A DNA stretch of 61,735 nt, from positions 1-61,735 of the forward strand of contig QIAP01000063.1 of assembly GCA_003225075.1 (NCBI GenBank), given 5' to 3'. This DNA comes from Acidobacteriota bacterium (GTDB lineage: Bacteria > Acidobacteriota > Terriglobia > Terriglobales > Acidobacteriaceae). Positions 1-61,735 of the stretch are shown here, in pieces (the stretch's first letter is position 1; each line of letters opens with the position of its first letter). A program made the translations under genes and the position numbers. The notes beneath the pieces were generated by a model. The model was not told where the DNA came from, did not search any database, and was given only the letters and a program-made list of their open reading frames with translations.

Positions 1-595
1 AGTAATTGCTCATCTGGATCTTGCGTTCCATCACGCCGATCACGGTAAAGCGCACCCCTCCAATCAGCACCGTCTCTCCGACCGCGGGACGTCCGCTAAA
101 CAGTTGCTCACGAATGCGTCCTCCCAGGAACGCCACTCTCCGCCGCTCCAGTTCATCGGCAGCGTTAATCCAGCGTCCCTGGGCCGCTACTTCATTACGC
201 ATTTCGCCGTACTCTGGACACACCCCTCGCACCGCCGCAGTTCCGACCATGCGATCACCGTAGCTGATTCCCGGGCGCCTCACCGTTTCCAGACATGCAT
301 GCTTCACCAATGATGCGTCCTGCTTCACCATGTCGAGATCGGCTTGCTCCAGCAGGACTTTTTTGCCCGCCCGCTGCCCGCCCGGTTGTTCGCTGGTCTG
401 CTGCGGCCAGCAGACCACTGCACCCTTACCAAAAGCATTGAATCCGTTGACCAGGATGCTGCGAAAGCTGCTGCCATAGGCGATCAGCAACGTGACCGTC
501 GCGATTCCCCACACGATGCCGAGCATCGTCAGCAGGCTGCGAGTGTAGTTGCGCTTGAGAGCAATCCAGGCCTCGCGAATGATCTCAGTCAGCAT
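1..595 (-). CDS. MacB-like ABC transporter permease, partial (runs off left edge)
   Basis: About 198 N-terminal residues are visible; the C-terminal FtsX part lies outside the window. The start ATG (595-593) shares its A with the stop codon of the upstream permease (TAATG), so translation is very likely coupled. The N-terminus reads MLTEIIREAWIALKRNY and is followed by a hydrophobic segment (LLTMLGIVWGIATVTLLIAY). After it comes a periplasmic MacB core-type domain containing GQRAGKKVLLEQADLDMV and RRRVAFLGGRIREQLF. MacB/FtsX-type permeases pair with a separate ATPase and move lipoproteins, peptides or drugs or transmit mechanical signals; the substrate here cannot be told. No ATPase gene lies upstream in the window, so the partner may be encoded beyond the left edge. 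Confidence 0.85.
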   Translation of the reverse strand, partial: MLTEIIREAWIALKRNYTRSLLTMLGIVWGIATVTLLIAYGSSFRSILVNGFNAFGKGAVVCWPQQTSEQPGGQRAGKKVLLEQADLDMVKQDASLVKHACLETVRRPGISYGDRMVGTAAVRGVCPEYGEMRNEVAAQGRWINAADELERRRVAFLGGRIREQLFSGRPAVGETVLIGGVRFTVIGVMERKIQMSNY

Positions 596-1854
596 TACCC
601 GCCTGCCTCATAGCGGAGCGCCTCAATGGGATCAATAGAGGCCGCCCGTCTCGCTGGGTACAACGCCGAAAGCACCGCGATCGTTCCCAACAACCCGGTG
701 GCCACCAAACCAGACGTCCAGGTTGGCAACAACCCCGCGAAGAAATCCGGCATGGGCAGCAGGTTCACCAGCGAACAAATGCCATATGCGATGCCCAGTC
801 CGATGCCGCCGCTGATCACCGCAATCAATACTGCCTCGATAAAAAACTGGTGCAGAATGGTGTCTGCGGGCGCACCCAACGCCTTGCGTACACCAATCTC
901 CCGCGTTCGCTCGCGCACCGCGACCAGCATCACATTCATCACCCCGAGGCCGCCTAGAAACAGAGTCACAATTCCGACCGCGCCCAGAAAATACTTCATG
1001 CCATCGGTCATCTGACGAAAAGCTTTTGCTTCTTGCACCGTATCCCAGATAGGACACGCTTCTTTGTCGAGGGGATCGAAATTATGCATGTGCCCCAGCG
1101 CTCGCCGGATCTCACGCTTGCAGGCTTCATGCTGCTCAACTGACTTGGGTGTCACCAGCAACTGATCAAAAGTGGATGGCGTCCCCGGGGGCTTATCGGG
1201 GAAATCGCGGTGCATGGCGGCAAAAGGAACAAAAATCTTGTTCACATCCCAGCCGTCATAACTCGAGTCCTGCTTCTTTTGCGCCATCACTCCGACGACA
1301 ACATAAGGAATCTCGTTCAAATACAGGTTCTGCCCAACCGGATTGCGACCCGGGAACAGTTGTTTGGCAGCATCGGTCCCCAGAAAAGCCACCCGACGAG
1401 CCTCTCGCTGATCATCCCAGTTATAGAAACGTCCCTCGCCAACGCCCAGACTACGAATTTCGCCAAACTGTGGATACGATCCCGTCACCAGCAGTGCTGC
1501 ATTGTTATAGGCGCTATGGGTACGCACCGAGTCCTGCTCCAGTTCAGGAATCGCATATTCGCAGTCAGACGATTGGGCCTGCACGAACGGTACGTCGGCA
1601 TCCTCCCAGTGAATGGCGCGCCCGGCGCGCTGTCCCCCGGCTTGCAGGCTGGTGCGCCCGTGAAACACGATCATGATGTCCTTACCCAAATTCTTGGCTT
1701 GATCTTCCTGCCCTTTGCGCAGGCCTTCCCCGGCGGCAACCATCAGCACAATCGACACGATCCCCCAGGCAATTCCGAACATCGTGAGGAAAGTGCGCAG
1801 CTTATGCGACCACAAGGTGCGGAGAACGTCGCCAATGAGATCGCGCAGCACCAT
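595..1854 (-). CDS. MacB-like ABC transporter permease
   Basis: A 419-residue inner-membrane permease of the MacB/FtsX family. One N-terminal membrane segment (LRTFLTMFGIAWGIVSIVLM) precedes a periplasmic domain of roughly 220 residues. Three C-terminal membrane segments start around FLGAVGIVTLFLGGLGVMNV. The cytoplasmic loop RTREIGVRKALGA and the tail PARRAASIDPIEALRYE are family hallmarks. ATG at 1854 is preferred because it fits the usual short N-terminus; an in-frame GTG at 1896 would add 14 residues. It overlaps the next permease by one base, so the two probably form a heterodimer. Such unequal permease pairs are common in Acidobacteriota. Substrate unknown. Confidence 0.85.
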   Translation of the reverse strand: MVLRDLIGDVLRTLWSHKLRTFLTMFGIAWGIVSIVLMVAAGEGLRKGQEDQAKNLGKDIMIVFHGRTSLQAGGQRAGRAIHWEDADVPFVQAQSSDCEYAIPELEQDSVRTHSAYNNAALLVTGSYPQFGEIRSLGVGEGRFYNWDDQREARRVAFLGTDAAKQLFPGRNPVGQNLYLNEIPYVVVGVMAQKKQDSSYDGWDVNKIFVPFAAMHRDFPDKPPGTPSTFDQLLVTPKSVEQHEACKREIRRALGHMHNFDPLDKEACPIWDTVQEAKAFRQMTDGMKYFLGAVGIVTLFLGGLGVMNVMLVAVRERTREIGVRKALGAPADTILHQFFIEAVLIAVISGGIGLGIAYGICSLVNLLPMPDFFAGLLPTWTSGLVATGLLGTIAVLSALYPARRAASIDPIEALRYEAGG

Positions 1855-2115
1855 CGTCAATGCTTTGGACGCGCCCGCCCGGTGAACGTGAGCCACTTAT
1901 AGACTAGCGTCGCGTCTTATCCAGATACGTTGTTCAGAGTAGTTTTGTTGCAGAAATCGGTTCCGGATTGCTTCTGAGTAGGACTGGGCAGACACCCATT
2001 CGTGGCGCAGGTGGGCACAATTTAAACGGACAACTAACCTAGGCGACAACTAATGTGAGATCCCGGCGAAAGAGGAATTTAGGGGATTGTGGGATTGTAA
2101 GCATCAGATGACGCG

Positions 2116-2140
2116 CTCCGTGTCTCTGTGCCTCCGTGGC
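2116..2140 (+). repeat. 25-nt dispersed repeat, copy 1
   Basis: The sequence begins CTCCGTGTCTCTGTGCCTCC and continues GTGGC. Near-identical copies lie at 29183-29207 (opposite strand) and 61518-61542. Each pair of copies differs at one or two positions in the middle. This copy lies 10 bases beyond the trmFO stop. The rest of the 1855-2150 intergenic stretch shows no gene. Confidence 0.75.
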
Positions 2141-2150
2141 AAGTGCGCTT

Positions 2151-3548
2151 TCACCCCGCTGCCGCCACCATTCCAGCCCTCTCCATCCACCCCTCAAATT
2201 CCCGCAACGCGAGTTCGCATTGCCGGCGGCGCCTCGCCTGCCGGTCGCGAATTCTCGTTTCGAGTGCAGGCAGGAGATCAAACGTGATGTTCGCCGGCTG
2301 AAAATTCTTCGCATTCGCATGCGTAATATAGTGCACCAGGGATCCAAACGCGGAGGACCGTGGTGGTACCAGGGGCTCCGCTCCGATACTCAGTGCCGCA
2401 GCATGAATTCCCGCCATCAGGCCGGTCGCAATCGACTCGACATACCCCTCGACTCCGCAAATCTGTCCGGCAAATAGAACTCGCGGATGTTTCCTCATCT
2501 GCAGCGTCACGTTCAGCAGCGACGGCGAATTGATGTAAGTATTGCGGTGCATTTGCCCATAGCGCAAGAATTGCGCATTTTCCAGTCCCGGAATCAGCCG
2601 CAGCACGCGCGCCTGCTCGCCAAACTTCAAATGATTTTGAAATCCGACCAGATTGTAGGAATCAGCCCGCAGATTCTCTTTGCGCAATTGCACCACGGCG
2701 TAGGGCTGCTGCCCGTTCCGCGGATCTCGTAGTCCCACAGGCTTCATCGGTCCAAATCGCAGCGTATCTCGCCCACGCCGCGCAGTTTCTTCGATGGGCA
2801 GACAGGCTTCAAAGTAATTCAGCTTTTCCCATTCCCGCGCCTCTACCGATTCCGCCGAAATCAGCGCTTCATAGAATCGCTCATACTCTTCCCTCGTCAT
2901 CGGGCAATTGATGTAATCCGCCGATCCCTTGTCGTAGCGCGCCGCCGTATACACACGCGACATATCGATCGAATCCGCTTCTACAATCGGACTGATCGAG
3001 TCATAGAAGTAGAGGCGCGGATGTCGGACGGCAGTGTCGCTCGACGACCCGTTCGAAACCTCGCTTAGCCGCACAATTTCCTGCGACAACGCATCCGACG
3101 TGAGCGGACCACTCGCAATGACCGTGACTGGGTCTCGATCAATTAGCGCGACCTCTTCGCGCCGCACCGTAATCAGCGGCTCATTCGAAATCGCCTCGGT
3201 CACTTTTTCTGCAAAGGCGATGCGATCTACCGCCAGCGCATGTCCCGCAGGGACGGCACATTCTCGCGCAATCTCAATCAGCAGCGAGCCCGCCCTGCGC
3301 AGTTCTTCCTTCAGCAGCCAGGGCGCGGTGTTCACGGTCTCGGATTTCAGGGAATTTGAACAGACCAGTTCGGCGAAGTCACTCGTCCGATGCGCCGGGG
3401 TCGACCGTAACGGTCGCATCTCGAAGAGTTCAACAGCCATGCCACGCCGCGCGCATTGCCACGCGGCTTCCGAACCAGCCAGTCCGGCGCCCACAATCCT
3501 GATGTTGGGGATGTTAACTTTCACGACAGGTAACCGCTTCGACGGCAT
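2151..3548 (-). CDS. trmFO: Methylenetetrahydrofolate-tRNA-(uracil-5-)-methyltransferase TrmFO
   Basis: A folate- and FAD-dependent enzyme that makes 5-methyluridine at position 54 of the tRNA T loop. The 465-residue protein has the FAD dinucleotide-binding motif VGAGLAGSEAAW near residues 19-30, ELFEMRP after it, and the TrmFO-typical stretch FAELVCSNSLKS. Near the C-terminus FAGQICGVEGYVESIATG is also diagnostic. Length fits the family (about 435-470). The ATG at 3548 has GGAAAG about 6 nt upstream and overlaps the end of the preceding small gene by 35 nt, so the pair is probably co-transcribed. An internal GTG near 3518 is possible but lacks a ribosome-binding site. Confidence 0.95.
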   Translation of the reverse strand: MPSKRLPVVKVNIPNIRIVGAGLAGSEAAWQCARRGMAVELFEMRPLRSTPAHRTSDFAELVCSNSLKSETVNTAPWLLKEELRRAGSLLIEIARECAVPAGHALAVDRIAFAEKVTEAISNEPLITVRREEVALIDRDPVTVIASGPLTSDALSQEIVRLSEVSNGSSSDTAVRHPRLYFYDSISPIVEADSIDMSRVYTAARYDKGSADYINCPMTREEYERFYEALISAESVEAREWEKLNYFEACLPIEETARRGRDTLRFGPMKPVGLRDPRNGQQPYAVVQLRKENLRADSYNLVGFQNHLKFGEQARVLRLIPGLENAQFLRYGQMHRNTYINSPSLLNVTLQMRKHPRVLFAGQICGVEGYVESIATGLMAGIHAAALSIGAEPLVPPRSSAFGSLVHYITHANAKNFQPANITFDLLPALETRIRDRQARRRRQCELALREFEGWMERAGMVAAAG

Positions 3549-3786
3549 GAATCAGTCTTTCCAATTGCTCGGTTTCATAAGGAGTGAGTTCATCGCGGGC
3601 GAACGTCCGGACATCTTTAAGCGACACCCCAAGGTTGGACCAGTCATCGGCCAAGCCTGACGGCATCGGCCACGCTTGTAATAAATAGCGCAGCGCTTTC
3701 AGGCAGCGGCGGTGGCACCACGCATTCAGAAGGCAGTCGATGTACTCCGACAATTCCTGCTTCCGGCTCTCTTCAACGCTATCCAC
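3514..3786 (-). CDS. Small hypothetical protein upstream of trmFO
   Basis: A 90-residue soluble, mostly helical protein with a GTG start. Residues such as CLLNAWCHRRCLKALRYLLQ give a Cys/Arg-rich helix; the C-terminal half is acidic (DELTPYETEQLERLIHAVEA). I do not recognise a family. It overlaps trmFO by 35 nt, which suggests one transcript. On the minus strand a TATAAT box lies only 8 nt upstream of the GTG, so the message could be nearly leaderless. It is kept as a gene because of its coupling to trmFO and its plausible protein-like composition; no function is assigned. Confidence 0.6.
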   Translation of the reverse strand: MDSVEESRKQELSEYIDCLLNAWCHRRCLKALRYLLQAWPMPSGLADDWSNLGVSLKDVRTFARDELTPYETEQLERLIHAVEAVTCRES

Positions 3787-3793
3787 AGTACAA

Positions 3794-3800
3794 TATTATA
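3794..3800. promoter_or_regulatory. Possible divergent -10 elements
   Basis: In the 50-bp gap between two divergent genes the minus strand reads TATAAT (3800-3795) and the plus strand TATTAT (3794-3799). No good -35 box is visible for either direction, so this is only a weak promoter call. Confidence 0.3.
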
Positions 3801-3836
3801 CGGTTGTTACACATCACATCGCGGGGGAGGCAGCTC

Positions 3837-4362
3837 ATGGCGCATATCGCTGATCGAAGCCGAACAGGCGAGTCCGGAAGTTAAAGAAATTTAAGAGAAA
3901 CTTCTGCGTGGCAAGCCAGGCAACGTCCAGAAGGCGCTTGCCCACCGTCCTGAGTTACTGAAAAACTTTCTTGCCTTCTACGCCAGCGTTGGCCGCTCGC
4001 TCGAACGCAAGCTCTACGAGATGATTTACATCCGTGTCTCCTGGATTAACCGGTGCAACTATTGACTCCAGCACCATCTCGCTTCGTCGAAGCGAGTAGG
4101 GTTGACAGCAGATGACTGGAAAGCGCTGAAACAGGGGGACGACAGCCGATTCGGCGAGAAAGAGCGGGCCGCGCTCTCCTACGCCGAGAAGTTAACAAAG
4201 AGCTTGCAGGAGATCACTGATCCCGATGTGCAGGCGCTGAAGAAATATTTCTCTGAGCCCGAAATCGTTGACCTGCACTTACTAACCGGCTTAGTCAACC
4301 TGACCAACCGCCTTACTGATCCCCTGGGATTAGAAGTGGAGTTCCCCGAAGAAAAGATCTAG
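3837..4362 (+). pseudogene. AhpD-like (carboxymuconolactone decarboxylase family) selenoprotein, CxxU active site, N-terminal lesions
   Basis: A strong GGGGGAGG site six bases upstream fixes the start at ATG 3837 (MAHI). The frame then jumps to SLIEAEQASPEVKEI, consistent with loss of two bases from a TCTC run near 3848. A TAA at 3892-3894 replaces an expected Tyr codon. After that the frame is clean: RPELLKNFLAFYASVG, then WINRCNY, an in-frame TGA at 4063-4065, then LQHHLASSKRVGLTADDW to the stop at 4362. The TGA falls on the second cysteine of the AhpD-family CxxCxxxH redox motif, giving CNYU-LQHH. A perfect SECIS-like hairpin follows. Restored length would be about 175 residues. AhpD-like proteins are thiol/selenol peroxidase-type enzymes. 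The gene is convergent with selB (12 bp apart). The two N-terminal lesions mean it is a recent pseudogene or contains sequence errors; ATG 4021 would give only a truncated form. Confidence 0.7.
4078..4096 (+). promoter_or_regulatory. Bacterial SECIS hairpin of the AhpD-like gene
   Basis: A perfect 8-bp stem, CTCGCTTC paired with GAAGCGAG, closes a three-base loop GUC (4086-4088). The loop starts 21 nt after the UGA at 4063-4065. A G-U start of the apical loop and this spacing are the known requirements for SelB-directed selenocysteine insertion in bacteria. Confidence 0.75.
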
Positions 4363-4374
4363 GGCGTGAACGAT

Positions 4375-6291
4375 TCACAGAATCACCCGTTCGTCCCCGA
4401 CGCGCCGCGTCACCCGTTCGCGGTCCAAATACTCGAGCAGCGGAATTGCATACTTTCGGCTCACTCCAGTGAGCTCTTTGAATCGAGTAACATCAATCTT
4501 CGGCGACTTCATCTTGTATGACGCCATTTCCCGCCGCAACCTTTCCAACGCGCTGTGATGAAAGACCAGTTCCTCTGAAATCTTGATCAACAGCTTCTCA
4601 CGCAGCAGCAAGGTGACGATCTTTTGCGCGCGAGACTTATCCACTTTCAGTCCGGCGAGGACGTCCTTGATCGCCGGCACTTTGAGCCCGGCGGACGCAA
4701 ACGCTGTTTCGATGGTTTTCTTTGCCTCCGATTCTTCATCCTTCATCACCACGCCGCGGCCAGGAAGTCGCACGAGCTCGCCCGCGACCTCAATCTTCTT
4801 CTCATTTACCAGCGACTGCACTACCGCTGAAAATACCTCCGGCGATGCTTTCACCGCCTCGCGCAGCGCTTCCTTGCCGATTCCCGCTACCAGTGGATTT
4901 CGCTGGTGAAAATCCTCAACCGTGCTTGCGAGGAACAATTTCAGGCCTTCGATGGCAGGCGCGTCAGCCAGCAAATCTCCGATTCGCAGCACATGCCGCT
5001 GCCGTGCTGCCTCCGCAAGATGGTGTTCGAGCACTTGCCTGGTCCATCCAGTCTCGGCAACTAACCGGGAGAGGGGCAATCCATCATGGTGGCGCCGGGC
5101 TATGCGCGTCCTGAGAATCGACTGCGGATCGCCGTCATCCAGAGCTTTCAAAAAGGATTGGCGAATCTCTTTTTTCGTCCTCGGCAGCGGCATCGCATCC
5201 AGCACTACCCCGCCCCCAATCGTCGCCACCGGCGAAAATTGTCGCAGGATGAAACGATCTCCGGGCAGCAACAGCGCCGGCTCCGCCAACCGCAATTGCG
5301 CGTAGCCTGCCTCCCCAGCCCCCAGTTGCTTCTTCCCATACAGCAGAACGTCCGCAATCGTCTCCATGGTGTAGCAATGAAAGTGCAAGCGAGCCCGGTC
5401 TTTCAACGGCTTCGCGGAAGGCAATAAAGACAGCTTCACATCAAGCCTCGACGTCGATTGAAAGGTAGCAGTTGGCGCCAGCGTCATGCCGCGCGCAAGT
5501 TCTTCCGTGCTGACGCTCGCCAGGTTTAATGCTGTCCTTTGACCCGCGACGGCTTGCTCCGCCGCCTGCCCGTGGACTTGCAGGCCCCGCACCCGCACCA
5601 GTTTGCCACCAGGAAAAACTTCCAGCTCCTTGTCCTTGCGAATCGCCCCCGAGATCAGCGTACCTGTAACCACTGTGCCAAACCCTTTCATGGTGAATAC
5701 GCGATCGATCGGCAAACGTGCCAGCGCACTGGAGTCTTTCGCCGGCACTTCCGACGCAGCTTTCGCCAGCGCTCGCTTGAGCTCGTCGAGCCCCGCGGCA
5801 GTAAGCGAACTGACTGCCACTGTCGCAAAACTTGCGGAATCACGATTCCCAGAATCAAGAGACGAGCCCCGCAAGTAGTCTTCGACTTCGAGCCGCACCA
5901 CTTCCAGAGTGTCGCGATCGACAAGATCCGATTTTGTCAGCACCGCGATCCCTCGGCGCACCGACAGCATGCGGCAGATATCGAAGTGCTCGCGTGTCTG
6001 CGGCTTGATGCCCTCGTCCGCCGCGATCACCAGCAACACCAGGTCAATTCCGCCCACTCCCGCCAGCATGTTGCGCACAAACCGTTCGTGTCCCGGCACG
6101 TCCACGAATCCGAGCCGCAAGACATCTCCTCCCGGCGCCAGTAGCTCCAGATGCGCGAAGCCGATATCAATCGTGATGCCGCGCCGTTTTTCTTCTTCCA
6201 GGCGGTCAGCGTCAATCCCGGTGAGTGCTTTGACCAGCGCGGTCTTGCCATGATCGATGTGTCCCGCGGTGCCAACAATGACGGATTTCAT
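4375..6291 (-). CDS. selB: Selenocysteine-specific translation elongation factor SelB
   Basis: A GTPase that binds Sec-tRNA(Sec) and the SECIS hairpin and delivers selenocysteine at UGA. The 638-residue protein starts with the G1 motif [48 protein letters not shown] and the guanine-specificity motif LTKSDLVD follow. Elongation-factor beta-barrel domains come next ([14 protein letters not shown]). The C-terminal 250 residues form the SelB winged-helix repeats that contact SECIS RNA; the last reads [20 protein letters not shown], as in known SelB. Length is close to E. coli SelB (614). Its 3' end is 12 bp from the convergent AhpD-like selenoprotein gene. selA lies about 36 kb away at 42629. Confidence 0.96.
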
Positions 6292-6517
6292 GAGAACTGA
6301 TCTGTCCCAAACTGATTTTCAAGAAATTGATTTCGAGAAAAACACTCGCAAACTCATTCAATGTCTATCCGGAGAAAACAATTAGTATAAGCGTCAAGTT
6401 TTCTTTGAATAGACCATGGGCTCACTCTCTATCATCTATGAACACACATAAACGGGACTCATTCCCATCATCTCCCGTATACTTTTCCATCTTTTAATAT
6501 CTTAACGAGGTCGCGCC

Positions 6518-6856
6518 ATGTCCAAACGTAAATGGCTGTTCTTTGCAACCTTCGTAGCTGTGTGTCTTATCGCGGTGGGCGCCTGGTTTCTGTTAAGGAA
6601 GCCGCAACTCATGCCCCACGAGCTGACCGGCACCGTCGTCGCCGTCAACGCGAAGCCGCATAAACTTACCGTGCATAACGAGGACATGCCCGGCGTGATG
6701 AGAGCGATGGACATGGATTATGACGTGAAAGATCCCGCGATACTCACCACCCTGAAGCCAGGCGACGCTATCCACGCTACCTTACTGACCAACGGGGATG
6801 ACGTGTGGCTGCTGGAAAACGTCGCGGTGGTGACCCAGCCACCCCGCGTACAGTAA
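6518..6856 (+). CDS. Membrane-anchored CusF-like copper-binding domain protein
   Basis: A 112-residue protein with an N-terminal membrane anchor (residues about 6-26, FFATFVAVCLIAVGAWFLL) and a small periplasmic beta-barrel-like domain. The segment LTGTVVAVNAKPHKLTVHNE followed by DMPGVMRAMDMDYDV resembles the CusF/Sco-associated domain, where His and Met residues bind Cu(I) or Ag(I). The end (LKPGDAIHATLLTNGDDVWL) also fits. It stands alone, with no Sco1 or Cus pump genes beside it. ACGAGG lies about 9 nt upstream of the ATG. Copper binding is inferred from family resemblance; a general role in cytochrome oxidase maturation is equally possible. Confidence 0.65.
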   Translation: MSKRKWLFFATFVAVCLIAVGAWFLLRKPQLMPHELTGTVVAVNAKPHKLTVHNEDMPGVMRAMDMDYDVKDPAILTTLKPGDAIHATLLTNGDDVWLLENVAVVTQPPRVQ

Positions 6857-7033
6857 CGTTACGCGCCCACTACACCAACCACGGTAGGCCAATTTCACTG
6901 TCTTAGTCGCAGAAATTGCACACTGTTCTGTCGCTTTCCCACAGTATTCCGCCGGAGACCAGTATTTGCAGCCTTTTCCACTGGCCCCGGACGTGCTCTT
7001 AGCTGTTTGCGCGCATCATAAGGCTTACGGACC

Positions 7034-7810
7034 ATGCCCCTGGCGATCACAACCGACTTGCTGAAAATGGGAATAGTAGCGGTGACCCTATGTGGGATCG
7101 GCCTCGCCCAGCGGGGAAACAGCGCACTCTCTCTGCAGTCCATCGTCCAGGAAATGGAAAAGGCCCAATCCGAAGCTCATCCTCAGGTTTCCTATCAGGT
7201 CATTCGCGAATACCGCCTGTTCACCACAAATGCATCGGCCGCTGATTCAGAAGTCATAGCCAAAGTGGATTTCCGCCCACCCAGCAGCAAGGACTACGAC
7301 ATTGAAAAGCGTTCCGGCAGCACCCGCGGTGAGCAGGTCGTACGCCGGATTCTGGATCATGAAGTAGAGTCCGCGCGCAAGGGTAGACAAGCCCGCACCG
7401 ACGCCGTGACCAGTGATAACTATGATTTCACCTACGTTGGTGAAAGTGTTTTCGACGGTCAGCCCTGTTATCTCCTGGGCCTGAGCCCCAAACGCAAACA
7501 AAAAGATCTGATCTCAGGGCAGGCGTGGGTCGATAAACAATCCTTTCTGGTGCGCCACATCGAGGGAGAAATCTCCAAACCACCGTCGTGGTGGCTGAAG
7601 AAGGTACGAGTCAAACTCGCCTTTGCGGATGTGGACGGAACTTGGCTGCAGACCAGCATGGAAGCTGTCGCCGACGTCCGTTTGCTTGGTCCGCATACCT
7701 TAACTTCACGAATTCTCGACTATCGTAGCGCAGATGTAGTGGCCTCCAGAGCACCGGCGCCCGTCGGCGTGCATTTCCAAAATCGCAGCACCAGGCGCAC
7801 AACGCAGTAA
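7034..7810 (+). CDS. Secreted LolA/outer-membrane lipoprotein-sorting-like protein
   Basis: A 258-residue exported protein. An N-terminal hydrophobic segment (MGIVAVTLCGIGLAQ) looks like a signal peptide. The mature part has the features of LolA-like/DUF2092-type beta sheets: SYQVIREYRLFTTN, repeated strands, then DFTYVGESVFDGQPCYLLGL and AWVDKQSFLVRHIEGEI. Such proteins are frequent in Acidobacteriota and are thought to bind lipid moieties in the periplasm, but this is not shown for this family. No obvious operon partner. The C-terminus is basic (STRRTTQ). ATG at 7034 could be replaced by ATG 7067 just before the hydrophobic core. Confidence 0.65.
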   Translation: MPLAITTDLLKMGIVAVTLCGIGLAQRGNSALSLQSIVQEMEKAQSEAHPQVSYQVIREYRLFTTNASAADSEVIAKVDFRPPSSKDYDIEKRSGSTRGEQVVRRILDHEVESARKGRQARTDAVTSDNYDFTYVGESVFDGQPCYLLGLSPKRKQKDLISGQAWVDKQSFLVRHIEGEISKPPSWWLKKVRVKLAFADVDGTWLQTSMEAVADVRLLGPHTLTSRILDYRSADVVASRAPAPVGVHFQNRSTRRTTQ

Positions 7811-7894
7811 TCTGCCTTCCGCTGTCTTCACCTAAATTCTCCCCAACTGTGTTCCAGACTGGAATTTGCTGGCAAAATTATGTTTCCAGGTGCC

Positions 7895-8575
7895 ATGCAG
7901 ACCAGCATCCGCATTCGTCCAGCCGTCCCCGCAGACATCCCGGTGCTGCGTGGGTTGATCGAAGCCTCCGTGCGCGGCCTGCAGACGCAGGACTACACCC
8001 CTACTCAGCTTGAAGGCGCGCTGAAATCCGTTTACGGTGTGGATAGCCAGTTGATCGCGGACGGCACGTACTACGTGGCAGAAGCCAGCTCCGCCGAAGC
8101 CAACCTCGCTGACGAAAAGTTGGCTGAAGCCGTGCTTGCCGAAGCAACGCCTAACGAAGCGAGGGCTGCTGAAACCAAAGCTCCCGAAACCGAAAGTCCC
8201 GAGACAAAGACAAAGCCTGCACCGCCACAGTCAGTCATCGTCGGTTGCGGCGGCTGGAGTAAGCGCAAGACTCTTTACGGCGGCGATCACTGGACGGGCC
8301 GCGAGGACGCGCTACTGGACCCTCGCCACGACACCGCCAAAATTCGCGCCTTCTTCATACACCCCGCATGGGCGCGACGTGGCATTGGCAGCATGATTCT
8401 GGAAACTTGTGAACGCGCCGCCAGATCCGAGGGGTTCACCCGCCTCGAAATGGGTGCCACTCTAACCGGGGTGCCGTTCTATGAGGCCAAAGGTTATGTC
8501 GCGTTGGAGCATCTCGCGGTCCCCCTGGCGGACGGCGAATCGCTCCCCATCGTCCGCATGGCCAAACAAATGTAG
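7895..8575 (+). CDS. GNAT-family N-acetyltransferase with Ala/Glu-rich insert
   Basis: A 226-residue acetyl-CoA-dependent acyltransferase. IRIRPAVPADIPVLRGLIEA opens the fold. The acetyl-CoA loop follows AFFIHPAWARRGIGSMILE (RRGIGS being the Q/RxxGxG/A motif), and the end is FYEAKGYVALEHLAV. Between the second and third strands sits a low-complexity insert of about 50 residues rich in Ala, Glu and Thr, with loose repeats such as AEASSAEANLADEKLAEAV and ETKAPETESPETKTKPA; typical family members lack it. ATG 7895 has AGGTG just upstream; ATG 7880 would add five residues. Substrate unknown. Confidence 0.8.
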   Translation: MQTSIRIRPAVPADIPVLRGLIEASVRGLQTQDYTPTQLEGALKSVYGVDSQLIADGTYYVAEASSAEANLADEKLAEAVLAEATPNEARAAETKAPETESPETKTKPAPPQSVIVGCGGWSKRKTLYGGDHWTGREDALLDPRHDTAKIRAFFIHPAWARRGIGSMILETCERAARSEGFTRLEMGATLTGVPFYEAKGYVALEHLAVPLADGESLPIVRMAKQM

Positions 8576-8667
8576 TCGCGGAGACGTCCTCGCCGATGCG
8601 CAAAGCCGCAGTCTGCTCTGCCACATAGCCGCTTGATTACCTTTCCAGTCAGGAACTTTTTTCGGGA

Positions 8668-9084
8668 TTATGCGCATTTCGTGGAACGCCGCAGCCTTAC
8701 CCCTCGCGGCCTTCGCTTCTCCACACGAGGCAACAGTTGTCGGATGGCTAATTGCAGGAATATCGGAGCGTTCCCTTTAGAGACGAAACCGTTCACGAAT
8801 TGCAGCGCGGTTTCGGGCAGTGACACATGGCCGGAAAGCATGAGAATAGGCAATTCCGGATGTGTCTTTTTGATTTCAGCCGCAACCATCCCACCATCCA
8901 TTTCCGGCATTTCATAATCCAGCAACACTTCATCCACATGGTGAGAGCAAAGCAGTGCAAGTCCTTGGCGGCCGCTGCTCGCAGTTAGAACGGTGTAGCC
9001 CGAGAGTTCCAGGACCATTTCGTGCAAACTGAGCTGCTGCGGTTCATCGTCGATTAGCAGGATGATTCTCTTGCGAGCGGGCAT
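8668..9084 (-). CDS. Single-domain response regulator (CheY-like receiver)
   Basis: A 138-residue protein consisting of one receiver domain and a basic tail. The acidic pair D12-D13 (LLIDDEP), the phospho-acceptor D56 (VLLDYEMPEMDG), the switch Ser in LMLSGH and the Lys in FVSKGN are all in place. No output domain follows; the tail PRVEKRRPRGVRLRRS is very basic. It is divergent from the PAS/NarL-type kinase starting at 9491, about 400 bp away, which could be its phosphodonor. Partnership is inferred from position only. Confidence 0.85.
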   Translation of the reverse strand: MPARKRIILLIDDEPQQLSLHEMVLELSGYTVLTASSGRQGLALLCSHHVDEVLLDYEMPEMDGGMVAAEIKKTHPELPILMLSGHVSLPETALQFVNGFVSKGNAPIFLQLAIRQLLPRVEKRRPRGVRLRRSTKCA

Positions 9085-9490
9085 CGAAACCCCCGATGCG
9101 CGGAGACTGGAGCGTAGGTGCTGTGCAGCGAACCGCTTCCGCGCCAGCGGAGGGGTGCACCGCTATAGTTGCACTTTGGGGCTTGCGTTTTTAGAGTCAA
9201 GGGTAAACTTCAGAAACTGTATCGCCTTTATTTGCAGAGTGCTGGCGCGAATCTGCACAGGCCGATGACGCAAAATAGTGCACAGTGATTTCATTTTTCA
9301 ATCTCACGCGCTGCCGAGGCCATAGACACATATCTTGGCCACCGTAACGATGTGTGCAAATCTGGGGATAAACCGCACTGCCACGCCCTCTCTACACGGT
9401 ACGGTACCGCACGAAGTGTATGGCTCCCACACAGCACCTAACCGGCAAGATCGCGCCGCATCGTCCCGAAAGCAGGTAATCGGGCGTAAA
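9085..9490. other. Divergent intergenic region
   Basis: A 406-bp stretch between a receiver gene (minus) and a sensor kinase (plus). It must hold both promoters, but I see no convincing -35/-10 pair, repeat or RNA element. The frame of the kinase stays open back to ATG 9335, so part of it could be coding if that start is used. Confidence 0.4.
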
Positions 9491-10657
9491 ATGCCTTCCA
9501 CCTTGGGACTCAAAATGGAAATCCCGGCTTATTTTCCCCGCGGGTGGTTCGCACCCGAGGCTTTTAGTGAGCCGCAACAATTGCTGGCAGCTTTCTTCAA
9601 TTCTTCCACCGTCGGCCTTGCCATCCTGGATCGTCAGTTGCGTTTCCAGGCTGCCAACGGTGCTCTCGCTAAGATGAGCGGCGTTCCCGCGGGAGCACAC
9701 CTGGGCAAAACGGCTCAGCAAATTTTCGGAGATCTGGAGCCATTGGAAGTTACTCTCCAACATGTATTGGCAACCACAAGGCCTGCTTTGGACGTGGACC
9801 TTAGTGGACGGCTGCCCAAACGGGCTGAAGTGGGTCACTGGATCGGAAACTTCTTCCCCATAAAAGACGGCTCAGGAAAAGTAAAGCAAATCGGCACAAT
9901 TGTGGTGGAGGTAACCAATCAGAAAAAACTCGAAAAATCGCTTCATAGTCTGACTGCCCGATTGCTTCAGATAAAAGATGATGAGCAACGCCGAATCGCA
10001 CGTGAACTGCATGATTCTCTCGGCCAATACTACGTACGGCTAAAAATGAATCTCGACGTTTTGAGTCGTCACGAGTTGGAACCAGACGACAAGGCCGAGC
10101 TCTTTGCACAATCTATGCAAGTGCTGGATCGATGTATATCTGAAACCCGCACAATTTCTTACCTGCTGCACCCGCCATTGTTGGATGAGGCAGGGTTGGC
10201 GTCGGCCGTGCGCTGGTATGTAGACGGCCTCGGCCAGCGCAGCGGCATCAAAGTCAACCTCTACGTACAGCAAGACCTTGGCCGATTACCGGAGAAGGTC
10301 GAAATGGGATTATTTCGCGTGCTGCAGGAGAGTGTGACCAACGTCCACCGTCACGCTAACAGCCCAGCCCTGGACATCCGTCTGGGGCGAAAAAGCGACC
10401 AGGTTACGCTCGAAGTCCGCGACTATGGTCGCGGTATTCAACCGGCACAACTAAAACGTTTTCAAGAAACAAATACCAGCGGAGGTGTCGGATTGGCGGG
10501 TATGCGCGAACGGATTCATGAGCTGGGGGGATGGCTGGACGTTCGATCTGACAAGGGTACCATCGTGACGGCGAAGATTCCTCTTACCCGCTCTCGAAAG
10601 AAGTCAATTACCCGGCAGCATCGCAAAGGAAAAAGTGCCAAGAGTGATGTGGCCTGA
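9491..10657 (+). CDS. PAS-domain sensor histidine kinase, NarL/DegS-type (HisKA_3)
   Basis: A 388-residue cytoplasmic kinase without membrane segments. Residues about 30-140 form a PAS domain (FFNSSTVGLAILDRQLRFQA and HWIGNFFPIKDGSGKVKQIG). The dimerisation/phosphoacceptor helix follows, with the His at about residue 174 in RRIARELHDSLGQYY. The ATPase domain has the N box FRVLQESVTNVHRHA, DYGRGI and GVGLAGMRERIHELGG. HisKA_3 kinases normally pair with NarL/LuxR-type regulators, none of which is adjacent. The divergent lone receiver at 8668 is the nearest candidate. ATG 9491 gives a conventional N-terminus; ATG 9335 would add 52 residues of non-domain sequence. Confidence 0.85.
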   Translation: MPSTLGLKMEIPAYFPRGWFAPEAFSEPQQLLAAFFNSSTVGLAILDRQLRFQAANGALAKMSGVPAGAHLGKTAQQIFGDLEPLEVTLQHVLATTRPALDVDLSGRLPKRAEVGHWIGNFFPIKDGSGKVKQIGTIVVEVTNQKKLEKSLHSLTARLLQIKDDEQRRIARELHDSLGQYYVRLKMNLDVLSRHELEPDDKAELFAQSMQVLDRCISETRTISYLLHPPLLDEAGLASAVRWYVDGLGQRSGIKVNLYVQQDLGRLPEKVEMGLFRVLQESVTNVHRHANSPALDIRLGRKSDQVTLEVRDYGRGIQPAQLKRFQETNTSGGVGLAGMRERIHELGGWLDVRSDKGTIVTAKIPLTRSRKKSITRQHRKGKSAKSDVA

Positions 10658-10766
10658 TCGGTTTCCCAGTTATCAGGGCGCGGCTTTTTCCCGAGCCGAT
10701 AGGTTCTGTTGTGCTGCCCACGCGGTACTATTGTTTTTCAGGGCGGAAAGCAGGGGAACGCACGCT

Positions 10767-11264
10767 ATGCAAACGTTGTGGTGGGGGCGCATGGCATTGG
10801 TCTCGGGGCTATGGCTTCTCGCAGCGTGCGGCCACGGCGCGACCAGCGTCCCTTCGGCCAAAACCGCTTCCACGATCGGAGCCGAGAACACTCGAAGTTC
10901 CCAGCGCGGCGCCAGCTGCAAAAAGGACTCTGAATGCCCTGCCGGTCAGCGCTGCGGATTCACGGGGGCCACGGGTTGTGATGGCAGCGGCAAATGCGTC
11001 GTGGCGGTCGCCGGCGCATGCTTCGACCCGGGTGGGCGCTGCGGATGCGACGGCCAGCCTGTCGACCTGTTTTGCGCGGCGGGATCATCTACCGAATTCG
11101 CCTCCGCCCCCGTGGGTTCTGTAGGACCCTGTCCCAGACCTTGCACAGAGGACGCCGTTTGTCCATCCCATCTCGTTTGCAGGAAAGGCATCTGTGTCCA
11201 GCCGCAGAATGGGCGAGTGACTGAAGTAGCGAGGCTTGTTCTTGGGTGCGCGCTACATTTATGA
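10767..11264 (+). CDS. Cysteine-rich secreted lipoprotein
   Basis: A 165-residue protein with an excellent AGGGGA site upstream. The N-terminus MALVSGLWLLAACGHG contains a lipobox (LAAC), so it is probably a lipoprotein. The mature part has cysteines in a disulfide-knot-like spacing: CKKDSECPAGQRCGF, GCDGSGKC, GACFDPGGRCGCDGQPVDLF and CTEDAVCPSHLVCRKGICV. Similar Cys-rich modules occur in myxobacterial and other environmental lipoproteins; no function is established. The gene is convergent with the PEGA protein at 11273 (8 bp apart). Confidence 0.7.
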   Translation: MQTLWWGRMALVSGLWLLAACGHGATSVPSAKTASTIGAENTRSSQRGASCKKDSECPAGQRCGFTGATGCDGSGKCVVAVAGACFDPGGRCGCDGQPVDLFCAAGSSTEFASAPVGSVGPCPRPCTEDAVCPSHLVCRKGICVQPQNGRVTEVARLVLGCALHL

Positions 11265-11272
11265 GATAGCTT

Positions 11273-11890
11273 CTAGTCTTTTTTGATCGAAGGACCTGCC
11301 TGGGTGATGCTTCCTGGAACCAGGTTCGTCTTGATCGTGATTTTCTGGGGCGGTAACAGGTTCACCTCGCTCTCGAAAGCCTGGTATCCGGGTAAAGCGA
11401 TCTTGACCCGATGCTTCCCGGGGCTCACCAGCATCCCTCGTCCAACCCCACTAAATTCATGGACGGTTCCCACAAAACCGTTGTCCAGGAAAACAGCTGC
11501 CCTTTCCGGTGTGACTTGGAGCTTGAGCTGAGATGTGACTGTGGGAAATTGGGCTCGAGGATCTTTCTGCATTGCCACATGCAAAACGACCTTCTTCCCC
11601 GGCTCCACGACCACCTTCTGAGTGAAATCCATGTACCCTGATTGGCGCACGGAAATCTGATGTTCGCCGGGCAGAAGTAAAACTTTCTTGTCGTCCTTGA
11701 GCTCTTCGACGTAGCCGACATATTGTCCGTCGATCCACACCCCCGAGGTTTTCTCCAGCTTGGTCTTGCTGACGAACTGTACCTCTCCCAGGACCTGGTT
11801 CTGCGCGTACGATGCGATCGATAATACGAACAGGGAAAAAACAAGGGATAGAACCGCTTTGCTGAACGCATTGCGCATGGTCACACTCAT
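11273..11890 (-). CDS. Secreted PEGA-domain protein
   Basis: A 205-residue exported protein with a signal peptide (AVLSLVFSLFVLSIASYAQ). Two PEGA-like beta modules follow. The first contains VWIDGQYVGYVEELKDDKKV and LLLPGEHQISVRQSGYMDF. The second contains RAAVFLDNGFVGTVHEFSGV and LVSPGKHRVKIALPGYQAFE. PEGA domains are small beta folds of bacterial surface and periplasmic proteins. The role here is unknown. ATG 11890 is used; ATG 11878 is an alternative that barely changes the signal peptide. Confidence 0.75.
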   Translation of the reverse strand: MSVTMRNAFSKAVLSLVFSLFVLSIASYAQNQVLGEVQFVSKTKLEKTSGVWIDGQYVGYVEELKDDKKVLLLPGEHQISVRQSGYMDFTQKVVVEPGKKVVLHVAMQKDPRAQFPTVTSQLKLQVTPERAAVFLDNGFVGTVHEFSGVGRGMLVSPGKHRVKIALPGYQAFESEVNLLPPQKITIKTNLVPGSITQAGPSIKKD

Positions 11891-12149
11891 CCAGATAAGG
11901 CAAACCTACCTGTTTGAAATCAAATCTTCGTTATTATTCTAATCACATTCAGCAACATCCGGAGTGGCATTCTCCGTATCGAAAATATTTCTTATCCACA
12001 CAATGTGCGTGCAGACACCCAAGGCCATCTCGCTAAGTTAGATCACCCTTTCCAAAAACGCGCAGCCGCATTTTCGACCCATGGTCCCCGCCTGATGCCT
12101 TCTGCTCTTCCCTCAGCCTTCACCAAATGCGACAATAGAATTTCCCCAT

Positions 12150-14492
<2,343 letters not shown>

Positions 14493-14693
14493 AACCGGCA
14501 TCGACTCTTCTGTGGAATGTTGGACTTGCAAGTTTCTAACCCGACCGAGCGGTTTTGCAGGTTAGAGAGAGTGCGGTTTCTAACCTCCTCAGGGAGTATT
14601 GGCGGTTAGGCATCGCGGTTTCGGACATGTCTGAAATGTTGACACTACTACGGCTAACAGTAGCTTCAAGTCGTGTATTTTTAAGGTGAAACG
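14493..14693. other. purL-purF intergenic region with repeated TTTCTAACC motifs
   Basis: This 201-bp gap has two copies of TTTCTAACC, near 14533 and 14576. Around them are complementary GGTTAGA (about 14562) and GGTTAGG (about 14605), so alternative hairpins are possible. A TTGACA (near 14638) and a small inverted pair CTACT/AGTAG follow before the purF ribosome-binding site. This could be an attenuator or just a promoter region; I cannot assign it to a known riboswitch. Confidence 0.35.
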
Positions 14694-16124
14694 GTGACTG
14701 CCACGGATAAATTTCGCGACGAGTGCGGTGTGTTTGCGATCTTCGCTCACCCGGAAGCTGAGAAGCTCGCGTATCTCGGACTGCATGCGCTGCAACATCG
14801 CGGTCAGGAGTCAGCGGGAATCGTCACCTCCGACGGGATGAGTCTGCACGCTCATAAAGCGATGGGACTCGTCGCCGACATCTTCACCGAAGAGGTGCTC
14901 GCACCCTTGCACGGCACGCTGGCCATCGGACACACACGTTATTCGACCGCCGGCGATTCCGCGCTGCTCAACGCGCAGCCCATTCTTGTGCAATCGAATA
15001 AAGGAATGATGGCTGTCGCGCATAACGGCAACCTGGTAAATGCGCAAGACATTCGGCATCGCCTGGAAGCGATGGGTTCGATTTTCCAGACCAACAGTGA
15101 TACGGAAGTCATCGTCCACCTGATCGCGCTATCGCGCGAGCACACCCTGCCTGAGGCCATGGCCGATTCGCTGCGTCGAGTGGAAGGCGCATTCTCCCTG
15201 GTGATGATTAGTCCCGACCGCATTTTTGCGGCGCGCGATCCCCGCGGCTTCCGGCCGCTGGCCATGGGACGCATTCCGGCGCAGCCGGGCATGAAGCACG
15301 ACACGATTGTTTTTGCCTCGGAGACTTGTGCCTTTGATCTGATTGGTGCGACTTACGAGCGTGACGTGAAACCCGGTGAGTTGGTCGTGGTTGGTCCGGA
15401 AGGAGTCACGTCCCACTTCTATGCTCCGGCCCAGGAGCAGTCGAGCTGCATTTTCGAACACGTTTATTTTTCGCGTCCTGACAGTTTTGTCTTCGGGCGC
15501 TCGGTGGACAAGAGCCGCGAGATGCTGGGGCGGCAACTGGCCCGCGAGGCTCCAGCAGAAGCCGACATCGTGGTGCCGGTGCCGGACTCGGGCGTGAGCG
15601 CAGCGATGGGCTACGCGGGGGAGAGTGGCATTCCATTTCGTTTCGGATTGATCCGCAATCATTATGTGGGACGGACGTTTATCGAGCCTTCGCAGTCAGT
15701 GCGCGACTTCGGCGTGAAGCTGAAACTGAATCCGATACGCAGCCTGCTGGAAGGCAAACGGGTCGTGCTGATTGATGATTCCATCGTGCGCGGCACCACC
15801 AGCCGCAAGATCGTGCGCATGATCCGCAGCGCGGGCGCGAAAGAAGTCCACATGCGCGTCTCATGCCCGCCAACCATCTCGCCCTGCTATTACGGCGTGG
15901 ACACGCCTTCCAAGAGTCAACTCATCGCCGCCAACAAATCCGTGGAAGAAATTCGCGAGTATATTGGCGCTGATTCGCTCGTCTATCTCTCGCTCGAGGG
16001 AATGAAAAAAGCTTGCGGCGACGGAGAGAAGACTACGTACTGCACGGCCTGCTACACCGGCAAATACCCAACCGACATTGTGGACGTAGAAGAGATCCAG
16101 CCGGCCGCGGTCATCAAGCGCTAA
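14694..16124 (+). CDS. purF: Amidophosphoribosyltransferase
   Basis: The first committed enzyme of purine synthesis (PRPP plus glutamine to phosphoribosylamine). The 476-residue protein begins at GTG with AAGGTGA five bases upstream. A 10-residue propeptide (MTATDKFRDE) precedes the nucleophile Cys11 (CGVFAIF), which becomes the N-terminus after self-cleavage as in B. subtilis PurF. The glutaminase domain contains LGLHALQHRGQESAG and IGHTRYSTAGDS. The phosphoribosyltransferase PRPP loop is VVLIDDSIVRGTTSRKIV. C-terminal cysteines (KKACGDG and YCTACYTGKYP) match the oxygen-labile 4Fe-4S cluster type. It sits downstream of purL on the same strand. Confidence 0.96.
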   Translation: MTATDKFRDECGVFAIFAHPEAEKLAYLGLHALQHRGQESAGIVTSDGMSLHAHKAMGLVADIFTEEVLAPLHGTLAIGHTRYSTAGDSALLNAQPILVQSNKGMMAVAHNGNLVNAQDIRHRLEAMGSIFQTNSDTEVIVHLIALSREHTLPEAMADSLRRVEGAFSLVMISPDRIFAARDPRGFRPLAMGRIPAQPGMKHDTIVFASETCAFDLIGATYERDVKPGELVVVGPEGVTSHFYAPAQEQSSCIFEHVYFSRPDSFVFGRSVDKSREMLGRQLAREAPAEADIVVPVPDSGVSAAMGYAGESGIPFRFGLIRNHYVGRTFIEPSQSVRDFGVKLKLNPIRSLLEGKRVVLIDDSIVRGTTSRKIVRMIRSAGAKEVHMRVSCPPTISPCYYGVDTPSKSQLIAANKSVEEIREYIGADSLVYLSLEGMKKACGDGEKTTYCTACYTGKYPTDIVDVEEIQPAAVIKR

Positions 16125-16238
16125 TCCCAGAAGCACTAATCCCATACACGTCGCAGGCAGGGAGACGAAAGTTGTTGCCCGCCGAGTAGACTGTCGTCCC
16201 TGTTCACACATCCAAAGCCAAGCTGATGGTATCTTGCC

Positions 16239-16703
16239 ATGCGAATGACGGCGGAGTATCCAACGGAAGCGAACACAGATGTGGAAGTCCCGAAGAGCCT
16301 CGAAGTGCACACCACGCGTGTGTTTACGGTGGTGGTAATCATTACGAACGTCATCGGAAATATTTCGCTGGGCCGCGGCATGCACGCGGTGGGCAAGATT
16401 GTTTCCGCCTCTCCGCTCGATTACGTTCGCGCCTTTGCCAACCCGTGGACGATAGCCGGAGTGTGCGTACTGGTCGTCTGGATGCTGACCGATCTGGCGT
16501 TGCTGAGCCGAGCTGATCTGAGCTTCGTGATGCCGGTCACAGCCAGCACTTACGTGCTGATCGCTCTGGCCGGCCGTTTGTTACTGCACGAGCAAATCTC
16601 GTGGGTGCGCTGGACCGGGGTGGTGGTGATCACCCTGGGCGCGGCTCTGGTAGGAAAGACCCCGGTGCGCACTACCAAACCGCAGCCGGAGCATCTGCGA
16701 TGA
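16239..16703 (+). CDS. EamA/SMR-like half-transporter, subunit 1
   Basis: A 154-residue inner-membrane protein with four hydrophobic helices (FTVVVIITNVIGNISLG, WTIAGVCVLVVWMLTDLALL, FVMPVTASTYVLIALAGRLL, WTGVVVITLGAALVG). The pattern of four helices with LHEQISWVRWTGVVVI near the end is that of one half of the drug/metabolite transporter superfamily. The next gene overlaps by ATGA and encodes a similar four-helix protein, so the two probably form a heterodimer, as ArnE/ArnF do. The N-terminal 25 residues are polar. Substrate unknown. Confidence 0.7.
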   Translation: MRMTAEYPTEANTDVEVPKSLEVHTTRVFTVVVIITNVIGNISLGRGMHAVGKIVSASPLDYVRAFANPWTIAGVCVLVVWMLTDLALLSRADLSFVMPVTASTYVLIALAGRLLLHEQISWVRWTGVVVITLGAALVGKTPVRTTKPQPEHLR

Positions 16704-17062
16704 AGTGGATCCTGGTGTTGATTATCGCAACCTGCAACACGCTGGGCGACGTGCTGAACACCGCGGGGATGAAGCGGCAAAGCGAAGTGGACCGGCTGGC
16801 TCCGCGCACGCTACTGCAAATGGTGCTGCAAATCGCGCGCAATCCGCTGGTTCTGGCCGGACTGGGGGCCTTGGCGGTATCGTTTTTCGCACTCCTGTCG
16901 CTGCTCTCTATAACGACAGTAAGCTTCGCTGTGCCGGCGACGGCCGTCAGCTACCTGCTTGAAACTTTGCTGGCAAAGACGGTGCTGAAGGAAGAAGTCA
17001 CCTGGCATCGTTGGGCGGGAGCTGCTCTCGTCAGCTTCGGAGTGGCGCTGCTGGAATGGTGA
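16700..17062 (+). CDS. EamA/SMR-like half-transporter, subunit 2
   Basis: A 120-residue four-helix inner-membrane protein. Its ATG overlaps the stop of the upstream gene (ATGA), implying coupled translation. Helices include WILVLIIATCNTLGDVLNTA, LVLAGLGALAVSFFALLSLL and TVSFAVPATAVSYLLETLLA, and the end is KEEVTWHRWAGAALVSFGVA. The W-R-W-x-G pattern parallels that of subunit 1, suggesting an ancient duplication. It is likely the second half of a heterodimeric drug/metabolite-type transporter; substrate unknown. Confidence 0.7.
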   Translation: MKWILVLIIATCNTLGDVLNTAGMKRQSEVDRLAPRTLLQMVLQIARNPLVLAGLGALAVSFFALLSLLSITTVSFAVPATAVSYLLETLLAKTVLKEEVTWHRWAGAALVSFGVALLEW

Positions 17063-17184
17063 TCATTGGTCGCGATGCTCGCGGCGCATCCAAGCAAATC
17101 CAACTACCTGACTTGCTCGCGTATACTTCTTGCGGCGCGAGGTTAGGATCATCGTCAGTCCCACCTATGCACGGAGAGGGCAAT

Positions 17185-17499
17185 ATGTACGTGAGACTGT
17201 GTGAGTTCCTCGTGAGGGCGGGCTCTCAAGAAGAGTTTGCGCGAATCTACGGATCTGACGGCGATTGGGCGGTGTTGTTCCGGCGCAGCCGGGAATTTTG
17301 TGGGACCGAGCTGCTGCGCGATGTGGAAACGCCGCGAAGGTATGTGACGATCGATCGCTGGGTGTCGCAAGCGGCCTGGGATTCATTTCTGAAGAATTTC
17401 GGCGAGGAGTACCGGACACTCGACGTGGCTTGTGAGCGTCTGAACGAGGAAGAGCCGCCGTTGGGATCGTTCGTTACGGTGGATTCTGGGGGTCGGTAG
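17185..17499 (+). CDS. Small antibiotic-biosynthesis-monooxygenase-like (ABM) protein
   Basis: A 104-residue cytoplasmic protein with a strong GGAGAGGG site upstream. MYVRLCEFLVRAGSQEEFAR, ELLRDVETPRRYVTIDRWVS and AAWDSFLKNFGEEYRTLDVA fit a dimeric alpha/beta-barrel ABM-like fold. Such folds include quinol monooxygenases, heme-degrading enzymes and many uncharacterised proteins; no catalytic residue can be named. It stands alone between the half-transporter pair and a decayed two-component system. Confidence 0.6.
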   Translation: MYVRLCEFLVRAGSQEEFARIYGSDGDWAVLFRRSREFCGTELLRDVETPRRYVTIDRWVSQAAWDSFLKNFGEEYRTLDVACERLNEEEPPLGSFVTVDSGGR

Positions 17500-17768
17500 C
17501 AGGTGATAGTACGGCGGCTTGCCACCTCTCAGAATAGGGCAGGCGTAATCACTAGTCGCTTCCGGGCAAGTCGTCCGTCCGCAATCCACGCCATCGCCAA
17601 TGGGGCTTCCCTCTCTCTACCGGACTGTGCTCGCCTCCAGGACATTCAATTCTACGTGCCCGGTTATAGGACCAAGCGGCTGTCGCTGAGCAATTTATTT
17701 CCTGTTTAGGCGCCTCTTGCTAACATTGTTACGCGTTTCTGCGCGAGCGCTTGGCGGCGAAGGGATTC

Positions 17769-18459
17769 GTGCGGATACTATTGGTCGAAGACCAACCCGA
17801 TGCGGCACAGGTTCTAGCGAAGGGCCTTCGCGAACAGTCGTATGCCGTCGACATCGCGCTCGACGGAGAGGCAGCGCTCTACCAAACCAGCATCAACGAC
17901 TACGACCTCATTCTCCTGGACGTGATGCTGCCTCGGCGCAACGGCATCGAGGTCTGCCAAAGCCTGCGAGCGGACCGGCTCGGCGGTGCCTATCCTGATG
18001 CTCACCGCGCGGGACGCTATCCACGACCGGGTGCGGGGGCTCGACGCTGGCGCCGACGACTACCTGATCAAGCCCTTTGACTTTCATGAATTGTTGGCGC
18101 GGATGCGAGCATTGCTGCGGCGTGGTCCGGAATTGCAGCCGGAGGCGATGCACGTTGCCGACCTTGTGATCGACACGCGGTCCCGCGGGGTCTGGCGATC
18201 AAATCGCCCTATCCAACTTACCGCCAAGGAATATGCGCTGCTCGACTATCTCGCGCGCCATGTTGATCAGGTGGTCGGGCGAGCCGAGATCGCGGAACAT
18301 GTCTGGGACGAAGCTTTCGATCCTTTTTCCAACCTGATTGAGGTTTACATCCAACGCCTACGCCGAAAGGTCGATGAAGGCCACTCCTTGAAACTGCTCC
18401 GCACCCTGCGCGGAGAGGGCTATATGCTCTGCTCCGGGGAGCCGCGCGACAATGTCTAG
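17769..18459 (+). pseudogene. OmpR-family response regulator, frameshifted
   Basis: GTG 17769 (MRILLVEDQPDAAQ) follows AAGGGA closely; a TTG at 17751 is the alternative. The receiver reads well to DLILLDVMLPRRNGIEVCQS and RAD, then shifts. VPILMLTARDAIHDRVRGLD continues in another frame, followed by GADDYLIKPFDFHELLARMR and a winged-helix domain (LTAKEYALLDYLARH, FDPFSNLIEVYIQRLRRKVD). Removing one C of the CC at 17975-17976 restores DGSAVPILM and a normal 229-residue CusR/CopR-like regulator. The gene overlaps the start of the next kinase gene by 8 nt. Since the kinase is also broken, real decay is more likely than a sequencing error. Confidence 0.75.
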
Positions 18460-19435
18460 CCCACTACGCATGCGATTGACACTTTGGTTTGTGGGGGCGT
18501 TCAGCGTGGTACTCATAGTGTTCAGCCTGGGCGTGTACTTCTTCGTGGAAAGAATCCTGCGCGAACGGCTACGTGAAAGACCCTCGCTTCCCAGGCCAGA
18601 TCGTTGCGGTGCTCGACACCGGTGGGCGAGTGCTGGCAAGAAGACCGGTCAGCTCAGCTTTGGCCTTGCGCCTTCCTGCTTTTCCTCTTCCTGCTTCGAG
18701 GGTGCCGCAGTTTTATGAATTAGCGGAGTCCAGCACTGATGCCGACGACAGCTGTCGTGGGATATATCAGTTGGCGGCTGGCACGAGCGGCTTGTCGTCG
18801 ATCGTTGTAGTCACCGACCCCAACGGTCCGAAGCGGAATATCGCGAGACCCTGAGCGTGATTGAGCAGCAGGCGGGTCGTTTGAGTCGTATCGTGGAGGA
18901 AATGTTTGCGCTCACTCGTGTCGACATGAACCAACTTCCGCTTGAGATCGGCGAACTCTATCTTGACGAAGTGATCGCTGATACGACGCGCGCCGCCTGC
19001 GTACTGGCGGAACGCAAGGGGGTTCACCTCAAATCGCAAAACATACAGGAAGCGCCATATCACGGTGACCAGCGCCTGCTACGGCAAATGATTTCCAACC
19101 TTCTCGACAATGCCATCAAATTCACCCCGCAAGGCGGAACGGTAGAAGTGGGGCTCCATCAGGTTAACTCCAGCTACCAAATTACGGTCGCCGACACCGG
19201 ATGCGGCATTTCCGCTGAACTTCAGCCCCGCATCTTTGAACGATTCTTTCGCGCCGACAAAGCGCGCCTGGGCACGGGTGGGCTTGGCGGAGCGGGTTTG
19301 GGTCTTGCCATTGCGCGTTCCATTGCCGAGTTGCACCACGGCCGGCTCAGTCTCCAACACTGCGGAGCTGAAGGTAGCATCTTTTGCATTTCCCTACCCT
19401 TTCGCGAGGACGGAAAACGCCCTAATCCCGCGTAA
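18452..19435 (+). pseudogene. Sensor histidine kinase remnant lacking HAMP and H-box
   Basis: Three frames carry parts of one kinase. Frame one (18452 to about 18570) has MRLTLWFVGAFSVVLIVFSL, the first membrane helix. Frame two (about 18573-18826) has DPRFPGQIVAVLDTGGRVLA, a sensor segment. Frame three (about 18833-19435) has YRETLSVIEQQAGRLSRIVE, the end of the dimerisation domain, then an ATPase domain with MISNLLDNAIKFTPQGG, VADTGCGIS and GGAGLGLAIARSIAELH. The second membrane helix, HAMP and the phospho-acceptor His box are missing, so about 140 residues were probably deleted at the second junction. The product could not autophosphorylate. It belongs to the regulator just upstream. Confidence 0.75.
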
Positions 19436-19898
19436 CGCGTGCAGAAAGGAACTCTTTCGAGGGAATCTTCTGTTCTATTTCTCTAAGCAGTCCGGACGTG
19501 AGTTTGAGAATGCTGGCGTTAGTCTGTCGAGCTTGGGGTTTGAAATCGATGCCCAGCGTTCCTATCAAGTTTCCCCTAGCATCATGGAGTGGCGCTGTGA
19601 CATCGAAACCATCCGGTTCATGTTCCACAAATGGTTTCAGAGTTTTCAGCGCGGCGGCCTCATCGTCGTCACATTTCTCTCCCAGGTCCTTCGCCTGTGT
19701 CGCCGCTATGGTGACGCAACCCTCCTGACCATGGTTGACGGAGAGTTCCAGTCCGGTAATTTCCGGATGTCTTTGGGCGGTCAGGTCGACCAGATGCTGT
19801 GCCTGTGTCGTTTTCAACTGGGCGCTTAGCTGGGGAACCGCAAGCATTCCGCAGATCAGGATACTCTGCGTAAGATTACAAAGTTTCCATTTGCACAT
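19422..19898 (-). CDS. Secreted single Cache-like sensor-domain protein
   Basis: A 158-residue exported protein. ATG 19898 has a perfect AGGAGG eight bases upstream. The signal peptide is LCNLTQSILICGMLAVPQLSA. The mature part ends with DVTAPLHDARGNLIGTLGID, a strand-turn-strand pattern seen in Cache/PAS-like extracellular domains. HPEITGLELSVNHGQEGCVT also fits. There is no kinase or transducer domain, so it may be a free periplasmic ligand-binding protein. It converges with the broken kinase, overlapping its end by 14 bp. Confidence 0.55.
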   Translation of the reverse strand: MCKWKLCNLTQSILICGMLAVPQLSAQLKTTQAQHLVDLTAQRHPEITGLELSVNHGQEGCVTIAATQAKDLGEKCDDDEAAALKTLKPFVEHEPDGFDVTAPLHDARGNLIGTLGIDFKPQARQTNASILKLTSGLLREIEQKIPSKEFLSARVTRD

Positions 19899-19999
19899 CG
19901 TTCCTCCTATTGGCCGGAGTGGGCGATCGAACTCTATCCGAGTGCTGCAACCGAACAATCGCAAGTGTCGATCGCCCACAGACGAAGGGCAAGGCCTTC

Positions 20000-20920
20000 T
20001 TAGTTCATGATCTGGACCAAGGGAAAGCTATCACCAGTGACTAAGTCAACGGTCAGCACGTTGCCGACACCCGGGGCGTAGAATTTGTGCTCCAAAGCGC
20101 CCGGCTCCAGCCCCGTCACTTCCTTCGTGTCAAGGCAGTGATGAAATGTTCCAGCGGGAACCTTAACCGTCTGATCAAGGTTGACTACGCCGGCTGCGTC
20201 CTCGGCCGTGTTGAGCAGGAACTCCTGGCGATAGAAGTCGCCGACGTTGGGATGAGCCTTCATCACAATGCCGGGACTGGCGCCATTCACACCGCCCTGC
20301 CAGGTGCCGCCCAGGCTGGAAACCCGGCCGTTGACAAGCTCGTCGGAGTCTTCGCCGAAGTACCACACATTTCCCTCCTTGTCCTGAGCAAACCAATCGA
20401 GCGTGTCTTCGGTAAGTTCACCGTCGGTGAAAACCTGGTCGTGGACTTCAACGCAGGTGACTCCGTCAATTAACTTCGTGTTGGTAGTGACGGCGAACTC
20501 GGTCCGTATAAAACCCTGGGAGGTGGGACCTTCGTAGATGTAAGTCGTCCCCGGCTTCAGAGGCATGAAGGGATTGTCTATGTTGGTGGTGAAGTTGGCG
20601 GGATCGATTGTGGGATCGTAAGGCCTGCCGCCCAACTTTTGACATACTTGGTTACGCGAAGTGAATTGATCCTGGCAGGTGGTCATGGCGGACTGCAAAT
20701 CCGATTTCGCCCTTTGGATGCATGCCTGTCGGCTTTGTGACTCGGAAATGTTGGCGCACATTCCGACAGCGGTCCAATAGTCACCCTGGGCCCCTTTTGT
20801 GCAGGAGTTCAAACCATCTTGTGAGGTTAATTGGCAGACGTTGGCGGTTCCGGCTACGGCTGTTGCGGCGGTAAGGACCATCGCAAACAGCGCAGGTTTC
20901 AAATGAGAATAACGGTTCAT
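20000..20920 (-). CDS. Secreted hypothetical protein with Cys-rich N-terminus
   Basis: A 306-residue exported protein. ATG 20920 is chosen because GAGGAGG lies upstream and a signal peptide (PALFAMVLTAATAVAGTAN) follows; the frame is open further upstream without support. Residues about 30-100 hold six cysteines (VCQLTSQDGLNSC, CANISESQSRQACIQR, TTCQDQF, QVC). The C-terminal 200 residues start with FTTNIDNPFMPLKPGTTYIY and include VEVHDQVFTDGELTEDTLDW, YFGEDSDELV and FYAPGVGNVLTVDL. This resembles uncharacterised secreted proteins widespread in soil bacteria. No enzymatic motif is evident. Confidence 0.6.
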   Translation of the reverse strand: MNRYSHLKPALFAMVLTAATAVAGTANVCQLTSQDGLNSCTKGAQGDYWTAVGMCANISESQSRQACIQRAKSDLQSAMTTCQDQFTSRNQVCQKLGGRPYDPTIDPANFTTNIDNPFMPLKPGTTYIYEGPTSQGFIRTEFAVTTNTKLIDGVTCVEVHDQVFTDGELTEDTLDWFAQDKEGNVWYFGEDSDELVNGRVSSLGGTWQGGVNGASPGIVMKAHPNVGDFYRQEFLLNTAEDAAGVVNLDQTVKVPAGTFHHCLDTKEVTGLEPGALEHKFYAPGVGNVLTVDLVTGDSFPLVQIMN

Positions 20921-21182
20921 CGGGTCGTGCCTCCTCGCCTTGCGGCTTTGGATTCGATCATCGCGAAGTGGCTGTTTCGCGCGGCATCCTAGCACTCGGA
21001 ACATGAACAGAGAATGAACACCGTCTCTGCGATCACTTCCGCGTTGCTCTTCGGCGGTTTACCGTGAGACCGTAAGACGGCAGCGAAGAATTCGCTTGGT
21101 GCTGCCAATTCTCTTGTATCATTTCACTATCCTCGCATTCCCGTAGACCGGGTGTTCACAACCGATTCGTCAGGATAAATCT

Positions 21183-22647
21183 ATGCGTCCTCTTACGCTT
21201 TGGATTATTGTTCTCGCTTTCCCCTGGAACTGTGCTTGGGGTCAGACTCTGACTCTCCGGCCGGAACGACCTGCACCGGCAAGCAGCATTGCAAGTCCCT
21301 CCCAACCCGCGCCGACTCTGATTCCCCTCAGCGTGCCTAACCGGTACGCCCTTGAAGGTGGACCTCGATCAGGAGGTGCGCGTACAAAAAGTCGGCCAAC
21401 CAGTCCATGGAAAAATAGTCGAGCCGGTGTATGCGTTCGACAAGCTAGTGGTTCCGGCTGGGACTGAAGTGGTTGGCAAAATCTCAGCCATTGATCGGGT
21501 GCCAAAGACACGGCGCACCCTGGCGGCCATGAATGGGGAATTCTCGCCTTCCCGGCAAGTGCATATCGACTTCAGTGAACTGGTAATGCCCGATGGCCGG
21601 CATTTGCCGCTACAGACGGACGTTAGCCCAGGATCCGGCGGAATTTTGCAGTTCGTGCCTGCCAACGAAAAGGAAAAACAGAGTAAGAAAGACGAAGCCA
21701 GAAACGCTGCATCGCGAAAGATCGGCGAAGCCAAGAAGGAAGTGAGGCGGCAGTGGGATGCTGTCAAGAAGCAACTTCACGAGCCTGGGAAGATGCACCG
21801 GCTGCAGCGGCTCGCGGTCGCACAACTCCCATACCATCCGCAATACATGGATGCGGGGACCAGCTTTAACGCGGACCTGCGACGCCCGCTGGATTTCGGA
21901 ACCGAGCCGCTTACCCCCGCGTTAGTGGAGCACATCGGGACGCCGCCGCCTTCGGGGAGCGTCGTGCACGCAGTACTCGTCACGCCACTCGGTTCCGCGA
22001 ACAGCAAGAAGGATGATCCGGTGGAAGCGGTCATCACTCGGCCGCTGGTTGCTTCCGATCGCTTGATTCTTCCCGAGGGAAGCCGGCTCAAGGGTTCCGT
22101 CCTGCAAGTGCGTCCTGCGCGCAGGCTCGGCCGAAATGGTCAGCTCCGCATTGTGTTTCACCAGGTGGTGCCGCCCAACGGGATTGAAGAAAAAGTGGAA
22201 GCCAGCCTCGAAGGAGTGCACGTCGCCAAAGGAGAGCATTTGAAGCTCGATTCCGAGGGTGGCGCACAAGTCATCGCGCCTAAAACCCGTTATCTGACGA
22301 CTGCGATTTCCGTCATGTTGGCCACTTCCTCCATCGGCGATGGTCACGAGCATGATAGTGACGGAGGTCTGGGCCACAGCGGCGGGGGCGATGTGGGCAG
22401 TGGCGCCGCGAATGGCGCATCCGGATTCCGGTTTGTAGGCACAATCGTGGGAGCGTTCGCCCACTCCCGGGTCGTAGCGTCGGGATTTGGATTCTATGGA
22501 GCCGCCATGTCGGTGTATTCCCACTTTCTCGCCCGCGGCCGTGATGTGGTTTATCCGAAGGACATGTCGATGATGATTGGGCTAGGGGCGAGGGAGAAGC
22601 CCGCGGCTGGAGTGGAGCCGACCACAAATTCTGGCGGTAGAAAATAA
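21183..22647 (+). pseudogene. Large secreted protein of unknown function, one-base frameshift
   Basis: ATG 21183 (AGGA upstream) starts a signal peptide (LWIIVLAFPWNCAWG) and runs to SVPNRYALEGG in one frame. From about 21345 the other frame continues as LKVDLDQEVRVQKVGQPVHG to the stop at 22647. Removing one A of the AA at 21340-21341 gives VPTGTPLKVDLDQEV and a 487-residue protein. The body has repeated strands with PAGTEVVGKI and PEGSRLKGSVLQVRPARR, like TrbI/VirB10-type or conjugation-like beta folds, plus a charged segment (EKEKQSKKDEARN). A Gly-rich stretch and a final hydrophobic region follow. Function unknown. A sequencing error and a real lesion cannot be told apart here. Confidence 0.6.
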
Positions 22648-22848
22648 GGCGGACAAGTAGACAGATCGCCCAAACGCAAAATCCTTCCTTTTGAGGCCCC
22701 AGATTCTACCGGCCCATTCCATCATTGCGGCTTCCGTCCAGGGCCGGTCAAATTCTTCCCTAGGGTCACACACTTCCGTCATGTGAGTCTGTGGTTTAGC
22801 GCATTTAACATGAGGGGGCATTCCCCGTAGAGGAATCCGGGGGGAGGT

Positions 22849-23532
22849 ATGCCCGTGAAGGTCGTGAAGATCTATCGCATTGCGCGCTGGACTGTTCTGG
22901 TGCTGTCAGTATTATCTGTATTTTTGCTGTTCAAGAAACCGCAGCCGGTGGCGGTGCCGCAGCCGGCCGCGGCAGCAGCGATCAATGCGCAATCGTTCGA
23001 GAGCAAGCTGGAGCAGTTGGAGCAGCCCAGGAAGCAAGGTCAGAGCGAAGCTGAAATACATCTGAATGCCGACGAAGTGAATGCAGCGGTGGCACAGGCG
23101 GCGAACGCGATTCCGGCCGCGGTCAGCCAGGCGCCGAATGGTTACGCGCCGAGTGGTCAGGGGCCGTCAAGCGCGGCGGGAGCACCAGCGGGACAACTTC
23201 CATCCACAATTTCAGACTTTGCTGCCGGCGGAACGCCCACGGTGAAAGACTACCAGCTCAACTTTGAAGGCGACATTGTGCGCGGGCAATTCCTTACTGA
23301 AATCGCGGGGAAGAATGTTTACGTGACGCTGGCTGGCCACCTGGGGACGAAGGATGGCTATGCCACCTTTGATCCCACGGAATTTAAAGTTGGGGACATG
23401 AATGTGCCAGTGGCGCTGGTGAATGATGCTTTGCAGAAAAAGCTTGCCGAGCAGCGTGACCGGTTAAAGCTGCCGGAGTTCGTCGGGGACATGAAAGTGG
23501 AGAACGGCGAACTGGTGATGAAACAGAAGTAA
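22849..23532 (+). CDS. Membrane-anchored hypothetical protein
   Basis: A 227-residue protein with a very strong GGGGGGAGG site. One N-terminal membrane helix (WTVLVLSVLSVFLLF) anchors an exported part. Residues about 30-125 are Ala/Pro/Gln-rich and probably disordered. The C-terminal 100 residues are a compact beta-rich domain (VKDYQLNFEGDIVRGQFLTE, VTLAGHLGTKDGYATFDPTE). The final helix carries KLAEQRDRLKLPEFVGDMKV. The linker-plus-domain plan suggests a periplasmic anchored module. No family is recognised. Confidence 0.6.
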   Translation: MPVKVVKIYRIARWTVLVLSVLSVFLLFKKPQPVAVPQPAAAAAINAQSFESKLEQLEQPRKQGQSEAEIHLNADEVNAAVAQAANAIPAAVSQAPNGYAPSGQGPSSAAGAPAGQLPSTISDFAAGGTPTVKDYQLNFEGDIVRGQFLTEIAGKNVYVTLAGHLGTKDGYATFDPTEFKVGDMNVPVALVNDALQKKLAEQRDRLKLPEFVGDMKVENGELVMKQK

Positions 23533-23554
23533 GGGATTTCAGTCAAGAAGATCA

Positions 23555-23579
23555 GGCCCGGCAGGAAACAAACCGGGCC
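23555..23579. terminator. Hairpin between convergent genes
   Basis: GGCCCGG (23555-23561) and CCGGGCC (23573-23579) form a perfect 7-bp stem with an 11-nt A-rich loop. It lies between two convergent genes and could end both transcripts; there is no clear T tract. Confidence 0.45.
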
Positions 23580-23611
23580 CACCAAACACATCAGGATTTA
23601 CTCCATCCGCA

Positions 23612-24046
23612 CTATTTCAGGGTAACCTCGCGCAAAATCATCGTGGTGAGGATTTCACGCATCTCGACGCGTTTCTCGCCAACTTGCAGAGCGGCTTGTT
23701 TGGAGCCGAATATTTTGTCTCGTATCGCCTCTGCCTTCGCCGTTAAGCCATCCAGGGCTGCGAAGTTCTTGTATTGAACAGCCAGGGCCATGTCCCAATC
23801 TTGCGGGTCATGCTGCGTGGTGTTCAAGAATACCTTGTAATCCTGGATCAGGCCCTGGCGCTTTTGTTCGTCGAGAAGAGGTTTGCTTCTCTCGCGAAGG
23901 CTGGTTAAATAAGCGTCCTGTTGGTTGGGTTTGGTGCGAATCAGTGTGACCTGCCACACTGGGCCCTCGGTGTAGTGTTCCTGCGCGAACGCTTGTAGCG
24001 CGAAGAATACGATCAGTCCCAGGGCTGAGATTGTGTACTTTTTCAT
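23612..24046 (-). CDS. Small secreted hypothetical protein
   Basis: A 144-residue exported protein with GAGGAGG upstream. The signal peptide is ISALGLIVFFALQAFAQ. The mature part (WQVTLIRTKPNQQDAYLTSL, GLIQDYKVFLNTTQHDPQDW, MALAVQYKNFAALDGLTAKA) has the alternating strand/helix pattern of dimeric alpha/beta-barrel proteins. This fold covers many small periplasmic proteins of unknown role. No catalytic motif is visible. Confidence 0.6.
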   Translation of the reverse strand: MKKYTISALGLIVFFALQAFAQEHYTEGPVWQVTLIRTKPNQQDAYLTSLRERSKPLLDEQKRQGLIQDYKVFLNTTQHDPQDWDMALAVQYKNFAALDGLTAKAEAIRDKIFGSKQAALQVGEKRVEMREILTTMILREVTLK

Positions 24047-24128
24047 GGAAGCCTCCTCGGCTTTGTTGAGGCCACATCATACGCTGTGCTGTGGAGCCGT
24101 CAACCGCGGCCGCTCGAAAGGGAGAGCA

Positions 24129-24158
24129 GGGGCGGGGACGCCCCGCGCCTACATTGTG
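24129..24158 (-). repeat. REP-like palindrome, intergenic copy
   Basis: Read on the minus strand it starts CACAATGTAGGCGCGGGG and continues CGTCCCCGCCCC. It matches the copy at 54281 over the AATGTAGGCGCGGG part and the palindromic arm. A third relative lies inside purL at 12571. Confidence 0.6.
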
Positions 24159-24211
24159 CCCTCGAGCCACGCAGGCCTTGCCTTAATTGCATTCTCACTT
24201 CTTCCTTTGCC

Positions 24212-25702
24212 CTACTGTCCCGGAGTTCCTTCGAACAGGGGCCATAGCTGATCGGCGGTGGCGCGGTAAATGACGAAGGCGCTGCCCGACTCGTAAGTCT
24301 TGCGGAAGAGCAGTTCGCCGCGACCGTCACCATCGGCGTCGACTGCGTCAATCAACTCCATGCGTGGAATGGCGTCCAGATGGCGAGTGTCAGTGACATT
24401 CGAAAACAGTTTGTGGAGTTCGCCGTTGATATCGTAGCGCCCCGCTAAGGTGACGAAGTACTGGAGGTCGGACGCAGTCGCCTCGATGGGATGCGGGGGG
24501 AGACGGGCGCCGGAAGGCGCTTTCGCGCTGGCCGCTTTTTCGATCACGGCTTTCGCGGTTAAAACCAGAATGGGCTCATTGCTATTGGCGAGGTCGAAAA
24601 CGCGGAACTGAATGTCGTCAAATTTAGGCTGTGCTTTTTGCGCAGTTCCGGATTTGCGTTGGGAAGCAGCAACGGACATCCCCGGTTCGCTGTTAATGAC
24701 GCCAAGTGCTGCGGCGCGATTACGGACTTCCACGGCAGCGACAGCCAGCATTCTCTTACGAAAATCCTGCTGCTGTTGTGGAGAGGCATCGTAGCTGTAG
24801 GGTCGCGGGTCAGGACCGTCGGCATCGGAAATGGCGGGCAGCCTTTGCACCGGCCCAGTCTGAGTTGAGTCTTTCGGTGAGGGGCGAGCGGCGGACGAAG
24901 CTTTGGAAGTGAGGGGAGGTTCCGGCACGGTCGACTGGGCGGTCTTACTCATGGCGGAGCCGCTCATGGTGGACCCGGGCGGAATGCCGCGTCTCAAGAC
25001 AGGATGGTCTTTATCATCCTGACCCGCCTTCTGGTCTTGGCCCTGGGCTTGGTCTTGAGCTAAATCTTTATTCGGCGCGGCGGATTTTTGTGGGGCGTTG
25101 CCGGCGGCGGGAGGTGGCGTGTTGGTTTTAGTGTCCGAGGCGGACGGAGTTGTAGGCGCTTGCGGGGAAGATTGCGATTGGGTACCGGAAGGTTTCGTTT
25201 CGGTGGAGTTACTGTCCGCTGGGGGCTTGGGCGGACTGGGATGCCGCAAGACTGGTGGACCCTCGTCCTTTTCCATCACCGGGGCGGATTCCGCCTGGTG
25301 CGCAGTTTTCGCCGGGGCCGTGCCGGCGGCTTGCCAGGTGCCCTCGGCAATCCATGAATTTTCTAACTGGCGTGCGCCTCCCGCGGTGAATAGCCCCTGA
25401 GAAACTCCTGTACGAAATGCCTCGTAGACGGTGCCGGAATAGAGCGCCATGGGCACGGGCGAAGCCTTGTAGGCCGCGGCGTCGTAGAACTTGCCATTGA
25501 TGATAATTGCAATTGGAATCAAATGAGCTTTGCCGTTTGCTGCCAGTTCCAGCAGGCCAGTCGCGCGCGGGCCTTTGCTGACTTGAGGTCGATGGCCGTA
25601 TTGGGCATGGACACTCGCCAGCCCAAGGAGCAGAACCGCCGTCCAGATGACGATTCGGCGGGAGGTGCGGTATAACGATGGGTGAGAGGCGAATATCCCC
25701 AT
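24212..25702 (-). CDS. Large secreted hypothetical protein with Pro/Ser-rich linker
   Basis: A 496-residue exported protein. ATG 25702 gives a signal peptide (IVIWTAVLLLGLASVHAQ) and is preferred over upstream starts, which would run antisense through the peroxiredoxin. The N-terminal domain contains IPIAIIINGKFYDAAAYKAS and ALYSGTVYEAFRTG. Residues about 150-290 are a Pro/Ser/Thr/Gln-rich linker including DLAQDQAQGQDQKAGQDDKD. The C-terminal domain has FRVFDLANSNEPILVLTAKA, LQYFVTLAGRYDINGELHKL and a Ca-binding-like DAVDADGDGRGELLF stretch. Function unknown. Its start codon overlaps that of the divergent selenoperoxiredoxin within a CATG. Confidence 0.65.
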   Translation of the reverse strand: MGIFASHPSLYRTSRRIVIWTAVLLLGLASVHAQYGHRPQVSKGPRATGLLELAANGKAHLIPIAIIINGKFYDAAAYKASPVPMALYSGTVYEAFRTGVSQGLFTAGGARQLENSWIAEGTWQAAGTAPAKTAHQAESAPVMEKDEGPPVLRHPSPPKPPADSNSTETKPSGTQSQSSPQAPTTPSASDTKTNTPPPAAGNAPQKSAAPNKDLAQDQAQGQDQKAGQDDKDHPVLRRGIPPGSTMSGSAMSKTAQSTVPEPPLTSKASSAARPSPKDSTQTGPVQRLPAISDADGPDPRPYSYDASPQQQQDFRKRMLAVAAVEVRNRAAALGVINSEPGMSVAASQRKSGTAQKAQPKFDDIQFRVFDLANSNEPILVLTAKAVIEKAASAKAPSGARLPPHPIEATASDLQYFVTLAGRYDINGELHKLFSNVTDTRHLDAIPRMELIDAVDADGDGRGELLFRKTYESGSAFVIYRATADQLWPLFEGTPGQ

Positions 25703-26162
25703 GGATACTAATGATAAAGCTCCTGAGTTCAGTTTGCCGGACGAGAACGGGAAAAACGTCGCGTTGAAGGACTTTCGCGGCAAGACGGTGGTGCTGTTCT
25801 TCTTTCCCAAAGCCGATACTCCCGGTTGAACCATTGAAGCGAGCGGGTTCCGCGACGCAAACAAGAAACTCCAAAGTGCCGGGGCAGTGATTCTGGGAAT
25901 TTCGGCAGACTCGCCGAAGACGCAGAAGAAATTTCAGGATAAGTATCAGCTGCCTTACACCTTACTGTCGGATGAAGACAAGAAGGTCTGCCAGGCCTTC
26001 GGTGTGATCAAAGACAAAAATATGTATGGCAAGATAGTGAAGGGGATCGCCCGCACGACGTTTGTGATTGGGCCGGAGGGAAAAATCGCGCACGTATTCC
26101 ACAACGTGAAAGCCGATGGTCATGCGGAGGAAGTGTTGGAATATTTGAAGGGCGCGGCTTGA
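25701..26162 (+). CDS. Selenocysteine-containing peroxiredoxin (BCP/PrxQ type), in-frame UGA
   Basis: A thioredoxin-fold peroxidase of 153 residues counting selenocysteine. From ATG 25701 (GAGAGG 11 nt upstream) it reads MDTNDKAPEFSLPDENGKNV, then LFFFPKADTPG. An in-frame TGA (25827-25829, codon 43) follows, then TIEASGFRDANKKL and ISADSPKTQKKFQDKYQLPY to the stop at 26162. The UGA is exactly at the peroxidatic Cys of the PxxxTPGCT motif, giving TPG-U-T. The usual second Cys five residues later is Ser (EASGF), so it is probably a 1-Sec enzyme; the only cysteine is in KKVCQAFGV. A SECIS-like hairpin follows the UGA, and selA and selB are in the same window. A conventional call would start only at GTG 25887 and lose the active site. 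Confidence 0.88.
25839..25858 (+). promoter_or_regulatory. Bacterial SECIS-like hairpin of the peroxiredoxin gene
   Basis: Upper stem GCGG/CCGC (25843-25846 with 25850-25853) closes the three-base loop GUU (25847-25849). Beyond a bulge (A versus GA) a lower stem GCG/CGC continues. The loop starts 18 nt after the UGA. The stem is shorter than in the AhpD-like gene but the G-U loop start and spacing are the same kind. Confidence 0.65.
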
Positions 26163-26173
26163 TGAAAATGTTA

Positions 26174-26194
26174 GGGCGGGTTTATGGCCCGCCC
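26174..26194. terminator. Hairpin between convergent genes
   Basis: GGGCGGG (26174-26180) pairs with CCCGCCC (26188-26194) around a 7-nt loop, 12 bp after the peroxiredoxin stop and before the convergent gene at 26230. It may act as a bidirectional terminator. Confidence 0.5.
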
Positions 26195-26229
26195 ATGTCC
26201 GATTGCCGGAAATCAGAAGTAAAGCTAAG

Positions 26230-26796
26230 TTACTTCACTGACGCGTTAGCCGTGGTCGTGAAAGTCATTGCGGTTTCGGCGTGAACAACCGCTTCTTCCT
26301 TGCCGGTGGCTGCAGCTAGACCAGTACCGGCAGCTCCACCTGCGGCCGCCCCGATGAGAGCTCCCTTGCCCCCGCCGAAGACGCCGCCGAGGATGGCGCC
26401 AGCAGCGGCACCACCGCCGATCTTAGTCGCATTACTCTTCATGTGGCCTTTGCCCTTGGCGTGAAAACCACTGGTTGAGATGGGAACCATTTTGCCGCCG
26501 ACTTCGACGGACGCTAGACGCAGCGTAAGCTCTCCCGGCGCGTGCAACCGTCCGCTAGGCTTCACGTAGGTTACTTTGCCTTTGACCGGAGCGCCGGCCT
26601 TTGCGAGAGTCGCGCCGTCGACGACCAGGTCCCTGGTCAGGTTGGCGCCAAAGCGATCGCCAGTGCGTGCCGTAGCCGAATTGACTTGCGAGTCGATACG
26701 GACGGTGAGTCTGGTTCCGGCGGGAATGGTTTGCGCCGCCGCGACCAGCGTGAGCGCAAGAACCGCTATTGAGATTTTGAGTGCTCTACCCTGCAT
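26230..26796 (-). CDS. Secreted glycine-zipper protein, downstream copy with its own start
   Basis: ATG 26796 is preceded by AAGGAG five to six bases upstream and followed by its own signal peptide ([15 protein letters not shown]), so this 188-residue protein is probably made independently. [40 protein letters not shown] and the Gly-rich [20 protein letters not shown] mirror the upstream copy. It lies in frame with, and inside, the read-through product of that copy. Role unknown. Confidence 0.7.
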   Translation of the reverse strand: MQGRALKISIAVLALTLVAAAQTIPAGTRLTVRIDSQVNSATARTGDRFGANLTRDLVVDGATLAKAGAPVKGKVTYVKPSGRLHAPGELTLRLASVEVGGKMVPISTSGFHAKGKGHMKSNATKIGGGAAAGAILGGVFGGGKGALIGAAAGGAAGTGLAAATGKEEAVVHAETAMTFTTTANASVK

Positions 26797-27507
26797 GCTT
26801 TCTCCTTTTCCTTTTGAGAGATGCGGAAAGAACAGAGTAGCGTCTCTTTGAGATTTGTGAAGAAACCGGAGTGCCGAGACTTTGGTGTAACGGCGTTTAC
26901 GAACCAAGCGCGCCGTCGCAAGTACCCTCGACCTGGGCGAGCAGGATAATCCTGATGAACCAGTAGTGGTGAAGGTGATTACCTTCTCCGCCGGAATGAC
27001 GACTTCCTGCTTGCCAGTGTAAGCAGCTACTCCGGTGCCCGCCCCGGCTCCGGCTACAGTCCCGATGGCCGCGCCTTTACCGCCACCGGCGAGCGCGCCG
27101 ATTACGGCACCAGCCGCGGCGCCACCGCCAATTTTCTCTGCGTTGCTCTTAGTGTGACTCTTGCCCTTGACGTGGTATGAGCTACTGGATATCGGAACGG
27201 CATGGCCGTTGACGTCTACGGAAGTCAGACGAAGCGAAAGCTCTCCGGGGACGTGAAGGCGGCCACTGGACTTGGCTAGCGTAACTTTGCCATGTACCGG
27301 CGCGCCAGCTTTGGCGATGGTCTGGCCGTTGGCGACGACGTCGCGCGCCAGGACGGCATCGAAATTTTGGCCAGTCTTAGCAGTTGCAGAGCTGATCTCG
27401 GAACCCATGCGAACGGTGACGGGGGTTCCGGCAGGAATGGTTTGCGCTGCGGCAGCGAGTGCGAGTGATAGAAGCAACGTAGTAGATTTCAGAATTCGCC
27501 CCAGCAT
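26230..27507 (-). CDS. Tandem-duplicated secreted glycine-zipper protein, upstream copy reading through into the second
   Basis: The upstream copy starts at ATG 27507 with AAAGGAG six bases ahead. It has a signal peptide ([14 protein letters not shown]) and [20 protein letters not shown], then a beta-rich part, a glycine-zipper-like stretch starting [20 protein letters not shown], and [11 protein letters not shown]. No stop follows. The frame stays open through former spacer sequence ([16 protein letters not shown]) into the second paralogue, giving 425 residues with an internal signal-like segment. The second copy ends normally ([11 protein letters not shown] then stop). The two halves are clearly homologous over about 185 residues. 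Stop loss after a tandem duplication is the simplest reading. Function unknown; a surface or outer-membrane-associated role is only a guess. Confidence 0.6.
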
Positions 27508-27653
27508 GGTCTTCTCCTTTAAGGTTGAGAATGCAAGCGCCGGATTGGAACCTATGAGAGTCTCGCGAACCGGCTGGTTGCACCCGGATTTGAGATGCGT
27601 GAGCTGGCACGGTGGATGTGCGTGCTCCCCGAATGTGCTCCATGGAAGCCATT

Positions 27654-28283
27654 ATGAAATCAGGGGTTGAAAATTCGAAGCAGATAAGGCGGGTGGGGGC
27701 CGAGTTCTTTGACCGTGATCCCAGGCGGGTATCACCCGACCTGTTGGGCAAGCTGCTGGTGCGGCGACAGGGACGGAAGCGTCTCATCGGCCGCATTGTG
27801 GAGGTGGAAGCTTATCTCGGGACAGGCGACCTAGCTGCCCATGCCGCTGCCGGCCGCACGGCGCGGAACGACGTATTGTTCGGACCTCCCGGGCACGCAT
27901 ATGTGTACTTTATTTACGGCAATCACTATTGCCTGAATATTTCCTGCCTGCGCGATGGGATGCCCGGTTGCATACTGATTCGCGCCCTGGAGCCGGTTGG
28001 AGACATTGAGGAGATGGCGCGGGCGCGCCGTGTTTCTGCGCAGAGCGCGGGGGATTTACGCAAGCTGACCAGCGGTCCCGGGCGTTTGGCGCAGGCATTT
28101 GGCATCACGCGGGAACGGGACAATGGGAAAAACCTCACGAACTCGGCGTCGGATCTCTTTGTCGCCGAGGACGGTTTTCATCCGCGGCGCGTGTCGATCA
28201 CGAAACGAGTGGGCATCACCAAAGCGGCGGAGATGCCACTGCGGTATGTCATCGCGGGGAATGAGTTCGTGTCGCACGGGTAG
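27654..28283 (+). CDS. DNA-3-methyladenine glycosylase (AAG/MPG family)
   Basis: Base-excision repair enzyme that removes alkylated purines. The 209-residue protein has FFDRDPRRVSPDLLGKLLV, the catalytic region GRIVEVEAYLGTGDLAAHAA (Glu of EAY) and VLFGPPGHAYVYFIYGNHYC with LNI after it. KLTSGPGRLAQAFGIT follows. The match to the MPG family is close along the whole length. ATG 27654 has GGAAG six bases upstream; ATG 27642 and GTG 27612 are in frame upstream. It converges with panC, 40 bp away, with a small GGCCC/GGGCC hairpin between them. Confidence 0.93.
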   Translation: MKSGVENSKQIRRVGAEFFDRDPRRVSPDLLGKLLVRRQGRKRLIGRIVEVEAYLGTGDLAAHAAAGRTARNDVLFGPPGHAYVYFIYGNHYCLNISCLRDGMPGCILIRALEPVGDIEEMARARRVSAQSAGDLRKLTSGPGRLAQAFGITRERDNGKNLTNSASDLFVAEDGFHPRRVSITKRVGITKAAEMPLRYVIAGNEFVSHG

Positions 28284-28323
28284 TGATTACACGTGGCCCC
28301 CTGCGGGCCGAAGACGCATACGC

Positions 28324-29169
28324 TTACAGCCTCAGCGTGATGTTGTCGATCAGGCGGGTCTTTCCGACAAAAGCTGCCACCGCGACAAGCGCAGGCTGGG
28401 AGACGTCGCTTAGCGCACCGAGCGTGCCAGGATCGACGATCTCGAAATAATCCAGCCGCACCGACGGTTCTTCAGCAAAAACTTCTTTGGCTGTCGCGAT
28501 GAGTTTTGCGCTATTGTGCTCGCCGCCTTCGAACTGCTTCTGAACCTGCATCAGCGAGCGATAGAGGACCAATGCCGACTTGCGCTGCTGCGGGTTGAGA
28601 TAAGAATTGCGGGAGCTCATAGCGAGGCCATCCGCTTCACGCACAATCGGGCAGACGGCGATCTGTACTGGCAGGTTCAGGTCGCGCACCATACGCCGGA
28701 TGATGGCTACCTGCGCCGCATCTTTCTGGCCGAAAAAGGCGACGTCTGGCTCGACGATGTGGAAAAGCTTGGAGACGACGGTGGTGACTCCACGAAAATG
28801 GCCGGGACGCGACTTGCCACAAAGCTTATTGCTCAAACCTTCGACGGTCACGACCGTGACGGCATTGGGCGGATACATCTCGTCGACTGAGGGAGCGAAG
28901 ATCAGGTCAACGTCTTCTTTCTCCAGAAGAACGCAGTCTTGATCGAAGGTGCGCGGATATTTGGCGAAGTCTTCGTTGGGACCGAACTGGGTGGGATTGA
29001 CGAATATCGAGACGGCCACCACGTCGCATTGCCCTTTGGCGGCACGGACCAACGAAAGATGGCCCTCGTGCAGCGCGCCCATGCTAGGGACGAGGCCCAG
29101 GCGCTTGCCAGTTCCGTGTGCGATGCCGCAAACGGCGCGCATGTCCTGGATTGTCCTGCAGATCTTCAT
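28324..29169 (-). CDS. panC: Pantoate-beta-alanine ligase
   Basis: The last step of pantothenate synthesis: pantoate plus beta-alanine plus ATP. The 281-residue protein contains the HxGH nucleotide-binding motif (GLVPSMGALHEGHLSLVRAA), SIFVNPTQFGPNEDF, HFRGVTTVVSKLFHIVEPDV with FFGQKD, and the SSRNSYL loop. ATG 29169 fits the family N-terminus (MKICRTIQDM); GTG 29187 would add six residues. There is no ribosome-binding site before either start. Instead copy 2 of the dispersed repeat lies immediately upstream. panB is the preceding gene on this strand (about 80 bp), so the two are probably one operon. Confidence 0.94.
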   Translation of the reverse strand: MKICRTIQDMRAVCGIAHGTGKRLGLVPSMGALHEGHLSLVRAAKGQCDVVAVSIFVNPTQFGPNEDFAKYPRTFDQDCVLLEKEDVDLIFAPSVDEMYPPNAVTVVTVEGLSNKLCGKSRPGHFRGVTTVVSKLFHIVEPDVAFFGQKDAAQVAIIRRMVRDLNLPVQIAVCPIVREADGLAMSSRNSYLNPQQRKSALVLYRSLMQVQKQFEGGEHNSAKLIATAKEVFAEEPSVRLDYFEIVDPGTLGALSDVSQPALVAVAAFVGKTRLIDNITLRL

Positions 29170-29182
29170 GGAGACCAAATTT

Positions 29183-29207
29183 GCCACGGAGGCACAGGGA
29201 CACGGAG
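29183..29207 (-). repeat. 25-nt dispersed repeat, copy 2, in the panC leader
   Basis: On the minus strand it begins CTCCGTGTCCCTGTGCCTCC and ends GTGGC. It differs from copy 1 at one position and from copy 3 at two. It sits 13 bases before the panC ATG, and its final GTGGC supplies the alternative in-frame GTG start. Confidence 0.75.
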
Positions 29208-29251
29208 AAGGCTAATTCCTGTCCGCGCCCCTGGCTGAGTTTGAAAATGTC

Positions 29252-30142
29252 TTATCGGCGTATCCCGCGTTTTCGCTCCAGGACCGTATCCAGGGCGCTT
29301 CGCGTCTCTTTAGGCAGGTGATAAGACTCGCCATCGGACGGATACTGGCCTGAGACAACGTCCGCGCGAAAAGCCTGCACGGCGTCGCTGATCAGAGCGG
29401 CGGCATCGCCGTAACGGCGCACGAATTTGGCTGGCGTGCCGAAGTTGAGATTCAGGATGTCGTGAATGACGAGCACCTGGCCATCACATTCGGGGCCAGC
29501 GCCGATTCCGATCGTCGGAGTAGATACCTCTGCGGTGATCATGGCGGCTACCTCGCGCGGGATGCCTTCCAGATAAATGCAGGCGACGCCAGCGCGGTCG
29601 AGAGCCACGGCGTCGCGCATGAGCTGTTCGATGCCGGTTAGCGTCTTACCCTGAACCTTGTAGCCGCTCATCACGTTGACCGATTGCGGCGTGAGACCGA
29701 TATGTCCCGCGACGGGGATCTCGGCGTCGATGATGCGACGGATGAGGTCGGCCCGTTTCTCGCCGCCTTCGATTTTTACTGCCTCCGCGCCCCCTTCTTT
29801 GATGAAGCGTGCGGCATTGCTCACGGCTTCGTCCGGGCTGACGTGGTAGGAGCCGAACGGCATGTCGGCTACCAGCAGGGCATTTTTCACGGCGCGCCTG
29901 ACAGCCTTGGTGTGGTGCAGCATCTCGTCAATGGTGACCGTGAGTGTGTTGTCATATCCGAGCATGGTCTGGGCCAGCGAATCGCCGACCAGGATGATGT
30001 CGATGCCAGCCTCGTCAACCAAGCGTGCGGTGGCATAGTCGTATGCGGTCAGGCAGGTGATGGGCTCGCGATGAAGTATCTTTTCGCGCAGAGATGCAAT
30101 GGTGATTTTCTGGCGAGGTTCGCCAATCGGGGTGAGACTCAC
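29252..30142 (-). CDS. panB: 3-methyl-2-oxobutanoate hydroxymethyltransferase
   Basis: Makes ketopantoate from 2-oxoisovalerate and methylene-tetrahydrofolate. The 296-residue protein starts at GTG 30142 with GGAGG upstream. Motifs: ITCLTAYDYATARLVDEAGI, DIILVGDSLAQTMLGYDNTL (metal ligand Asp), VADMPFGSYHVSPDEAV, IPVAGHIGLTPQSVNVMSGY and IGIGAGPECDGQVLVIHDIL. Length is slightly above the usual 264-280. The gene upstream of panC on the minus strand; DUF374 lies further upstream. Confidence 0.95.
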   Translation of the reverse strand: MSLTPIGEPRQKITIASLREKILHREPITCLTAYDYATARLVDEAGIDIILVGDSLAQTMLGYDNTLTVTIDEMLHHTKAVRRAVKNALLVADMPFGSYHVSPDEAVSNAARFIKEGGAEAVKIEGGEKRADLIRRIIDAEIPVAGHIGLTPQSVNVMSGYKVQGKTLTGIEQLMRDAVALDRAGVACIYLEGIPREVAAMITAEVSTPTIGIGAGPECDGQVLVIHDILNLNFGTPAKFVRRYGDAAALISDAVQAFRADVVSGQYPSDGESYHLPKETRSALDTVLERKRGIRR

Positions 30143-30323
30143 TGTATCCTCCAGTGCCCCTCCGCCTCGGGCGGATAGAGCCTGTTCAGCGGTTTGGATG
30201 CCGCTGGGGCTATTGTAGTCGCGCGGAAGATGAGGTGCCAGTAGTCAATGGTCACAGTAACCGGTGGACGGGTTCAGTGGTCGTGGCTGGCGTATTTCGA
30301 GTAAGCAATTGCCTACCAACGAC

Positions 30324-31088
30324 TTACGACGGTTGCTCTCCCTGTCTAAACTTTCGTTTATATAGTGGAAACTCATGACTACCTACTCGCCCGACATTCG
30401 CTTCCGCATACTGTCGTACGCGATCGAGGGAAGCTTGCAGCTCGGCGTGAAAGCGCTCGGCTTGGGCTTCGTCGGCGTCGGCTGGAACAAGTATCTGCCG
30501 GGAGACACGTGTCAAAGTCCGCGAAAAAGGTTTGGGAATCATGAACGCGTCCCAGGTGTTCAAGACCCAGGCATTTTCAACCGCGGTGTGAAACGCGGTC
30601 AGCGGCACTCCGGTAGCGCGGGCCAGCAACACAGGGCCGGGCTTGGCGACGTAGCGTGGCCCGCGCGGTCCGTCGATGGTAAATACGGCAGTCCACCCCT
30701 GCTCGACGTCCCGCCGCATGCCCAGCAATGCGCTGACGGCGCCGCGATTACTGGAGCCACGCACTGGCACGAATCCAAACTTCCGGATGATTCGCGCGAT
30801 GTATTCGCCGTCGAAGCTCTGGCTGGTCATCACGCGGATCTGGCGGTTGCGCCACATAAACGTCGCTGCAAAAACGCACCGGTGCCAAAACGCGTAGATC
30901 AAGGGGCGGGCTTCGAAATCAGGAACTGCGCCTTCTTCACACGACACGGAATTACGCAGGGTCGGCCCGATCAATCGGATTGCAAGATATGCCGTCCAGG
31001 TGATGAGCCAGATCATGATTCGCTGGCGCAACGTGTAGCGGGAGATCGGAGGGTCGGCAGCAATCGTCGGGGTAAGCGGTGTGCCCAC
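30324..31088 (-). CDS. DUF374 family lysophospholipid acyltransferase-like protein
   Basis: A 254-residue protein with one N-terminal membrane segment (IMIWLITWTAYLAIRLIGPT) and an acyltransferase-like domain. FWHRCVFAATFMWRNRQIRV, SQSFDGEYIARIIRKFGFVP, RGSSNRGAVSALLGMRRDVE and TIDGPRGPRYVAKPGPVLLA are typical of DUF374. Its members are related to LpxL/lysophospholipid acyltransferases and are found next to lipid A genes in some bacteria. The start is GTG 31088. No lipid A gene is nearby; panB is next on this strand. Exact acyl acceptor unknown. Confidence 0.85.
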   Translation of the reverse strand: MGTPLTPTIAADPPISRYTLRQRIMIWLITWTAYLAIRLIGPTLRNSVSCEEGAVPDFEARPLIYAFWHRCVFAATFMWRNRQIRVMTSQSFDGEYIARIIRKFGFVPVRGSSNRGAVSALLGMRRDVEQGWTAVFTIDGPRGPRYVAKPGPVLLARATGVPLTAFHTAVENAWVLNTWDAFMIPKPFSRTLTRVSRQILVPADADEAQAERFHAELQASLDRVRQYAEANVGRVGSHEFPLYKRKFRQGEQPS

Positions 31089-31271
31089 GAACTAATTGTA
31101 AAGGGAAGGACAGCGTGCGCTGCGATGGGATAGTGCGCAGTCCGCTGCGTTAATCAGACTTCGGTGGTGCAGATGCAATGAGACGCGATTGAGGACAGTA
31201 GAAGTGGAGGTCTTTTGAGGAAGTGTTCTCAGGAGTCTTCCGTACGAGGTGCTGCTGCTGGGCGGCCCTTC

Positions 31272-32012
31272 TCAGCATTCCAGGTAGGCGTCAATCCATT
31301 CTTTGAGGCGCATCCGATGATCGTCCTGAGCGTCGAAACGTATTCCGAAGGAGCCTTTTGATTTGCGCCAGCTCACGTTACCGCGAACCCAGATGCGAGG
31401 CAAAGTCAGCAGGGCAAAGGAGACTTCCACGGAACAACCGACCTCCAGGTCTTCTGCACTCTTTATTGACATGCCTCCGGAGCTTATTTCCAGACTGGTG
31501 GCGGCGAAGCGACGCCCGTCATTAGTAACGATCGAAACTTCCGTGATGAGTGGGATGCGGACGTAACGGCGGAATTCATGCAGCACCAGCATACGAGTGG
31601 CGCGTACCAGCTTCAACGCGGCGGGACGTTCTAATAGCTCATTGAATACCGCATTGATTCCATATTTCGAATAGTGAATGGCCTCTTGTGCGCTGCCTCC
31701 AAGACCATAGATCACCATCCGGCTATTGGACGGTGAAGACCTGATCGCTTTCATGACGGTTTCAGCTCCGGGGCCGAGTTTGATGATGCAGGCCTCGAAC
31801 TTTTCCCGGTGCAGCCGCTCGGCGGCATCATCGGCCATCAACACGGCTTCCACCCCGAATTGCCGGAAGCAGTCCACCAGGATGGTTCGAGCAGGTTCTT
31901 TCAAATCAATTACGGCCGCCCGGGCGGTGGATTTCTTGGCCGCGGGAATCGCGGAGAGGGCGGTGCCGAAACCTTTTTCCATAACCGTGGGTCGCGTCAA
32001 GGTTGAATTCAT
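31272..32012 (-). CDS. PilZ-domain protein with degenerate receiver-like N-terminus
   Basis: A 246-residue protein. Residues about 30-140 look like a receiver-type alpha/beta fold (AAVIDLKEPARTILVDCFRQ, FEACIIKLGPGAETVMKAIR) but the phospho-acceptor Asp position is not conserved. The PilZ domain starts with RRYVRIPLITEVSI and contains LEISSGGMSIKSAEDLEVGC; RRYVR plus the SSGG turn match the RxxxR and (D/N)xSxxG cyclic-di-GMP-binding motifs, except that the first Asp/Asn of the latter is Glu or Ile here. It probably senses cyclic di-GMP, weakly supported. Monocistronic. Confidence 0.75.
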   Translation of the reverse strand: MNSTLTRPTVMEKGFGTALSAIPAAKKSTARAAVIDLKEPARTILVDCFRQFGVEAVLMADDAAERLHREKFEACIIKLGPGAETVMKAIRSSPSNSRMVIYGLGGSAQEAIHYSKYGINAVFNELLERPAALKLVRATRMLVLHEFRRYVRIPLITEVSIVTNDGRRFAATSLEISSGGMSIKSAEDLEVGCSVEVSFALLTLPRIWVRGNVSWRKSKGSFGIRFDAQDDHRMRLKEWIDAYLEC

Positions 32013-32191
32013 ATTCTGTCTTGCACTATCGGCATTCGCAAAGGGTTAGAAGACCAATAGGAGGGTACAGAAGTACCATTACCGCGGGTGCACTGCCGGG
32101 TTACGGTTAGTCCTTGACTCGACTCTGCAGGGCAGGGGTTATGATTCGTGGGATAAAAAAGCACTTGGCGTGAAAGTACTCTTGCAGAAAT

Positions 32192-33433
32192 TCATTGGGC
32201 CCAGCGCCGAAACAGCAGCGCGCCGTTGGTTCCGCCGAAGCCGAACGAATTCGACATCGCGTATTCGATTTCGACCTTGCGCGCCTTGTTAGGGACGTAA
32301 TCCAGATCGCACTCGGGATCCGGCTGCTCGAGATTGATGGTGGGCGGCAAGATCTGATCACGGAGGGCTAGGACGGTAATGCCAGCCTCCAAACCGCCCG
32401 CGCCCCCCAGCAAATGGCCAGTCATGGACTTGGTTGAACTGACCGGTAATTTGTACGCATGGTCGCCAAATGTCCGCTTGATGGCGATGGTTTCCAACTT
32501 GTCGCCGATATCGGTGGAAGTGCCGTGGGCATTCACGTAGCCGATCTGCTGGGGCTGCACCTTGGCATCAGCCAGGGTGGTAACCATAACACGATAAGCG
32601 CCGTCGCCCTCTTCGGCTGGCTGCGTTATGTGGTACGCATCGGCGCTCATGCCGTAGCCAATGATCTCTGCCAGAATCCTGGCCCCGCGACGCCGGGCGA
32701 ATTCCAATTCTTCGAGGATCAGGATTCCCGCGCCTTCTCCGATGACGAAACCGTCGCGACCTGAGTCCCAGGGGCGACTGGCCTTCTCCGGCGCGTCATT
32801 ACGGACTGAAAGAGCTCGCATGGCGGCGAATCCGCCGACTCCCATGGGAGTAATGGCGGCTTCAGTGCCGCCGGCGATCATTACGTCGGCGTCGCAGCGG
32901 GCAATGATTTTGAAGGCGTCGCCTACGGAATGTGCGCTTGAGGTGCAAGCCGTGCAGGTAGCCTCATTCGGTCCCTTGGCACGGTAGCGGATGCTGACAT
33001 GTCCGGCGGCGAGGTTCACGATGGCCGCCGGAATAAAAAAAGGAGAAATCTTGCGAGGCCCGCCGTTCAGTAAATTACTGTGTTCGCGTTCGATGACATC
33101 GAAACCTCCGATGCCGGATCCGATGTGCACGCCGACTCGCGTCGAAAGCTCAGGAGTTACTTCCAACCCCGACATCTTCATGGCTTCATCCGTGGCGGCG
33201 AGAGCCAGGTAGATGAAGCGTCCCATTTTCTTGGCTTCTTTTTTCTCGACGAAGTTCAACGGGTCGAAGTTCTTTACCTCGGCGGCGATCTGGCAGGCAA
33301 AGTTGGAGGGGTCAAACTGGGTGATGCGCGCCACCCCACTTTTGCCGGCGAGAAGGTTCTTCCACGTGTCTTCCGCGGTATTGCCCACGCCACAGATCAA
33401 GCCCAGACCGGTAACAACGACCCTTCGACCCAA
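32192..33433 (-). CDS. fabF: 3-oxoacyl-[acyl-carrier-protein] synthase II
   Basis: Chain-elongating condensing enzyme of fatty acid synthesis. The 413-residue protein begins at TTG, immediately after the TAG stop of the upstream acyl carrier protein. Motifs: RVVVTGLGLICGVGNTAEDT, the catalytic Cys in TCTACTSSAHSVG, GGTEAAITPMGVGGFAAMRA, the His in NAHGTSTDIGD and KSMTGHLLGGAGGLEAG. The end FGFGGTNGALLFRRW is also standard. The acpP-fabF order is the common one, and co-translation looks likely. Confidence 0.96.
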   Translation of the reverse strand: MGRRVVVTGLGLICGVGNTAEDTWKNLLAGKSGVARITQFDPSNFACQIAAEVKNFDPLNFVEKKEAKKMGRFIYLALAATDEAMKMSGLEVTPELSTRVGVHIGSGIGGFDVIEREHSNLLNGGPRKISPFFIPAAIVNLAAGHVSIRYRAKGPNEATCTACTSSAHSVGDAFKIIARCDADVMIAGGTEAAITPMGVGGFAAMRALSVRNDAPEKASRPWDSGRDGFVIGEGAGILILEELEFARRRGARILAEIIGYGMSADAYHITQPAEEGDGAYRVMVTTLADAKVQPQQIGYVNAHGTSTDIGDKLETIAIKRTFGDHAYKLPVSSTKSMTGHLLGGAGGLEAGITVLALRDQILPPTINLEQPDPECDLDYVPNKARKVEIEYAMSNSFGFGGTNGALLFRRWAQ

Positions 33434-33679
33434 CTACTTCCCGCCTTTCGCGTGCTTCCCAATGTAGTCGACGGCATCCTGCACGGTGCGGATTTTTTCC
33501 GCATCTTCATCGGGAATTTCAATCTCGAAAGCCTCTTCAAAGGCCATGACTAACTCAACGGTGTCGAGCGAGTCCGCGCCCAAGTCGTCCACAAACGAGG
33601 CGTTCGGTGTCACCTCGCCCTCGTCCACGCCCAACTGCTCTACGATAATTTGCTTAACTTTTTCGTCAACGGCTGCCAT
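33434..33679 (-). CDS. acpP: Acyl carrier protein (copy adjacent to fabF)
   Basis: An 81-residue carrier protein for fatty acid synthesis. Ser37 in [19 protein letters not shown] is the phosphopantetheine attachment site. AAGGAGA lies upstream of the ATG. It abuts fabF (TAG then TTG) and follows a second acpP by about 125 bp. Close paralogue of that copy, with most differences in helix 1 and the C-terminus (KHAKGGK). The holo-synthase gene acpS lies at 44691. Confidence 0.95.
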
Positions 33680-33805
33680 TGCTCTCCTTGCCGGCGGCGA
33701 CGAATGAAGAATCGGCGCTGCCTGTGCTCAAGTCTTTCACCCGGTGAAGGGACGGGCCGTCACCTGCCCTCGTGTAACGACTGAGGTTTACCACGCATAA
33801 CCGGC

Positions 33806-34051
33806 TTAACGCTTGCCCACCTTGGCGTGCTTCTCGACATAATCCAAGACATCGCGTACGGTGCGGATCTTCTCGGCTTCTTCATCGGAAATTTCCAGCT
33901 CGAAGGCTTCCTCCAGCGCCATGATCAGCTCAACCTGGTCGAGTGAATCGGCGCCAAGATCGTCGGCAAAGGAAGAGCTTGGAGTGATCTCCGTTTCCTC
34001 GATCCCCAACTGCTCAGAAATAATCTGCTTTACCTTTTCTTCAACCGCCAT
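33806..34051 (-). CDS. Acyl carrier protein, second tandem copy
   Basis: An 81-residue acyl carrier protein. ATG 34051 has GGGAGGTG upstream; an in-frame ATG at 34072 would add seven residues. Ser36 in [20 protein letters not shown] is the phosphopantetheine site. Sequence ([20 protein letters not shown]) is near the fabF-linked copy. Which copy is the main housekeeping carrier cannot be told. Tandem acyl carrier genes ahead of fabF are unusual but known. Confidence 0.93.
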
Positions 34052-34241
34052 TGGACTAACACCTCCCGGCACGGAAAAACGAACGAGTAGTGTAATTGCC
34101 TTGGTGAATTAGTGTAAAGGAAGTGGGGCAATTGTGGGCAACGGGCACCTGAGCGCTCTTCAAACGTCAGGCCAACTTTCTTGGCCGCCTGGATACTTCA
34201 CAGTCCACGGGGCTACGCCACTATTTTAAACGAGATCGCTT

Positions 34242-35597
34242 CTAGCGGTTCGAGTATTGATCACGCAATCTCGTCTGCCGGGTAACCATGGGAATCTGCT
34301 GCCCATTGATGAACACTTGCTTGACATCGCTCCTTACATCCAGGGGATCGCCGGTCGCCACCACCACGTTTGCCGTTTTGCCCACGTCCAAAGATCCCAA
34401 CTGGTCGGCTACTCCCCAGATTTCTGCGGGATTCAACGTGATCGCCTTCAGTGCCTCGTCATAAGGCAATCCGAACGCTACTGCGTATCCGGCTTGGTAC
34501 GGAAGGTTACGCACATTGTGAGCATCGAAGGATGCGAACGCGATTTTCACTCCACGCTTAAAGAGCTGCGCCGGCAGGCTGTAGACGGCGTCGTACCGCT
34601 CATTTTCTTTGGGTGTTTCATAAATTGGTCCCACAATGACCGCCGCCTTGAGGCCGGCCACATAGTCGAGGACGGGTTGCGAATGGCTGATATGGTTGAG
34701 CACAAATTTCAAATTGAATTCGTGTGCCAAGCCGACTGCCGTCTCAAGTTCACTGGGGCTTTCGGCGGCGAGCACAATAGGCTTTTTGCCTTCGAGATAA
34801 GGAAGCAATGCCTCGAGCTTCAGGTCGCGTTTTGGCGCGGTGGCGGCTGACTTTTTGTCGTCAGCTTTAGCGGGCTCCGTTTTCTTACTCTGATAGTCCG
34901 TCCACTTCTGCTTATAGTCCTGGGCGTCGAGGAACGCCTGGCGCAGTTGCGCCGCCATTCCCATTCTTGTCGCGGGGAATTTCCGCTTTTCCCGCGACTC
35001 ATTACGCCGCTGTTCTCCGGTGAAGTTCAGCGGCATGGCAACGTCTTTCACCTGCAGCATCTCCTGCGCCGATTTGCCATCAAGCTGGATGAACGCGTCC
35101 TGACCGGGAAGCGTGTCGCGATTCTGAGGTGCCACGATGGCATTGGTGATACCGTTGATTCGAGCTACTGGAATCAGCTCAGATTCGGCGTGAAAGGCCT
35201 CGTGCACGTGCATGTTCGGCATGATCTCATCGCTCATCTCAATGGTGTCGTTAGTGCTCTGTTCGGCCGATATCTCGATGAGACCCAGATTCGTTTCGGA
35301 ATCGATAAGCCCGGGATAGACAGTCATTCCGGTGACATCGATCACACGCGAATCGTGAGGAATTTTTACCGAAGTCGTCGGCCCGACGGCAGCGATTTTG
35401 CCGTTCGCGATCACCAGCACTCCGTTGCCGATGGTGCCGTGGGTTACGGTGAGCAGCTTGCCGCCCGTGAGCACGACTGGCTTATCCTGAGCCATGGCGC
35501 AATTTGGCGGCAAGCTGAAAGTTGCCGTCGCGAATAGCACGAGGGAACTGGTTTTTAGCAGCGCACGCTGAATGGCGAGTAGCCACGCTTTCTTCAT
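34242..35597 (-). CDS. Secreted amidohydrolase-family protein with lost metal ligands
   Basis: A 451-residue exported protein of the amidohydrolase superfamily. The signal peptide (SLVLFATATFSLPPNCAMA) is followed by the composite-domain start GKLLTVTHGTIGNGVLVIAN. At the barrel entrance, where the family has GxxDxHxH, it reads GLIDSETNLGLIEIS, so both metal-binding His are gone. Other sites differ likewise: IVLAAESPSE where the partner has LLVHIHCYRADE. FNLKFVLNHISHSQPVLD and FASFDAHNVRNLPYQAGYAV remain. ATGA overlap links it to the upstream intact paralogue, suggesting a heteromeric complex in which this subunit is non-catalytic. Confidence 0.8.
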   Translation of the reverse strand: MKKAWLLAIQRALLKTSSLVLFATATFSLPPNCAMAQDKPVVLTGGKLLTVTHGTIGNGVLVIANGKIAAVGPTTSVKIPHDSRVIDVTGMTVYPGLIDSETNLGLIEISAEQSTNDTIEMSDEIMPNMHVHEAFHAESELIPVARINGITNAIVAPQNRDTLPGQDAFIQLDGKSAQEMLQVKDVAMPLNFTGEQRRNESREKRKFPATRMGMAAQLRQAFLDAQDYKQKWTDYQSKKTEPAKADDKKSAATAPKRDLKLEALLPYLEGKKPIVLAAESPSELETAVGLAHEFNLKFVLNHISHSQPVLDYVAGLKAAVIVGPIYETPKENERYDAVYSLPAQLFKRGVKIAFASFDAHNVRNLPYQAGYAVAFGLPYDEALKAITLNPAEIWGVADQLGSLDVGKTANVVVATGDPLDVRSDVKQVFINGQQIPMVTRQTRLRDQYSNR

Positions 35598-36910
35598 TGG
35601 CCCTCCGTGTAGTGCGGCATACCGTAATGAGGTAGCGACCGGTCGAAGTAAACGTCGCCATCAATCAGCACTTTGCTAGGCACGCCATAACTGCAGAGTG
35701 GATAACCGTCCCATATCACCAGATCGGCATCTTTGCCGACATCAATCGATCCCACTCGATCGTCCACACCAATGATCCACGCTGCGTTCAGGGTGATCAT
35801 CTTCAAAGCCTCGTCTTCGGTCGCGCCGCCATAATGCATGGTTTTACCGGCCTCCTGGTTCAGGCGTCGGGCGAAATCGTCGGAGTCGCTTTTGATGGCG
35901 ACACGCACACCCTTCCGCATCGACATTACTGCGTTCCAGGGAATGGCGTCCCATGCTTCGTTTTTGTATCCCCACCAGTCAGCGAAGGTCGCGATACCGA
36001 TATTTTCTGCGGCAATCGTCTCAGGTACCTTGTAAGCCTCGAGGGCGTGGTGAAAGGCGCGAATTTTGTATCCAAATTCTTTGGCCATTGCAATTTCGGT
36101 CAAGAACTCGTCGGCGCGATAGCAATGGATGTGAACCAGTAATTTGCCGCGCAGAATGTCAGCCAGGGCTTCCATTTTCAAATCGTGCTTGGGCGCCTTG
36201 GCATCCTTGTCGCCGCGCTTGAGCTTGCTGTTGTAGTCGTCCCATTCGTGCATGTAATCCTGGGCTTGCACCAGCGCCTCACGCTGCACCGCGAAATTCC
36301 CCATGCGCGTGGATGGAAGTTGATCCCGAGTGCCGTAGACCCGCTTGGGATTTTCACCGCTGGCAAATTTGATGGAGCGTGGCGCTCCGGGAAACAGCAT
36401 GGCGTCACGATTAAGGCCATACTTATGCTTGATTACGACAGACTGGCCGCCGATCATATTGGCCGACCCATGCAACAGGAGGGATGTCGTCACTCCACCG
36501 GCCAGGGCGCGATAGATCGCTTTGTCCTGATAGTCAAAGGCGTCGATCATCATCATTTGCGGAGTGATCGGGCTAGTGGCCTCATTCACGTCGTCATCGA
36601 GAGCGAGATGGGAGTGGGAATCGATAATGCCGGGGGTCAAGTATTTTCCGCCGGCATCGATCACCTTGGCGGTGGCGGGAGCGTTGACGTTTTCTCCGAG
36701 GGCGGCAATCTTGCCGTCCTTGATATAGACGCTGGCGTTCTTGATGGTGCCATGGGTGACAGTCATGACCACCGCATTTTTGATAACGACTTCGTTGTAC
36801 GCAGGCGCAACCCCTGATGCTTGCGCTGCCGCAACGCCTGTAACGCTTAGCAGGGAGATCATCAAGGATGCGCAACAGAGCGGGGGACGTGAGGTAAAAC
36901 GACCCGGCAT
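35594..36910 (-). CDS. Secreted amidohydrolase (metal-dependent), intact partner
   Basis: A 438-residue exported metal-dependent hydrolase. ATG 36910 has AAGGAG upstream and a signal peptide (CASLMISLLSVTGVAAAQA). GKYLTPGIIDSHSHLALDDD carries the HxH pair; LLVHIHCYRADEFL, IRAFHHALEAYKVPE and VAIKSDSDDFARRLNQEAGK supply further ligands and the catalytic acid. The end LNAAWIIGVDDRVGSIDVGK is standard. Imidazolonepropionase-like secreted hydrolases of this type are common in Acidobacteriota; substrate unknown, possibly a dipeptide or heterocycle. It overlaps the degenerate paralogue by ATGA. Confidence 0.85.
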   Translation of the reverse strand: MPGRFTSRPPLCCASLMISLLSVTGVAAAQASGVAPAYNEVVIKNAVVMTVTHGTIKNASVYIKDGKIAALGENVNAPATAKVIDAGGKYLTPGIIDSHSHLALDDDVNEATSPITPQMMMIDAFDYQDKAIYRALAGGVTTSLLLHGSANMIGGQSVVIKHKYGLNRDAMLFPGAPRSIKFASGENPKRVYGTRDQLPSTRMGNFAVQREALVQAQDYMHEWDDYNSKLKRGDKDAKAPKHDLKMEALADILRGKLLVHIHCYRADEFLTEIAMAKEFGYKIRAFHHALEAYKVPETIAAENIGIATFADWWGYKNEAWDAIPWNAVMSMRKGVRVAIKSDSDDFARRLNQEAGKTMHYGGATEDEALKMITLNAAWIIGVDDRVGSIDVGKDADLVIWDGYPLCSYGVPSKVLIDGDVYFDRSLPHYGMPHYTEGQ

Positions 36911-37050
36911 GGGGGAACTCCTTGTCAGGAAGAAACGCGATTCTAGTTTCCACACAGCCTAGCGTCAACCCGATCATTGTCGGAGAGGCTGTATTCGTTG
37001 GAATGTATCATCGGTGAAACGAATCTGGGTGGGCACAAGGGGAATTGGAC

Positions 37051-37500
37051 GTGAGACTGCCAACATTGTTAGTAATTTTGTTAGCGACTGCGACCATTAG
37101 CCTGATGGCCGCGACCTGCCCAACCAACCAGTCCAAAGAAGAAAATACTTTGGTGCAGGCTGAGCAGACGTGGGCCAAGGCGCTCGAAAAGCATGATTCC
37201 GACGTGGTGAGTTGCCTTATGGCTGAGGAATTTCAGGATACCGATAGCAACGGCGAACTTCACGATCGTACCCAGGCGCTGGCCCACATTCCCCAGCGGC
37301 CTGCTTATTCCAATCGACTGGAGAACGTCCGCGCGCGTGTCTATGGGGATTTTGCTTTCGTTCGCGGCCTGAATAAAGTAGTGGACAGTTCGGGAAAGCT
37401 TCTCGCCCAGGTCAGGTTCACAGACATGTTCGTTTACCGGGATGGGAGATGGCAGGCGGTGGCCGGCCAGGAAACTCTGGTTACGAAGAAAGCGCCTTAA
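37051..37500 (+). CDS. Secreted DUF4440/SnoaL-like protein
   Basis: A 149-residue exported protein with a NTF2-like cone fold. GTG 37051 has AAGGGG upstream; TTG 37045 is possible. The signal peptide is LLVILLATATISLMAA, and TCPTN follows. EQTWAKALEKHDSDVVSCLM, EEFQDTDSNGELHDR and VRFTDMFVYRDGRWQAVAGQ match the DUF4440 family, usually isomerase- or binding-type domains. No catalytic assignment can be made. It stands upstream of dtd on the same strand but 58 bp separate them. Confidence 0.8.
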   Translation: MRLPTLLVILLATATISLMAATCPTNQSKEENTLVQAEQTWAKALEKHDSDVVSCLMAEEFQDTDSNGELHDRTQALAHIPQRPAYSNRLENVRARVYGDFAFVRGLNKVVDSSGKLLAQVRFTDMFVYRDGRWQAVAGQETLVTKKAP

Positions 37501-37558
37501 GAAGTGACTACGTTTCGCTCAAAGCTTTGGCTTGCAACTCAAGAACGGGAAACCTCTC

Positions 37559-38008
37559 ATGCGTGCTGTGGTCCAACGAGTCAGTCGCGCGAACGTCGTG
37601 GTGGGCGGAGAAACCAGCGGGGAAATTGGCCAAGGGCTGCTGGTGTTACTCGCCGTTGGGCAGGCAGACACGGAATCTGACGCCCACTATCTGGCCGAAA
37701 AGGTCGCCGGACTGCGCATCTTTGAAGATGAAAAGGGGAAGATGAATCTGGCAGTCGCTGAAATTGGCGGCGGTGTTTTGGTGGTTTCGCAGTTCACTTT
37801 GTATGGCGACGTTCGCCGTGGCAAGCGGCCATCGTTCGATGCCGCCGCTCCGCCGCAAAGGGGGCGCGAACTGTATGAATACTTCGTCGAACGGATTCGT
37901 GCCCAGGGTTTGCGGTGCGAAACTGGACGATTTCAGGAAATGATGCAGGTCGAATTGGTAAACGATGGGCCGGTGACAATTCTTGTGGATTCAGCAAAGA
38001 AGTTTTAG
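37559..38008 (+). CDS. dtd: D-aminoacyl-tRNA deacylase
   Basis: Removes D-amino acids (and Gly mischarged on tRNA-Ala) from tRNA. The 149-residue length is standard. [20 protein letters not shown] opens the protein. The catalytic loop is [20 protein letters not shown] (SQxT), and [15 protein letters not shown] matches the cross-subunit NxGPVT motif. The ATG at 37559 is the family start; no clear ribosome-binding site. Neighbours are unrelated. Confidence 0.95.
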
Positions 38009-38057
38009 CTACGAAGCAGTGCAGCTTCACGGGATTGGTCTTGAGTTCATTCACGAA

Positions 38058-39005
38058 CTAAGCCGCAGCCAAAATCGCATCCGCGATACGTGCTGCGTCT
38101 ACTGCAGCGCGCACCTCGTGGGTACGGATGATATGGGCTCCCTTCAGAATTAATGCTGTTTGCGTGGCCACCGTCCCATAGCTGCGCTGCTCTGCTGGGG
38201 CATCCCGGCCGTTGCGGGAGAGGGTTCTTCCAATGAACGATTTTCGTGACGTTCCCACCAGCATAGGGAATCCTAGAGATTGAAATTCATCGAAGCGCGC
38301 AAGCAGAGGATAGTTTTCGTCCCACTTCTTTCCGAAGCCGAATCCTGGGTCGAGGGTCAATCGATCCCGTTTGAGGCCGGCAAGCACGGCGGCCTCGGCC
38401 CACTGCTTGAGTTCACGTTTTACCAGCAGTAGCGGATCCCTTAGGGGCGGCAGGGTGCGCCATTCCTCCGGGCGGCCCCGCAGGTGCATCAGCACAGCCC
38501 CGCACTTCAGCTCGGCGATGGTCTTCGCCATATGAGCGTCCCAATGGAAACCACTCACGTCATTCACGATTTCCGCGCCTTGGTTGACTGCTGCCCGGGC
38601 CACGCCTGCCTTGTAGGTATCTATTGAAATGACTGCTTCGGGTCGTTTCTGTTTTATGGCCGTGATCACAGGCAGCACGCGCTGCAATTCTTCTTTCTCG
38701 GTTACCGCTTGCTTGGTGGACAGCGTTCGCTCGGAGGATAGTTTTTCGTTTGTTTCGGATGACCTGATATCGGAAGAACCCAGCTTAACCTCCGCGCCCG
38801 GACGTGTAGACTCTCCACCCACATCAATAAGGTCTGCACCGTCGTCCAGAAGATGAAGCGCGTGCTCCACCGCCTTGTCCGCGTCGAAATATAAGCCGCC
38901 GTCAGAAAAGGAGTCAGGGGTTACGTTAACGACTCCCATGATTAACGTCCGCTTCCCCAATTCGAGCGATCGCGATCCGAGATTCCAATGGTAAATGGGG
39001 CGCAT
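38058..39005 (-). CDS. folP: Dihydropteroate synthase
   Basis: Condenses hydroxymethyl-dihydropterin pyrophosphate with para-aminobenzoate in folate synthesis. The 315-residue protein has LIMGVVNVTPDSFSDGG, DLIDVGGESTRPGAE, ISIDTYKAGVARAAVNQGAE with IVNDVSG, LTLDPGFGFGKKWDENYPLL, MLVGTSRKSFIG and ending THEVRAAVDAARIADAI. Between GAE and ELQRVLPVI there is an extra polar segment of about 30 residues (KLGSSDIRSSETNEKLSSER and more), absent from most homologues. The loop carries the flexible region after strand 2, so it may be a lineage insert. Confidence 0.94.
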   Translation of the reverse strand: MRPIYHWNLGSRSLELGKRTLIMGVVNVTPDSFSDGGLYFDADKAVEHALHLLDDGADLIDVGGESTRPGAEVKLGSSDIRSSETNEKLSSERTLSTKQAVTEKEELQRVLPVITAIKQKRPEAVISIDTYKAGVARAAVNQGAEIVNDVSGFHWDAHMAKTIAELKCGAVLMHLRGRPEEWRTLPPLRDPLLLVKRELKQWAEAAVLAGLKRDRLTLDPGFGFGKKWDENYPLLARFDEFQSLGFPMLVGTSRKSFIGRTLSRNGRDAPAEQRSYGTVATQTALILKGAHIIRTHEVRAAVDAARIADAILAAA

Positions 39006-39127
39006 CCGCCCGATTCTAAATCACTTCATCGCACCGGATGATTCACGACACCCTAAGGGCTGGTATCTGCGTTGACTGGACGCTGCGGCGGTTGTTTGCA
39101 GGGTAGTGTTAGAATCTGGTTACTGCC

Positions 39128-40693
39128 ATGCGCCGTACGCGCCCCTTTCTTCCGATCGTTTGTCTGCTGCTGATATCCCAGCTTTACGCGGCGGGCGTCA
39201 AACCGCTACCCAAACGCATTGCCGCTGTACTTTCCGACCCTGATCTCTCCCATGGTTTCTGGGGCATCGAAGTCGTTTCGCTTCCCAGCGGGCACATCTT
39301 GTATGCGCAGAATGCCGACAAACTATTTACCCCGGCGTCTAACACAAAACTTTTCACCACGGCGGCGGCGCTAGCGCTGGTAGGGCCCGACTACAAATTT
39401 CACACTACGGTGGAAACCGCCGGCACGCTCGATAAGTACGGACGCCTTAGTGGCGATCTTGTACTGATGGGGCGCGGTGACCCCAATCTTTCCGGAAGGG
39501 CACTGCCTTACGATCTGCGCACCGAACGCAACGATCATCCGATCCAGGTACTGGAGAATCTGGCGGACGCACTAGTACAAAAAGGCGTGAAGTACGTTGA
39601 CGGTGACATCGTTGCAGATGACTCTTACTTTGCATTTGAACGCTACGGCGAAGGCTGGAGCCAGGATGACCTGGTGTGGGGCGACGGAGCACCAGTTTCG
39701 GCCCTTACGATCAATGACAATGTCGTATTCGTGAATATCCTGCCTGCGGATCGCCCTGGCGAGCGGGCCTTCGTCAGTGTGACGCCGTTCGCCGATTACT
39801 ACCGCATTGATAACCGGATCATTACCACGCCTGGAGGGACCGGCCGCAAAATCTTTATCAATCGCGAGCCCGGATCTACCGTCCTGACGCTGTGGGGCAA
39901 TATGCCGCTGGACGATCAGGGCGCCAATGAGGCGCTGGCCATCGAAGATCCCGCGGAATTTGCAGCGCAGCTTTTCCGTAGCTTGCTGGAAAAACGTGGC
40001 ATCTCGGTTTACGGGCGTCAACGAACCCATCACACGGAACTGGCCAGCCTCTCCACGTTCAGCGTTACCAGTCTCGCGCCTTCGCGTGGTGGAGATGACA
40101 ACCAGTTCCGGTCGGGACAGATGAACCAGCCGCTGGTGCTGGCGAGCAATGAATCCAAGCCGATTAGCGAAGACGTACGCGTGATCAACAAGGTCAGTCA
40201 AAACCTGCATGCTGAAATCCTGCTAAGGCTGCTGGGACGAGAAAAGGGAACGGCTGGCACGGTTGAAGGTGGATTGGAAGTGCTGCGCGGATTTCTGACC
40301 CAGGCGAACGTACCCGCCGACCAGTATCTGTTCTATGACGGATCGGGCCTTTCCCGGCAGAACCTGGTCACACCGCATGCCGTCGTTCAATTGCTTCGCT
40401 ATGCAGCGGTACAGCCGTGGGGTAATGTCTACCGGAGCACGTTTCCGGTTGCCGGAGTGGATGGCTCGCTTTCCGATCGTTTCAAGAATACGAAGCTGCA
40501 GGGGCGGGTCAATGGAAAGACAGGGTCACTCGGCGGAGTAAAGGCGCTTTCGGGTTACGCCAAGACCGACAAGGGCGAGCAAGTCGCGTTCTCGATCCTC
40601 TCCAATAATTTCAATCTTCCGAACAAACGCGTCACCGACACGATTGACCGCATCGTCGAAGCCATCGTCGCGGACGCACCAGCCTCGAAATAA
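39128..40693 (+). CDS. dacB: D-alanyl-D-alanine carboxypeptidase/endopeptidase (PBP4 type)
   Basis: A periplasmic peptidoglycan hydrolase of 521 residues. The signal peptide is LPIVCLLLISQLYAAG. The catalytic Ser71 and Lys74 lie in FTPASNTKLFTTAAALALVG (SxxK). KVSQNLHAEILLRLLG gives the SxN motif and VNGKTGSLGGVKALSGYAK the KTG motif (near residue 464). The domain inserted after the first motif (residues about 90-290) is the S13-family insert. Class C penicillin-binding proteins of this type trim or cut cross-links. Monocistronic. Confidence 0.93.
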   Translation: MRRTRPFLPIVCLLLISQLYAAGVKPLPKRIAAVLSDPDLSHGFWGIEVVSLPSGHILYAQNADKLFTPASNTKLFTTAAALALVGPDYKFHTTVETAGTLDKYGRLSGDLVLMGRGDPNLSGRALPYDLRTERNDHPIQVLENLADALVQKGVKYVDGDIVADDSYFAFERYGEGWSQDDLVWGDGAPVSALTINDNVVFVNILPADRPGERAFVSVTPFADYYRIDNRIITTPGGTGRKIFINREPGSTVLTLWGNMPLDDQGANEALAIEDPAEFAAQLFRSLLEKRGISVYGRQRTHHTELASLSTFSVTSLAPSRGGDDNQFRSGQMNQPLVLASNESKPISEDVRVINKVSQNLHAEILLRLLGREKGTAGTVEGGLEVLRGFLTQANVPADQYLFYDGSGLSRQNLVTPHAVVQLLRYAAVQPWGNVYRSTFPVAGVDGSLSDRFKNTKLQGRVNGKTGSLGGVKALSGYAKTDKGEQVAFSILSNNFNLPNKRVTDTIDRIVEAIVADAPASK

Positions 40694-40759
40694 GATCGTA
40701 TGAGGGAGGAGCGACTTCGGCCCACCTTCTGAGCGAAATTTAGACGTTTCCCGTGGTCT

Positions 40760-41557
40760 TTAGGCGAGGATGAACGGTAGAGTCGTCACCTTCAAGTCAT
40801 CTGAAGAAGCAGAATAGCGTCGGGCTTGTACTCCCAAGCTGACCCCTACGCCAAACACTCGCGGCTCGGTGCGAAGGACCTCGCTTTCTCGGAATATCCT
40901 GATTGCGCGATCGCAAAATCTCTGAGGAAACTCTACGTTGTCCGGCGCGCCACAGCATAAGTAGAGAGAGAGCAAGTCACAGAATTGGAGCACATCTATT
41001 AATATCTCGATGTCCTCGCGAGAGCAGCCGTCTATAGTAGCCAACCGTTTCCGTCGCTCCCCTTCATTCGCAATAAACGACTGAAGTCTTTGGGTGTCAT
41101 CGGGGGCATCGCTCGCGGCTTGCAAGCGGGTTTCTGCGAGGCGCGAAAAATGTCCGCTTACAACAATTCCACCCCGCGGACTGGCGTTCTCCGCGATGGA
41201 GATCGAGTCACGCCAGGCGGAGAGAAATTCGAGGGGCGCCATTTCCAGGAATGAGCGCGGCCTCCCTTTTATGGTGTCTGCGTACCCATCACTGTCAAAT
41301 TGCGCCCAACCTCCATCGTGCAAAGCAATTGCCCGTACGACATGAGGATCCAGCTTTGGAAACAATGGGGATGAAATGTTCGCGGCCAGGTCGCCTGCGA
41401 GAATTGCGTGATCGGCCTGCGTTACCAGCCACCAATCTTTAGCTTCGCACTTCTGCTGCCGCTCTACCGCGCCCCAGGCTGGAACGGGATTTGCCTGGCT
41501 GAGCCCCTTCCCTGGGCCAGTCTCAGCTGATGCCGAACTCAGCGGGAACAGAACCAT
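40760..41557 (-). CDS. DUF3891 family protein
   Basis: A 265-residue cytoplasmic protein. WWLVTQADHAILAGDLAANI, HVVRAIALHDGGWAQFDSD and NEGERRKRLATID followed by DLLSLYLCCGAPDN match DUF3891. The H-A/ALHDGG pattern resembles an HD-type phosphohydrolase site but this family has not been assigned an activity. The first 30 residues are not conserved. Neighbours (dacB, DUF488) give no clue. Confidence 0.75.
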   Translation of the reverse strand: MVLFPLSSASAETGPGKGLSQANPVPAWGAVERQQKCEAKDWWLVTQADHAILAGDLAANISSPLFPKLDPHVVRAIALHDGGWAQFDSDGYADTIKGRPRSFLEMAPLEFLSAWRDSISIAENASPRGGIVVSGHFSRLAETRLQAASDAPDDTQRLQSFIANEGERRKRLATIDGCSREDIEILIDVLQFCDLLSLYLCCGAPDNVEFPQRFCDRAIRIFRESEVLRTEPRVFGVGVSLGVQARRYSASSDDLKVTTLPFILA

Positions 41558-41646
41558 TCGAGATCACTTCTTTCGAGGTGGGACCAAAGGAGACAAAGAG
41601 GTTTGTTTCTGCGCGGCCGGATGTGGAGAATCGACTAAAGTGAAAT

Positions 41647-42093
41647 TCATTGTGGACGTTTCGCTGCCCGTGGTGTTCGCATTCCCTTCATGGCTCCGGG
41701 GCCTGTCCCAGTTGGCGGTTTGCGCAATCCTTCCAGTAATTGCTTGAGCACTACGGCATTGTTGTGCTTTTCATTCCTGGAGGCGTATAGCAGAGTCATC
41801 CGACGATGTTTTCCGGCGAGACGATAGAGTTGTTCCAAGGCGCCTGCCGCCTCCGGCCGCGTGAGTTCCTTCAAATAGCGTTTACGAAAGGTCGGCCAAG
41901 CCTCGGGACGGGCATGAATCCACTTTCGTAAACCATCCGACGGCGCTAATTCGCGCAACCAGGCACGCACCGAAGCTCTCTCTTTGCTCAAGCCGCGAGG
42001 CCACAGCCGATCCACCAGAACCCGTACTCCGTCGGAAGGGATTGCTCTTTCATAGACTCGTTTCACCATTATCGGCATGGCGTGCTCTGGCAT
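41647..42093 (-). CDS. DUF488 (YeaO-like) protein
   Basis: A 148-residue protein. VKRVYERAIPSDGVRVLVDR with LWPRGLSKERA and WLRELAPSDGLRKWIHARPE are the hallmarks of the YeaO subgroup; MTLLYASRNEKHNNAVVLKQ closes the domain. The tail is basic. ATG 42093 is used; ATG 42069 (MVKRVYERA) matches shorter homologues. No biochemical role is established. A second, distinct DUF488 subgroup gene is at 44115, on the other side of selA. Confidence 0.85.
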   Translation of the reverse strand: MPEHAMPIMVKRVYERAIPSDGVRVLVDRLWPRGLSKERASVRAWLRELAPSDGLRKWIHARPEAWPTFRKRYLKELTRPEAAGALEQLYRLAGKHRRMTLLYASRNEKHNNAVVLKQLLEGLRKPPTGTGPGAMKGMRTPRAAKRPQ

Positions 42094-42174
42094 CGTGCTC
42101 TATTATTTTACGTCGGCAACAAGCTACCCGCGAAGAGGGCCCGAACTTTTCGACATCTGATTTCGTGAGGCAAG

Positions 42175-42582
42175 ATGCAATTTCACCAATTCGGGTTACT
42201 CGCGAAATCACGAATCTTTTATCTGAAATCCGTGGTTCATCTTGGTGTCTTACTGACAATGCTTGGGTCACTTGTCGGATGCAACGTTGAGCGCCGCAAG
42301 AGCGACGCGGAACTCGGGCTTAATTCGCAACAAGCCGCCGGCCGCCGCGTTTACGACAACTACTGCGAGCATTGCCATGAGCCCTACTCTTCGCGCGGCA
42401 AGAAGGGCCCGAGCATGAAGGGAGTTTTTAGGAAACCATTCCTGCCTTTAAGCGGGCTTCCCGCAAATGACGAGCGGATCAGTGAAATCATCCGCTTCGG
42501 ACACGGCACCATGCCCAGCTTCGGCCAGGTCCTCACCCAGGAACAAATCCAGCACCTACTTGCCTACATGCACACTTTGTAG
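42175..42582 (+). CDS. Membrane- or lipid-anchored mono-heme cytochrome c
   Basis: A 135-residue periplasmic electron carrier. The N-terminal segment LGVLLTMLGSLVGC is a signal with a lipobox-like Cys. The heme-binding motif is CEHCH (YDNYCEHCHEPYSSRG), and the axial Met is likely in RFGHGTMPSFGQVLTQEQI. The C-terminal helix IQHLLAYMHTL is typical of class I cytochromes. GAGG lies four bases upstream of the ATG. It precedes selA by 46 bp on the same strand, so co-transcription is possible but functional linkage is not implied. Confidence 0.85.
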   Translation: MQFHQFGLLAKSRIFYLKSVVHLGVLLTMLGSLVGCNVERRKSDAELGLNSQQAAGRRVYDNYCEHCHEPYSSRGKKGPSMKGVFRKPFLPLSGLPANDERISEIIRFGHGTMPSFGQVLTQEQIQHLLAYMHTL

Positions 42583-42628
42583 CCTCGCCTTTTTGCTCCC
42601 CGCGTTGACCGTGGGATAATTACTGCCT

Positions 42629-44068
42629 GTGAAGACCGCCGCGAAATCCGATCTATACCGCAAGCTGCCTTCGGTGGACGATTTGCTGCGTGAGACGGAA
42701 ATCGTGGCTCTCGCAGCGCACGAAGGCCACGCCGCTGTCGCCGACGCTGCCCGTGCCGTGCTTACCCGGCTGCGCACAGAAATCTCCGATGGGCATCTCG
42801 ACTCCGCAGCCGTCGATGTTGCCATCGCCGGACTGGCTGGCGCGGTCGAACACCAGCTCCGCAAGGCGCTTAGTTATTCATTGCGTTCTGTGATCAATGC
42901 TACGGGAGTGATTCTGCATACCAATCTTGGGCGTGCGCCTTTGCTTTCATCCGCCCTCGATCACATCCGAGATACTGCGAGCACCTACTCGAACCTCGAG
43001 TTCGAGGTCATTTCCGGAGAACGTGGCAAGCGCGACGTCCATGTGGAGCGGCTTTTCCAAAAGCTGCTGAACGACAGCTTCGCAGGCGAGGGCACTCGCG
43101 CTGCCCCGGCGGACGTCTCCACGATTGTGGTCAACAACAATGCCGCGGCCGTCCTGCTGGCGCTGAACACTCTGGCCGACGGGGAAGAAGTCATCGTCTC
43201 ACGCGGCGAACTGGTCGAAATTGGCGGATCTTTTCGCATTCCGGATGTGATCTCCAAGTCGGGAGCGGTGCTGCGGGAGGTGGGCACAACCAACCGGACG
43301 CGCATCGCCGACTACGAGAGCGCCATCAGTCAAAGCACCCGTTTGTTGTTGCGCGTACACCGTTCCAATTTCCAGATCAGCGGTTTTACGGAACGACCAT
43401 CGCTCCAGGAATTGGTAAGTTTGTCTCGCAAGCGGGGCATTCCAGTGGTCGAAGACCTGGGGAGCGGCGCGCTGTTCGATCTGAATTCTGTCGGCGTCAG
43501 CGGGGAACCGGGTGTTATTCATAGTCTCCGCGCCGGTATAGACGTAGTCACTTACAGCGGAGACAAGCTGCTGGGCGGCCCGCAAGCCGGTCTTCTCAGC
43601 GGACGTCGTGATCTGATTGCGCGCATGAGGTCGAACTCGTTGTTCCGCGCGCTTCGTGTTGACAAGCTTACTTACGCCGCACTCGAAGCTACTCTGCTGG
43701 CGTACATCAAACGTGATCACGAGGCGATTCCCGTTCTCCGTATGATGCGCGCCTCGAAAGACGAGATCGGCAAACGCGCCGAAATTGCTGCTCAAAAGCT
43801 TGCATCCGCAGCACTGAAGGTAAAGATTGCCGACGGAGAATCCGTAATCGGGGGTGGGGCTGCGCCGTCTGCGGTCTTGCCTACCCGCCTCCTGGCGGTA
43901 AGTTGCGATGATCTAAGCGCCGAAGAACTCGCCGAACGCTTGCGAGCTTCTGATCCGCCGGTGATTGCACGAGTTGAAGACGGGCGGGTGTTGCTGGATT
44001 TGCGAACCGTGTTTCCGGACCAGGACGATGTTGTCGTGAGCGCGCTGAATCGCGCGAGTCGCCGATAA
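42629..44068 (+). CDS. selA: L-seryl-tRNA(Sec) selenium transferase
   Basis: PLP enzyme that converts Ser-tRNA(Sec) to Sec-tRNA(Sec) using selenophosphate. The 479-residue length is close to E. coli SelA (463). RKLPSVDDLLRE at the N-terminus is the domain that reads tRNA(Sec). RSVINATGVILHTNLGRAPL, STIVVNNNAAAVLLALNTLA and VEIGGSFRIPDVISKSGAVL follow. The PLP lysine is K313 in VTYSGDKLLGGPQAGLLSGR. The start is GTG 42629. With selB at 4375 it shows that the organism can use UGA for selenocysteine. selD and the tRNA gene selC are not seen in the window. Confidence 0.96.
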   Translation: MKTAAKSDLYRKLPSVDDLLRETEIVALAAHEGHAAVADAARAVLTRLRTEISDGHLDSAAVDVAIAGLAGAVEHQLRKALSYSLRSVINATGVILHTNLGRAPLLSSALDHIRDTASTYSNLEFEVISGERGKRDVHVERLFQKLLNDSFAGEGTRAAPADVSTIVVNNNAAAVLLALNTLADGEEVIVSRGELVEIGGSFRIPDVISKSGAVLREVGTTNRTRIADYESAISQSTRLLLRVHRSNFQISGFTERPSLQELVSLSRKRGIPVVEDLGSGALFDLNSVGVSGEPGVIHSLRAGIDVVTYSGDKLLGGPQAGLLSGRRDLIARMRSNSLFRALRVDKLTYAALEATLLAYIKRDHEAIPVLRMMRASKDEIGKRAEIAAQKLASAALKVKIADGESVIGGGAAPSAVLPTRLLAVSCDDLSAEELAERLRASDPPVIARVEDGRVLLDLRTVFPDQDDVVVSALNRASRR

Positions 44069-44114
44069 GTCGCCGCAGACACTCTTAGTCCAGTGCTTGT
44101 GGTGAAATGGAAGC

Positions 44115-44645
44115 ATGGCCACGCTCTACACCATCGGCCACTCGACCCGCGCTCTGGATGAGCTGGTCAGTGCCCTTAAGGCACACTCTATCGATGTTCT
44201 GGTCGATATCCGATCTCTTCCGATGTCCCACCGTCTGCCGCATTTCAATCGCGAATCGCTGGTAACATCTTTGCCGGCCGCTGGGATTAAGTACGTTTGG
44301 ATGAAGGAACTCGGCGGACGCCGGAAAAAGATTCGGGACGACTCACCTAACACCGGCATGCGTAGCGCGAGTTTCCGTAACTACGCCGACCACATGCTGA
44401 CCCCTGAATTCAAGCATGGCATCTCCCAACTGCTCGGACTCGCCGGAAATGCTCGCATCGCCTACATGTGCGCTGAGCGCGTTTACTTCCGCTGTCATCG
44501 TATGCTGGTTTCCGACTGGCTGGTCGCCCATGGCCATACGGTCTTGCACATTGATTCCGAGAAAACAGCGAAGCCACACAGACTCACTCCCGAAGCCCGC
44601 GTGGTTGACGATCAAGTTATTTACAACGCAGACCAGTTGTTCTAA
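44115..44645 (+). CDS. DUF488 family protein (CxxxxxxxxC type)
   Basis: A 176-residue protein. LYTIGHSTRALDELVSALKA, VLVDIRSLPMSHRLPHFNRE and KYVWMKELGGRRKK are typical of the DUF488 branch with an N-terminal YTIGHS. The late motif IAYMCAERVYFRCHRMLVSD has the paired Cys and His of that branch. Function unknown, suggested from context in other genomes to be nucleic-acid related. It follows selA by 46 bp on the same strand. Confidence 0.88.
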   Translation: MATLYTIGHSTRALDELVSALKAHSIDVLVDIRSLPMSHRLPHFNRESLVTSLPAAGIKYVWMKELGGRRKKIRDDSPNTGMRSASFRNYADHMLTPEFKHGISQLLGLAGNARIAYMCAERVYFRCHRMLVSDWLVAHGHTVLHIDSEKTAKPHRLTPEARVVDDQVIYNADQLF

Positions 44646-44690
44646 CGCGTGAGGCGACGCGCTGGTTCATGCTTGTGCTACTTTGAAGCC

Positions 44691-45068
44691 ATGATCGTCG
44701 GCACCGGCATCGACATCGCCGAAGTTCCACGCATCCGCGCAGCCATCGAGCGTTTCGGAGATCGTTTCGTCAAACGCATCTTTACTGATGGCGAGATTCG
44801 CTACTGCCAGTCGAAGGCCAACCGGGTTGAGCGCTATGCTGCGCGCTTCGCCGCCAAAGAGGCTGCCATGAAAGCCCTCGGTACGGGCTGGAACCATGGG
44901 GTTCGCTGGTGCGACATCGAAGTTACTCGCAGGCGGGGCAGCAGGCCCACCATCGTATTCCACGGGAAAGCCGCCGAGTTCGCCGCGAGGCTTGGCGCCA
45001 AAAATACCGCTCTCTCACTCACGCACACCGCTGACCAGGCTCTTGCACAAGTTATTTTGGAAAGTTAA
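44691..45068 (+). CDS. acpS: Holo-[acyl-carrier-protein] synthase
   Basis: Transfers phosphopantetheine from CoA to the acyl carrier proteins at 33434 and 33806. The 125-residue protein opens with MIVGTGIDIAEVPRIRAAIE (Asp of GxDI, a Mg ligand) and has RYAARFAAKEAAMKALGTGW, the second catalytic motif. ALSLTHTADQALAQVILES ends it. ATG 44691 is the conserved start; the frame is open to GTG 44649. It follows the DUF488 gene by 45 bp. Confidence 0.94.
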   Translation: MIVGTGIDIAEVPRIRAAIERFGDRFVKRIFTDGEIRYCQSKANRVERYAARFAAKEAAMKALGTGWNHGVRWCDIEVTRRRGSRPTIVFHGKAAEFAARLGAKNTALSLTHTADQALAQVILES

Positions 45069-45113
45069 ATCGAGCAATTCTGCTAGACTGTCGCTTCCGG
45101 AACAAATCTTAAG

Positions 45114-47543
45114 ATGCCAGCCGTTCAAACTGTTGCCCTGCCCGCTGCCGGCACCGATCGCCACCAACGAGCGCTGCTGTTTGGAGTGGCACTCACTAGC
45201 TTTTCGGCTTTGCTGCTGGAATTGGCCCTGACCCGGCTGTTCTCAGTTGTGCTCTTTTATCATTTCGCCTTTCTCGCCATTTCGATCGCGCTACTGGGAC
45301 TTGGCGCGGGCGGAGTGTTCGCCTACATCTTCAAACAGCGCCTGGCAAAAGTCGAAACCCGCCGGCTGGCCACGATCCTTTGCACGATTAACGCGGTAAG
45401 CGTCGTGCTGGCGCTAGAAGTTATCGTACACCTGCCGGTCTCGCTGGAGCTTTCGTGGGCCAACTTTGGCAATCTTACGGCGATATATCTTGTGGCCGCG
45501 GTGCCATTCTTCTTCACCGGCCTTCTTTTCTCAGTAGTCTTCGCGCGGGAAACTCAGCTCATTTCACGCCTTTACGGCGGCGATCTTGGTGGAGGCGCTG
45601 TGGCGTGCCTTGCGCTCGTCCCTTTACTCAACTGGCTTGGGGGGCCCAATACGGTTTTGTTCGCCGGACTGGCGATGCTGCTGGCGGCGGCGGTCTGGGC
45701 TCCGACTGCGGATGGCCGCAAACGCGGATTGTTGTGGGCGCTGGTGATGGCTACCTTCATCGGCGGAAATTATTATGGCGGCTTGGTTGATGTGATTTAT
45801 GCCAAGGGCATACGGCGAGACAAGTCTACGGGCGTGGAATACGTTCGCTGGAACGCCATTTCCCGCGTGGAAGTGGACAACCATCCCGACGGCTCCAAGT
45901 ACATCTTGATCGATGCTGACGCCGGCACGGCAATCATGAACGTGGACCCGCATGGCTGGCAGGGCACTGAGTGGCAGCACGTCCTGATGGGTACGGCGCC
46001 GGCTTTGGCCAATGTACTACGCCCTCGGGGCGACTTTGCCATTATCGGCCCTGGAGGCGGAGTTGACGCGCTGCGAGCCGTAGCTAATGGCAGCCCCAAG
46101 GTTACCGGTATTGAGATCAATCGCATCATCGTGAATAACATCATGCGCGGGCGCTATGCGAAGTTTGCGTATCACCTTTACGAAATTCCAGAGGTGAATA
46201 TTCATATTGCAGACGGCCGCTCGTTCATCCGCAACACGCCGGACCACTATGACGTGCTTCAGATGACGCTGGTGGACACGTGGGCTTCGACCGCCGCCGG
46301 GGCCTTTGCGTTAAGCGAAAACAATCTTTATACCGTGGAGGCATTCCGCGAATATTTCGAGCATCTGAAACCGGATGGCATGATCGCCATCACGCGCTGG
46401 GAATTCAAGCAGCCGCGCGAAGCGCTCCGCGTAGTGTCGGTGGCCATGGAAGCATTGCGCCGCCTGGGGATTTCGAATCCTGCGCAGCATTTCATTGTTG
46501 CCTCCGATGGGCCGCTCGAGGAAGACGGCCGGCCGGTGCTAGTGCTGGCGAAGCGCAACCCCTTCACTTCCGCGGAAGAAGCTGCCATCCGGGCGCACCT
46601 TCAGCTGTATTCAAACCTGGTGCCGCTCTACTTGCCGTCCTCGCCGCAGGGCAACCCATTTTCTCAACTCATCGCCAGCAACGATCCCTATGCTTTCGCT
46701 CGCGGATATGAGTTCAACGTGGCGCCGGTGACCGACAACGCGCCCTTCTTTTTCTTCACGCTTAAAACCGCGCAGATTCTAGACGAGGAGTTGCAGCAAG
46801 GCGTCGACTGGAAAGTTAACCTGGGAGTGGTCGTGCTCGGTATGGTGCTGCTGATCTCTTTAGCAGCCGTGCTTGCCTTCCTCATCATTCCGATGGCTGT
46901 GCGCGGAGGCCGGCGAAGCCAGCGTGCGCTTCCGCTTCTCTATTTCGTGGCCATCGGACTGGGGTACATCCTGGTAGAGATCGCTTTTATCCAGCGTTTC
47001 GTATTGTTCCTGGGGCATCCTACTTATGCGTTAACCGTGGTGATCTTCCTGTTGCTGCTTTCGAGCGGAGCGGGCAGTCTTGCATCCCGGCGGTGGCTAT
47101 CCAGCACCGGGCGGGGCTGGCAGCCTCTCGTGGTGATCGCCGCGGCAATTCTTCTCTACGTCTTCGTCCTTCCACTCATCCTTTCCTCACTTGTGGGCTT
47201 ACCATTTGCCATCAAACTGTTGGTTAGCGCTGTGCTGCTGGTGCCACTGGGATTCGCCATGGGGATGCCCTTCCCCACCGGCCTGCACGCCCTGGCTGGT
47301 GCGCCGGTTCCGACCTTCCCGGCCTCCAGTTCCTCTACAACCAAGGTTGTGACAAACCCAGCGGAGGCGAACGCCGTCGAATGGGCCTGGGCTTTGAACG
47401 CCGCGTCCAGCGTACTGGGGTCAGTACTGGCGATGGTCATAGCGATCCATTTTGGGATGAATGTGACTCTAACCTGCGGCGCGGCCGCATATCTGTTGGC
47501 CCTGGCGCTCTCCCGATCGCTGCAAGCGCCGCGCCCGATGTGA
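45114..47543 (+). CDS. Membrane-bound spermidine synthase-like protein
   Basis: An 809-residue fusion of a membrane domain with a methyltransferase-like domain. Residues about 20-220 hold several membrane helices (ALTSFSALLLELALTRLFSV, AFLAISIALLGLGAGGVFAY, TAIYLVAAVPFFFTGLLFSV). The middle, about 240-560, has the nucleotide/SAM-binding loop FAIIGPGGGVDALRAVANG and spermidine-synthase-like MTLVDTWASTAAGAFALSEN and NLYTVEAFREYFEHLKPDGM. The last 240 residues are again membrane helices with EIAFIQRFVLFLGHPTYALT. The family is widespread in Acidobacteriota; its substrate and reaction are not known, and polyamine synthesis is not implied. Confidence 0.85.
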   Translation: MPAVQTVALPAAGTDRHQRALLFGVALTSFSALLLELALTRLFSVVLFYHFAFLAISIALLGLGAGGVFAYIFKQRLAKVETRRLATILCTINAVSVVLALEVIVHLPVSLELSWANFGNLTAIYLVAAVPFFFTGLLFSVVFARETQLISRLYGGDLGGGAVACLALVPLLNWLGGPNTVLFAGLAMLLAAAVWAPTADGRKRGLLWALVMATFIGGNYYGGLVDVIYAKGIRRDKSTGVEYVRWNAISRVEVDNHPDGSKYILIDADAGTAIMNVDPHGWQGTEWQHVLMGTAPALANVLRPRGDFAIIGPGGGVDALRAVANGSPKVTGIEINRIIVNNIMRGRYAKFAYHLYEIPEVNIHIADGRSFIRNTPDHYDVLQMTLVDTWASTAAGAFALSENNLYTVEAFREYFEHLKPDGMIAITRWEFKQPREALRVVSVAMEALRRLGISNPAQHFIVASDGPLEEDGRPVLVLAKRNPFTSAEEAAIRAHLQLYSNLVPLYLPSSPQGNPFSQLIASNDPYAFARGYEFNVAPVTDNAPFFFFTLKTAQILDEELQQGVDWKVNLGVVVLGMVLLISLAAVLAFLIIPMAVRGGRRSQRALPLLYFVAIGLGYILVEIAFIQRFVLFLGHPTYALTVVIFLLLLSSGAGSLASRRWLSSTGRGWQPLVVIAAAILLYVFVLPLILSSLVGLPFAIKLLVSAVLLVPLGFAMGMPFPTGLHALAGAPVPTFPASSSSTTKVVTNPAEANAVEWAWALNAASSVLGSVLAMVIAIHFGMNVTLTCGAAAYLLALALSRSLQAPRPM

Positions 47544-47635
47544 AGCCGGGTCATCGGTCTGCTATTATTCATCAAATTCCCCCGCGATTCGAGCGGTACG
47601 AAGGGCTGCTATGATGCCATTGCTCGGGAGAAAAC

Positions 47636-48709
47636 TTGCCTAGCCAGAAGCAATTGAAATGGTCGCAACTGAAGGTAGGACTGACCGTATTGTTCGCCAG
47701 CATTACGCTGGCGGTCCTGATTTTTCTCATGTCCGGCAGTAGTGGTTGGTTCACTCCGAAGATTGTTATCAAGTCATATTTCGATAATGCCGGCGGCCTG
47801 CGCGAGGGCGCTCCTGTTCGTCTCGAAGGAGTGCCGATCGGAAATGTCAGCGAGATTAAGGTAGTCGGAGGGAAGCCACTGACGCCTGTCGAAGTCACCA
47901 TGAAGGTGGGCACCAGGTATCGTTTCCTCCTGCGCAAGGATTCGGTCACCTTGCTATCGACAGCAGGCGTGCTCGGAGAAACCTATGTTGATATCGACAG
48001 CAAGAAGGCCAGGGGTCCGGAGGTGCAGAATGGCGATGTGCTCCCAACCGAAGAGCACCCTGACTTCAATGACGTTGTACGTTCCAGCCAGAGCACTTTG
48101 CAGAACATGGATGCCTTGCTCAAGCGCGCTGACCGCATCCTGGCATTTGTTGAGACGGGTAAAGGTTCGATTGGCAAGCTGATTTACGATCCCAATCTCT
48201 ATGATCGCTTGAATACGACGGTGAATGATTTCAAAAGCATCGTCGACGAGGTTAAGAACGGCCAAGGCAGCATCGGGCAATTGATCGCAAGCGACGAAGC
48301 TTACAAGAAGGCCGTGGCTGCGGTTGACAAGCTCAATGCCATCATTGACGAACTCCAGCAGGGCAAAGGCGCCGCTGGTAAATTTCTGAAAGATCCTGCT
48401 CTTTACGACAATGCCAACGAAACTATCAGCAACGTCAGGAAGTTGACCGATGACATCAATGCCGGCAAAGGTGCGATCGGTAAGCTCGCACGGGACCAGG
48501 AATTCGCTAACAAGTTGCAGAACACTATGAACAAGCTCTCGACGATTAGCGATCGCATGGAGGCCGGAGAAGGCACGTTTGGCTTGCTCCTGAAAGACCC
48601 GGCACTCTACAACAATTCCAACCAGATGCTGCTGGAAACCCGCGAACTGGTCAAGGCAATACGAGAGAATCCCAAGAAGTATTTGACCTTTCACGTGAAA
48701 GTTTTCTGA
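47636..48709 (+). CDS. MlaD/MCE-family lipid transport protein
   Basis: A 357-residue membrane-anchored protein starting at TTG with GGGAG upstream. One N-terminal helix (VGLTVLFASITLAVLIFLM) precedes an MCE domain: SYFDNAGGLREGAPVRLEGV, PIGNVSEIKVVGG, SVTLLSTAGVLGETYVDIDS. The C-terminal 200 residues carry a repeated coiled unit ending in GKGSIGKLIYDPNLYDRLN, GQGSIGQLIASDEAYKKA, GKGAAGKFLKDPALYDNANE, GKGAIGKLARDQEFANKLQN and GEGTFGLLLKDPALYNN. MCE proteins form hexamers that move lipids between membranes. No ATPase or permease partner is adjacent. Confidence 0.88.
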   Translation: MPSQKQLKWSQLKVGLTVLFASITLAVLIFLMSGSSGWFTPKIVIKSYFDNAGGLREGAPVRLEGVPIGNVSEIKVVGGKPLTPVEVTMKVGTRYRFLLRKDSVTLLSTAGVLGETYVDIDSKKARGPEVQNGDVLPTEEHPDFNDVVRSSQSTLQNMDALLKRADRILAFVETGKGSIGKLIYDPNLYDRLNTTVNDFKSIVDEVKNGQGSIGQLIASDEAYKKAVAAVDKLNAIIDELQQGKGAAGKFLKDPALYDNANETISNVRKLTDDINAGKGAIGKLARDQEFANKLQNTMNKLSTISDRMEAGEGTFGLLLKDPALYNNSNQMLLETRELVKAIRENPKKYLTFHVKVF

Positions 48710-48927
48710 TCACCAAGTCCGGGGGTGGCGCAATTGCGGCAGTCGGGCGAGTGATTCTGAATCATCCGGCGGCATGAGGCCATTCCACGTTGACAATTTG
48801 GTCCCGTATGCGTCGAATAAATGGTTAAGTGCGCTGCGAGGAAACCCGGGCAGACTCCATTCGCCACTCTTGTTCGAGTCGTGATTCCAATGGGTTGATG
48901 TCGACCCCACTCTCCATGCGAGGACCT

Positions 48928-50982
48928 ATGTTCGGTCTAAAAACCGCCGTCTTCATTTTCACTTTCGTCACCCTGGGTATAGCCCAGAAAACATGCTCTA
49001 CGCAAACACAAGCTGAGTCTCCAAAGCCTTCGGGGAATGTGCGCTTCAACCCGGACTTGCTGGACAAAGACATTGATCCTTGCACCGATTTCTACGCTTA
49101 TGCCTGTACGAAGTGGCAGGCGCAGAACCCCATTCCCAGCGACCGGCCGGGCTGGGGCCGCTTCAATGAACTGCAAGAGCGAGGGGAATACATTGTTCGT
49201 GACATCCTTCAAAAATATTCCGCGAATGATGCGAAGCGCAACGCTAATGAGCAGAAAATTGGGGACTATTACTCATCCTGCATGGACGAAAACGCCATTG
49301 AGAAAGCGGGAACGCGCCCCTTAGATAGCGATTTGAAAAGCATCGCCGATCTGAAATCTAAAGATGCTCTCGCGGCGGAAATTATTCGTTTGCACCGCGA
49401 AGGTGTGAACGTGCTCTTCCGTTTCGGGTCTGAACAGGATTTTAAGGATGCCAACCAAGTCATTGCGGAGGCCAGCCAGGGCGGCATGGCGCTGCCTGAC
49501 CGCGACTATTACCTCAAGGTTGATCCCAAGTCAGTCGAACTCCGCAAGCAGTACGTCGCGCATGTGCAGAAGATGTTCGAACTGGTCGGGGATACTCCTG
49601 ACAAAGCAGCCGTAGGAGCCAAAACCGTGATGGATCTTGAAACCGCTTTGGCAAAAGGGGCACTCGACCGCACCAGTCGCCGCGATCCCGACAAGGTCTA
49701 TCACAAGATGACCTCCAAGGAATTGGCCGCACTAAGCCCTGCTTTTGGTTGGCAGGTTTACTTTGAAGGGATTGGTACCCCTGCGGTTCAGAGCCTGAAC
49801 GTTACCGAGCCGGAATTTTTCAAGAAGATGGATACGGTACTGAAATCAGCACCCTTCGATGAGTGGAAAACTTATCTGCGCTGGCAGGTCGTGCACGCGA
49901 ATGCACCCCTGCTTCCGGACAGTTTCGTAAATGAAAATTTCAATTTTTTCCAGAAAGCACTTCAGGGCACGAAGGAACTCAGTCCGCGATGGAAACGTTG
50001 CGTCCGCGCAACGGTTGGCGATCTTGGCGAGGCTGTTGGGCAGAAGTACGTGGAACTTACGTTTGGACCAGAAGGCAAACAACGCACGCTAAGAATGGTG
50101 GAACAACTGGAGAAGGCGCTTGGCCAAGATATTCAAAATCTGCCGTGGATGGGAGCGGAAACCAAGAAGCAGGCCATGGTGAAGCTCGCGGACATTACCA
50201 ACCGCATCGGATATCCAGATAAATGGCGTGATTATTCCACGCTGACAATTACTCGAGGGGACGCTCTGGGCAATTCGCTGCGATCCAACACCTTCGAGTT
50301 TCAACGGCAACTCAACAAGATCGGTAAGCCGGTAAACAAAGGGGACTGGCCTTATCCCCCGACCACGATCAATGCCAGCTACAATCCGCTACAGAACAAC
50401 ATCACGTTTCCTGCCGGCATCCTGCAACCGCCGTTCTACGATAATCAAGCCGACGATGCCATGAATTTCGGCGGCATCGGCGCGGTGATCGGTCACGAAC
50501 TCACTCACGGCTTCGACGATCAAGGGAGCAAGTTCGACGCTAACGGCAATCTCCGTAACTGGTGGGGCGACCAGGACCATAAAGAATTTGATCAGAGGAC
50601 GAGTTGTGTTGCCGACCAGTATTCGGGTTATACGGCGGTTGATGATCTCAAAGTCAACGGCCGCCTGACGCTCGGTGAAAACACCGCCGACAATGGCGGG
50701 ATGCGCATCGCTCTTATGGCTTTGATGAATAGTTTAGCCGGCAAAGAATCTCCACCGATTGACGGTCTAACAACTCAGCAGCGCTTCTTTTTGGGTTGGG
50801 CCAATGTATGGTGCAGTAATCGAACCGATGAATACTCGCGAATGCTGGTCACGATAGACCCGCACTCTCCAGGCCGATGGCGCGTGAACGGTCCTGTCTC
50901 CAACACACCCGAGTTCCGGGAAGCGTTCCACTGCAAACCGGATGCGCCCATGATCCGCCAGAACGCCTGTCGAGTCTGGTGA
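48928..50982 (+). CDS. Secreted peptidase family M13 (neprilysin/PepO-like) zinc metallopeptidase
   Basis: A 684-residue exported oligopeptidase. ATG 48928 gives a signal peptide (TAVFIFTFVTLGIAQ) and is preferred over ATG 48916 and the open frame back to 48829. DIDPCTDFYAYACTKWQAQN is the family N-terminus. The zinc site HELTH starts at H523 in AVIGHELTHGFDDQGSKFDA, and GENTADNGGMRIALMALMNS supplies the third ligand and Asp. The C-terminal NTPEFREAFHCKPDAPM and CRVW match the family end. One of the common secreted M13 enzymes of Acidobacteriota. Monocistronic. Confidence 0.95.
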   Translation: MFGLKTAVFIFTFVTLGIAQKTCSTQTQAESPKPSGNVRFNPDLLDKDIDPCTDFYAYACTKWQAQNPIPSDRPGWGRFNELQERGEYIVRDILQKYSANDAKRNANEQKIGDYYSSCMDENAIEKAGTRPLDSDLKSIADLKSKDALAAEIIRLHREGVNVLFRFGSEQDFKDANQVIAEASQGGMALPDRDYYLKVDPKSVELRKQYVAHVQKMFELVGDTPDKAAVGAKTVMDLETALAKGALDRTSRRDPDKVYHKMTSKELAALSPAFGWQVYFEGIGTPAVQSLNVTEPEFFKKMDTVLKSAPFDEWKTYLRWQVVHANAPLLPDSFVNENFNFFQKALQGTKELSPRWKRCVRATVGDLGEAVGQKYVELTFGPEGKQRTLRMVEQLEKALGQDIQNLPWMGAETKKQAMVKLADITNRIGYPDKWRDYSTLTITRGDALGNSLRSNTFEFQRQLNKIGKPVNKGDWPYPPTTINASYNPLQNNITFPAGILQPPFYDNQADDAMNFGGIGAVIGHELTHGFDDQGSKFDANGNLRNWWGDQDHKEFDQRTSCVADQYSGYTAVDDLKVNGRLTLGENTADNGGMRIALMALMNSLAGKESPPIDGLTTQQRFFLGWANVWCSNRTDEYSRMLVTIDPHSPGRWRVNGPVSNTPEFREAFHCKPDAPMIRQNACRVW

Positions 50983-51045
50983 AGCGCGAAGTTTCCATTT
51001 AGGGTTAAGTCGTCTGCGGTTGGGTAAGCAGATGTCGGAACGCCG

Positions 51046-51957
51046 TCACAGGCGGGCCATGCCTGCGTCAGCCTGCTCGTGCGCGTGATAGCTGGAGCGC
51101 ACTAGCGGTCCTGATTCGACGTGGCGAAAGCCGAAACGTAGAGCCTCTTCTTTCAAGAAAGAAAATTCGTCCGGCGTATAAAAACGCGAAATTGGCAAAT
51201 GGTCGCGTGACGGCCGCAGGTATTGCCCCACCGTCAGAATATCCACTGCTCGTTCGCCGAGATCGCGAAAAACATCCACCAACTCCCCTAGAGTTTCGCC
51301 AAGCCCGACCATGACGCCGCTCTTAGTCACCATGCCAGGCGAAAACTTCTTCGCGTTCTCCAACAGCCGCAGCGTGCGTTCATAGCGCGCTCCAGAACGC
51401 ACGACTCGGTAAAGACGCGGCACCGTCTCGGTGTTGTGGTTGAGCACGTCCGGCTGCGCAGCGAGCACGATTCGGAGCGCTTCATCGAAACCCTGAAAAT
51501 CAGGGATCAGCACTTCGACGCGGCACTCGGGCGCAAGCCGCCGGATCTGTTGAATGGTCTCAGCAAAAATCTTCGCGCCGCCAATGTTGTCATCATCGCG
51601 GTTCACGCTGGTAACGACTGCGTGCTTTAATCCCAGGGTGGCTACGGCTTCAGCCACGCGCCGCGGCTCGTCCCAGTCAATCGCCTCAGGACGGCCTTTG
51701 GGCACAGCGCAGAAACCGCAGCGGCGGGTGCAGATGTCCCCCAGCAACATGAAAGTCGCGGTGCGATGGTTCCAGCATTCCCCGATGTTGGGACATTGTG
51801 CCGACTCACATACCGTGTGCAATCCCAGGCCGCGGGCTAATTTTTTGAGCTGATGGAAATTTTCTCCCATCGGCGCGCGCGCCTTCAGCCAGTCCGGCTT
51901 CGGCTGCCGCACCGCGACACCAAGCTCAATCTGCACGAGTTGTGACTGACTCGCCAT
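51046..51957 (-). CDS. lipA: Lipoyl synthase
   Basis: Radical SAM enzyme that inserts two sulfurs into octanoyl groups to make lipoate. The 303-residue protein has the auxiliary cluster motif CESAQCPNIGECW (Cx4Cx5C) and the radical SAM motif CTRRCGFCAV (CxxxCxxC). TVCESA, HAVVTSVNRDDDNIGGAK, LNHNTETVPRLYRVVRSGAR and TKSGVMVGLGET follow. The end GPLVRSSYHA carries the Ser that caps the auxiliary cluster. ATG 51957; recG is the upstream gene on this strand. Confidence 0.96.
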   Translation of the reverse strand: MASQSQLVQIELGVAVRQPKPDWLKARAPMGENFHQLKKLARGLGLHTVCESAQCPNIGECWNHRTATFMLLGDICTRRCGFCAVPKGRPEAIDWDEPRRVAEAVATLGLKHAVVTSVNRDDDNIGGAKIFAETIQQIRRLAPECRVEVLIPDFQGFDEALRIVLAAQPDVLNHNTETVPRLYRVVRSGARYERTLRLLENAKKFSPGMVTKSGVMVGLGETLGELVDVFRDLGERAVDILTVGQYLRPSRDHLPISRFYTPDEFSFLKEEALRFGFRHVESGPLVRSSYHAHEQADAGMARL

Positions 51958-52012
51958 TATTTGCTTTGATTTTACATGCGCCGGTTGCGATTCGCGTAAT
52001 CACGAGGCTTTT

Positions 52013-54232
52013 TCAGCCAACTTCCACCAGTCCATAGGTATGTTGCCAACGAGTACGCATGTGGCGTAGAGCTAAATTAACTTCCTGTTGCGAAATCTCG
52101 CCGTTTGGACCGTCCAGTACGGCAGCGGCTTCGCGCTTCGCGGCTTCCAGAATCTGGCGGTCACGGATCAGATTGGCAACCTGAAAACTTGGCAGTCCCG
52201 CTTGGCGCGTGCCGAAGAATTCTCCGGGACCACGCAGTTCGAGATCGAGTTCCGCGATCTGAAAACCGTCGTTAGTTCGAACCATCGCGTCCAGCCGGCA
52301 CTCACCTTCCTCAGATACCTTGTCACCGGTCATCAAAATGCAATACGACTTGGCGGCGCCGCGGCCAATGCGTCCGCGCAATTGATGAAGTTGGGACAAT
52401 CCGAACCGTTCCGCGTGCTCCACGACCATGATTGTCGCGTTAGGCACGTCCACGCCCACTTCGATCACCGTAGTCGAAACGAGCACGCTGATGTCTCCTT
52501 TCTGAAATTCCTTCATCACGTGCTCTTTCTCGTCGGGATGTAGACGGCCGTGCAGCAAACCGACGTGCAGCTCAGGAAAAATGCGTTGTCGCATCTCCTT
52601 ATGCATTTTTATTGCAGCTTTTAGTTCGTTCTCTTCATTTTCTTCGATCACCGGATAAACGACGTATGCCTGGTGGCCGGCGCCAACCTGCTTACGCACG
52701 AATTCCCACACTTCCTCGCAACGCTCGTCCGACACGCGCCGGGTCACAATCGGCGTACGGCCCGGAGGCATCTCGTCAAGCACACTCAAGTCAAGGTCCC
52801 CATAAATTGTCAGAGCAAGCGTCCGCGGGATAGGGGTGGCTGTCATCACCAGTACGTCGGGCTCCGGAGCAACTGTTGTATCGCCTTTTTTCGTCTCAGT
52901 TGACTTCGAGGCCGGACGCGCCGCAACGCTCATTGTTACTTCTGTCCCCTTTTTCATCAGCTTCAGCCTTTGCATTACTCCAAAACGGTGTTGCTCGTCC
53001 ACAATCACCAGACCGGGATTCGCGAATTCGACTTTTTCTTCGATCAAAGCATGGGTACCAATCACCAACTGCGCGTTGCCTTGAGCAATGTGACGCCTCA
53101 CTTCCCGCTTCCGATCTTGCTCCAGCGAGCCGGTGAGCAACACAATTCGATAACCCGCGTTTTCCAGAATGCGGCGCGCGGAAAAATAGTGCTGCTGGGC
53201 GAGTATTTCTGTCGGCGCCATGAGCGCGACCTGATAGCCGTTCTCGATAGCGATAATGGCTGCTTCAAAAGCGACAATCGTCTTACCCGACCCCACGTCC
53301 CCCTGCAGCAGACGCCGCATGGGCGAAGGCTTTTCCATGTCTGAGGCGATTTCCTTCAGCACCCGCTTTTGCGCAGCGGTCGGATGAAAAGGCAAAATTT
53401 TCTTGATTGCTGCGCGCGCGCGATCGTCCAGGCGGAACGCGATGCCAGTCTGCGCTTTTTGTTCCCGGCGTTTAAGTTCGAGTCCTAGTTCGATGAAGAA
53501 TAGTTCTTCAAAAATCAGGCGGAGGTGGGCGGCCGTTCGCGACGATTGCAGGTCTTGCAGGCTTTCACCAGGGTCAGGCCAATGCACTTTCCATAATGCC
53601 TCGCGTGGAGAAATGAGTTCCATTCGAGCTCGTACCGCAGCAGGAATCGGGTCCAGCAGGTCGGGCGTGAGATTTTCCAACGCTGTGTGAATAATGCGAC
53701 GGAACCAGCGCGACGTGAGTCGCCCTTGGCCCGCCGACTCGTAGATGGGTACGATCCTTCCGACTTCGAGTGATGCCGCGAACTTTTCCCCGGCACTTTC
53801 CGCGGCTCTCTCGTCGCTGGGATCGCCGAGAATTTCAAATTGCGGCTGGATAATCTGGAAGTCACCGCGGCGTTCATCCACTTCCACTTTTCCGTACAGT
53901 GCAACCATCTGTCCAGGTTTGAACTTATCTTTCAGGTAGGTTCCATGAAACCAAAGGCATCGAAGCCGCGCCCGGCCTTGTCCAGCGGTCATCTCAAAGA
54001 TGGGCATTCGACGCGTCCGAAATAGGCCGGAGGTGCGAACGTCAGCAATCACGGTCGCCATTTCTCCAGGTCGAAGCTCCGCAATGGTGCGCGGGTTTAG
54101 GCGATCCTCGTAGCGAAAAGGTAGGTATTGCAGCAGTTCGTTGGTGGTATGGATGCCCTTCGCCGACAAGATCTCAGCCAAACGCGGGCCAATGCCCTTC
54201 ACGTACTGAACGGGGGTGCTGAGCTCGAGCAT
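52013..54232 (-). CDS. recG: ATP-dependent DNA helicase RecG
   Basis: Branch-migration helicase for stalled forks and Holliday junctions. The 739-residue protein begins with the wedge/OB part (LSTPVQYVKGIGPRLAEILS, NPRTIAELRPGEMATVIADV). The helicase part has Walker A RLLQGDVGSGKTIVAFEAAI, MAPTEILAQQHY, the DEQH box IVDEQHRFGVMQRLKL, VMTATPIPRTLALTIYGDLD, and the RecG-typical GRIGRGAAKSYC with GPGEFFGTRQAGLPSF. About 90 bp separate it from hslU upstream on the same strand; a REP-like repeat lies in that gap. Confidence 0.96.
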   Translation of the reverse strand: MLELSTPVQYVKGIGPRLAEILSAKGIHTTNELLQYLPFRYEDRLNPRTIAELRPGEMATVIADVRTSGLFRTRRMPIFEMTAGQGRARLRCLWFHGTYLKDKFKPGQMVALYGKVEVDERRGDFQIIQPQFEILGDPSDERAAESAGEKFAASLEVGRIVPIYESAGQGRLTSRWFRRIIHTALENLTPDLLDPIPAAVRARMELISPREALWKVHWPDPGESLQDLQSSRTAAHLRLIFEELFFIELGLELKRREQKAQTGIAFRLDDRARAAIKKILPFHPTAAQKRVLKEIASDMEKPSPMRRLLQGDVGSGKTIVAFEAAIIAIENGYQVALMAPTEILAQQHYFSARRILENAGYRIVLLTGSLEQDRKREVRRHIAQGNAQLVIGTHALIEEKVEFANPGLVIVDEQHRFGVMQRLKLMKKGTEVTMSVAARPASKSTETKKGDTTVAPEPDVLVMTATPIPRTLALTIYGDLDLSVLDEMPPGRTPIVTRRVSDERCEEVWEFVRKQVGAGHQAYVVYPVIEENEENELKAAIKMHKEMRQRIFPELHVGLLHGRLHPDEKEHVMKEFQKGDISVLVSTTVIEVGVDVPNATIMVVEHAERFGLSQLHQLRGRIGRGAAKSYCILMTGDKVSEEGECRLDAMVRTNDGFQIAELDLELRGPGEFFGTRQAGLPSFQVANLIRDRQILEAAKREAAAVLDGPNGEISQQEVNLALRHMRTRWQHTYGLVEVG

Positions 54233-54280
54233 CTCAACGGATGTTAGCAGGAGGAGTTGAGAATTCGCTGGATCTTAAAC

Positions 54281-54312
54281 ACAATGTAGGCGCGGGCGTC
54301 CTCGCCCGTGTG
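54281..54312 (+). repeat. REP-like palindrome, intergenic copy
   Basis: It reads ACAATGTAGGCGCGGGCGTC then CTCGCCCGTGTG. The arm GCGGGCG pairs with CGCCCGT around TCCT. It lies between hslU and recG and matches the copies at 24129 and in purL at 12571. Confidence 0.65.
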
Positions 54313-54322
54313 TTACGCAACC

Positions 54323-55735
54323 TTACAGGATGTACCGTGACAGGTCCTGATCTTTCACGATGTCGGTCAGCATCTTGCGAACATAGTCCGCGTCAATATT
54401 GACTTGCTGACCTTTTCTTTCGGGAGCGTCAAAGCTGATCTCATCTAGCACTCGTTCCATGATGGTGTGCAGACGGCGCGCGCCAATGTTTTCGGTGCCT
54501 TCATTTACGCGAAAGGCAAACCGCGCGACCTCCTCCAGCGACTCGGAGGTAAAATCCAGCTTCACACCTTCGGTTTCGAGCAATGCGGTGTACTGCTTCA
54601 CCAGCGACGACTTGGGCTCAGTCAAGATCTTGATGAAGTCTTCCATAGTCAGCGATTGCAGTTCCACGCGAATCGGGAAACGGCCCTGCAGCTCAGGAAT
54701 AAGGTCGCTGGGTTTGGAAACGTGGAAGGCTCCGGCCGCAATGAAAAGAATATGGTCGGTGCGAACCATGCCATAACGAGAGTTGACCGTAGTTCCCTCG
54801 ACGATTGGCAGAATATCGCGCTGCACCCCTTCTCGTGAAACGTCAGGCCCATGGCCACTTTCGCGGCCGGCGATCTTGTCAATCTCGTCCAGAAAAATAA
54901 TGCCCGCGTTTTCCACACGATCAATCGCCATACGAGTCACCTGATCCATGTCAATCAGGCGCTGTTCTTCTTCCTGGATCAGGTATTCGAAGGCTTCGCT
55001 GACCTTCATCTTCCGCTTCTTGGTGCGCTGGCCGAAGATATTCGGCAGCATATCTTTGACATTGACATCCATCTCCTCGACGCCTTGATTGGAGATGATT
55101 TCAAACGAGGGGAAAGATTTTTCACGGACCTCGATTTCCACCATGCGCCCGTCGAGCTTGCCTTCACGCAATTGCTGGCGCAACTTTTCTCGGGTCCGGG
55201 AATGTGACTCTGCCAAACCGGTCGAACCTTCGATTACCACTCCACCGCCCGATTCAGCAGGACGAGACGGCGAGGAAGGCGGCAGCAGAAGGTCCAGTAA
55301 ACGTTCTTCGGCATTAAGCTCAGCCTTGTCGGACACATCCTCCAGTTTTTCTTCGCGAACCATGTCGATGGCTATCTCGACCAGGTCCCGAATCATCGAT
55401 TCCACATCCCGGCCCACGTAGCCGACCTCAGTAAATTTCGAAGCTTCCACCTTCAGGAACGGTGAGTTGGTAAGTTTGGCCAGACGCCTGGCAATCTCAG
55501 TCTTGCCGACCCCGGTCGGGCCGATCATAATGATGTTCTTGGGAATGATTTCTTCCGCCAGCTCCGGCGCCAGCTTCTGCCGCCGCATTCGATTGCGAAG
55601 AGCGATGGCCACTGCGCGCTTTGCGGCCTTCTGTCCGACAACGTACTTGTCGAGCTCCGACACGATTTCGCGTGGCGTCAGCTCGTCCAGCGCGATGCGT
55701 TCTTCGTCGACGGTTCCGGGTAAGTAGATAGCCAT
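54323..55735 (-). CDS. hslU: ATP-dependent protease ATPase subunit HslU
   Basis: The unfoldase ring of the HslUV (ClpYQ) protease. The 470-residue protein starts with [20 protein letters not shown]. Walker A is [20 protein letters not shown], Walker B is [13 protein letters not shown]. The I domain (residues about 115-260) contains [20 protein letters not shown] and a Pro/Ser-rich stretch. [20 protein letters not shown] and the C-terminus DLSRYIL, which docks into HslV, are conserved. hslV is upstream by 82 bp on the same strand, so they are co-expressed. Confidence 0.97.
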
Positions 55736-55817
55736 AAGGTCGGTTCTCAGTTCTCAATTGCCGGTGCTCAGCGATCGCTCGACCTGATCACGGATTCGCA
55801 GCCGAAAACCCAGGAAC

Positions 55818-56360
55818 TCACAACTCCTCAATCGTAACCTTGTCATTGGTATAGATGCACATCTTGCCCGCAATCTTCAGGGCCTCTTCGGCGATCTCAC
55901 GCGGAGGCAATTGCGTGTGCTGAGCCAGCGCCTGTGCTGCAGCCTGCGCATAAGGCCCACCACTGCCGATTGCAGCGATTCCCCCATCGGGCTCGATCAC
56001 GTCGCCTTGTCCGCTGAGCAGAAATGTCTGGTCCTTATCGCTCACCAGCAGCAGGGCTTCGAGATGCCTAAGAAATTTGTCGGTGCGCCAATCCTTTGCC
56101 AACTCGACGGCTGCCCGGCCAATGTTGCCATGATACTGTTCCAACTTTGATTCGAAGCGGCTGAACAGAGAAAAAGCATCTGCGGTCGAGCCCGCAAAGC
56201 CCGCCAGGATCTTGTCCTGATAGAGCCGCCGGATCTTCTTGGCCGTGTGCTTGATAACAGACTCGCCGAGGGTCACCTGGCCATCTCCGGCCATGACCAC
56301 TTTGCCATCGCGACGCACGCATAAAACTGTAGTGGAGCGAACTGGACGCTTTGAGGACAT
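55818..56360 (-). CDS. hslV: ATP-dependent protease subunit HslV
   Basis: The proteolytic core of HslUV. The 180-residue protein from ATG 56360 has a short pro-stretch (MSSKRPVRS) before the catalytic Thr of [60 protein letters not shown] and [19 protein letters not shown] follow, and the end is [16 protein letters not shown] at 56369 would add three residues. The propeptide is longer than the single Met of E. coli HslV. Confidence 0.96.
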
Positions 56361-56424
56361 TGAGCGCAATTCTTGATTATATCAGCGTGAAGCAACCTGG
56401 CCGCGACAGCCAAGCAAGGCAGAG

Positions 56425-59253
56425 TTATGCGTGTACTTCCTCCGCGCTGGGTTTGCGCGCCAGCAATTGCCGCAATACAAACTGTAGGATGCCGCCGTTC
56501 GCGTAGTATTGCACCTCTTGTGGAGTATCAATGCGAACTATTGCCTTGAACTCTTTCTTGATTCCTTTTAGGGTCGCGTGAACATTCACTCTCTGCGCAG
56601 CCGCGAAATTTGCGATCGCGTCGCGAATGCCGACGATTTCAAAGATTACCTCCCCCGTCAAATTGAGCGATTCAGCATTTTCCTCCGCAAGAAATTGCAG
56701 GGGAAGAATGCCCATACCGACGAGGTTCGAACGGTGAATCCGCTCGTAGCTCTCGGCTATCACCGCCCGGACACCTAGTAGGAGCGGACCCTTGGCCGCC
56801 CAGTCACGTGACGATCCAGCCCCATATTCCTTGCCAGCAATGATCACCAGGGGCACGCCTTCTTTCCGATACTTTTCGGATGCATCGAAAATACTCATCT
56901 CCTCGCCATCCGGCAGATGACGGGTGAAGCCGCCTTCCAGATTGGGCACCAGCTTGTTTCGCAGGCGCACGTTCGCGAAGGTCCCTCGCACCATAACCTC
57001 GTGGTTGCCGCGCCGTGAGCCATAGGAGTTGAAGTCCGCGGGCTTCACCCCATGCTCCATCAGATATTTTCCAGCCGGACTGTCCTTCTTGATCGAACCT
57101 GCCGGCGAAATGTGATCAGTAGTTACGCTATCGCCCAAAACTGCCAGCACGCGCGCATTTGTTATGTCCCCAACCCCAGACGGCGTGAGTCCCATATCTT
57201 CGAAGTAAGGAGCCTGCCGGATGTAGGTGGAATCTTTTTCCCAACTATAGGTCTGTCCCTTCGCGACGGGCAGCGATCGCCAGTGTTCGTCGCCTTCATA
57301 GACCTCGCTATAACTTTTTCGAAACATGTCCGAAGTTATGGACTTCGCCACCGCCTGCTTGATTTCGCTCTGTGACGGCCAGATGTTGGCCAGGTAGACG
57401 GCCTTACCCTGCTGGTCGCGTCCGAGGGGATCTTTACGCATATCCACATCGATGCGCCCAGCCAGCGCAAACGCCACCACGAGCGGTGGCGACATCAGAT
57501 AGTTAGCGCGAACTTCAGAATTGATTCGGCCCTCAAAGTTGCGATTCCCGGAAAGCACCGAAGCAACCACCAGGTTCTTTTCCTCGATGGCTTCGGAGAC
57601 TTCCGTGGGAAGCGGTCCAGAGTTGCCGATGCAGGTCGTGCATCCGTAGCCGACTACGTGGAACTTCAGTTGTTCCAGGTAAGGCATCAGGCCGGCACGC
57701 TCGAGATAATCCCGAACAACTTTCGACCCGGGCGCCAAGGACGTTTTTACCCACTCCGGCACCGACAATCCCTTCTCAACCGCCTTCTTCGCGAGCAGCC
57801 CTGCTGCCACCATCACCGACGGATTGGAGGTGTTGGTGCAGCTCGTAATCGCGGCAATGACCACGCTGCCATTGCGCAACTCGTTTTTCACTTCGGGAGT
57901 AACGTGTTCCTCCACCTTATGATTTTCCACTCCAACCGCGGTCGGATTTCCGCCTTCCCCTTCCCAACGTTCCTTACTTACGTGGGCAACGTCGGCCGCT
58001 GCCGAGATTGCCATCGAATTCTCTTTGCGAGACCCGGCTTTCAGCGGCTTGGTGAGCGAGGGAAGCGCCTGCTCGAATGAAGCACGTGCACTGGAGAGGG
58101 CCACCCGGTCCTGCGGACGCTTGGGCCCCGCGAGGCTCGGTTCGACACTGCCCAAGTCGAGGATGAGCAATTCGGAATATTCCGCCTGTGGCGTGTTCTC
58201 GTCATGAAATAGTCCTTGCGCTCGGCAGTACGCTTCCACCAGGGCGACGTGCTCGTCAGAGCGGCCGGTCAGGCGCAGATAGGCCAGGCTCTCCTTGTCA
58301 ACCGGAAAGATGCCACAGGTCGCACCGTATTCAGGCGACATATTTCCGATGGTGGCGCGGTCCGCCAATGGCAAATCTTGTAAACCCGGACCAAAGTATT
58401 CGACGAACTTGCCCACCACTCCGTGTTTGCGCAGCATTTCTGTAATCGTCAGTACCAAGTCAGTAGCGGTCGCACCTTCGCGCAGTCGTCCGGTCAACTT
58501 CACACCTACCACCAGCGGAATCAGCATCGAAACCGGCTGACCCAGCATGGCGGCCTCTGCTTCAATTCCCCCTACACCCCACCCTAGAACGCCAAGACCG
58601 TTAATCATGGTCGTGTGTGAATCGGTTCCCACCAGCGTGTCAGGATAGGCAACGCGCTTGCCGTTGGATTCCTGAACGAAAACCACACGCGCCAGATACT
58701 CCAGATTGACCTGATGCACGATTCCGGTGTCCGGGGGCACGATAGCCAGATTGCGAAATGCCGTCTGACCCCAGCGCAGGAATGCGTAGCGCTCCTTGTT
58801 GCGTATGAACTCCATTTCCGCATTCAGGGCGAAAGCCTGGCGAGTTCCGAATTCATCCACCTGCACAGAGTGGTCAATTACCAATTCCGCTGGCTGTAGC
58901 GGATTGATGAGTGCCGGATCACCACCCAGGCGCTTCATGGCATCGCGCATCGCCGCCAAATCCACCACCGCCGGAACTCCGGTAAAATCCTGCAGCAAAA
59001 CTCGGCTCGGTGTGAAGGCGATTTCTTTCTCGGGCTTGCTCTTGCTATTCCACGCTGCCACGGCGTGGATTTCGCCTTTAGTGACATTCCTTCCGTCTTC
59101 AGTACGCAGCAGGTTTTCCAGCAGAATGCGCAGCGAGTATGGTAGATGCCTGGTGGAGATCCCCTGTTTATCCAGTGCGTCCACACGGTAGATTTCGTAT
59201 TCTTTCTTATCAACTTTTAAAGTGGCTCGGGCGCCGAAGCTGTTCACTGACAT
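56425..59253 (-). CDS. acnA: Aconitate hydratase A
   Basis: Fe-S enzyme of the citrate cycle (citrate to isocitrate). ATG 59253 has AGGAAGG six bases upstream, giving 942 residues; the frame is open to 59304. [77 protein letters not shown] (cluster Cys) and [19 protein letters not shown] are conserved. A polar segment of about 60 residues before the SCTN motif ([20 protein letters not shown] and more) is longer than in E. coli AcnA. Monocistronic, upstream of hslV. Confidence 0.97.
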
Positions 59254-59450
59254 AATTGCCTTCCTGAAGGTATTGTTCCGTGCCGGCAGATCACTCTGCT
59301 CCACCGTGGATAAACCTAGTGTAATCTTCTCCCACCAAATTGCTACGCGCCGTCTCTTGGCGTTCGGCAGGATTTCTTCGCGAACTCGCAGGTTTAATAC
59401 CGCGAATGCCTATCAGAAATCAGAGGTTAGTCGCATCTCCGGTCAAGCGT

Positions 59451-59867
59451 TCATTTCGCCCGCAGGAGCAGAACAGGCGCGCTGATACTATGCTGAACTC
59501 GGCTGGCTGTGGCGCCGAGAAACACATCGGCCAGGAAGCGGTGCCCGTGAGTGCTCATGGCTACCAGATCGCAACCCTTCTGCTGCACCCATTTGATGAT
59601 CTCGTTTGCCGGTTCGCCATAGGCCAGTTCGGCCTGCGCGGAAATGCCGGCAGATTGGAACTCGGCCCGAATTTTTTCTAAATATGCGCTGTCTTCGGCG
59701 ATTTCCGGACTGACCGCGTCCGGCCCATAGGTTCGCGCCGCCCATCCAGTGGCGACATGCAGCAACATCAAACGGCTGTGCGCGAGCTTCGCCAGCTGTT
59801 TAACGTGTTCGATGATTGCCCGGTCACTCGGCGTGCCGTCAAGCGTCACGAGAATGATGTCGTACAT
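59451..59867 (-). CDS. Universal stress protein (UspA family)
   Basis: A 138-residue nucleotide-binding protein. MYDIILVTLDGTPSDRAIIE opens it. The ATP-binding signature is AMSTHGHRFLADVFLGATAS (G-2x-G-9x-G-S/T type), and RVQHSISAPVLLLRAK ends it. ELAYGEPANEIIKWVQQKGC sits in the middle. It follows mntH by 26 bp on the same strand, so manganese uptake and stress response may be co-regulated here. Confidence 0.9.
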   Translation of the reverse strand: MYDIILVTLDGTPSDRAIIEHVKQLAKLAHSRLMLLHVATGWAARTYGPDAVSPEIAEDSAYLEKIRAEFQSAGISAQAELAYGEPANEIIKWVQQKGCDLVAMSTHGHRFLADVFLGATASRVQHSISAPVLLLRAK

Positions 59868-59893
59868 GGTCGTTCGGTCCTGTTATCTCGCCG

Positions 59894-61342
59894 TTACCCG
59901 GCGGTGATGACGTGCCACGCAGCTTTGAGCGAATCCGGCAAGCCGTAAACGTCCATGGCGGTGATCAGAATAGCACTGGCCCAACCTGCAACTAGCAGAA
60001 GTCCCCCGTTCTTCCAAGTCCCCATACGCTTGCGAGAACTCGTGAAGTGGAGAAGCGGAAACATTGCGAATGGCAACTGCAGCGCCAGCACCACTTGGCT
60101 CAATGTCAGCAGATCGGTAACACTGCTGTCGCCTCGCAGGCCGATAATAAAGACCGCCGGCAGGATCGCCAACCCACGGGTAATGAGCCGTCGTACCCAC
60201 GGTTTGATTCGCCAGCGCATGAAACCTTCCATCACGACTTGCCCCGCCAAAGTGCCGGTGATGGTGCTGCTCTGCCCACTTGCCAGTAACGCAACCGCAA
60301 ATAGCGTGCTGGCGATGGCGGTCCCCAGTAACGGTGCCAACGTCAGGTACGCGACCCGGATCCAATCGCTGTTGCCGCCGAACCGGACCAGCTGCCCTCC
60401 CGACACGATCACGCTTTCCTTCCCAAAGAACACCGTTGCCGCCAGCACCAGAATCGCCGCGTTGACAAAGAAGGCGACACTCAGGGCCACAATTGAGTCG
60501 ATGGTGTTAAAGCGAATTGCACTTCGAATGGAGGGTTCGTCCTTCTGCAGTTTGCGACTCTGTACCAGGGCCGAGTGCAGGTATAAGTTGTGCGGCATCA
60601 CGGTCGCCCCGATGATACCGATGGCGACATACAACATCCCTGACTGACGAAAATGAGGAGAAACCAGTGCCCGCCCCATTTCCCAAAAGCTTGGGTGGGT
60701 TTGCGGAAGAATGAAAATCTCGATGAAGTAGCACACCCCGATGGTCACTATCAGCAACAGCACTACGGCTTCGATAGTCCGCATCCCTAACGATTGCAAG
60801 GCCAGGAGGAGGAGCACGTCCAGACCAGTGATGATCACCGCCCACAGCAACGGGATATGGAACAACAAATTGATAGCTACGGCGCTGCCCAGCACCTCCG
60901 CCAAATCACAGGCGCCAATGGCCACTTCGCTCATCAACCAGTTGGGCCAGCGCGTCCAATTGGGATACCAGTCTCGGCAGCATTGGGCCAGGTCCTTCCC
61001 CGTGACTACTCCTAGGCGCGCGGAAATTACCTGCATGAAGATCGCCATCAGGCTGGCCAGCCCCACGACCCATAGCAGTCCGTACTTGAATTGCGCCCCG
61101 GCTTGCAGGTCCGTCCCCCAGTTGCCAGGATCCATATAGCCAACGCTGACAAGGATCGCCGGCCCCACGAACGCCCGCCACTGCTCCCAGAATCCCGCGA
61201 GGTGGTGCGGTACCTCGACGGAACTGTGAACTCCCTCCAGAGACACATAACCTGGAGGTTGAGCATGGGCGACGCTGTCAACAGCTGGAGCGCGAGAACC
61301 AGCCGTTGCCTTGAAGTCCGTTTGCCCGCCTGTCTTTCTCAT
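59894..61342 (-). CDS. mntH: NRAMP-family divalent metal (manganese) transporter
   Basis: Proton-coupled Mn(II)/Fe(II) importer in the inner membrane. The 482-residue protein has a polar N-terminal 55 residues, then about 11 helices. The metal-binding helix-1 motif is GYMDPGNWGTDLQAGAQF (DPGN) and the helix-6 motif is GATVMPHNLYLHSALVQSRK (MPHN). SEVAIGACDLAEVLGSAVAI and STITGTLAGQVVMEGFMRW are also typical. uspA is 26 bp downstream. A perfect palindrome 50 bp upstream of the ATG is a likely regulator site. Confidence 0.92.
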   Translation of the reverse strand: MRKTGGQTDFKATAGSRAPAVDSVAHAQPPGYVSLEGVHSSVEVPHHLAGFWEQWRAFVGPAILVSVGYMDPGNWGTDLQAGAQFKYGLLWVVGLASLMAIFMQVISARLGVVTGKDLAQCCRDWYPNWTRWPNWLMSEVAIGACDLAEVLGSAVAINLLFHIPLLWAVIITGLDVLLLLALQSLGMRTIEAVVLLLIVTIGVCYFIEIFILPQTHPSFWEMGRALVSPHFRQSGMLYVAIGIIGATVMPHNLYLHSALVQSRKLQKDEPSIRSAIRFNTIDSIVALSVAFFVNAAILVLAATVFFGKESVIVSGGQLVRFGGNSDWIRVAYLTLAPLLGTAIASTLFAVALLASGQSSTITGTLAGQVVMEGFMRWRIKPWVRRLITRGLAILPAVFIIGLRGDSSVTDLLTLSQVVLALQLPFAMFPLLHFTSSRKRMGTWKNGGLLLVAGWASAILITAMDVYGLPDSLKAAWHVITAG

Positions 61343-61391
61343 CTCGTTTTTATGCTTCGGAAGACGACCAGAAAACGATTGTCTCCCGCAT

Positions 61392-61407
61392 ATTAACTAT
61401 AGTTAAT
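61392..61407. promoter_or_regulatory. Palindromic operator upstream of mntH (likely metal regulator)
   Basis: ATTAACTATAGTTAAT is a perfect 16-bp palindrome, 50 bp ahead of the mntH ATG. Size, symmetry and position suit a dimeric metalloregulator such as MntR/DtxR family; the regulator itself is not in the window. Confidence 0.6.
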
Positions 61408-61517
61408 CATAGCGTAGTGTAACTACTTGTCCTGTTTGAACCGAAGTTGTGATTTGGGATTAATGCAGACGAAGCGTGCCCGAGTCTTTCACTGTTCGAT
61501 GGCTCAATGATTCAATT

Positions 61518-61542
61518 CTCCGTGTCTCAGTGCCTCCGTGGC
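61518..61542 (+). repeat. 25-nt dispersed repeat, copy 3
   Basis: CTCCGTGTCTCAGTGCCTCC then GTGGC. One mismatch to copy 1 and two to copy 2. It lies in the 393-bp region between mntH and the right edge. Confidence 0.75.
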
Positions 61543-61639
61543 TGATTTTTGGAGCTGTTGTTGTTAGCAAGTTAAAATGTCCGGTTTTCTTAGCACGTGA
61601 CTTGTCCGGTTTGAGTTAAATGACCAGCAGCAGTCGGGG

Positions 61640-61735
61640 CTGTGGGAAAGTGGGAATCCAGCGCCTTTTGCGGGGTTTCCAAGCGAGGTGGGAAAGTCGG
61701 GTTTTGGACTTTTCCAGCTCGCGTCTTTTCCACAG
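61640..61735. repeat. Structured inverted-repeat element at the right edge
   Basis: CTGTGGGAAAG (61640-61650) is inverted as CTTTTCCACAG (61725-61735) with one mismatch. Inside, CGAG/GGAAAGTC pairs with GACTTTTCC/CTCG (about 61684-61720) to give a long hairpin with one bulge and a GGGTTTTG-type loop. No gene is seen in 61343-61735; the element may continue beyond the window. Confidence 0.4.

Follow-up and report, generated by a model that had tools for sequence, protein, structure and literature searches.

A BCP/PrxQ peroxiredoxin gene with a probable selenocysteine codon and without the usual resolving cysteine in an Acidobacteriota genome

Does an in-frame TGA at the active site of a bacterial peroxiredoxin gene mark a broken gene or a selenocysteine (Sec) codon and, if the latter, how would an enzyme that lacks the usual resolving cysteine complete its cycle? 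The question arises at a plus-strand frame (25701–26162) in the stretch of DNA analysed here, a contig of 61,735 nucleotides (the window). The frame runs from ATG 25701 to a terminal TGA at 26160–26162 and contains a single internal TGA, at codon 43 (25827–25829, plus strand), within PKADTPG-U-TIEAS, where U is the residue encoded by TGA. With UGA43 read as Sec, the product comprises 153 residues. Judging from the sequence, GAGAGG at 25684–25689 of the plus strand may serve as a ribosome-binding site 5′ of the ATG. A mechanical list of open reading frames of at least 90 amino acids holds this frame only as GTG 25887–26162, 91 amino acids located 3′ of the UGA, which is the fragment without an active site that the first-pass annotation had expected from automated calling. 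As the active site lies 5′ of the sole long listed frame, peroxiredoxin counts that take UGA as a stop miss the gene.

The same annotation had described 25701–26162 as a complete BCP/PrxQ-type frame except for the TGA, and the translation and family profiles bear this out. With Cys written for Sec, the product scored 172.6 bits against PRK09437 (thioredoxin-dependent thiol peroxidase; cut-off 140), and the AhpC-TSA profile gave 142.9 bits on the 153-residue product. Two NCBIfam models remained below their curated cut-offs, namely the PrxQ model NF053650 (164.4 bits, cut-off 260) and the PrxU model NF040737 (48.8 bits, cut-off 270), the latter of which we take, from its name, to represent the Eubacterium acidaminophilum protein. 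An AlphaFold model of the product, built with 34 relatives, reached a pLDDT of 94.7, and a Foldseek search with this model ranked BCP/PrxQ structures first. The segment PKADTPG-U matches the BCP/PrxQ active-site motif P(K/A/R)(D/A)xTxGC, as given in PMC5302317, with Sec in the place of Cys. In an alignment with PrxQ/BCP proteins (alignment A1), each of the 35 rows has either Cys or a TGA-encoded residue in this column, which assigns the TGA to the peroxidatic Cys of the TPGCT motif, as proposed at first pass; no aligned homologue spoke for another residue there.

We then compared codon 43 among relatives. The genome set comprised 61 genomes, the window's genome and 60 relatives, and a peroxiredoxin match at 1e-10 was found in 60 of them, G050 being the single genome with none at that threshold. 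The best match was examined in 50 of the genomes, that of the window included; the matches outside the 50 belonged to G001, G008, G016, G038, G041, G043, G045, G049, G054 and G059, and those of G054 (4.9e-40) and G008 (6.7e-38) scored level with the weakest of the 50. The same codon is TGA in 25 of the 50 and TGC or TGT in the other 25, and the 25 TGA forms span 23 genus codes. A wider set comprised 228 distinct loci after exclusion of three duplicates; 224 of these were tallied, window included, and four were missed by the search motif, which demanded Cys or a stop at codon 43. Codon 43 is a stop in 71 of the 224 sequences, in every case TGA and never TAA or TAG, and TGC or TGT in the other 153. 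Sampling of this set was uneven (TGA rows were fetched by preference and Cys rows in part, and two row pairs are identical in the tree described below), a bias that weighs more on the row totals of the two classes than on the fraction of each that lacks the Cys at position 48. A contig scan with two probes returned at least 80 loci and provided names and extra rows; it favours Cys forms because one of the two probes ends in Cys. Among the matches listed in that scan, the nearest named contigs were those of Acidobacteriaceae, Acidobacteria gp1 and Candidatus Sulfotelmatobacter. Two TGA forms that keep the resolving Cys, L111 and L142, have the TGA at the same PrxQ codon and lie on contigs titled Gemmatimonadetes and Candidatus Latescibacterota.

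The nearest relative found, L171, is 84% identical and has both the same TGA and Ser48. Differences between the two genes fall on first, second and third codon positions in the proportion 2/2/13 before the UGA and 14/10/51 after it, a pattern that indicates translated sequence on both sides of the codon. This comparison supports the action of purifying selection on the sequence 3′ of UGA43.

A candidate local signal for Sec insertion is also apparent. A SECIS-like hairpin occupies 25839–25858 of the plus strand, and its stem, with the loop GUU at 25847–25849, is the minimum-free-energy fold. The first-pass annotation had correctly described the hairpin and its loop, but not the start 18 nt past the UGA: the stem begins after 9 intervening bases, and it is the loop G (25847) that is the 18th base. 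The suggested folding run recovered the hairpin as the minimum-energy structure, but its z score in isolation was −1.39, weak by itself, and 17 of 200 shuffles folded equally well or better; single-sequence folding is insufficient as proof of a SECIS element. A search of the whole window against Rfam at gathering scores gave no match. The support for the hairpin is comparative.

In the window's family, 14 Sec forms (the window gene among them) have a mean third-position entropy of 0.17 over codons 46–54, compared with 1.17 for the gene as a whole; no other segment of the gene is as conserved at third positions (rank 1 of 142). In 20 Cys forms of the same family the corresponding values are 0.99 and 1.31, lowest by only a little (rank 1 of 143), and in other families the segment ranks 5 of 139 in 11 Sec forms and 72 of 139 in 5 Cys forms. 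The expected conservation in relatives is, in other words, present in the Sec forms of the window's own family beyond the needs of the protein, and less pronounced in other families. The GUU loop occurs in 67 of the 71 Sec forms but in 46 of the 153 Cys forms, the three lowest stem pairs are formed in 92, 93 and 85% of Sec forms versus 48, 44 and 24% of Cys forms, and the mean hairpin energy is −9.1 kcal/mol for the Sec forms and −5.9 kcal/mol for the Cys forms. The upper pairs 17–27, 19–25 and 20–24 differ little (80, 75 and 68% versus 72, 80 and 66%), and pair 16–29 shows the reverse, being formed in 49% of Sec forms versus 94% of Cys forms; the window's own Ser codon disrupts this pair. Pair counts covered 22 Sec sequences chosen by hand: 84.7% of cells are paired, falling to 42–52% or less once the pairing is slid, and four of the eight pairs change on both sides. 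Five measures were compared with 500 shuffles: none of the shuffles reached the observed values for cells paired, cells changed on both sides or the covariation score, and the two weak measures, pairs changed on both sides and further pair types, were reached by 17 and 438 shuffles. Two Cys-type genes, L022 (in G028) and L068, retain a near-full hairpin block, GAAGCG...TTCCGCGAC, possibly the remnant of a recent switch from Sec to Cys.

The genome also encodes the apparatus for decoding UGA as Sec. As noted at first pass, the window itself carries selB, the selenocysteine-specific elongation factor gene (4375–6291, minus strand; TIGR00475 369.8 bits, cut-off 242.25), and selA, encoding L-seryl-tRNA(Sec) selenium transferase (42629–44068, plus strand; TIGR00474 545.6 bits, cut-off 267.9). 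The assembly consists of 259 contigs, and the remaining genes, whose absence would have spoken against the first-pass reading, are found on other contigs: a tRNA-Sec (selC; 70.2 bits, gathering score 47; ARAGORN tRNA-SeC, anticodon tca) and selD (349.9 bits, cut-off 125), completing the set selA, selB, selC and selD. The selD gene itself has one in-frame TGA near its start (locus L012, G000:C227, 2443–2445, minus strand), in KAAG-U-ASK, which makes SelD itself a likely selenoprotein. A second peroxiredoxin-like protein of the genome (L246, G000:C249:6800–7700, minus strand) has a TGA in FTGG-U-T and is also likely to be a Sec protein. In the window, selB, the peroxiredoxin gene and selA lie inside 40 kb (4375–44068), and on one contig of another genome (G004:C114) selB is about 16 kb from the peroxiredoxin gene; in other genomes they are on separate contigs or far apart. 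This proximity is perhaps a loose linkage, and chance is possible.

Across the compared genomes, the machinery more often accompanies the Sec form. At least one of selB and tRNA-Sec was detected in 24 of the 25 genomes with a Sec form and in 14 of the 25 with a Cys form (p 0.0019); the corresponding counts are 23 and 13 for selB alone (p 0.0036), 22 and 14 for tRNA-Sec alone (p 0.025), and 21 and 13 for both together (p 0.032). Among the 25 Sec-form genomes, no tRNA-Sec was detected in G002, G044 or G048 and no selB above the cut-off in G029 or G048; G048, the sole one with neither, is 73% complete.

Could the TGA nonetheless reflect a pseudogene or a sequencing error, that is, an ordinary PrxQ whose Cys codon was converted to a stop in the strain sequenced or in its assembly? 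TGC and TGT are each one base from TGA, and the assembly is fragmented. Against this, the TGA recurs across those 23 genus codes, all 71 stops of the wider set are TGA, substitutions 3′ of the UGA are of the coding type, and hairpin conservation goes with the TGA; we regard a pseudogene or error as very unlikely. A genome-wide reassignment of the stop, for example UGA read as Trp with no local Sec signal, could draw on the in-frame TGAs of selD and the second peroxiredoxin-like gene. However, the window gene and L171 both terminate with TGA at the same place, so wholesale reassignment is not the answer; moreover, TGA stands where Cys would be in the compared set and the genome has a complete Sec system, which together leave such recoding with hardly any likelihood. 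The sequence comparisons support the family assignment, the position of the UGA, the decoding genes, the conserved hairpin and purifying selection 3′ of the UGA, and we put the probability that UGA43 of this BCP/PrxQ peroxiredoxin gene is decoded as Sec at about 0.93.

If UGA43 encodes Sec, the next question is how the oxidized enzyme is resolved. Plant PrxQ has its two conserved Cys at residues 123 and 128 (PMC3095285), corresponding to the peroxidatic Cys (CP) and CP+5. At CP+5 the window protein has Ser48 (codon AGC, 25842–25844, plus strand, inside the hairpin), as read at first pass from the translation. Among the 224 tallied sequences, the CP+5 Cys is common but not universal (166 sequences). 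The window protein has no Cys at position 79, the alpha-3 site, either, and Cys97 (TGC, 25989–25991, plus strand) is the sole Cys that remains in the product.

Absence of the resolving Cys is far commoner among the Sec forms. It is missing from 50 of the 71 Sec forms versus 8 of the 153 Cys forms (Fisher p 1.3e-24, with kinship ignored), and so Ser48 is not a quirk of the window gene. The four rows missed by the search motif are all Cys forms, two with Cys48 (L103 and L121) and two with Ile (L130 and L164), which brings the latter count to 10 of 157. Of the 50 Sec forms lacking Cys48, moreover, 37 are devoid of Cys throughout reference columns 5–150. The eight Cys forms without the resolving Cys in the tree described below are L063, L064, L190, L223 and L225, which belong to the window's class and stand amid Sec forms that also lack it, and L108, L134 and L141, which come from other phyla according to their contig titles; L164, which is a Cys form from the same phylum as the window and has no Cys48, is outside the tree. 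L190, L223 and L225 are Cys-type PrxQ with no other Cys in columns 5–150, nested among like Sec forms, and are possibly 1-Cys enzymes that remained after Sec was given up.

Kinship was addressed on a tree built without the codon-43 and resolving-Cys columns. It requires a minimum of 16 Sec/Cys changes and 13 resolving-Cys changes. A model in which the rates of the two characters depend on each other outperformed independent rates (likelihood ratio 34.2, p about 7e-7), with a loss rate for the resolving Cys of 1.1 with Sec and 0.05 with Cys, but we grade this result as suggestive only because it comes from one quick tree in which 84 of 219 inner branches are open. A stricter independent-pairs test had five pairs on supported branches, too few for significance at any outcome. 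We lean towards the view that uptake of Sec at the peroxidatic site frees the resolving Cys in the PrxQ proteins of this class, that this Cys has repeatedly been lost (to Ser, Asn, Arg, His, Thr or Ile), that Sec-to-Cys returns stay without it, and that the Sec forms are true 1-Sec peroxidases.

A different cause for the same pattern would be that the hairpin prefers other codons at this site for pairing, the Cys being lost for that reason and not because Sec made it dispensable. Codon 48 does occupy stem positions 16–18. However, TGC is compatible with the full stem and is kept in 12 of the 14 Sec forms of the window's family, and RNA pairing offers no ready explanation for the loss since in 36 of the 50 cases the replacement codon disrupts pair 16–29; we consider this account improbable. 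It is also conceivable, although unlikely, that Sec is inserted but the enzyme does not work by a 1-Sec cycle, its resolving residue being instead Cys97, or a Cys supplied by a stably bound partner protein, through a selenenylsulfide. Cys97 is the only Cys remaining in both the window protein and L171, and Cys48 is retained in 21 of the 71 Sec forms. By contrast, most Sec forms that lack Cys48 are free of Cys in columns 5–150, and only 3 of the 50 (the window, L171 and L055) have Cys97, so this residue is not the general solution of the group; it also occurs in 46 of the 153 Cys forms although 145 of these keep Cys48. Cys97 could nevertheless take part in the turnover of the window protein itself.

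A 1-Sec cycle is probable for this enzyme, a reading strengthened by the 50 of 71 Sec forms without a resolving Cys. In this cycle, the SelA, SelB, tRNA-Sec and SelD of the cell would insert Sec at UGA43, directed by the hairpin at 25839–25858. The selenol of Sec43 would attack the peroxide and become a selenenic acid, which an external thiol, plausibly thioredoxin, glutaredoxin or a small thiol, would reduce. Such external recycling is most likely because the CP+5 resolving Cys is replaced by Ser48, and Cys97 would have no necessary role in it. We infer Sec insertion and peroxidase activity from the features above, the reductant being a matter of candidates.

In the compared relatives, the Sec forms mostly lack the partner Cys and the sulfur forms mostly keep it. 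Close relatives in this one family differ in having Sec or Cys at the peroxidatic site and in keeping or lacking the resolving Cys, and such forms make the long-discussed question of selenium's benefit to enzymes testable. The gain from selenium in this case is perhaps freedom from an internal resolving thiol. We did not find a link between Sec peroxiredoxins and loss of the resolving Cys in the literature searched, most subscription papers lying outside it, and it may have been published.

Sec peroxiredoxins of this type are an established group. In the reviews PMC9312934 and PMC1088965, Prx (COG1225, Bcp; TxxU) appears among the tabulated selenoprotein families, with reference to a 2001 publication on a Sec-containing peroxiredoxin from Eubacterium acidaminophilum; a 2006 survey (PMC1794560) counts 12 peroxiredoxins with Sec and, for Acidobacteria, 4 selenoproteins, and a 2026 review (PMC13188914) also includes the family. 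As COG1225 Sec peroxiredoxins are already known, the window gene is an added member and not a new family. It shares with them the Bcp type, the TxxU site (here TPGU) and the UGA-encoded peroxidatic residue; in the window protein the resolving position is Ser, a site on which the accessible sections of PMC9312934 and PMC1088965 are silent. Another Sec model, thiol peroxidase Prx-SUH (NF045827), gave a weak 34.8 bits, far below its cut-off of 298. The window protein resembles the Cys-type BCP/PrxQ enzymes (Escherichia coli Bcp, to which it is 49% identical, Xanthomonas campestris PrxQ 5iiz and Burkholderia ambifaria 5enu) in fold, motif and length, but differs from them in having Sec at the peroxidatic site and no CP+5 Cys, and in the alignment it has Gln where the Xanthomonas enzyme has its alpha-3 resolving position. 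Our literature searches on a parallel with glutathione peroxidases gave nothing. Selenium-type glutathione peroxidases, which are another family, have a peroxidatic Sec without a resolving Cys, and many Cys-type glutathione peroxidases keep one. If Sec does free the resolving Cys in PrxQ, the two families would present the same pattern.
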